Shown here one piece after another: positions 1 through 24,878 of a stretch of 24,878 nt of DNA; position 1 is the stretch's first letter, and each line of letters starts with the position of its first letter. The DNA is taken from IMG/VR virus record IMGVR_UViG_3300017755_000098, positions 1 to 24,878 of that record; one strand, given 5' to 3'. This DNA is from a virus. A program made the position numbers and the translations under genes. Under the pieces are notes generated by a model. It was not told where the DNA came from. It worked only from the letters and a program-made list of their open reading frames with translations, and did no database searches.

Positions 1-2
1 AA

Positions 3-197
3 CTTATATTACAAAATAAAACTCAAAGCTATTCAAACCCTAAAGACGATATACAAAAATATATTATAAGACAAAGTTGTTTAGATCGTGCAACAGAATT
101 ATTAAAAGATCGCAACTATAATTGGGAACTTGACTCAAATAGAAAAAAATTAACAGATTTAGCAGAATATTTAAAAAATTACGTATACAATGGATAA
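3..197 (+). CDS. C-terminal end of an unidentified protein (5' truncated)
   Basis: An open frame runs in from the left edge (the first complete codon is at base 3) and stops at a TAA ending at 197, giving the last 64 residues of a longer protein. The visible part is hydrophilic and probably helical, with a segment IIRQSCLDRATELL and an end LAEYLKNYVYNG. The next gene starts inside it, an 8-base overlap typical of the translational coupling seen throughout this operon. Its place just before an SSB-tail protein and a helicase suggests a replication or recombination role. The RQSxLxxA...LTxLAxY pattern vaguely recalls C-termini of phage single-strand DNA-binding or annealing proteins, but I cannot assign it. 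That it is coding is fairly sure; the function is unknown. Confidence 0.6.
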   Translation, partial: LILQNKTQSYSNPKDDIQKYIIRQSCLDRATELLKDRNYNWELDSNRKKLTDLAEYLKNYVYNG

Positions 198-459
198 AAA
201 TAAAATAGATTTTATAAGTGGGTTATTCCCACAACCAACAAAAGTTGATTGGATAAATAGTAATGTTGGAATTAATATACCTACATTAAGAAAAGAGCTT
301 GATCGTTTAGAGCAGTTTCAAAACGAAAAGGGCTGGGTTAATATATGTTTATGTCAAGCTAAAAATGGCAAACAATATTTTAAACGAGATGACTATAAGC
401 CAAAAGAAGAAGTAAAAGCTGCTGACCATAATCCTGACAGAGAAGATTTACCATTTTAA
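190..459 (+). CDS. Small protein with SSB-like acidic C-terminal tail
   Basis: This is an 89-residue protein. Its first 65 residues form a compact globular-looking part with an aromatic-rich core (KGWVNICLCQAKNGKQYFK). A charged linker follows, and the protein ends in DREDLPF. That end matches the acidic tip of bacterial single-stranded DNA-binding proteins (DDIPF or DDLPF type), which docks SSB partner proteins. It lies directly upstream of a DnaB-like helicase with a 21-base gap, so a replisome role is likely. The body is too short for a full OB-fold SSB (about 110 residues) and I do not recognise the fold. It could be a reduced SSB-like protein or an adaptor or mimic that competes for host SSB-binding proteins. 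The tail is seen directly; the role is inferred. Confidence 0.7.
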   Translation: MDKNKIDFISGLFPQPTKVDWINSNVGINIPTLRKELDRLEQFQNEKGWVNICLCQAKNGKQYFKRDDYKPKEEVKAADHNPDREDLPF

Positions 460-480
460 AAATTTTTATATTTTAGCTAA

Positions 481-1395
481 ATGCTTATAAACTATGATGA
501 TGAGATTGATAAAATTATAAAAATAAGAAAAGGTAAGATACAAGAGGGTTATAAACTTGATCTACCTGAAATAGATGAATACTTTAGATTTAAAAAAGGT
601 AACTTTAATTTAATACTAGGACACGCTAATACAGGTAAAACTACTATCACTTTATTTTTAATGTTGCTTTATTCTTTGAAGCACAAGTTAAAATGGCTAG
701 TATTTAGTAGCGAGAACGATCCACATACAATTATAAAAAAGCTAATTGAGTTTTTAGAATCAAAGCCTATTAATAAAATATCTACCGATAGGTTTGACAA
801 ACATTGTCAATTTATATTCGATCACTTTAAATTTGTAGATACTTCAGAATTATATACGTATAAACAATTAATTAAATTCGCAGAAGCAGTTAAACAGGCT
901 TGGAGCTTTGATGGCTTTTTAATTGATCCTTATAATAGTTTAGTTAAAGATCGTGAAATTATGAAAGGATTAAACGGACACGAATACGATTACGAAGCAA
1001 CAAGCGAGATGAGATTGTTTTGTAAAAGAAACGATGTAAGTATATGGCTAACAACTCACGCAGCCACAAACGCATTAAGAATTAAACACCCTATTCAACA
1101 CGAATACGCAGGACACCCAATACCACCATTAGCAAGTGATGTTGAGGGTGGGGGTAAGTTTGTAAACAGAGCTGACGATTTTATTGTAATACATAGATAT
1201 ATCTCACACCCAAGCGAGTGGATGAATAATCACATTCATATTAGAAAGGTAAAAGACAACGATACAGGTGGTAGACCAACTCCGATTGATAATCCAATTA
1301 TGATGAAAAGTATCAAAAATAATGTAGGGTTTGAAATAAATGGCAAAAAAACACTAAATTTAGCATTAGTTGAACAAATTAATGCACCATTCTGA
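481..1395 (+). CDS. DnaB-like replicative helicase (RecA-fold ATPase domain only)
   Basis: This 304-residue protein is an NTPase of the DnaB/Twinkle C-terminal domain type, predicted to unwind duplex DNA at the phage fork. The Walker A motif GHANTGKTT is at residues 47-55. A motif-1a-like SSEND with a likely catalytic Glu is at 77-81, Walker B FLIDPYNSL at 146-154, and a motif-3-like WLTTHA at 189-194. The DnaB-type KVKDNDTGG element at 256-264 would supply arginine-finger or lysine contacts. No N-terminal primase or DnaB N-domain is present: the ATPase core starts within about 40 residues of the N-terminus, so it is a minimal helicase. It sits between the SSB-tail protein and a sigma-like gene that starts inside its last codons. 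A RepA-like or other RecA-fold ATPase is the main alternative. Confidence 0.85.
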   Translation: MLINYDDEIDKIIKIRKGKIQEGYKLDLPEIDEYFRFKKGNFNLILGHANTGKTTITLFLMLLYSLKHKLKWLVFSSENDPHTIIKKLIEFLESKPINKISTDRFDKHCQFIFDHFKFVDTSELYTYKQLIKFAEAVKQAWSFDGFLIDPYNSLVKDREIMKGLNGHEYDYEATSEMRLFCKRNDVSIWLTTHAATNALRIKHPIQHEYAGHPIPPLASDVEGGGKFVNRADDFIVIHRYISHPSEWMNNHIHIRKVKDNDTGGRPTPIDNPIMMKSIKNNVGFEINGKKTLNLALVEQINAPF

Positions 1396-1873
1396 TCTAA
1401 AAAAAAAGCTAACAGACCGACATAAAGACTGGATTAACATTGTGCGATCCTTTGGTTTAAAAGACTATGCTGAGGATTTAGTACAAGAAATGTATATTAG
1501 AGTTATAAGATATATTGATGATGGTAAAGATATAAGTTATAAAGGCGATATTAATTATATATATATTTATCAGTGTCTAAGGCATATGACCATTAACTTG
1601 AAAATAAAAAAGGCAAAAATAAATGTTATTAATATAGATGACTATTTATATAAGCTAAAGAAAAGTAACAATTTAGATGAAAATATAGAAAAAACATATA
1701 AACGAATAAATAAAAAACTTGATGAAATGTTTTGGTACGATTCAAAGGTATATAGAATAATTGAGGGGGGTATGAGTATTAAAGAATTAAGCAGACAAAG
1801 TAAAATAAGTTATTATAGTTTATATAGAACGTATAACAAAGTAAAAGATATATTAAAAAATGAAATTAAATGA
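1382..1873 (+). CDS. RNA polymerase sigma-like factor, copy 1
   Basis: This 163-residue protein has the two-domain layout of ECF/sigma-70-like factors. A region-2-like helical part (about 10-78) contains YAEDLVQEMYIRV, which matches the ECF pattern AEDLVQExF. A C-terminal helix-turn-helix, region-4-like, follows at 131-160 (SIKELSRQSKISYYSLYRTY). It should bind host core RNA polymerase and direct it to phage promoters. I chose the ATG at 1382, which overlaps the helicase stop by 14 bases; a TTG four codons earlier is possible but less likely. The next gene starts on its stop codon (ATGA). The protein is clearly related to the one encoded at 4365-4934, sharing HxxW, AED(L/I)V, MY(I/L)R, DISYK and SYY blocks in the same order. 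Sequence divergence from cellular sigmas is high, so promoter specificity is unknown. Confidence 0.75.
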   Translation: MHHSDLKKKLTDRHKDWINIVRSFGLKDYAEDLVQEMYIRVIRYIDDGKDISYKGDINYIYIYQCLRHMTINLKIKKAKINVINIDDYLYKLKKSNNLDENIEKTYKRINKKLDEMFWYDSKVYRIIEGGMSIKELSRQSKISYYSLYRTYNKVKDILKNEIK

Positions 1874-2409
1874 AAAATAGAAACTTAGCACACTCAGATA
1901 ACTGGGAAACACCACAAGATTTTTACAATAAACTTAATAATGAATTTAAATTTGATTTCGATCCTTGCCCTTTAAATTATCAATATGATGGTCTAAATAT
2001 TGAATGGGGTGATAAAAACTTTATAAATCCTCCATATAGCAGAAAACTTAAAGAAGCATTTGTTAAAAAGGCTATAGAAGAAAGCAATAAAGGTAAATTA
2101 TGTGTTTTGTTATTGCCAGTCTCAACAAGTACTAAATTATTTCATAACTTAATTTTACCAAATAAAAAAGAAATAAGATTTATAAAAGGTCGACTTAAAT
2201 TTTCAGGTGTCAATACGAAAGGTGAATATGTAAACAACAAGGTTGGGATGCACGATTCTATGCTTGTAATATTAAAAAAAAGTATTAGACTTGGTGATTT
2301 AGTTTACTATATAACAAAATATACAGGTATAAGATATGTATGGAAAAAGTTATACCCTGACTGTGATTGTGATAAAAGAAGAAAAAAATGGAACAAGATA
2401 AAATTGTAG
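1870..2409 (+). CDS. Phage Dam-like DNA N6-adenine methyltransferase with C-terminal CxC tail
   Basis: This 179-residue protein has the features of the phage N6-adenine methyltransferase family (DUF/Phage_methyltransferase, Dam-type). WETPQDFYNKLN (12-23) and FDFDPCP (28-34) come first, then the catalytic motif IV NPPY at 53-56 and LLLPVSTSTKLFH (80-92). It would transfer methyl groups from S-adenosylmethionine to adenine in phage DNA, probably as protection from host restriction. The methyltransferase core seems complete by about residue 136. The remaining roughly 40 residues (LGDLVYYITKYTGIRYVWKK, then YPDCDCDKRRKKW) look like a separate small module that I associate with stand-alone mini-proteins in Bacteroidetes phages. 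The ATG overlaps the previous stop (ATGA), and the next gene starts 22 bases before this stop. The target site cannot be read from the sequence. Confidence 0.85.
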   Translation: MKNRNLAHSDNWETPQDFYNKLNNEFKFDFDPCPLNYQYDGLNIEWGDKNFINPPYSRKLKEAFVKKAIEESNKGKLCVLLLPVSTSTKLFHNLILPNKKEIRFIKGRLKFSGVNTKGEYVNNKVGMHDSMLVILKKSIRLGDLVYYITKYTGIRYVWKKLYPDCDCDKRRKKWNKIKL

Positions 2410-2594
2410 ATCGCAAAGTGTGGAATAAAATTGCATCAACACTTAAAAGTGAAATGGTGTATGAAGATTTTCAATTAATGTGTAAGCTACACGCTAAATA
2501 TAAAAAGCATAAATACCACGAGCCAAACTTTTGTAGTTGTAATGCAAAACAAATTAATAACTGGATAAAAGAGGTTAGTGAATGTCTAAAATAA
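2388..2594 (+). CDS. 68-residue CxC mini-protein, unknown function
   Basis: A small soluble protein begins inside the methyltransferase's last codons and overlaps the nuclease gene by 13 bases, so it is part of the same coupled operon. Residues 28-40 (FQLMCKLHAKYKK) look helical. Near the C-terminus there is a CxC motif (C49, C51) followed by a helix with Trp (CSCNAKQINNWIKEV). The CxC-x6/7-W-x-K arrangement resembles the C-terminal tail of the preceding methyltransferase. I recall related small proteins from Bacteroidetes phages but no established function. Two closely spaced cysteines alone cannot form a complete zinc site, so dimerisation or a partner could be involved. The gene is well supported by tight packing and frame; the function is open. 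Confidence 0.7.
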   Translation: MEQDKIVDRKVWNKIASTLKSEMVYEDFQLMCKLHAKYKKHKYHEPNFCSCNAKQINNWIKEVSECLK

Positions 2595-2995
2595 ATACAA
2601 TTCATAAATGGGAAAAGGCAGTTGTAGCTATTTTAAATATTATAGGCTGGGATTTAAAATGGAGTAAGAATGAGTATGAACATTATGACGCTAGAGGATT
2701 AACACCTAAAGGATTTGAATGTGTAATTGAAATGAAGTTTAGAAATGATTACTATGAAAAAAAATTATTAGAAAAATATAAATACGATAAGTTGATGGAA
2801 ATGGATAAGGATATAGTAAAACTTTATTTTGTAAATGATCCAAAAGCTAACTACCTTTTTTGGCTTAATGAATTAGAATTAAAAGAAACAACTCAGCTTT
2901 GGTGTCCTGAGACTACACTATGGAAAAGTAAAAAAATTAGAAAAGTATGTTATCTAATAAATGAAAGAGATGCAATTATTACTAATATAAATTAA
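2582..2995 (+). CDS. Predicted PD-(D/E)XK nuclease (Holliday-junction resolvase-like)
   Basis: This 137-residue protein shows the order of acidic and basic residues expected of small PD-(D/E)XK nucleases. An N-terminal helix carries Glu11 (HKWEKAVVAILN), followed by Asp36 in HYDARGLTPKG and then Glu50-x-Lys52 in CVIEMKFRN. A Lys/Tyr-rich helix follows, as in endonuclease folds that resolve branched DNA or cut at defined structures. The rest contains a strand KLYFVNDPKANYLFWL. It starts 13 bases inside the previous gene and ends one base before the SET gene. Resolution of recombination or replication intermediates before packaging would suit its neighbours (helicase, RecE-like exonuclease). 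The motif is visible directly; the specific substrate is inference, and a VRR-NUC-type or restriction-like nuclease is an alternative. Confidence 0.6.
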   Translation: MSKINTIHKWEKAVVAILNIIGWDLKWSKNEYEHYDARGLTPKGFECVIEMKFRNDYYEKKLLEKYKYDKLMEMDKDIVKLYFVNDPKANYLFWLNELELKETTQLWCPETTLWKSKKIRKVCYLINERDAIITNIN

Positions 2996-2996
2996 A

Positions 2997-3311
2997 ATGA
3001 ATTATAAGCCATTACCAAAACAGGTAACAATTAAAAAATCTAAAATAGATGGCTTAGGATTATTTGCGACAAAAAATATTAAAGCAAATACTTTAATCGG
3101 TACAACACATATATTAAATAAAAGCTACCCTAATGGTTATATTAGAACACCACTTGGAGGTTTTATAAATCATAGTGACTCGCCAAATGCTAAATTAATT
3201 AGCTGCGCACAAAGTAGAGATGTAGATTGTGAAACATTAATACTTAAAATTATCAAGGATATTAAAAAAGGTAATGAGATTGTATTAACTTATAGTATGT
3301 ACACTGTTTAA
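2997..3311 (+). CDS. Minimal SET-domain protein (predicted protein lysine methyltransferase)
   Basis: This 104-residue protein is essentially a bare SET domain. The N-terminal SKIDGLGLFATKNIKANTLI (15-34) is the usual xGxGLFAxxxIxxGxxI segment. GGFINHSDSPNA (54-65) is the NHSxxPN S-adenosylmethionine-binding motif, and IKKGNEIVLTYSMY (89-102) is the GEELTYxY motif with the active-site tyrosine. Such enzymes methylate lysine side chains on proteins. SET proteins are mainly eukaryotic, but compact versions occur in bacteria and phages. A phage copy could modify a host protein (polymerase, ribosome, nucleoid) or a virion protein; nothing in the sequence says which. Pre-SET and post-SET cysteine clusters are absent. 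The next gene is preceded by its own promoter, so this is probably the last gene of the first co-transcribed group. Confidence 0.85.
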   Translation: MNYKPLPKQVTIKKSKIDGLGLFATKNIKANTLIGTTHILNKSYPNGYIRTPLGGFINHSDSPNAKLISCAQSRDVDCETLILKIIKDIKKGNEIVLTYSMYTV

Positions 3312-3317
3312 TTTTTT

Positions 3318-3347
3318 TTTTTTATTTTTGTATAAAATAAATATAAT
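3318..3347 (+). promoter_or_regulatory. Bacteroidetes-type promoter with TAnnTTTG box
   Basis: A T-rich run leads into TATTTTTG at 3323-3330, an exact match to the Bacteroidetes -7 consensus TAnnTTTG. An A/T-only leader (TATAAAATAAATATAAT) reaches the ATG at 3348. The layout matches the elements before 9049 and 9308. No clear -33 TTTG is visible here. Confidence 0.55.
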
Positions 3348-3641
3348 ATGCAATTTTTAATCTTCGAAGCAGCTTTTAATTATATAGGTCAAATATTAAT
3401 TAAAGAACACGATCAAAAAATAAATAAAGAAATACATAATAAAATAAAATGTATTAATAAAATGTATATGTATACGCATATGCTTAAAACTGAATATGAT
3501 ATTTTAAATGACAAATATTATAATCTTGAATCAAAACATAATAAAGAAATACAAAAACTAAAAAAGAAATTAGATGAAGCAAATGACACTATTAGATTCG
3601 CAGACTTGGGAAGTAAGCGATTTGGAAAAAAAAATGATTGA
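3348..3641 (+). CDS. Coiled-coil protein of unknown function
   Basis: This is a 97-residue protein with a hydrophobic N-terminal stretch (MQFLIFEAAFNYIGQILI, 1-18). A mostly helical charged region follows with heptad character from about 50 to 82 (YDILNDKYYNLESKHNKEIQ, then KLKKKLDEAND), predicted to form a coiled coil. The first 18 residues could be a membrane-associating helix or just a buried amphipathic helix. It has its own TAnnTTTG promoter and overlaps the following exonuclease gene by up to 68 bases in another frame, an unusually long overlap here. I do not recognise a family. Its position directly before the RecE-like gene suggests a recombination accessory role, but this is only context. 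Confidence 0.6.
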   Translation: MQFLIFEAAFNYIGQILIKEHDQKINKEIHNKIKCINKMYMYTHMLKTEYDILNDKYYNLESKHNKEIQKLKKKLDEANDTIRFADLGSKRFGKKND

Positions 3642-4368
3642 TGATGATTTTTATTATGACTATTTAGGTAAAGCAGCACTAAGTAGCTCGACAATAAAAC
3701 ATTTATTAAAAAGCCCAAAAAAATATAAGTATCTTACAAAATATGCACAACCTATGACACCAGCTATGAAAATGGGCTGGTTATTACATTGCGCAGTATT
3801 AGAGCCTGAGAAATTTAGTAAGCAAGTATTTATTGATGTTCAAAGTAGAGTTACTAAAAAGTTTAAAGAAGCCGAAAAAGAAAATAAAAATATATTTACA
3901 GCAAAAGAAAGATCAGAAACAGAACGATTACAAGATGCTATATTTAGAAACGAACAAGCGCTTAAACTATTGACTAAATGTGAATATGAAGTACCAAAAA
4001 TAGGAATGATAAATGGAATACCCTTTCGTGGTAAAGCTGACGTATGGTGTAAAGATCGTATAGTTGATTTAAAAACTACAATGGATATTGAGCTTTGGGA
4101 GCCTGAAAGAAAGTATGCTATTGGAAGCCCTTATAAATTACATTATGACGTTCAAGTATTTATATATTGCACTATTTTTAACATTAGTTATGAAAAATTT
4201 GTATTTTTAATTATTGACAAAGGCTCACTAGATATTGGTATAAAAGATTGTAGTGAAGAATTTTACAATAGTGGCAAACAAAAAACATACGAAGCTATTG
4301 CACGGTACAAACAATTTTTTATAGATGGTGCTGATATTGATAGCTATACAATAAGAGGTACTTTATGA
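3574..4368 (+). CDS. RecE/DUF3799-type PD-(D/E)XK exonuclease
   Basis: This 264-residue protein matches the PDDEXK-like family DUF3799 (exodeoxyribonuclease VIII/RecE type), which resects duplex DNA for single-strand annealing recombination. Visible landmarks are LSSSTIKHLLKSPKKYK (36-52), GWLLHCAVLEPEKF (68-81, conserved His72), IPFRGKADVWCKDRIVDLKT (149-168, catalytic Asp156 and Asp165-x-Lys167) and YDVQVFIYC (191-199, conserved Gln194). The length equals the catalytic domain alone; the long N-terminal part of E. coli RecE is missing. The start at 3574 overlaps the previous gene by 68 bases, and an in-frame ATG at 3583 is an alternative. The partner annealing protein (RecT/Erf type) is not visible in the window and may lie upstream. 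The next gene starts at its stop codon. Confidence 0.85.
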   Translation: MKQMTLLDSQTWEVSDLEKKMIDDDFYYDYLGKAALSSSTIKHLLKSPKKYKYLTKYAQPMTPAMKMGWLLHCAVLEPEKFSKQVFIDVQSRVTKKFKEAEKENKNIFTAKERSETERLQDAIFRNEQALKLLTKCEYEVPKIGMINGIPFRGKADVWCKDRIVDLKTTMDIELWEPERKYAIGSPYKLHYDVQVFIYCTIFNISYEKFVFLIIDKGSLDIGIKDCSEEFYNSGKQKTYEAIARYKQFFIDGADIDSYTIRGTL

Positions 4369-4934
4369 TGCAAAAGGTTTACAAATCGCATAATAAATGG
4401 TTAGACATAACAAAAACTTTTGGAGATATATCTAGACATTATGCTGAGGATATTGTAAGCGATATGTATTTACGTTTGTATCAAAAAATTAAAAAAGGTC
4501 AAGATATATCATATAAAAGTCAGCCTAATTATTATTTTATATATAAAATGCTAAGGGGCATATCTATTGATTACTTTCGCAAATATAAAAAAATAGAAAT
4601 GTTATTATTAAGGATTGATAACAAAGGAGATTTAATTGTAAAAAATAAAGAAGGTAGATACTTAACAACATCTGTTACTAAATTAAAAGCACCTGAAATA
4701 TTTAATTATGAGCTTCATTATAAAAAGTATTTAAAAATAATAAACGAAGAAAAAAACAATGAAAGTAATTTATATTTTCATCAACAGCATTTTAACGTGT
4801 TTGATGAAATAGACAGAAATAATTTAAACATTACTAAATACTCGAAAATAAAAAACAAAAGTTATTATACAGTTTATAATAGTTATACAAAAGCAAAAAA
4901 AATATTAAAAGATAAATTAATAAACAGCTTATGA
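4365..4934 (+). CDS. RNA polymerase sigma-like factor, copy 2
   Basis: This 189-residue paralogue of the protein encoded at 1382-1873 keeps the same order of blocks. SHNKWLDITKTFG (8-20), HYAEDIVSDMYLRLYQ (25-40), QDISYK (46-51) and a Lys-rich region-2 end (YFRKYKK) form the first half. A spacer of about 70 residues with acidic and aromatic patches follows. The C-terminal helix-turn-helix lies at 155-185 (NITKYSKIKNKSYYTVYNSY). The spacer between the two domains is longer than in copy 1. The role should be promoter recognition with host core polymerase, probably of a different phage gene class. Two ATGs in tandem (4365 and 4368) overlap the exonuclease stop, and the ParB-like gene starts on its own stop. 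Assignment rests on motif pattern and paralogy; a DNA-binding transcription regulator without polymerase binding is the alternative. Confidence 0.7.
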   Translation: MMQKVYKSHNKWLDITKTFGDISRHYAEDIVSDMYLRLYQKIKKGQDISYKSQPNYYFIYKMLRGISIDYFRKYKKIEMLLLRIDNKGDLIVKNKEGRYLTTSVTKLKAPEIFNYELHYKKYLKIINEEKNNESNLYFHQQHFNVFDEIDRNNLNITKYSKIKNKSYYTVYNSYTKAKKILKDKLINSL

Positions 4935-5485
4935 TAAAAAAAGTAAACATATCACAAATAAAAGAAAACAAAAATAACCCAAGAGTTATAAAAGGATATA
5001 AATTTGAAAAACTTGTTAAGAGTATAAAAGATTTTCCGGAGATGATGCAATTAAGACCTATAATAGTAAACGATAAAAATATAATACTAGGTGGTAATAT
5101 GAGATATAAAGCTTCTGTGGAAGCAGGGCTAAAAGATATTTATATTGTTGAAGCAAAAGATTTAACACAAAAACAACAAGAAGAATTTATAATAAAAGAC
5201 AACAGTAGTTTTGGCGAGTGGGATTGGGATATATTAGCAAATGAGTGGAATGTTCAAGATTTATCTGATTGGGGTTTAGACATACCTTTTGACACAGATG
5301 AAAAAGAAATAATAAATGAAAAACCTAAAAATGATAATTATGAAGAAGTTGTAATTGTTGTAGCAAAAAATTTAAATGATTTAGATAAAATAAGTAATCT
5401 TTATAATTTAGAATGTGTTGAAATAAATGAAGATGTAAAATTACAAATAAATAAAGAAAAAAAAATGTATGTCTTTAAAAAATAA
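4931..5485 (+). CDS. ParB/sulfiredoxin-fold protein
   Basis: This 184-residue protein begins with a ParB-like N-terminal domain. ISQIKENKNNPR (7-18), KFEKLVKSIKDF (24-35), LRPIIVNDKNIILGGNMRYK (41-60) and ASVEAGL (61-67) correspond to the domain's NPR, conserved strand and GGxxRxxA (ParB box) motifs. A WD-rich segment DNSSFGEWDWDILANEWN (90-107) follows, as commonly seen in phage ParB-like proteins. The C-terminal third is charged and not assigned. Phage ParB-like proteins bind or nick DNA, hydrolyse nucleotides, or accompany DNA-modification enzymes. Here the gene is immediately followed by a predicted base-modifying glycosyltransferase, an association described for phage DNA-hypermodification operons. 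It has no chromosome-partition partner ParA, so a segregation role is unlikely. Overlaps of 4 and 17 bases link it to both neighbours. Confidence 0.8.
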   Translation: MIKKVNISQIKENKNNPRVIKGYKFEKLVKSIKDFPEMMQLRPIIVNDKNIILGGNMRYKASVEAGLKDIYIVEAKDLTQKQQEEFIIKDNSSFGEWDWDILANEWNVQDLSDWGLDIPFDTDEKEIINEKPKNDNYEEVVIVVAKNLNDLDKISNLYNLECVEINEDVKLQINKEKKMYVFKK

Positions 5486-6434
5486 AAAGTTAGTAGCAAT
5501 ACTAGGTGGCAGGAAATATCTCAATAATTTAACATTACGAAAATTTTTAACACCTGACATTAGAAACAAATTAAAAAAAGATAATATTGATTTTATAATT
5601 GCAACAAATAATAAAAGTGCAGCAAAAGAATATAAACAAATTGAAAATTTAAAAGTTGTAGAAACAAGTAAAAAATTACATAATAGTTTTAAAAATCGAC
5701 AAAGAGAAGCATTTACTAATTTAGGTGCTGAAACTAGAGAAACAATAAATAAATATTCAATAAAAAATAAATATACATACACTTTACATTTAGATGATAA
5801 TATTAATAATATTTCTGTTAGTTTATATAATTCAACATTAAAAAAAAAGTTTGCTACAAAAAGAACAATAAAAAAATATCAGCCTCAATCTTTTTATGAA
5901 ATAATTAAATTGTTATTTTTTGTAATTGAAAAATCTAATTCAGGTTGTGTTGGCATTACAATGTCTCAATATCCAAGCTCAAATAATCCAAGAATAACAG
6001 CAGGATTCCCATATAGTTTTTTTGTACATAAAATTGATAAAAATTTTGAATTTGAAAATTCTACTGAAGATGATATAATAATGAGCATATACAACGGTAA
6101 TAAAGGTAAACCTAGTTGTGTTATAAGAGATTGTATTATGTATGGAAAAACAGGTAAAAGCAAATCTAAAGATGGTAACCGTTTAATTTATAATAAAATG
6201 TTACAAAACAATCAAAGAGGAGAATATGCGGAAAAAACTTATCCTGAGATATATACAAGAAAAATTAGTTATATGCAAAAAAGTTCTACAAGTCAAAAAA
6301 AAATTGTTTTACAACATAAACATAGATTACATAAACCTAAAAATTGGGATCAACAATTAAGAGTTGATAAAATAGTTTTTCAAGAAATTAATAAGGTTGT
6401 TACTAATATATATAACAGAGAAAACAATGTTTAG
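5469..6434 (+). CDS. Predicted TET-associated-type glycosyltransferase (TAGT-like)
   Basis: This is a 321-residue protein. The N-terminal part (LVAILGGRKYL, then DFIIATNNKSA) resembles the first strands of a GT-A glycosyltransferase. The key element is YTLHLDDNINNI (104-115), a DxD-like LDDN metal/sugar-nucleotide motif. It is preceded by Arg residues in RETINKYSIKNKY (90-102), as I recall for phage TET/JBP-associated glycosyltransferases. A second acidic motif STEDDIIMS (198-206) and the KDGNRLIYNKML...YPEIYTRKI stretch (234-266) match the later EDxDLS and GGNxxxY...YPxV features of that family. The enzyme would transfer a sugar to a modified base. It overlaps the ParB-like gene by 17 bases and the UDP-galactopyranose mutase by 8, which suggests the donor is UDP-galactofuranose. 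Family assignment is from remembered motifs, not a search. Another GT-A enzyme acting on surface glycans is the alternative. Confidence 0.6.
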   Translation: MSLKNKKLVAILGGRKYLNNLTLRKFLTPDIRNKLKKDNIDFIIATNNKSAAKEYKQIENLKVVETSKKLHNSFKNRQREAFTNLGAETRETINKYSIKNKYTYTLHLDDNINNISVSLYNSTLKKKFATKRTIKKYQPQSFYEIIKLLFFVIEKSNSGCVGITMSQYPSSNNPRITAGFPYSFFVHKIDKNFEFENSTEDDIIMSIYNGNKGKPSCVIRDCIMYGKTGKSKSKDGNRLIYNKMLQNNQRGEYAEKTYPEIYTRKISYMQKSSTSQKKIVLQHKHRLHKPKNWDQQLRVDKIVFQEINKVVTNIYNRENNV

Positions 6435-7518
6435 TACAATAATAGTTGGTGCAGGTTTATCAGGTGCAACAATAGCAAGAAAATTAGCAGAAGATGGTAA
6501 TAAAGTTACAGTAATAGATAAAAGAGATCATTTAGGAGGTAATGTATATGATTATATAGATAAATTAACTGGAATTAGATTAAGTAAATATGGAGCACAT
6601 ATATTTCACACTAATTATGAAAATGTATGGGAATTTGTAAATAGATTTAGTAAATGGTTACCGTATGAACATAAAGTCTTATCTTATGTTAATAATAAAT
6701 TTGTACCAGTTCCTGTAAATATTACAACAGTAAATAAATTATTTAATTTATCTATAAAAACAAAAGTAGAAATGGATAACTGGCTCCAAAATAATCAAAT
6801 TATATCAAAGATAAATAATTCAAAAGATTCTGCACTAGCCAGAGTTGGTAAAGATTTATATAAATTGATGTTTGAAAATTACACAAAAAAACAATGGGAT
6901 TTATATCCTGAACAGTTAGAGCCATCAGTTTTACAAAGAATACCTGTGCGAAATAATTTTAACGAAAGATATTTTTCAGATAAATATGAAGCATTACCAG
7001 TTGATGGATATACAGTTTTTGTAAAAAATATATTAAATCATAAAAACATAACTTTAAAATTAAATGAACCCTATAATAAAAAAAAACATAAAGCAGATAA
7101 ATTAATTTTTACAGGTAAAATAGATTCTTTTTTTTCAAATAAATATGGTAAATTACAATATCGGTCTTTATATTTTAAATATAACACATATAAAATTAAA
7201 AACTATCAACCAACAGCAGTTGTGAATTACCCATCGCTTGAATATCCATATACACGAAAAATAGATTATAAAAAATTCTATAACACAGAATCAAACTACA
7301 GTGTAATTGCAGAAGAATTTAGCACAAATAAAGGTGAAGAATATTATCCAATACCAAACACAAAAAACAGACAAACATATTTGTTATATCAACAAGAAGC
7401 AAAAAAATATGAAAAACACGATATATTTTTTGTTGGAAGATTAGCAGAATATAAGTATTTTAATATGGATCAAGCAATTTACAGTGCATTGAAGTTATAT
7501 GAACAAATAAAAAAATGA
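6427..7518 (+). CDS. glf: UDP-galactopyranose mutase
   Basis: This 363-residue flavoenzyme converts UDP-galactopyranose to UDP-galactofuranose. The Rossmann FAD motif VGAGLSGATIA is at 7-17. Family blocks follow in order: HLGGNVYDY (35-43), KYGAHIFHT (54-62, with the conserved His), YTKKQWD (152-158), RIPVRNNFNERYF (171-183), YEALPVDGYT (187-196), YRSLYF (245-250), YTRKID (275-280) and GRLAEYKYFNMDQA (337-350). The substrate-contacting arginines (in RIPVR, YTRKID and GRLAEYKY) and the C-terminal FAD-binding MDQA segment are present, so it looks active and full length. I chose ATG 6427, which puts the FAD motif at the usual distance; a TTG ten codons earlier is unlikely. It overlaps the glycosyltransferase upstream and the small terminase downstream by 4 bases. 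In this context it probably supplies galactofuranose for that transferase. Confidence 0.95.
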   Translation: MFSTIIVGAGLSGATIARKLAEDGNKVTVIDKRDHLGGNVYDYIDKLTGIRLSKYGAHIFHTNYENVWEFVNRFSKWLPYEHKVLSYVNNKFVPVPVNITTVNKLFNLSIKTKVEMDNWLQNNQIISKINNSKDSALARVGKDLYKLMFENYTKKQWDLYPEQLEPSVLQRIPVRNNFNERYFSDKYEALPVDGYTVFVKNILNHKNITLKLNEPYNKKKHKADKLIFTGKIDSFFSNKYGKLQYRSLYFKYNTYKIKNYQPTAVVNYPSLEYPYTRKIDYKKFYNTESNYSVIAEEFSTNKGEEYYPIPNTKNRQTYLLYQQEAKKYEKHDIFFVGRLAEYKYFNMDQAIYSALKLYEQIKK

Positions 7519-7871
7519 ACAAAAGTGAACACATAAAAAAAGGATTAATCGAAGCGTTGGAAAAATCATTAGGAGTTGTAACTACTGCTTGTAAACAAGT
7601 TGGAATAGGTAGAACAACCTTTTATAATTATTATAATGAAGATAAAGAATTTGCAAAGAAAGTGGATGATATAGAAAATGTAGCGTTAGACTTTGCTGAA
7701 AGTCAACTACATAAACAAATACAAGATGGATCAACAGCAGCAACTATATTCTTATTAAAAACAAGAGGTAAAAAAAGAGGGTATGTTGAACGCCAAGAGA
7801 TTACAGGTGCAGATGGAATACCAACTGATGTTAAAATAGAAATATTAGATGCAAATAAAAGTACAAAGTAA
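7515..7871 (+). CDS. Terminase small subunit
   Basis: This 118-residue protein starts with a helix-turn-helix of the small-terminase type (LGVVTTACKQVGIGRTTFYN, 19-38). A helical middle is followed by STAATIFLLKTRGKKRGYVE (73-92), an arrangement common in TerS proteins whose C-terminus meets the large subunit. It would recognise the packaging start on phage DNA and assemble as a ring. It overlaps the mutase stop by 4 bases, and the large terminase starts 23 bases before its stop. The terminase is thus translated from the same message as the DNA-modification genes. A pac or cos site could not be identified from sequence alone. Confidence 0.85.
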   Translation: MNKSEHIKKGLIEALEKSLGVVTTACKQVGIGRTTFYNYYNEDKEFAKKVDDIENVALDFAESQLHKQIQDGSTAATIFLLKTRGKKRGYVERQEITGADGIPTDVKIEILDANKSTK

Positions 7872-9006
7872 TGTTGTATTTAAACACCTTGTAAATAATG
7901 ATAAGAAAATTATAATTAATCAAGGGGGTACAAGAAGTGGGAAAACGTATAATATTCTTCTTTTTATTATCTTTTATTATTGTTTACGAAATAATAAGAA
8001 AATTATTACTATATGTCGTAAAACTTTTCCTGCACTTCGTGCAACTGTTCTTAGAGATTTTATAAGTATATTACGAAAGTATGACTTATATAAAGAAGAA
8101 TATCACAACAAATCAAGCTCTGAATATACTTTGTTTGGTAATCTTATTGAGTTTATTAGTTTGGATCAGCCTGTTAAAGTTAGAGGAAGAAAACGAGAAC
8201 TATTATTTATTAACGAAGCAAATGAATTATACTTCGAGGACTGGCAGCAGTTATTATTTAGAACAAGTGAAAAAATAATACTAGACTACAACCCTAGTGA
8301 AGAATACCATTGGATATACGATAAGATAATACCAAGAGAAGATGCAAGTTTTTTAAAAACAAATTATTTAGATAATCCTTTTTTAGAAAAAACATTAGTA
8401 GATGAAATAGAAAGACTTAAATATACTGATGAACAATACTGGCAAATTTATGGGTTAGGAGAAAAAGGAATAAGCAAAGCTATTATATTTAATTATTATG
8501 AATATAATATACTACCAAGTCAAGCTGAATTTATTGCTATGGGTATGGACTTTGGCTTTACAAACGATCCAACAAGTTTAGTAGGTGTGTGGATTAATGG
8601 TTTAGATTTATATATAAAAGAATATCTATATAGAAATATGATGACGACAAATGATATACATAATAAATTTAAAGAAGTAGTTACAAATCAAGTTATTTAT
8701 GCCGATAGTAGTGAGCCAAGAACAATAGAAGAATTAAGAAGAATGGGCTGGAGAATAAGGGCAAGTTTAAAAGGTAGAGATTCTGTTAATGCTGGTATTG
8801 ATTTATTAAAAAGATATAAAATACATATACATAAAGATAGTGTTAATGCAATACAAGAGTTTAGAAATTATAAATGGAAAGAAGATCGCACAGGTAAATT
8901 AACCAATATCCCTGAAGATAAGCATAATCATATTACTGATGCAGTCAGGTATGCTACTTATTCAATATTAAGTAAACCTAACTTTGGTAAGTATGCTATT
9001 AGATAA
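7849..9006 (+). CDS. Terminase large subunit (ATPase and nuclease)
   Basis: This 385-residue packaging motor has both domains. The ATPase has a Walker A motif QGGTRSGKT (25-33) and a Walker B LLFINEANEL with catalytic Glu123. The coupling-like motif LDYNPSEEYHW (145-155) is of the Terminase_3/pBSX type. The RNase H-like nuclease carries the expected acidic residues in MDFGFTNDP (Asp234), YADSSEP (Asp286) and HITDAVRYA (Asp364). The protein would cut concatemers and drive DNA into the prohead through the portal. The length is at the short end for TerL but all motifs are present. It is followed by a small gap with a new promoter, so it is likely the last gene of the early or middle transcript. 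The portal is about 13 kb away, which is unusual. Confidence 0.95.
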   Translation: MQIKVQSNVVFKHLVNNDKKIIINQGGTRSGKTYNILLFIIFYYCLRNNKKIITICRKTFPALRATVLRDFISILRKYDLYKEEYHNKSSSEYTLFGNLIEFISLDQPVKVRGRKRELLFINEANELYFEDWQQLLFRTSEKIILDYNPSEEYHWIYDKIIPREDASFLKTNYLDNPFLEKTLVDEIERLKYTDEQYWQIYGLGEKGISKAIIFNYYEYNILPSQAEFIAMGMDFGFTNDPTSLVGVWINGLDLYIKEYLYRNMMTTNDIHNKFKEVVTNQVIYADSSEPRTIEELRRMGWRIRASLKGRDSVNAGIDLLKRYKIHIHKDSVNAIQEFRNYKWKEDRTGKLTNIPEDKHNHITDAVRYATYSILSKPNFGKYAIR

Positions 9007-9011
9007 TATCA

Positions 9012-9048
9012 ATTATTTTTATTATATTTAATATAAATAAATATAAAT
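9012..9048 (+). promoter_or_regulatory. Bacteroidetes-type promoter (repeat copy A)
   Basis: TATATTTA at 9023-9030 (seven of eight matches to TAnnTTTG) is preceded by TTTTTAT and followed by an A/T leader ending at the ATG 9049. The stretch nearly repeats the element at 9274-9307, differing by only a few bases, which supports a shared function. Confidence 0.5.
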
Positions 9049-9255
9049 ATGCAAAACTTAGTACAAATCCAATTAACAGAAGATCAAAAAGAGATCGTAG
9101 AACACGAGTTTAGAATGAGGCGAATACTAGAGCCCAATTTTAAAAGACAATACTCTAAAAGGCTTTGGAATGAGCTTAGATCAGATATTTTTATTACTTA
9201 TGAAGATGGAGAGCTTATAAAAGCTGAAACTGACCCAAAGCCAGTAATTAGATAG
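9049..9255 (+). CDS. 68-residue protein of unknown function
   Basis: A small hydrophilic protein, Arg/Glu rich. It has a predicted helical N-terminal half (LTEDQKEIVEHEFRMRRIL) and a likely strand FITYEDGELIKAE near the C-terminus. There is no signal peptide or membrane segment, and I do not recognise it. It is a single gene with its own TAnnTTTG-like promoter, separated by 52 bases and a second promoter from the next gene. First genes of small-ORF islands after strong early promoters are often host-takeover or anti-defence proteins, but nothing in this sequence shows that. Confidence 0.6.
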   Translation: MQNLVQIQLTEDQKEIVEHEFRMRRILEPNFKRQYSKRLWNELRSDIFITYEDGELIKAETDPKPVIR

Positions 9256-9256
9256 A

Positions 9257-9307
9257 TTTTGATTTCTTATTAATTTTTATTATATTTGTATTAAATAAAT
9301 ATAAATT
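9257..9307 (+). promoter_or_regulatory. Bacteroidetes-type promoter with -33 and -7 boxes (repeat copy B)
   Basis: This is the best promoter match in the window. TTTTG at 9257-9261 (the -33 TTTG) is separated by 19 bases from TATATTTG at 9281-9288, an exact TAnnTTTG. An A/T leader follows to the ATG at 9308. It drives the cluster 9308-10362. Confidence 0.7.
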
Positions 9308-9589
9308 ATGAACAATCCATTTGAAATTATCGGTTATTCTATTGACTACTACATTCGTGGTAAATATATAGGATCAATAAAAAATGATAAACCTGACAGA
9401 GATGTTATGGGTTATCACGGAAGAAAAACATTTAAACTTTTATCAGATATTATATTAAAGAAGAAAAAATATAAAATCGGTACAGAAGTTACTACTGAAT
9501 GTATTGTATTGTGTGGTAAATATATCGGCACACAAGAAGAAAAAATTAATGCAATGATAAACTCAAGAATAGGATATGAAAAGGTATAG
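9308..9589 (+). CDS. 93-residue protein of unknown function
   Basis: This is a basic protein (many Lys) with alternating likely strands and helices: YSIDYYIRGKYIGSIKND, a lysine-rich middle LLSDIILKKKKYKIG, and ECIVLCGKYIGTQEEK near the end. The GKYIG motif occurs twice (residues 18-22 and 70-74), hinting at an internal duplication or a pseudo-symmetric fold. No known domain is recognised. It is the first gene of the island's main transcript and overlaps the next gene by 14 bases. Confidence 0.6.
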   Translation: MNNPFEIIGYSIDYYIRGKYIGSIKNDKPDRDVMGYHGRKTFKLLSDIILKKKKYKIGTEVTTECIVLCGKYIGTQEEKINAMINSRIGYEKV

Positions 9590-9926
9590 TTATAATAACG
9601 AAAAAATAAAAGTTGGCGATATATTTTATAGGTCTTGGGGTTACGAACAAACAAATATAGATTACTATATTGTTACTAAAAAAATAGGTAAATCAAGTGC
9701 TAAATTTAAATGGCTTGAAAATAAAAAAGTAGATGAAAAAAGCACACCTTATCACGATGCAGTTGTACCATATATCGCATCTGTAAATACAGGTAAAGAA
9801 TTTCTTTGCAGAATAAAATACTATAAAGATTCAAATGATCCTAGTATAAATATAAATTCATATAGTAATGCTTATTTATGGGATGGTAAAGAAAAAATGC
9901 AAACTAATCCTTATTATGGACATTAA
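9576..9926 (+). CDS. Conserved-looking phage protein with WGYxQTNxxYY motif
   Basis: This 116-residue protein begins with KVGDIFYRSWGYEQTNIDYY (12-31) followed by IVTKKIGKSSAKFKWLE. The VGDIxxxSWGYxQTNxDFY pattern is one I remember from hypothetical proteins in many unrelated phages and some plasmids, where it forms a small beta-rich protein of unknown role. The C-terminal part has further strands (GKEFLCRIKYYK and NAYLWDGKEKM). No catalytic residues stand out. It overlaps the neighbours by 14 and 11 bases. Its spread across phages would make it a candidate host-interaction protein, but the function is not known. Confidence 0.65.
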   Translation: MKRYSYNNEKIKVGDIFYRSWGYEQTNIDYYIVTKKIGKSSAKFKWLENKKVDEKSTPYHDAVVPYIASVNTGKEFLCRIKYYKDSNDPSININSYSNAYLWDGKEKMQTNPYYGH

Positions 9927-10131
9927 AGAATTATCGCAAATATATAATAAATTATCAAACGAAGATTTAATAAATATATTCGAGATGTCTAGTGATAGAA
10001 TTTTTGTTTGGAATCCACACGATAAAACTTGTTATGATTTAGATAATGATGTACCTTTTTGTTTTAATGGTCCACGTATACAAATTAATATTGAGGATAT
10101 ATTTCTTAAACCAATGGTAACAAAAGAATGA
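9916..10131 (+). CDS. 71-residue acidic protein of unknown function
   Basis: Starting at the ATG at 9916 (MDIKELSQIYNKLSNEDLIN) gives a 71-residue, mostly acidic protein. The upstream in-frame ATG at 9868 would add 16 residues lying wholly within the previous gene and is less likely. The N-terminal 25 residues look like an amphipathic helix, then strands around FVWNPHDKTCYDLDN and IQINIEDIF. It overlaps the preceding gene by 11 bases and the following by 4. No family was recognised. Confidence 0.55.
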   Translation: MDIKELSQIYNKLSNEDLINIFEMSSDRIFVWNPHDKTCYDLDNDVPFCFNGPRIQINIEDIFLKPMVTKE

Positions 10132-10295
10132 GAGTATTAGGTTGGATATTAAAAAAGTTTTTCGGATCAAAAGAAGAACACTATTGGTTAGCGATACCAA
10201 AATATGTAGATAGCGAAAAGGAAAAAAAAGAAATGATACAGAAATATAAAAAGTTTATTAACGAAAATATAATAATAAAAAATGAAGAATATTAA
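10128..10295 (+). CDS. 55-residue basic protein
   Basis: A short gene linked to the previous one by an ATGA overlap and reading to a TAA ending at 10295. It has an N-terminal amphipathic or hydrophobic patch (MRVLGWILKKFFGSKEEHYW). A long charged helix rich in Lys and Glu follows (SEKEKKEMIQKYKKFINENI). The N-terminus could associate with the membrane face. No family was recognised. Support comes from the exact overlap geometry shared with its neighbours. Confidence 0.5.
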   Translation: MRVLGWILKKFFGSKEEHYWLAIPKYVDSEKEKKEMIQKYKKFINENIIIKNEEY

Positions 10296-10362
10296 ATTTT
10301 TATTACAAGCGACATTACTTTGGTTAATGTTTTTTGTAGGTGTATACATACAATTAACATAG
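10282..10362 (+). CDS. 26-residue single-pass membrane micropeptide
   Basis: A tiny gene overlaps the previous stop by 14 bases and ends with TAG at 10362. After a basic start (MKNIK) the peptide is nearly all hydrophobic (FLLQATLLWLMFFVGVYIQL), enough for one membrane-spanning helix with the basic end inside. It is the last gene before the terminator at 10418. Candidates are a small membrane effector, a superinfection-exclusion peptide or a lysis-related peptide. Whether it is translated cannot be settled from the sequence. Confidence 0.4.
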   Translation: MKNIKFLLQATLLWLMFFVGVYIQLT

Positions 10363-10417
10363 CGTAGTTTTTCATAGATTTATTATTTTCATATATTTCT
10401 ATGTTAGTTGTTTGATA

Positions 10418-10447
10418 GGTAGTCAGAAATGGCTACCTTTTTTTTTT
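10418..10447 (+). terminator. Intrinsic terminator closing the small-gene island
   Basis: GGTAGTC (10418-10424) pairs with GGCTACC (10431-10437) through seven base pairs including one G-T, around the loop AGAAAT. Ten T residues follow (10438-10447). It separates the small-gene island from the late virion block. A weaker inverted repeat, CATAGA (10373-10378) and TCTATG (10398-10403), lies upstream in the same intergenic stretch. Confidence 0.9.
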
Positions 10448-10455
10448 AAAATATA

Positions 10456-10477
10456 TTAATTAAATTGTTATATAATT
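10456..10477 (+). promoter_or_regulatory. Candidate late promoter, TTGTTA-N7-ATG element 1
   Basis: TTAATTAAA (10456-10464) is followed by TTGTTA (10465-10470), seven bases (TATAATT) and the ATG at 10478. The same TTGTTA/ATGTTA to ATG spacing recurs before 17926, 19338 and 21944. It stands directly after the terminator, where a new transcript must begin. Confidence 0.6.
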
Positions 10478-11131
10478 ATGAGAATTAAAATAAGTGTGCC
10501 TGATACTTTAAGTGATATTACTTTAGGACAGTATCAAAGATTCTTAAAAATACAAGAAACAGAAAAAGATCAACTTGTATTAGGATCAAAAATGATTGAG
10601 ATATTTTGTAATGTACCCTATGGTAATATGATAGAATATCGTATGTCGCATATTAATAGAATATCTAAAAAGATAACAGATATTTTTCAAGAAGAAACAC
10701 CTAATTTAATAAGACACTTTAAAGCTGATAAAATAGAATTTGGTTTTATACCGAATTTAGATGAGATGACTTTTGGCGAATATGTTGATTTAGATACTTA
10801 TTTTAAAGACTGGGATAATATGCATTTAGCTATGTCAGTTTTATATAGACCTGTTATACAAAAATATAATGATAGATATATAATAGAAAAATATAAAGCA
10901 GATAATAAAATAGATTTAAAGCAAATGCCACTCGATGTGTGTTTTTCTTCCATTGTTTTTTTTTACAATTTAGGGAACGACTTGAGCAAGACTATGCTGG
11001 ATTATTTGAAACCACAGGAGAGGGCGACCTTACTGCAGTCTCAAATTTTGGAACAAAGTGGGGATGGTATCAATCAATTTATGCACTCGCTAAAGGAGAT
11101 ATTACAAGATACAAAGATATCACTAAACTAA
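10478..11131 (+). CDS. Tail assembly chaperone, short (zero-frame) product
   Basis: This is a 217-residue protein. MRIKISVPDTLSDITLGQYQ at the start and the helical body (ITDIFQEETPNLIRHFKADK, then FGFIPNLDEMTFGEYVDLDT) fit the G-like tail assembly chaperones that coat the tape measure before tube assembly. The reading frame runs over a T9 run at 10956-10964 where a -1 shift would produce a longer form. Unlike lambda gpG, the zero frame continues for about 56 codons past the slip (NLGNDLSKTMLDYLK, then EQSGDGINQFMHSLKEIL) instead of stopping at once. The gene follows a terminator and a candidate late promoter, so it opens the virion operon. Confidence 0.75.
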   Translation: MRIKISVPDTLSDITLGQYQRFLKIQETEKDQLVLGSKMIEIFCNVPYGNMIEYRMSHINRISKKITDIFQEETPNLIRHFKADKIEFGFIPNLDEMTFGEYVDLDTYFKDWDNMHLAMSVLYRPVIQKYNDRYIIEKYKADNKIDLKQMPLDVCFSSIVFFYNLGNDLSKTMLDYLKPQERATLLQSQILEQSGDGINQFMHSLKEILQDTKISLN

Positions 11132-11217
11132 ATATGCACGAATGTTTATATGCTTTAGAATTTATAAAAGAGAAAAACGAATTAGAACAGAATCAAATAA
11201 AAAATAATTTAAAATGA
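10478..11217 (+). CDS. Tail assembly chaperone, -1 frameshift fusion product
   Basis: Reading the zero frame to 10963 and then restarting at 10963 in the -1 frame gives a 246-residue GT-like protein. The shifted part reads LQFRERLEQDYAGLFE and then NFGTKWGWYQSIYALAKGDI, followed by TKLNMHECLYALEF. The KWGWY...IYxLAxGD...VxxLxxxxCLxxL pattern is one I associate with T-domains or stand-alone proteins encoded beside tail chaperones. The slip site is TTTTTTT at 10957-10963, positioned as X-XXY-YYZ in the zero frame. Independent initiation at a GTG (10939) is less likely because it would begin with a Phe/Cys-rich segment. Transcriptional slippage on the T9 run could give the same protein. The fusion end overlaps the next ATG by 4 bases. 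Confidence 0.65.
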
Positions 11218-11684
11218 GCAACATAGGTGTTAGAGGTTTTTATTTAATAACGACAACTATAAAAGATAATTTACTAAATGATGAAAATGTGAATACTGTT
11301 ACAACAGGAGATATTACAAAAATAGATTTAGCAAAACAAACTATATTCCCATTAAGCCATATAATTGTAAATAGTGTTTCACAAGAGCCACAAGTTTTAC
11401 GATTTAATATAAGTGTAATTTGTATGGATATAGTAGATCAAAGTAAAGATGAGGTTACTGATATATTTTTTGGTAATAACAATGAACACGATATTTTAAA
11501 CACTCAATTAGCAGTAGTAAATAAATTAATAGAATTATTAAGAAGTGGAACATTATACACAAATCAATATCAGTTAGATGGTGTTGTAAGTTGTGAGCCA
11601 TTTTTTGACAGATTTGAAAATGAGGTTGCTGGGTGGGTAGCTACTATGGATATTTTAATAGGTAATGATATAAATATTTGTTAA
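11214..11684 (+). CDS. Predicted tail terminator/completion protein
   Basis: This 156-residue protein begins with a helical or strand region (FYLITTTIKDNLLND). It continues with LSHIIVNSVSQEPQVLRFNI and SVICMDIVDQS, then LNTQLAVVNKLIELLRSG and a strand-rich end (VAGWVATMDILIGNDINIC). That layout (helix, paired strands, helix, closing strands describing conversion to an array-type measurement region) is like small tail-terminator or neck proteins next to the gp10-like protein in siphophages. The assignment rests mostly on position between chaperones and a gp10-like gene and on resemblance to hypothetical proteins of Bacteroidetes phages. The ATG overlaps the chaperone stop by 4 bases. Confidence 0.5.
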   Translation: MSNIGVRGFYLITTTIKDNLLNDENVNTVTTGDITKIDLAKQTIFPLSHIIVNSVSQEPQVLRFNISVICMDIVDQSKDEVTDIFFGNNNEHDILNTQLAVVNKLIELLRSGTLYTNQYQLDGVVSCEPFFDRFENEVAGWVATMDILIGNDINIC

Positions 11685-12250
11685 TGAATTTAAGAAACGT
11701 TACAGAAGTGATACAAGAGTTTGCAAGTAAAGTAGTTTATGAAGCAAAGTTTAATGCACAAAAACAAGCAGTAAGTGGTAGATTATTAAATAGTATAAGT
11801 TTTACAAAAAAGATTAGTGAAAGACAAAGTCTAATAAGTTTTTTTATGGAGGGCTATGGAAAATATCAAGACTTAGGTATTAAAGGAACAAAGTCAGGTG
11901 AAAGTGTTGGTAAAAAATATTATGGTAGTAGTTTTCCTGAATATAAATATACAACTAAAATGCCACCACCATCAGCTTTCGATCAATGGGTAATAAGAAA
12001 AGGTAGTTTTAATAAAACAATAAGAGATGTTAAAGGAAGATTTAAAAGAAGAAGTGTTGATAGTGTGGGCTTTCAAAAATCATTAACGTTTTTAATAGCA
12101 AGATCAATATTTGGAAAAGGAATTAAACCGACATTATTTTTTACAAAACCATTTACAAAATACTTTAAAGAGTTGCCTGAGCAAATTGCAGTAGCATATG
12201 GAGAAGATTTTGATACAGCTTTACAACTAATATTCGATAAACAAAAATAA
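11684..12250 (+). CDS. HK97 gp10-like head-tail/tail completion protein
   Basis: This 188-residue protein starts at the ATG sharing one base with the previous TAA (a TTG two codons earlier is possible). Features of gp10-type proteins are an N-terminal helix (NVTEVIQEFASKVVYEAK), then SGRLLNSISFTK and the characteristic YGKYQDLGIKGTK motif. Further on are PPPSAFDQWVIRKG and SLTFLIARSIFGKGIKPTLF, then FTKPF. The XSGxLxxSI...YxxxxExG...P-rich...Fxxxx order is typical. These proteins join the head connector to the tail tube. Its neighbours are the presumed terminator and large tail proteins. Confidence is moderate to good on pattern. Confidence 0.65.
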   Translation: MNLRNVTEVIQEFASKVVYEAKFNAQKQAVSGRLLNSISFTKKISERQSLISFFMEGYGKYQDLGIKGTKSGESVGKKYYGSSFPEYKYTTKMPPPSAFDQWVIRKGSFNKTIRDVKGRFKRRSVDSVGFQKSLTFLIARSIFGKGIKPTLFFTKPFTKYFKELPEQIAVAYGEDFDTALQLIFDKQK

Positions 12251-12251
12251 A

Positions 12252-13370
12252 ATGGCAATATATAAAGTAAATATAAACACACCAGTATATCTTAAAATAT
12301 CTAATACAAATTTAGCTGATTGTAATTTAGATATATATATTTATAGTGGCACATACCAAGCAAGTCCAACTGTAACATATCAATTAAGAAAAAACGAAGT
12401 AGCTAATAATAACTTTGTAATATTTGAAATAGGAGAATTAATTAAAGATTATATAGCATATAGTTTTAGTGGAACATTTGGTAATAATGGTCTTAATCTT
12501 TGGGTAAAAACAATAGCAACTCCTAGAAACTCATCAGGCACAGCTTTAGATGCAATAACTACAAATATGTTAGCTTTTGATGGTATTGGATATTTTGAAG
12601 ATGGATTCACAACTGAGACACAAACTAATAGTGCAACTACTTTGATTTTAAGTGCATATAAAGGAAGCGTAACTAAATTAATGTCAAACGATACTATATT
12701 TAGAGAAGCACAAGAAATACTTAAAATACCTGTATTGGCAAACCTAAGTGTAAACTCAGGTAGCGATACTTTAGCAGGTGCAACAACAGTTAATTTTAAA
12801 AATGGTGCAAGTACAGTAACAAGCGTAACAGTTGCAACAGGTGTAGATACTACAAACACAGCAATAGAATATGCTACAAGTACAACAGCTACTTTGACAA
12901 GTGTTGATATAGTAACAGGTGGATCAACAGAAACAATAAAAGTAGAAGAACAACATTGTGAAAAATTTACAAACTTTCCTGTAACATTTATAAATAGATT
13001 CGGCGCTTTACAAAGAGTAAACTTTTTTCTAAAATCAATAGAAAGTATAGATATCGAAAGAGAAGAATACAAAGCCAATACTTTAACAACAGGTGCGACA
13101 TATTCTGTAAACAATGCTCAATATAAAACTAGAAACATAATGAGCAGAGAAAGTATCTCAATGAATACAGGGTATGTTAATGATAGTTATAATCAAGTGA
13201 TTGAAGAATTGTTAATGAGTCCTAGATGCTGGATATTTAAAGATAACCAACAACTGCCTGTTATACCACAAAATAAAAAAGTTACATTTCAAACGAGTTT
13301 AAATGATAGATTAGCAAATTATACTATTGAGTTTAAATTTGCATATGATAAATTAAATACAATAAGATAA
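12252..13370 (+). CDS. Tail/virion structural protein, 372 residues
   Basis: A beta-rich, Thr/Ser/Asn-rich protein without signal peptide or membrane segments. The N-terminal domain starts AIYKVNINTPVYLKISN, and residues 150-235 form a low-complexity Thr-rich insertion (AGATTVNFKNGASTVTSVTV, then ATSTTATLTSVDIV) resembling an Ig-like or beta-sandwich domain. The C-terminal domain (FINRFGALQRVNFFLKSIES, then TFQTSLNDRLANYTIEFKF) looks like the conserved core. It lies between the gp10-like gene and the 865-residue tail protein with 1-base spacings, so it is probably a distal-tail or baseplate-like subunit. Exact role unknown. Confidence 0.6.
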   Translation: MAIYKVNINTPVYLKISNTNLADCNLDIYIYSGTYQASPTVTYQLRKNEVANNNFVIFEIGELIKDYIAYSFSGTFGNNGLNLWVKTIATPRNSSGTALDAITTNMLAFDGIGYFEDGFTTETQTNSATTLILSAYKGSVTKLMSNDTIFREAQEILKIPVLANLSVNSGSDTLAGATTVNFKNGASTVTSVTVATGVDTTNTAIEYATSTTATLTSVDIVTGGSTETIKVEEQHCEKFTNFPVTFINRFGALQRVNFFLKSIESIDIEREEYKANTLTTGATYSVNNAQYKTRNIMSRESISMNTGYVNDSYNQVIEELLMSPRCWIFKDNQQLPVIPQNKKVTFQTSLNDRLANYTIEFKFAYDKLNTIR

Positions 13371-15967
13371 TGAATCAGGTAGGTCTAGCAATACCGAGTA
13401 TTCTTTTAGAAAGTCCTGACCCTAATCCTGATATTTGGAATTTGACAGAAACTCTTTGGGAAAATACCTTTAGAAAATGGAATGAGATAAACTTAATTAC
13501 TGATATTAACTATCAGCATTTAGATTTATTTGAAGATGAGCAGATTACACTTACACAAACAATACAAGATATAAGAGATATAGAAAAAGTATTCACAGAT
13601 TTTAGTAAGACTTTTAATTTACCAGCAAGTAGTGTTAATAATAAATTATTTAAACATTATTATAGACGTGATCTTGTATCAGATGCAATACCTGATGGTA
13701 TATTTGATGCAAACTCAAAGCTAGATGCAATACTTGAATTAAACTACAAACCATTTAGAGCAGGTTATATTGTTATGAATGGCGTAAAATTAAAAAACAA
13801 TGTTCCTGATAGTTATAATATAACTTTCTATGGTCAAACAGTACAGCTAAAAGACAAAGTAAAAGATAGAAAATTAAGTAGTTTAGATTTTTCGCAATTT
13901 AATCACGATTATAATGCTATAAAAGTAAAACTCGGATTGCAAAGTTTTGTTAATGAGTTAAATGGTCAAAGCGTATCAACAGCTCACGTTATATACCCAT
14001 TAATATCACATACACAAAGATTTATATATGATAGTGGAGCTGGAGGAGTTTTAACAAGCCAAGCTAGAAGTGATACAACAAGAAACTTATATTATAGTGG
14101 AAGTCAAGCAACATCAAATGAAGGACAAACAACAGAGAGATTAGGAACAACCAAAGGATTTCAATATACTGATCTTAAACCAGCATTAAGAATTATAGAT
14201 ATTATAAAAGTAATAGAACAAGACAATGAGATAGATATAAACTTTACAGATGACTTTTTTAAAACAACAGGATTCTTTTCTAATTTATATATGTGGTTAC
14301 ACAGAAACAAAGGAGAGATAGGAGTCACACCAACAAATGAAACAAGTACAAACTTAATAGTTGTAGATAAAATACAAAGTTTTACAGGAGATGTTATTGA
14401 GTTTTTTGATAGTGATACTACTCAAACACCACCTCATAGTTTTACAGGCATAGCACCTGTTTTTGATGGTGGTATATTTAGGTTTGCGACAGGTATGACA
14501 AGTCAGTCTAGTTTTGACGACAAAGAATCAATGAGGGTTACTTGGACTGTTGCTCCAACTGTAAACACTAAAAACTTTACAGCAAGATTAAGAAAAGCTG
14601 GAACTAATGAAGTTGTTACAGAGGTTGCTCACGTATCAGGCACAGCTAATACTGTTGTAGAATTTCAGTTTGATACAGATATTGCAACTACAATAGAAAA
14701 TCATAATATAGAATTTGTAATTGAAACAACAGAAACTTCTTTGTCGGTTACTTATACTTTAAGTTGTGTAAAAATACTTGAATCAGTAGAAACAAGCCCG
14801 CAAGAATATACAGTACAAGCAGGTGTTATAAAACCTGAATCAATAGTAGATACAATTTATATTAGCGATCAGATACCTGATATGAAAATATTAAATTTTT
14901 TAACAGGTTTATTTAAAACATTTAATTTAACTGCTTTTGTAGATAATAACATTTCTAGTAGCACGTATGGTCAAGTTAAAGTACAGACATTAGACAGCTT
15001 TTATGAAAGTGGTACAAGTCGAGATATTACAGAGTATATAAAAATAGATGATAGTGAAAGTAATTTTAGTGTACCTTTTAATGATATTGAGTTTACTTTT
15101 CAAGACCCTAAAACATTCTCAGCATTTTATTATAACAAATTAAATTCAAGAGAATATGGCGCAGTTAAAGCAAGTGATGCTAGTAATAGTGGTCGTGATC
15201 CTAGATTAAACAGAGGGCAAGATTATAAAATAACTTCTCCCTATGAAAAGATGTTGTTTGAAAGATTAAAAAATGTTAATGGTAGTGCAAATACTAATAT
15301 AGGTTTTGGTTATTTTGTAGACGACAATCAAAGCCCAACAATAGGTAATCCATTATTATTTGTTAGAAAAAATCAAAGTGTTAGTGCAACACCGATTCAA
15401 ATGTATAATGGTAATGGCGTAGGAACACCAGCAAGTATCTCAACAATAAATAGAGCAACTAATTTTGAACAAGGTACTTCTAATGTAAACATAGCTGTCG
15501 CTGGTGCTGAATCAAGTGCAGTTACATTTAGTTATTTCGATTCTAATGGTGCGACACAAACAGTAAGTGTTAATGATGGTGCAAACACAACCATAAATGA
15601 TGTAATTACAAATAGCGTTGTTATCACAAGTAACTTTGATAGTATAAGTAATATTACAATAACATATACATCTGTTACAGCAAGTCAAACAATAAACTTT
15701 AGTACAGAGGTTGATCCTTTTATACCAAATATAGATAGTAATACTTTATTTCAAACTTATTACAGAGAATATATAAGCGACATATTTAGTTATAACAGAA
15801 GATTAGTAAAAGTTAAAGCAATACTACCACAAAGTTTTCTTTTAAATTATAAATTAAGTGATACTATTGTTATATCTAATGAGGAGTTTATTATAAATAA
15901 GATAAACACAAATTTACAGACAGGAGAAAGTACACTAGAATTATTAAATAAACTTAAAAATGTATGA
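13370..15967 (+). CDS. Large tail/baseplate protein, 865 residues
   Basis: This is the longest gene in the window. The N-terminal region contains LTQTIQDIRDIEKVFTDFSK, TFNLPASSVNNKLFKHYYRR and then YKPFRAGYIVMNGVKLKNN, a block I associate with a structural protein of Bacteroidetes siphophages. After that come mixed domains including Thr/Ser-rich beta segments near 395-480 and 680-770 that look Ig-like or carbohydrate-binding. The C-terminal end (FSYNRRLVKVKAILPQSFLL, then KLSDTIVISNEEFIINK) is beta-strand rich and resembles tail-associated hub proteins. It is placed before the tape measure instead of after it. The ATG shares a base with the preceding TAA. Adsorption-apparatus or distal tail function is the best guess. 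Confidence 0.6.
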   Translation: MNQVGLAIPSILLESPDPNPDIWNLTETLWENTFRKWNEINLITDINYQHLDLFEDEQITLTQTIQDIRDIEKVFTDFSKTFNLPASSVNNKLFKHYYRRDLVSDAIPDGIFDANSKLDAILELNYKPFRAGYIVMNGVKLKNNVPDSYNITFYGQTVQLKDKVKDRKLSSLDFSQFNHDYNAIKVKLGLQSFVNELNGQSVSTAHVIYPLISHTQRFIYDSGAGGVLTSQARSDTTRNLYYSGSQATSNEGQTTERLGTTKGFQYTDLKPALRIIDIIKVIEQDNEIDINFTDDFFKTTGFFSNLYMWLHRNKGEIGVTPTNETSTNLIVVDKIQSFTGDVIEFFDSDTTQTPPHSFTGIAPVFDGGIFRFATGMTSQSSFDDKESMRVTWTVAPTVNTKNFTARLRKAGTNEVVTEVAHVSGTANTVVEFQFDTDIATTIENHNIEFVIETTETSLSVTYTLSCVKILESVETSPQEYTVQAGVIKPESIVDTIYISDQIPDMKILNFLTGLFKTFNLTAFVDNNISSSTYGQVKVQTLDSFYESGTSRDITEYIKIDDSESNFSVPFNDIEFTFQDPKTFSAFYYNKLNSREYGAVKASDASNSGRDPRLNRGQDYKITSPYEKMLFERLKNVNGSANTNIGFGYFVDDNQSPTIGNPLLFVRKNQSVSATPIQMYNGNGVGTPASISTINRATNFEQGTSNVNIAVAGAESSAVTFSYFDSNGATQTVSVNDGANTTINDVITNSVVITSNFDSISNITITYTSVTASQTINFSTEVDPFIPNIDSNTLFQTYYREYISDIFSYNRRLVKVKAILPQSFLLNYKLSDTIVISNEEFIINKINTNLQTGESTLELLNKLKNV

Positions 15968-16113
15968 TAGTTAATATTATTGAATTATTAGAGTTTGCAA
16001 ATGGCGAAACTGAAAACATTAAAATTGCACAAGGAAAATATAAACTACCTGAAAATGTTTCTGATGGTTATAAATTATTAAAAAAAGAAATTAAATGGCA
16101 GATCAATTCATAA
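15964..16113 (+). CDS. 49-residue protein of unknown function
   Basis: A short ORF joined to the 865-residue gene by an ATGA overlap and overlapping the tape-measure start by 19 bases. It reads MIVNIIELLEFANGETENIK and continues to KLPENVSDGYKLLKKEIK. It is hydrophilic with a leading helix. The repeated ATGA geometry and otherwise unexplained 127-base gap support it as real. It is too short for family assignment; a small tail or chaperone-related protein would fit the place. Confidence 0.55.
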   Translation: MIVNIIELLEFANGETENIKIAQGKYKLPENVSDGYKLLKKEIKWQINS

Positions 16114-17894
16114 ATGTTCGAGTTAATGCAGAACAAGCAAAAAAGAATTTAGCAGAAATTACCTCTCAAGTAATTGAGCAAGAGCAAACAATTAATGATC
16201 TTAGAAAAACGCTATTAAAAGCTGAACAAGATTTAGAAAATTTTAATTTTAAAGGTTATAAAGGTCAGTTAAGGTTAGAATCACAAATAAAAAAAACTAA
16301 ACAACAAATAGATCAACAAAAAAATGCTCTAGTAGATGCTAGAATTGAGCAAAAAAGAGATACACAAATATTAAAATTAGCAAATAAAGAAAGAACAGTT
16401 GGTACAGTAAAAGCTATTCAATTTAACGAAACTTTATTAAAAAACAGAGATATATCAGCAGGTTTAAGTAAAATTACAGGTGGTCTTTCTTATCAAATAC
16501 AATCATTTGGAAAATTATTTGTTAGTGTTGGAAAAGGAATAAGAGGTGCAGCAGTTGCTATGTCTGCATTTCAAAAAGCATTACTCGCAACAGGTATTGG
16601 TGCTTTAGTAGTTGCTGTTGGATTATTAGCTGCAAACTGGGACAAGATTAAAAACTTTATAACAGGATCAAATCCTGAATTAAAAAAATTAGAAGAAAGA
16701 ACTGACAGGTTAATAATATCTACTAAAAACGAAGTTACTTTATTAGAAAGACAAAAAGAGTTATTAAAGCTACAAGGAAAGGAAACTGATGAAATAAATA
16801 AATTATTAATACAAAAGTTTGAATTACAAAAACAAAACTTATTATTATTAATAGATGAGTTAGAAATACAATTACAAAAAGAAACTGCACAAGCAAAAGA
16901 AGTTACAACTTGGGAAAAGCTAGTTAATGGTGTTGGAATTTATCTTGGTCTTGTCGATAGTAGTGCTTTAGCTGTTGAAACATTGTCAGGACAAAATGAA
17001 AAAACAAAAGAGCTTACTGATAAAATTAAAGACTCAAGAAGTAAAATACTTGATCTTGATATTAGTATTGCTAAAATAAATAAAGAAGAAACTGTTGAAG
17101 AAGAAAAACAACTTGATTTATTAGATAAGCAATTCCAAAAAGAACAGCAAATATTAATGCAAAGAATTGAAAGTACTATTGCAGCAGAATCACAAATCGG
17201 GCAGATAAGGAGAGATTTTTTTAAAAGAAACTTAGAAGATAGACAAGCAGAAATTGAAATTGAAAGAGATGAGCAAGTAAAAAGAATACAAGAATCAGAA
17301 GCAAATGAAGTAGCTAAGAGAATGGCATTAGCAGAAGTAAATAAGTATTATGATAATTTACAAAAAAAGAGAGAAGAAAAAGCTAGTAAAGATGCTATTA
17401 AAATACAAGAAATTGAACAACAACAAAAATTAGCAGTTATTGGTAGTACATTAGCGACAGCTTCAACTATTTTAGGTAAAAACACAAAAGCAGGAAAAGC
17501 AGCAGGTGTAGCTTCAGCATTAGTTAATACATATCAAGGTGTAACACAAGTTTGGAAGTCAGAAAGCGTATTACCTGAGCCTTTCGCAACTATTCAAAGA
17601 ATAGCATCAACTGCAACAGTATTAGCTTCTGGATTAGCAGCAGTAAGACAAATTAAAAGTGTTGATACAAGTGGATCAGGTGGCGCAGCAGGTGGTGGTA
17701 TAAGGGCATCAGCACCATCAATACAATCAGCAGCACCAAGTTTTAATATCGTAGGTGCAGATAGTTCAAATCAATTAGCGCAAACAATATCAGCACAAAC
17801 CAATAAACCAATACAAACCTATGTAGTTGCTGGAGATGTAACAACAGCACAAGGGCTAGAAAGAAATATAATTAAAGAAAGCAGTATAGGTTAG
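16095..17894 (+). CDS. Tail tape measure protein
   Basis: This 599-residue protein has the profile of a tape measure. Long coiled-coil stretches lie at 12-100 (NAEQAKKNLAEITSQVIEQE onward), around 200-250 and 330-450. A hydrophobic segment KALLATGIGALVVAVGLLAA at 161-180 is followed by NWDKIKNFITG. A Gly/Ala-rich region is at 455-490 and a Gly/Ser/Ala-rich C-terminal part at about 525-560. Tape measures set tail length and may insert in the host envelope during DNA entry. At about 0.15 nm per residue this length would give a tail near 90 nm. It lies downstream of the chaperones but separated by several other tail genes. No muralytic domain is recognised. The gene ends just before the second candidate late promoter. 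Confidence 0.85.
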   Translation: MADQFINVRVNAEQAKKNLAEITSQVIEQEQTINDLRKTLLKAEQDLENFNFKGYKGQLRLESQIKKTKQQIDQQKNALVDARIEQKRDTQILKLANKERTVGTVKAIQFNETLLKNRDISAGLSKITGGLSYQIQSFGKLFVSVGKGIRGAAVAMSAFQKALLATGIGALVVAVGLLAANWDKIKNFITGSNPELKKLEERTDRLIISTKNEVTLLERQKELLKLQGKETDEINKLLIQKFELQKQNLLLLIDELEIQLQKETAQAKEVTTWEKLVNGVGIYLGLVDSSALAVETLSGQNEKTKELTDKIKDSRSKILDLDISIAKINKEETVEEEKQLDLLDKQFQKEQQILMQRIESTIAAESQIGQIRRDFFKRNLEDRQAEIEIERDEQVKRIQESEANEVAKRMALAEVNKYYDNLQKKREEKASKDAIKIQEIEQQQKLAVIGSTLATASTILGKNTKAGKAAGVASALVNTYQGVTQVWKSESVLPEPFATIQRIASTATVLASGLAAVRQIKSVDTSGSGGAAGGGIRASAPSIQSAAPSFNIVGADSSNQLAQTISAQTNKPIQTYVVAGDVTTAQGLERNIIKESSIG

Positions 17895-17900
17895 CAAAAA

Positions 17901-17925
17901 TTAATTAAATAAATGTTATATAGTT
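17901..17925 (+). promoter_or_regulatory. Candidate late promoter element 2
   Basis: TTAATTAAAT (17901-17910) is followed by AA, ATGTTA (17913-17918), seven bases (TATAGTT) and the ATG at 17926. It repeats the element before 10478, including the identical TTAATTAAAT upstream and the ATGAGAAT start-codon context. It lies in the short gap after the tape measure and would drive the head genes. Confidence 0.6.
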
Positions 17926-19116
17926 ATGAGAATCGTAGAATTAATAATAGATGAATTAGATGAATTAGCAGGTATTGAAGCAATATCTGTTGTAGAAAAC
18001 CCAGCAATAGAAGAAGATTTTATAGCACTTAAAGATCAACAAGAAATAAAATTAGCAGAATTAGATAAAGAAAAAAAGATATTACTAGGTCCATTGTTAA
18101 TTCCAAACAAACCTATATATAGAAAAAACGAAGATGATGAATACTATATATACTTTTCACGTGAAACAGTTAGAAAAGCTAGTGAGGGTTTTTTAATGAA
18201 AGGTAATCAAGGTAAATCAACGCTAGAACATCAACATAGTATAAAAGGGTTAACATTAGTTGAAAGTTGGTTAGTAGAAGATGAGGTACACGATAAATCA
18301 AGAAAGTATGGTATGAATGTTCCTGTCGGAACTTGGATGGGTGCAATAAAAGTAAATAATGATGAAGTGTGGAATGAGTATGTAAAAACAGGTAAAGTAA
18401 AAGGGTTTTCAGTAGAGGGTTACTTTGCTGATAAAATGGAAAGACCGAAAGACCCAACTATTAAAGACCTTGCTCAACAAGAGAGTGAAGAAATATTAGA
18501 AGCAGTTAAAAAATTATTTAGCGAAAAAATTACACTTGAAAGTTATAATGATTACCCAAGCTCAGTAGTTAATAATGCGAAAAGAGGTATTGAGTTAAAC
18601 AAAAAAGTAAATAACAAATGCGCTACTTTGGTAGGCAAAAATCGTGCAAGACAATTAGTAGCAAAAGAAAAACTTTCAGTATCAACGATCAAAAGGCTTT
18701 ATAGTTATTTAAGTAGAGCAGAGACTTATTACGATTCATCAGATACACAGGCTTGTGGTACTATATCATATTTACTATGGGGTGGTAAGTCAGCAAAAAG
18801 CTGGGCTAAAAATAAATTAAAAAAGTTAGGAGAACTTGAATTAGAAAGCCAAGTTATTAATGATGACTTTGCTATTATTATGGATAGGTTAGCTTATTCA
18901 TCAAAAGAAAAAGCTGAAGAAATCGCAGCTGATATTGGTTGTGATGGAATACACGAACACGAATTAGAAGATAAAGTATGGTATATGCCTTGTGAGCAAC
19001 ATTCTATCGAAGCAGGGAAAAATACCAAAAGCCCTTGTTGGGACGGCTACGAACAGAAAGGCTGGAAAATTGGAAGCACAGGTAAAAGAGTGCCTAATTG
19101 TCAAAAAATTAAGTAA
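17926..19116 (+). CDS. Prohead protease (XkdF/S78-type) with C-terminal extension
   Basis: This 396-residue protein has a protease domain in the first 170 residues. KILLGPLLIPNKPIYRKNE (51-69) and STLEHQHSIKGLTLVESWL (98-116, with the likely catalytic His102) come first. VPVGTWMGAIKV and GKVKGFSVEGYF (Ser162 in the GFSVEG motif) follow, matching phage XkdF-like and S78-type prohead proteases. After a linker there is a second module (about 210-310) with RLYSYLSRAETYY and SYLLWGGKSAKSWAKNKL, which I know as a conserved partner of phage head proteases. A Cys-containing tail ends the protein (YMPCEQHSIEAG, PCWDGYEQKGWKIGSTGKR). The protein would process scaffold and capsid during maturation. It follows its own candidate late promoter. 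Confidence 0.8.
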   Translation: MRIVELIIDELDELAGIEAISVVENPAIEEDFIALKDQQEIKLAELDKEKKILLGPLLIPNKPIYRKNEDDEYYIYFSRETVRKASEGFLMKGNQGKSTLEHQHSIKGLTLVESWLVEDEVHDKSRKYGMNVPVGTWMGAIKVNNDEVWNEYVKTGKVKGFSVEGYFADKMERPKDPTIKDLAQQESEEILEAVKKLFSEKITLESYNDYPSSVVNNAKRGIELNKKVNNKCATLVGKNRARQLVAKEKLSVSTIKRLYSYLSRAETYYDSSDTQACGTISYLLWGGKSAKSWAKNKLKKLGELELESQVINDDFAIIMDRLAYSSKEKAEEIAADIGCDGIHEHELEDKVWYMPCEQHSIEAGKNTKSPCWDGYEQKGWKIGSTGKRVPNCQKIK

Positions 19117-19292
19117 TGAAATTCTTTAGCAAAAGTAATAATCAAAATAAATACATTGATTTATCTTATGGTAAACACGCTAGTCCAAGAGGTGGTCGTA
19201 GAGCTTGTCTATGTTGGGATAAAAACACCTATCATATAGACTGTTGTGATGGATCACTCAGGGCTCAAGGCATTGGATCAACAACAGGATAA
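19116..19292 (+). CDS. 58-residue Cys-rich mini-protein
   Basis: This small ORF starts on the last base of the protease stop (TAATG). Four cysteines lie in the pattern CLC-x9/10-DCC (RACLCWDKNTYHIDCCDGSL), a spacing suitable for a small metal site, and the protein ends LRAQGIGSTTG. A CLCxDxxTYxxxCCDGSLRAQGIG core is familiar to me from hypothetical proteins of Bacteroidetes phages next to head genes. It may be a virion or assembly factor. No function is established. Confidence 0.6.
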   Translation: MKFFSKSNNQNKYIDLSYGKHASPRGGRRACLCWDKNTYHIDCCDGSLRAQGIGSTTG

Positions 19293-19303
19293 AAAATCCT
19301 TAA

Positions 19304-19337
19304 ATGCAAATATATTTATGCTCTTTGTTAATAGAGT
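19304..19337 (+). promoter_or_regulatory. Candidate late promoter element 3
   Basis: TTTGTTA at 19324-19330 is followed by seven bases (ATAGAGT) and the ATG at 19338, the same spacing as the other late elements. An A/T-rich TATATTTATG block lies just upstream. CTCT (19321-19324) and AGAG (19333-19336) form a small dyad around the box. It would drive scaffold, decoration and capsid genes. Confidence 0.55.
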
Positions 19338-19907
19338 ATGAAATCACAAGAATTATTGTCTCAAATTAAAAATTTACTAGGTATGGAAGATATACAGCTA
19401 GAAAAATTAAATTTAGAAAATGGTACTGTTTTAGAAGCAGAATCATTTGAAACTGGTAAAGAAGTTTTTATTTTATCAGAAGATCAAAAAATTCCACTAC
19501 CTATTGGTAAATACCAGTTAGAAGATGGTAGAGGATTAGAAGTAAATGAGGAGGGCATTATTTCTGAATTAAATGAGTCTTATAAAGAAGAAGAAGAAGT
19601 AGTAGAAGAAGAAGTAGAAGATAAGGAAGAAGAAGAAATGGAGTATGTAACTAGAGAAGAATTTCGTAAAGAAATGGACGACCTTAAAAAATCTATTGAA
19701 GATATGATGAATCATAAAGACAAAGAAAAGGAAGAAATGGCTTCGCAAGTTGCTACTGAAGTTGCAGTAGAAATGAGTAAAACACCTGCAACTGAGCCTA
19801 TCAAACATAGTCCTGAAGAAGAAAAGACTGATGTTAGGTTTAAGTTTGCAGATAACAGAAAAAAATCAACTCTTGATAGAGTGATGGAAACTATAATAAA
19901 TAAATAA
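19338..19907 (+). CDS. Predicted capsid scaffolding protein
   Basis: This is a 189-residue, strongly acidic protein. A small beta domain (NGTVLEAESFETGKEVFILS, then IPLPIGKYQLEDG) covers residues 28-78. A Glu-rich stretch (83-100) made of GAA/GTA repeats follows, then a coiled-coil helix (VTREEFRKEMDDLKKSIEDM) and a basic C-terminus (FADNRKKSTLDRVMETIINK). Acidic, helical, coiled-coil proteins between the protease and the capsid gene are typically internal scaffolds that shape the prohead and are then removed, and the basic C-terminal helix would bind capsid protein. The identity rests on composition and place, not on a known sequence family. Confidence 0.65.
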   Translation: MKSQELLSQIKNLLGMEDIQLEKLNLENGTVLEAESFETGKEVFILSEDQKIPLPIGKYQLEDGRGLEVNEEGIISELNESYKEEEEVVEEEVEDKEEEEMEYVTREEFRKEMDDLKKSIEDMMNHKDKEKEEMASQVATEVAVEMSKTPATEPIKHSPEEEKTDVRFKFADNRKKSTLDRVMETIINK

Positions 19908-19929
19908 ATTAATAAAAAAGTAAGTAATT

Positions 19930-20346
19930 ATGGCAGTATTAGAACACGTAAGTGATGATGTAATGAGAATTTTTGATGACTATGAACTAGTCTCAGCAAC
20001 AGGCTCATTAAATCTATCAGACTCAGGGAAAATTTTTAAAATCTCTGGAACAGGTTATACAATAACCTTACCTGCACCAAGTGCTGGGTGGAAAGCAAAA
20101 TTTATTGTTGTAGCAGCTTTTTCAACTGACTTCGTAGTACAAACTCCAGCTGATAATAGAGATATTATCAATGGCGGGGTAATTGTAAATGGAGCAATCG
20201 TTGAAGCTGATGCAGTAGATAGAGTAACGTTTGAAGATGATGCTGAAAGTATCGGAGATTATATCGAAATACATTCAGATGGCACAAACTATTTTCTACA
20301 AGGAAATGGTAATGCAGCTTCTTCAATATCAGTTGGCGAATTATAA
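19930..20346 (+). CDS. Predicted head decoration protein
   Basis: This is a 138-residue protein dominated by beta strands (KIFKISGTGYTITLPAPSAG, AKFIVVAAFSTDFVVQTPAD, GDYIEIHSDGTNYFLQGNG). It has no catalytic motif. Location directly before the major capsid gene, compact size and all-beta character fit a capsid-stabilising or decoration subunit. A short fibre or spike would also fit. The gap to the capsid gene is 26 bases with a purine-rich leader (AAAAAAAGAAAAAG). Confidence 0.5.
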   Translation: MAVLEHVSDDVMRIFDDYELVSATGSLNLSDSGKIFKISGTGYTITLPAPSAGWKAKFIVVAAFSTDFVVQTPADNRDIINGGVIVNGAIVEADAVDRVTFEDDAESIGDYIEIHSDGTNYFLQGNGNAASSISVGEL

Positions 20347-20372
20347 TAATTAAATAAAAAAAAGAAAAAGAT

Positions 20373-21269
20373 ATGGCGACTACAACATCGATAACTACTA
20401 CTTATGCTGGCGAATTTGCTGGTGAGTATATAGCAGCAGCTTTACTAAGTGGTGTAACGTTATCACAAGGAGGGGTTTCAATTAAACCTAATATTAAATA
20501 TAAAGAAGTTATCAAAAAACTTGCACTAGATAGTATTTTAAAAGATGCTTCTTGTGACTTTGATCCAACTTCAAACGTAACATTAACAGAAAGAATTTTA
20601 CAACCTGAGGAGTTTCAAGTAAACTTACAACTTTGTAAAAAAGATTTCAGACAAGATTGGGATGCACAGTCTATGGGCTTTAGTCAATTTGACAATCTCC
20701 CTAAAAAATTCTCTGATTTCTTAATTGCACAAGTTGCAGCTAAAGTTGCTCAAAAAACTGAGCAAAACATTTGGCAAGGCGCAACTGCAAATGCAGGTGA
20801 GTTTAATGGATTTCAAGCATTACTTGCAGCAGACGGAGACGTTGTTGATGTTGCAGGTACTACACTTTCAGCTGCTAACATAATTGCAGAATTAGGAAAA
20901 GTAGTTGATGCAATTCCAAGTGCAGTTTATTCAAAAGAAGATGTTAAAATTTACATACCAACAAGTGCAGCTAAGTTTTATATTCAAGCACAAGCTGCTT
21001 TAGGATATAGAGAACTTTACAACGTTGGTAAAACAGAAATGAATTTTCAAGGTATTCCATTATTTACTGCTCCAGGTTTAGGTGCTAATAAAATGGTTGC
21101 TGCTGAATCATCTAACTTATTCTTCGGAACAGGTCTTTTAAATGACTGGCAAGAAGTTAAGTTAATTGATATGGCTGACATTGATGGAAGTCAAAACGTT
21201 AGAATTGTTTTAAGAGGAAGTGCTGGAGTACAACACGGAATCGGAGCAGATATCGTTTTATATTCTTAA
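20373..21269 (+). CDS. Major capsid protein (HK97 fold)
   Basis: This is a 298-residue protein. An N-terminal arm of Thr/Ala residues is followed by VTLSQGGVSIKPNIKYKEVI and a helical spine region (SDFLIAQVAAKVAQKTEQNI, WQG). The A-domain-like part contains VKIYIPTSAAKFYIQAQAAL and FQGIPLFTAPGLGANKMVAA. The closing part is LLNDWQEVKLIDMADIDGSQ, then VRIVLRGSAGVQHGIGADIV. The NFQGIPLxxxPGL and RxxxxAGVQxGxGADIV layout is typical of HK97-type major capsid proteins. It lies between scaffold-like and tail-tube genes and is followed by a terminator, fitting very high expression. No signal for covalent cross-linking was judged. Confidence 0.85.
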   Translation: MATTTSITTTYAGEFAGEYIAAALLSGVTLSQGGVSIKPNIKYKEVIKKLALDSILKDASCDFDPTSNVTLTERILQPEEFQVNLQLCKKDFRQDWDAQSMGFSQFDNLPKKFSDFLIAQVAAKVAQKTEQNIWQGATANAGEFNGFQALLAADGDVVDVAGTTLSAANIIAELGKVVDAIPSAVYSKEDVKIYIPTSAAKFYIQAQAALGYRELYNVGKTEMNFQGIPLFTAPGLGANKMVAAESSNLFFGTGLLNDWQEVKLIDMADIDGSQNVRIVLRGSAGVQHGIGADIVLYS

Positions 21270-21289
21270 TAATTGTTTAACATAAAAGA

Positions 21290-21322
21290 GGTAGGTGGGT
21301 AAAAGCCTACTTACCTTTTTTT
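21290..21322 (+). terminator. Intrinsic terminator after the capsid gene
   Basis: GGTAGGTGGGT (21290-21300) pairs with GCCTACTTACC (21305-21315) over 11 positions including three G-T/T-G wobbles, with an AAAA loop. T7 follows (21316-21322). It would limit read-through from the abundant capsid transcript into the tail-tube gene. Confidence 0.85.
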
Positions 21323-21337
21323 ATAAAAAATAAAAAT

Positions 21338-21859
21338 ATGGCTTGTAATATAACAAATGGAAGAAGTTTACCTTGTAAATCAGGTGTAGGTGGATTAAGA
21401 TATGTTTTCTTTTCCAATTACTCTACTGCAACAAGAGATTTAACTGTCGCTGGCGATGGATCAGTTACTTTAGATGGCTCAGTTGATTTTTTTAGATATG
21501 ATTTAAAAGGTAATTCATCTTTAGAAACAGCCATAAATTCTTCAAGAGAAAATGGTACAACTTTTTATGAAAGCACACTTAATCTTACATTACAATTTTT
21601 AGATAAAGCTACACAAGAGCAAATTAAATTAATTGCTCACGGTAGACCTCAAGTTGTTGTTGTTGATTATAATGGTAATGCTTTCTTATTAGGGAAAGAA
21701 CACGGATGCGAAGTTAGTGGGGGTACAGTAGTCTCAGGCGCAGCTATGGGAGATTTATCAGGATTTACGTTAGTAATAAATGCTCAAGAAACAGCACCAC
21801 CATTCTTCTGTGCAGCAGCACCGAGTGATGATGCTAGTTCACCGATTGCACCAAACTAA
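21338..21859 (+). CDS. Predicted major tail (tube) protein
   Basis: This 173-residue beta-rich protein has GVGGLRYVFFSNYSTATRD near the N-terminus, then SSLETAINSSRENGTTFYES and TLNLTLQFLDKATQEQIKLI. HGRPQVVVVDYNGNAFLLGK and SGAAMGDLSGFTLVINAQET follow. The Gly-rich loops, the central TxxLxLxFLDxxTQEQIKLIA strand-helix and the closing strand GFTLVINAQE match tail-tube subunits. It has terminators on both sides (21290-21322 and 21881-21910), so it is transcribed apart from the portal gene. The start follows a T-rich terminator tail and an A-rich leader (AAAAAATAAAAAT), with no Shine-Dalgarno sequence. Confidence 0.65.
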   Translation: MACNITNGRSLPCKSGVGGLRYVFFSNYSTATRDLTVAGDGSVTLDGSVDFFRYDLKGNSSLETAINSSRENGTTFYESTLNLTLQFLDKATQEQIKLIAHGRPQVVVVDYNGNAFLLGKEHGCEVSGGTVVSGAAMGDLSGFTLVINAQETAPPFFCAAAPSDDASSPIAPN

Positions 21860-21880
21860 GAGAAGTTATGGTTTTAAATT

Positions 21881-21910
21881 AAAGAGAGGGTTATATGCCC
21901 TCTTTTTTTT
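21881..21910 (+). terminator. Intrinsic terminator after the tail-tube gene
   Basis: AAAGAGAGGG (21881-21890) pairs with CCCTCTTTTT (21898-21907) over ten base pairs including one G-T, around the loop TTATATG. The 3' arm is itself part of a T9 run. It closes the tail-tube transcript before the next promoter. Confidence 0.85.
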
Positions 21911-21920
21911 TACAAATATT

Positions 21921-21943
21921 TTAATTTACTTTGTTATATAAAT
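21921..21943 (+). promoter_or_regulatory. Candidate late promoter element 4
   Basis: TTAATTTACT (21921-21930) is followed by TTGTTA (21931-21936), seven bases (TATAAAT) and the ATG at 21944. The spacing is the same as before 10478, 17926 and 19338. It stands right after a terminator and would start the transcript for portal, connector and fibre. Confidence 0.6.
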
Positions 21944-22339
21944 ATGAAGATTATGACAACAAGTGCAACTGGTCAAACTTTAAAAGTTATACCAAGACTT
22001 TTTAATTCAGTAAATAATATTGTTGTTAGAGATAACAGCACAAATAAAAGTTACACTTATACAAATATTAATACCAGCTTTTCAGCAAATAATTATATGA
22101 GTATAATAAATCAAGGTAGTGGATATGTTGATAGTGATAGTAACACAATTTTAAAAGAGGGTAGATTTTATGATTTAACTGTTTATGGTGCAAATACAAC
22201 ACTTTTATATAAAGACAAAATATTTGTTACAACTCAAACAATTAATCAAGCAAACAACGACTATTATGACATCAATAATGGCGAGTATACAACAGATAGC
22301 CAAGCAGCTATGAATGATAACGATTATATAATAATATGA
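21944..22339 (+). CDS. 131-residue structural protein of unknown role
   Basis: A beta-rich Asn/Thr-rich protein (VIPRLFNSVNNIVVRDNSTN, then GRFYDLTVYGANTTLLYKDK) with a disordered, Asp/Asn-rich end (DDNDYIII-like). It starts from its own candidate late promoter. The end overlaps the portal ATG by 4 bases. A virion-associated or fibre-accessory role is likely from place and composition; no family was recognised. An internal ATG at 21953 is an alternative start. Confidence 0.55.
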   Translation: MKIMTTSATGQTLKVIPRLFNSVNNIVVRDNSTNKSYTYTNINTSFSANNYMSIINQGSGYVDSDSNTILKEGRFYDLTVYGANTTLLYKDKIFVTTQTINQANNDYYDINNGEYTTDSQAAMNDNDYIII

Positions 22340-24066
22340 GTGATTTAAGGATAGTTAATTTAAGTACATATACAAGTCCTGTTATTAAAGAAATTAATAA
22401 TAAAGAGTATATACAATATGGCGAGGATAATATGTATTTTCAGTTTTTAATAGACAGATATAATGGCAGTCCAACAAATAACGCTATAATAAATGGTGTA
22501 AGCGAGATGATATATGGTAAGGGTTTAGATGCTACTGATAGTAATAGAAAACCAAACGAGTATGCGCAAATGAAAGTTTTATTTCATAATGATTGTGTTA
22601 GAAAACTTTGTTATGATTTAAAATTAATGGGTCAATGCGCAGTTCAAGTAATATATTCACAAGACAGATCAAAAATAGCAAGACTTGAACATATGCCTGT
22701 TGAAACATTAAGAGCTGAAAAAAGTGAAGATGGCGAGATAAAAGCATATTACTATGCAAATGATTGGGAGAAAGTAAAACCTAATACTAAACTAAAAAAG
22801 ATACCAGCTTTTGGTTATAGTAAGCAAAATTTAGAGATAATGTATATTAAACCTTATAGAGCAGGATTTTTTTATTATAGCCCTGTGGATTACCAAGGTG
22901 GATTACAATATTGTGAACTAGAAGAAGAAGTGTCGAATTATCATCTTAATAATATTATGAATGGTTTAGCACCATCTATGTTAATTAATTTTAACAATGG
23001 TGTACCAGCAGAAGAAGAAAGAGAATTAATTGAGCAAAGAATATATCAAAAATTTAGTGGCAGTAGTAATGCAGGTAAATTTATTTTAGCATTTAACGAT
23101 AATGCTGAAAGCCAAGCTAATATTGATCCTGTTCAATTAAGTGATGCACACAATCAATATCAATTTTTAAGTGATGAGAGTACTAAAAAAATAATGGTCA
23201 GCCACAGAGTTGTAAGTCCTATGCTTTTAGGTATAAAAGATCAAACAGGATTAGGTAATAATGCAGATGAATTAAAAACTGCTTCTATATTAATGGATAA
23301 CACAGTTATAAGACCTTTTCAGACACTTTTAATAGACAGTTTTGATAAGATATTAGCTTATAACAATATAAGCCTTAATTTATACTTTAAAACGCTTCAA
23401 CCACTTGAATTTACAGAATTAGACAACGTAGATGATAAAGAAACAAAAGAAGAAGAAACAGGTATAAAACAAAAGTTAAAAAGTAATGTTCATCTTAGTA
23501 GTGAAACTATGAATGATATTGCTGACGATATAATTGAAAAAGGAGAAGATATTGGTAATGAATGGGAATTAATAGACGAAAGACCAGCATTTGAAGATGA
23601 AAGTGAAATAAAAAACTATTTTGAATTTGCCAGTGTTGTTACAGGAGATGCAAGAAAAAAAAGCATACAAGATACAAGTGTTTTTAGGATTAGATATGTT
23701 TATACAGCAGGTAGATCAACAGAGGGTAAATCAAGAGATTTTTGTTATAAAATGATGGCTGCTAATAAGGTTTATCGTATGGAAGATTTAAATAAAATTA
23801 GTAAAGCTAATGTAGATTTAAGTCCAGCAGATGCAAAAGGAGAGGGTTATAACATTTGGTTATACAAAGGTGGTGTTAATTGTTCTCATTATTGGATGCG
23901 GAGAATATATCTTAAAAAAGATAATAAAAAAATATCAGTAGGTAAAGCAAGAAAAATTATAAGTGCATTACCACAAAATAAAAAGAAAGATGCGAGATTT
24001 CAAGTTAATGCACCTGAAGTAGCACAAATAGCATCAGCAAGAAATAATTATTGGAGAAAAGATTAA
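22336..24066 (+). CDS. Portal protein with C-terminal minor-head-like module
   Basis: This is a 576-residue protein. The first 360 or so residues show a portal pattern. YGEDNMYFQFLIDRYNGSPT comes first, then NNAIINGVSEMIYGKG, CYDLKLMGQCAVQVIYSQD and NLEIMYIKPYRAGFFYYSP. GLQYCELEEEVSNYHLNNIM, MVSHRVVSPMLLGIKDQTGL and the helix DELKTASILMDNTVIRPFQT follow. About 200 residues remain. From about 430 these contain GKSRDFCYKMMAANKVYRME and KGEGYNIWLYKGGVNCSHYW, then RRIYL, like the Cys/GGxNCxHxW motif of Mu gpF/SPP1 gp7-type minor head modules. The portal forms the dodecameric DNA gate at the capsid vertex. The extra module could sit inside the head. Overlap with 21944-22339 is 4 bases. Confidence 0.85.
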   Translation: MSDLRIVNLSTYTSPVIKEINNKEYIQYGEDNMYFQFLIDRYNGSPTNNAIINGVSEMIYGKGLDATDSNRKPNEYAQMKVLFHNDCVRKLCYDLKLMGQCAVQVIYSQDRSKIARLEHMPVETLRAEKSEDGEIKAYYYANDWEKVKPNTKLKKIPAFGYSKQNLEIMYIKPYRAGFFYYSPVDYQGGLQYCELEEEVSNYHLNNIMNGLAPSMLINFNNGVPAEEERELIEQRIYQKFSGSSNAGKFILAFNDNAESQANIDPVQLSDAHNQYQFLSDESTKKIMVSHRVVSPMLLGIKDQTGLGNNADELKTASILMDNTVIRPFQTLLIDSFDKILAYNNISLNLYFKTLQPLEFTELDNVDDKETKEEETGIKQKLKSNVHLSSETMNDIADDIIEKGEDIGNEWELIDERPAFEDESEIKNYFEFASVVTGDARKKSIQDTSVFRIRYVYTAGRSTEGKSRDFCYKMMAANKVYRMEDLNKISKANVDLSPADAKGEGYNIWLYKGGVNCSHYWMRRIYLKKDNKKISVGKARKIISALPQNKKKDARFQVNAPEVAQIASARNNYWRKD

Positions 24067-24069
24067 GAT

Positions 24070-24579
24070 ATGGCAACAGCATTATTTATAACACGAAAGC
24101 AATTAGTACAAAATTCTATTTTAGATGGAAACGTTGATACAGACAAGTTTATACAGTTTGTTAAAATAGCACAGGAGATACATATTAGAAACTATCTAGG
24201 TACTGATCTTTATAATAAAATAAGTACTGATATTGCAGGAACTGGTGGTGCAAGTTTAACAGGTAATTATTTAACACTTGTTACAACCTATATACAGCCA
24301 ATGCTGATTCATTTCGCAATGGTAGATTATTTACCTTTTGCAGCATACCAGATCAAAAATGGTGGAGTATTTAAACATATTAGCGAAAATGCAGAAAGTG
24401 TTTCTAAAAATGAAGTAGATTTTTTAGTTGAAAAAGAAAGAGATATAGCAGAATACTATACAAGAAGATTTATTGACTATATGAGTTTTAATCAATCTTT
24501 ATTCCCTGAATACACAAGTAATTCAAACGAAGATATTGACCCTGACAAAGATGCTTTATTTAATGGCTGGGTATTATGA
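24070..24579 (+). CDS. Head-tail connector/adaptor protein
   Basis: This is a 169-residue, mostly helical protein beginning ALFITRKQLVQNSILDGNVD. The middle contains QIAQEIHIRNYLGTDLYNKI-like segments (FVKIAQEIHIRNYLGTDLYN) and TTYIQPMLIHFAMVDYLPFA. The end is acidic (SNEDIDPDKDALFNGWVL). The helix bundle and position directly after the portal fit a gp6-like head completion or adaptor protein that docks under the portal ring. I recall similar short proteins in Bacteroidetes phage genomes beside the portal. It starts four bases after the portal stop and shares an ATGA overlap with the following small ORF. Confidence 0.65.
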   Translation: MATALFITRKQLVQNSILDGNVDTDKFIQFVKIAQEIHIRNYLGTDLYNKISTDIAGTGGASLTGNYLTLVTTYIQPMLIHFAMVDYLPFAAYQIKNGGVFKHISENAESVSKNEVDFLVEKERDIAEYYTRRFIDYMSFNQSLFPEYTSNSNEDIDPDKDALFNGWVL

Positions 24580-24665
24580 AAAAAAGAAAAAGTAAACCTA
24601 AAAACAAAAACGTTGAGAAACTAATTGTTTATTTAAAAAAAATTGTAAATGGCAGCATTAACTAA
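24576..24665 (+). CDS. 29-residue basic micro-ORF
   Basis: A short ORF overlaps the connector stop by 4 bases (ATGA) and the fibre start by 17. It encodes a very basic N-terminus (MKKRKSKPKNKNVEKL) followed by IVYLKKIVNGSIN. It fills an otherwise unexplained 69-base gap with the overlap geometry used elsewhere, but the length is marginal. It may be a real small protein or merely a coupling device. Confidence 0.4.
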   Translation: MKKRKSKPKNKNVEKLIVYLKKIVNGSIN

Positions 24666-24878
24666 TACTCAAATATCGGTAACTTATGTAGGCTTATTAA
24701 AAACAACAGGTAGTACTGTTTTAAGCTCTACTGCACAACAAATAACTGATGGATCAGGTAATAATAGTATTCTATATTTATCTACAGCAGGTGTTGGTAT
24801 TGGTGGAGCAGCAGCTAGTGGAAAAGAATTAGATGTAACAGGTAATGTACTTGTAACAGGCGATCTACAAGTTGATAA
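24649..24878 (+). CDS. Tail fibre/receptor-binding protein N-terminus (3' truncated)
   Basis: The frame is open to the window's end and gives the first 76 residues. After ALTNTQISVTYVGLLKTTGS come SSTAQQITDGSGNNSILYLS and TAGVGIGGAAASGKELDVTG, then NVLVTGDLQVD. The combination of 'DGSGNNS..LSTAGVGIG' and repeating 'LDVTGN.LVTGDL' strands is characteristic of the start of phage tail fibres or beta-helical shaft proteins with chaperone-like C-termini. It would begin the fibre that recognises the host. The rest of the gene lies outside the window, so the receptor-binding tip is not visible. Confidence 0.7.
   Translation, partial: MAALTNTQISVTYVGLLKTTGSTVLSSTAQQITDGSGNNSILYLSTAGVGIGGAAASGKELDVTGNVLVTGDLQVD

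Follow-up and report, generated by a model that had tools for sequence, protein, structure and literature searches.

A three-gene cassette upstream of the terminase genes

The window analyzed here is a 24.9-kb fragment of viral DNA whose lineage is known from fragments alone. Directly preceding its terminase genes are three overlapping genes, which encode a protein with a ParB_N domain, a glycosyltransferase of the TAGT family, and a UDP-galactopyranose mutase (UGM) (Table 1). The original prediction described a pair formed by the TAGT and UGM genes; both of these genes are confirmed, and a third cassette gene, that for the ParB protein, had been missed. The 3′ end of the ParB gene overlaps the start of the TAGT gene by 17 bases, and the gene for the probable terminase small subunit overlaps the end of the UGM gene by 4 bases. 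The overlap of 8 bases previously described between the TAGT and UGM genes is exact if UGM begins at the ATG at position 6427, which is the likely start; an alternative in-frame TTG at position 6397 would yield a protein of 373 amino acids. Scans of the cassette for promoters and terminators gave no more than the level seen with shuffled sequence.

The portal protein encoded in the window is 39% identical to that of the Nonlabens phages P12024S/L, which makes a host among the Bacteroidota probable. The Dam-type N6-adenine methyltransferase gene present in the window was not seen in the sister contig L004.

Table 1. Genes of the cassette and its surroundings in the window.
Feature	Coordinates	Strand	Evidence and remarks
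ParB_N-domain protein, 184 aa	4931..5485	+	PF02195, phrog_940, phrog_498; cassette member
TAGT-family GT-A glycosyltransferase, 321 aa	5469..6434	+	PF20691, phrog_842, AF2 fold
UDP-galactopyranose mutase (UGM), 363 aa, ATG 6427	6427..7518	+	PF03275, 3hdq, catalytic residues
Probable terminase small subunit (HTH protein)	7515..7871	+	HTH_8 2e-5, weak GP3_package match, precedes TerL
Terminase large subunit, context	7849..9006	+	Terminase_3 1.5e-19, Terminase_3C 3.5e-20
Exonuclease VIII-like / DUF3799 protein, upstream context	3574..4368	+	PF12684 1.4e-18, phrog_412 6.9e-33
Dam-type N6-adenine methyltransferase, context	1870..2409	+	PF05869 5.1e-19

The transferase is a member of the TAGT family

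The TAGT family was reportedly defined in a 2013 paper, and GT-A proteins in general often modify proteins or glycans. All of the motifs on which the original prediction drew are located in the open reading frame, namely LDDN (residues 108-111), EDD as part of TEDD (199-202), DGNRLIY (235-241), and YPEIY (258-262). The family assignment itself also stands, as profile, PHROG, and fold comparisons all agree that the protein is a TAGT. Its match to Pfam PF20691 (E value of 7.6e-7, 29.7 bits) is above the cut-off of 27.5 bits, which most of the sister contigs also exceed, and the match among PHROGs is to phrog_842 (beta-glucosyl-HMC-alpha-glucosyltransferase; 2e-10). The residues of the metal-binding/catalytic acidic motifs (D109, D110, N111, E200, and D202) are invariant across 24 diverse TAGT members. 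An AlphaFold2 model built from an alignment of these 24 sequences, which was used instead of an 11-sequence input that gave a pLDDT of only 57, reached a pLDDT of 82 and a pTM of 0.86.

The best viral fold matches to this model (BFVD) are TET-Associated Glycosyltransferase proteins, with top TM values of 0.70-0.76 and an E value of 7.6e-17. Matches in the PDB are generic GT-A enzymes with TM values of ~0.40 or less by query length (Foldseek), including mannosylglycerate synthase (VIA Z up to 15) and, among the top folds, protein and glycan transferases. The original prediction had named as grounds for rejecting it a structural resemblance to a transferase of the cell wall or of lipopolysaccharide; no such specific match appeared, and the purely generic character of the PDB matches speaks against this identity. 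A PDB sequence search gave no convincing match, and a profile comparison between the window TAGT family and the single T6 TAGT sequence, which lacks alignment depth, was not significant. The likeness of the window protein to characterized TAGTs is thus remote. No match to the window's TAGT family was found in a bacterial genome collection. Both TAGT and UGM, with dN/dS values of ~0.1-0.3, evolve under purifying selection.

A complete UGM and its occurrence in other phages

UGM normally supplies cell-envelope polymers. The UGM gene of the window is full-length, as had been claimed, and matches both Pfam PF03275 (3.5e-62) and the Deinococcus radiodurans UGM 3hdq (3.8e-94). The FAD site and the catalytic residues of the Klebsiella pneumoniae enzyme are kept (H63, W160, R174, Y185, R250, N270, R280, Y314, R343, and Y349). 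The protein is therefore a member of the UDP-galactopyranose mutase family by these comparisons, and it is predicted to synthesize UDP-galactofuranose.

An independent pairing of UGM with DNA-modification genes is found in Lactobacillus phage ATCCB, where it is clustered with genes for a T4-type beta-glucosyltransferase and a member of the thymidylate synthase family. Thymidylate-synthase-family genes are present somewhere in the genomes of the UGM phages ATCCB, Aes012, FBB1, Atu_ph04, and ORM_20, although large phages often carry genes of this kind. Most ParB-TAGT phages carry no UGM, and galactofuranose therefore cannot be assumed for the whole family. A host-encoded UGM is present in L. lactis, the host of the UGM-less phage KSY1, and a Pseudonocardia MAG holding a TAGT locus also encodes UGM. 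It is suggestive that UGM-less ParB-TAGT phages may draw UDP-galactofuranose from their hosts.

The cassette is mobile

Relatives occur on ~17 IMG/VR contigs. All sister contigs that cover the whole locus keep the order ParB-TAGT-UGM and the 17-base overlap between ParB and TAGT, a regularity far above chance. ParB-TAGT-UGM also behaves as a mobile unit: by blastn, the window has only positions 4929-7678 in common with contig L005 and only positions 4914-7531 in common with contig L008, and both segments correspond to the three genes. These two contigs derive from phages different from that of the window, given a protein identity of ~30% for TerL, and the corresponding values for TAGT and UGM are 63% and 73%.

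Comparison with L004 reveals exchange on a smaller scale. Most of positions 5600-7600 are 91-99% identical at the nucleotide level, as against roughly 70-90% outside. The dS values for TAGT (0.19) and UGM (0.20) are low relative to those for the flanking genes (0.67 for ParB, 0.68 for TerS, and 1.08 for TerL), and therefore TAGT and UGM were exchanged together and recently. This joint exchange is strong evidence that the two genes are functionally linked and that their products work together.

ParB and TAGT are paired in distant viruses

The window ParB matches Pfam PF02195 (1.3e-6; 28.8 bits, above the cut-off of 26.3) as well as phrog_940 (2e-25) and phrog_498 (ParB-methyltransferase fusions; 2.8e-25), and it resembles the ParB portion of phage DNA-methyltransferase fusions. 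When an actinophage TAGT was used as the query, an overlapping ParB gene was present in 17 of 17 loci, some of which are near-identical; L042 is that of Gordonia phage Lilbeanie, and L053 is the same contig as L025. ParB and TAGT of Microbacterium phage Gingerbug are alone on the strand opposite to that of their neighbors.

Gene 25 of phage phi jlb1 is also a TAGT (1e-32). This phage itself came from the ParB search, and its TAGT, used as a second query, revealed more TAGTs in cultured viruses. In E. coli phage 666R9, Lactobacillus phage c5, Porphyromonas phage005b, and the archaeal virus HHTV-2, TAGT follows a ParB gene, and the pair lies upstream of the terminase. Because these four viruses were found by a TAGT query, the pairing with ParB is no selection effect. 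Phage KSY1 has a short protein, gp093, that is ParB-like by PHROGs only, as it has no Pfam match and was missed by our custom ParB model; the option of treating it as a non-ParB protein was set aside given the PHROGs assignment. The same custom model did not recognize the 281-aa gene upstream of TAGT in Nocardia phage NTR1, and no ParB is annotated in the stretch read from the 196-kb Vibrio phage SRILMA, which carries a TAGT. The ParB-TAGT pair is widespread, occurring in one archaeal virus and in phages that infect Actinobacteria, Lactobacillus, E. coli, and Porphyromonas.

Evidence for DNA as the acceptor

We read nine neighborhoods of phage ParB genes like that of the window, and three of these have no clear partner family. 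ParB is accompanied by an N6/N4 methyltransferase in Javan492, by a TET/JBP dioxygenase in HTVC112P (1e-29), by a TAGT before TerS-TerL in jlb1, and by a GNAT-like protein in LE3. In Smarties, ParB is followed by an annotated glycosyltransferase and then by a UDP-glucose dehydrogenase, and BS-TP3 carries a ParB-methyltransferase protein directly before TerS-TerL. Thus, the recurrence of a DNA methyltransferase or TET/JBP dioxygenase as the ParB partner argues for DNA as the acceptor, as does the fact that the slot before the terminase holds DNA-modifying enzymes in other phages.

Published work offers further context. ParBc genes co-occur with CmoX, a phage cytosine carboxymethyltransferase (PMC12783734), ParB-methyltransferase fusions are enriched in prophages (PMC12704722), and T6 TAGT, the characterized member of the family, glycosylates DNA (PMC13216743, PMC13390438). 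From this indirect support, we infer that DNA is the likely acceptor of the window TAGT.

A proposed function for the cassette

The best explanation for the locus, offered tentatively and with slightly less than even confidence, is that it is a mobile cassette of three overlapping genes for ParB-partnered galactofuranosylation of phage DNA. UGM would convert UDP-galactopyranose from the host pool into UDP-galactofuranose, and TAGT, as a metal-dependent GT-A transferase, would move the galactofuranose onto phage DNA. The overlap of the UGM gene with its neighbor, the joint exchange of the two genes, and the pairing seen in ATCCB all point to galactofuranose as the likely sugar. As the partner of the transferase, the ParB-domain protein would recruit it to DNA, a role modeled on the one that such domains may play for phage DNA methyltransferases and other enzymes that modify bases. 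Phage DNA carrying the sugar would then withstand host nucleases. By analogy, the cassette may work like a T-even or TET-type system, which is a statement of likeness and not of membership.

The base that would receive the sugar deserves separate consideration. A conventional hydroxylase or hydroxymethylase had been expected elsewhere in the genome or upstream, and none was detected in the window (a fragment), its relatives, or complete ParB-TAGT genomes. Specifically, no thymidylate-synthase-family hydroxymethylase was found in 20 IMG/VR records, the window lineage being known only as fragments, or in KSY1. TET/JBP (PF12851) had no match in the fragmentary window or its relatives, with HTVC112P detected as the positive control. 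Seven complete ParB-TAGT genomes (Gingerbug, Lilbeanie, phi jlb1, 666R9, c5, HHTV-2, and the Porphyromonas phage) gave neither a Thymidylat_synt nor a TET/JBP match, neither type of gene was found in KSY1 or NTR1, and no C5-methyltransferase is present in the 14 records tested. These searches do recover the known cases of T6 gp42, ATCCB, and HTVC112P. The seven complete genomes therefore make the idea of a conventional upstream hydroxylase weak, and a hydroxylated acceptor base is left unaccounted for. Either an unrecognized hydroxylase or a host function is involved, or the sugar is placed on an unhydroxylated base.

One alternative would nevertheless retain two steps: a 5-hydroxymethyl base would be produced by an outside enzyme, either a dCMP/dUMP hydroxymethylase or TET/JBP acting on 5-methyl bases, and TAGT would then add galactofuranose to it. 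T6 TAGT operates in a phage with a dCMP hydroxymethylase (PMC13216743), the window is only a fragment, and the five UGM phages listed above all have thymidylate-synthase-family genes. However, the searches just described, in particular those of the complete genomes and for C5-methyltransferases, speak against this route, which we regard as unlikely. Perhaps ParB-TAGT is instead self-sufficient in viruses of bacteria and archaea, such that the sugar, galactofuranose where UGM is present, would be attached under ParB guidance straight to an unhydroxylated base (e.g., at an exocyclic amine). We would give this speculation the same low standing.

Less probable still is that galactofuranose is destined for a phage structural protein or a host surface glycan, leading, for example, to a change in adsorption or to superinfection exclusion, and that ParB is a mere neighbor. 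The usual role of UGM and the kinds of transferases among the top PDB folds fit this possibility, as does the L016 lineage, in which ParB is preceded by a Methyltransf_24 gene and two further genes resembling those of glycosyltransferases. However, profile and fold favor TAGT over envelope transferases, the overlapping ParB gene is kept in very different phages, and the ParB slot is elsewhere occupied by DNA-modifying enzymes. Least probable is a different sugar on DNA (from UDP-glucose, UDP-galactopyranose, or UDP-arabinofuranose), with UGM serving elsewhere or as a UDP-arabinopyranose mutase; the many ParB-TAGT phages without UGM, the use of glucose by T6 TAGT, and the arabinosylated DNA of Mosigvirus (PMC13390438) agree with it, but UGM is bound into the block by gene overlaps and was exchanged with TAGT, and some hosts of UGM-less phages own a UGM.

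Comparison with known systems

The DNA galactofuranosylation that we favor would, if true, confront restriction and CRISPR with a new obstacle, and glycosylation of a base with no hydroxylase involved, if true, would be new base chemistry. Among the papers searched, none described galactofuranose modification of phage DNA or a link between ParB and TAGT. A 2026 paper reports that 288 of 753 phage genomes have solitary TAGTs, without an alpha- or beta-glucosyltransferase, and states that the role of these is undefined (PMC13216743). For part of this class, ParB now emerges as a constant partner and the vicinity of the terminase as a frequent location, and a sugar donor can be predicted for one lineage. 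The role of solitary TAGTs also becomes directly testable by nucleoside analysis of the cultured phages c5, phi jlb1, HHTV-2, Gingerbug, and Lilbeanie.

The window TAGT is like these solitary TAGTs in lacking other DNA glucosyltransferases, but it is tied to ParB and UGM, whereas the main text of that account mentions neither ParB nor galactose (PMC13216743). With the T6/T2 TAGT (PF20691), it has in common the Pfam family, the PHROG, and the GT-A fold, and the T-even gene acts in DNA modification. However, T6 TAGT adds a second glucose to glucosyl-5hmC in a phage that has a dCMP hydroxymethylase and an alpha-glucosyltransferase, whereas neither of these genes was seen in the window, and its TAGT is accompanied by ParB and UGM.

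Related ParB proteins also adjoin DNA-modifying enzymes in the ParB-methyltransferase pairs and fusions of Javan492 and BS-TP3 (PMC12704722) and in the ParBc genes near CmoX (PMC12783734). In Javan492 and BS-TP3 these genes are close to the terminase, as in the window, although the effector in the window is a glycosyltransferase that comes with an enzyme for its own sugar donor. The cluster of Lactobacillus phage ATCCB is similar in that UGM adjoins a transferase of the DNA-glycosylation type, but this is a T4-type beta-glucosyltransferase (PF09198) joined by a thymidylate-synthase-family enzyme, and no TAGT or ParB is annotated in the stretch read. Finally, the arabinosyl-cytosine DNA of Mosigvirus/RB69 offers a precedent for a non-glucose sugar with phage-encoded sugar genes, to which the window, with its probable DNA target, is comparable; there, however, the sugar is arabinose, and a thymidylate-synthase-family enzyme produces 5-hydroxy-dCMP as the base precursor (PMC6024577, PMC13390438).

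ParB and sugar genes with other partners

Genes related to those of the ParB-TAGT-UGM cassette recur with other partners and in variant arrangements, both among contigs that encode TAGT and in named phages.

Gene arrangements and single genes in the window and compared loci
Source	Positions	Feature
Window	1370-1873; 4365-4934	Pair of proteins, each weakly matching sigma-70 region 2
Window, phage early region	2997-3311	SET-domain protein, 104 aa (1.2e-10)
L016	3114-3749	PF09568 match (MjaI restriction endonuclease family, 3.4e-9) in a phage gene
L016	6295-8269	Glycosyltransferase (phrog_7162), short GT2-like protein and Methyltransf_24 protein, upstream of ParB-TAGT-UGM
L023	2665-3602	TAGT with reading frame broken near its end
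L051, 97 kb contig	4870-5993	Two tandem ParB genes, then TAGT
Microbacterium phage Smarties, MN586007.1	2459-4634	ParB, annotated glycosyltransferase, UDP-glucose dehydrogenase, overlapping in that order
Pelagibacter phage HTVC112P, MN698246.1	2495-4717	ParB overlapping TET/JBP dioxygenase, then FkbM methyltransferase
Leptospira phage LE3, MF974396.1	3962-5583	ParB overlapping a protein that weakly matches GNAT acetyltransferase and P-loop families
Aeromonas T4-like phage Aes012, JN377895.1	5992-9266	UGM, then conserved proteins phrog_14998 and phrog_13881
Lactobacillus phage ATCCB (cultured), MK504445.1	4052-7107	Adjacent thymidylate synthase family gene, T4-type beta-glucosyltransferase and UGM

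In the L016 contig lineage, the short GT2-like protein has an LDDD motif, and the three proteins encoded upstream of the cassette may serve in sugar extension or methylation. The L016 phage carries both the cassette and the PF09568-matching gene. The broken TAGT of contig L023, which adjoins an intact UGM gene, reflects either a frameshift or an assembly error. Contig L003, near-identical to the window, lacks the second of the two proteins that weakly match sigma-70, with a gap between window positions 4397 and 4929.

The Smarties genes form a parallel module that comprises ParB, a transferase and a sugar enzyme, and the annotated glycosyltransferase has no Pfam match. The HTVC112P dioxygenase gene is annotated as DnaJ/SNF2. 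The protein that overlaps ParB in LE3 might be a further modifier partnered by ParB.

UGM also has other neighbours in phages Aes012 and ATCCB. Neither conserved protein of Aes012 has a Pfam match, and it is possible that both are new transferases; the first (phrog_14998) is also present in Erwinia FBB1. The ATCCB gene trio is an independent, isolate-borne candidate for galactofuranosylated DNA.
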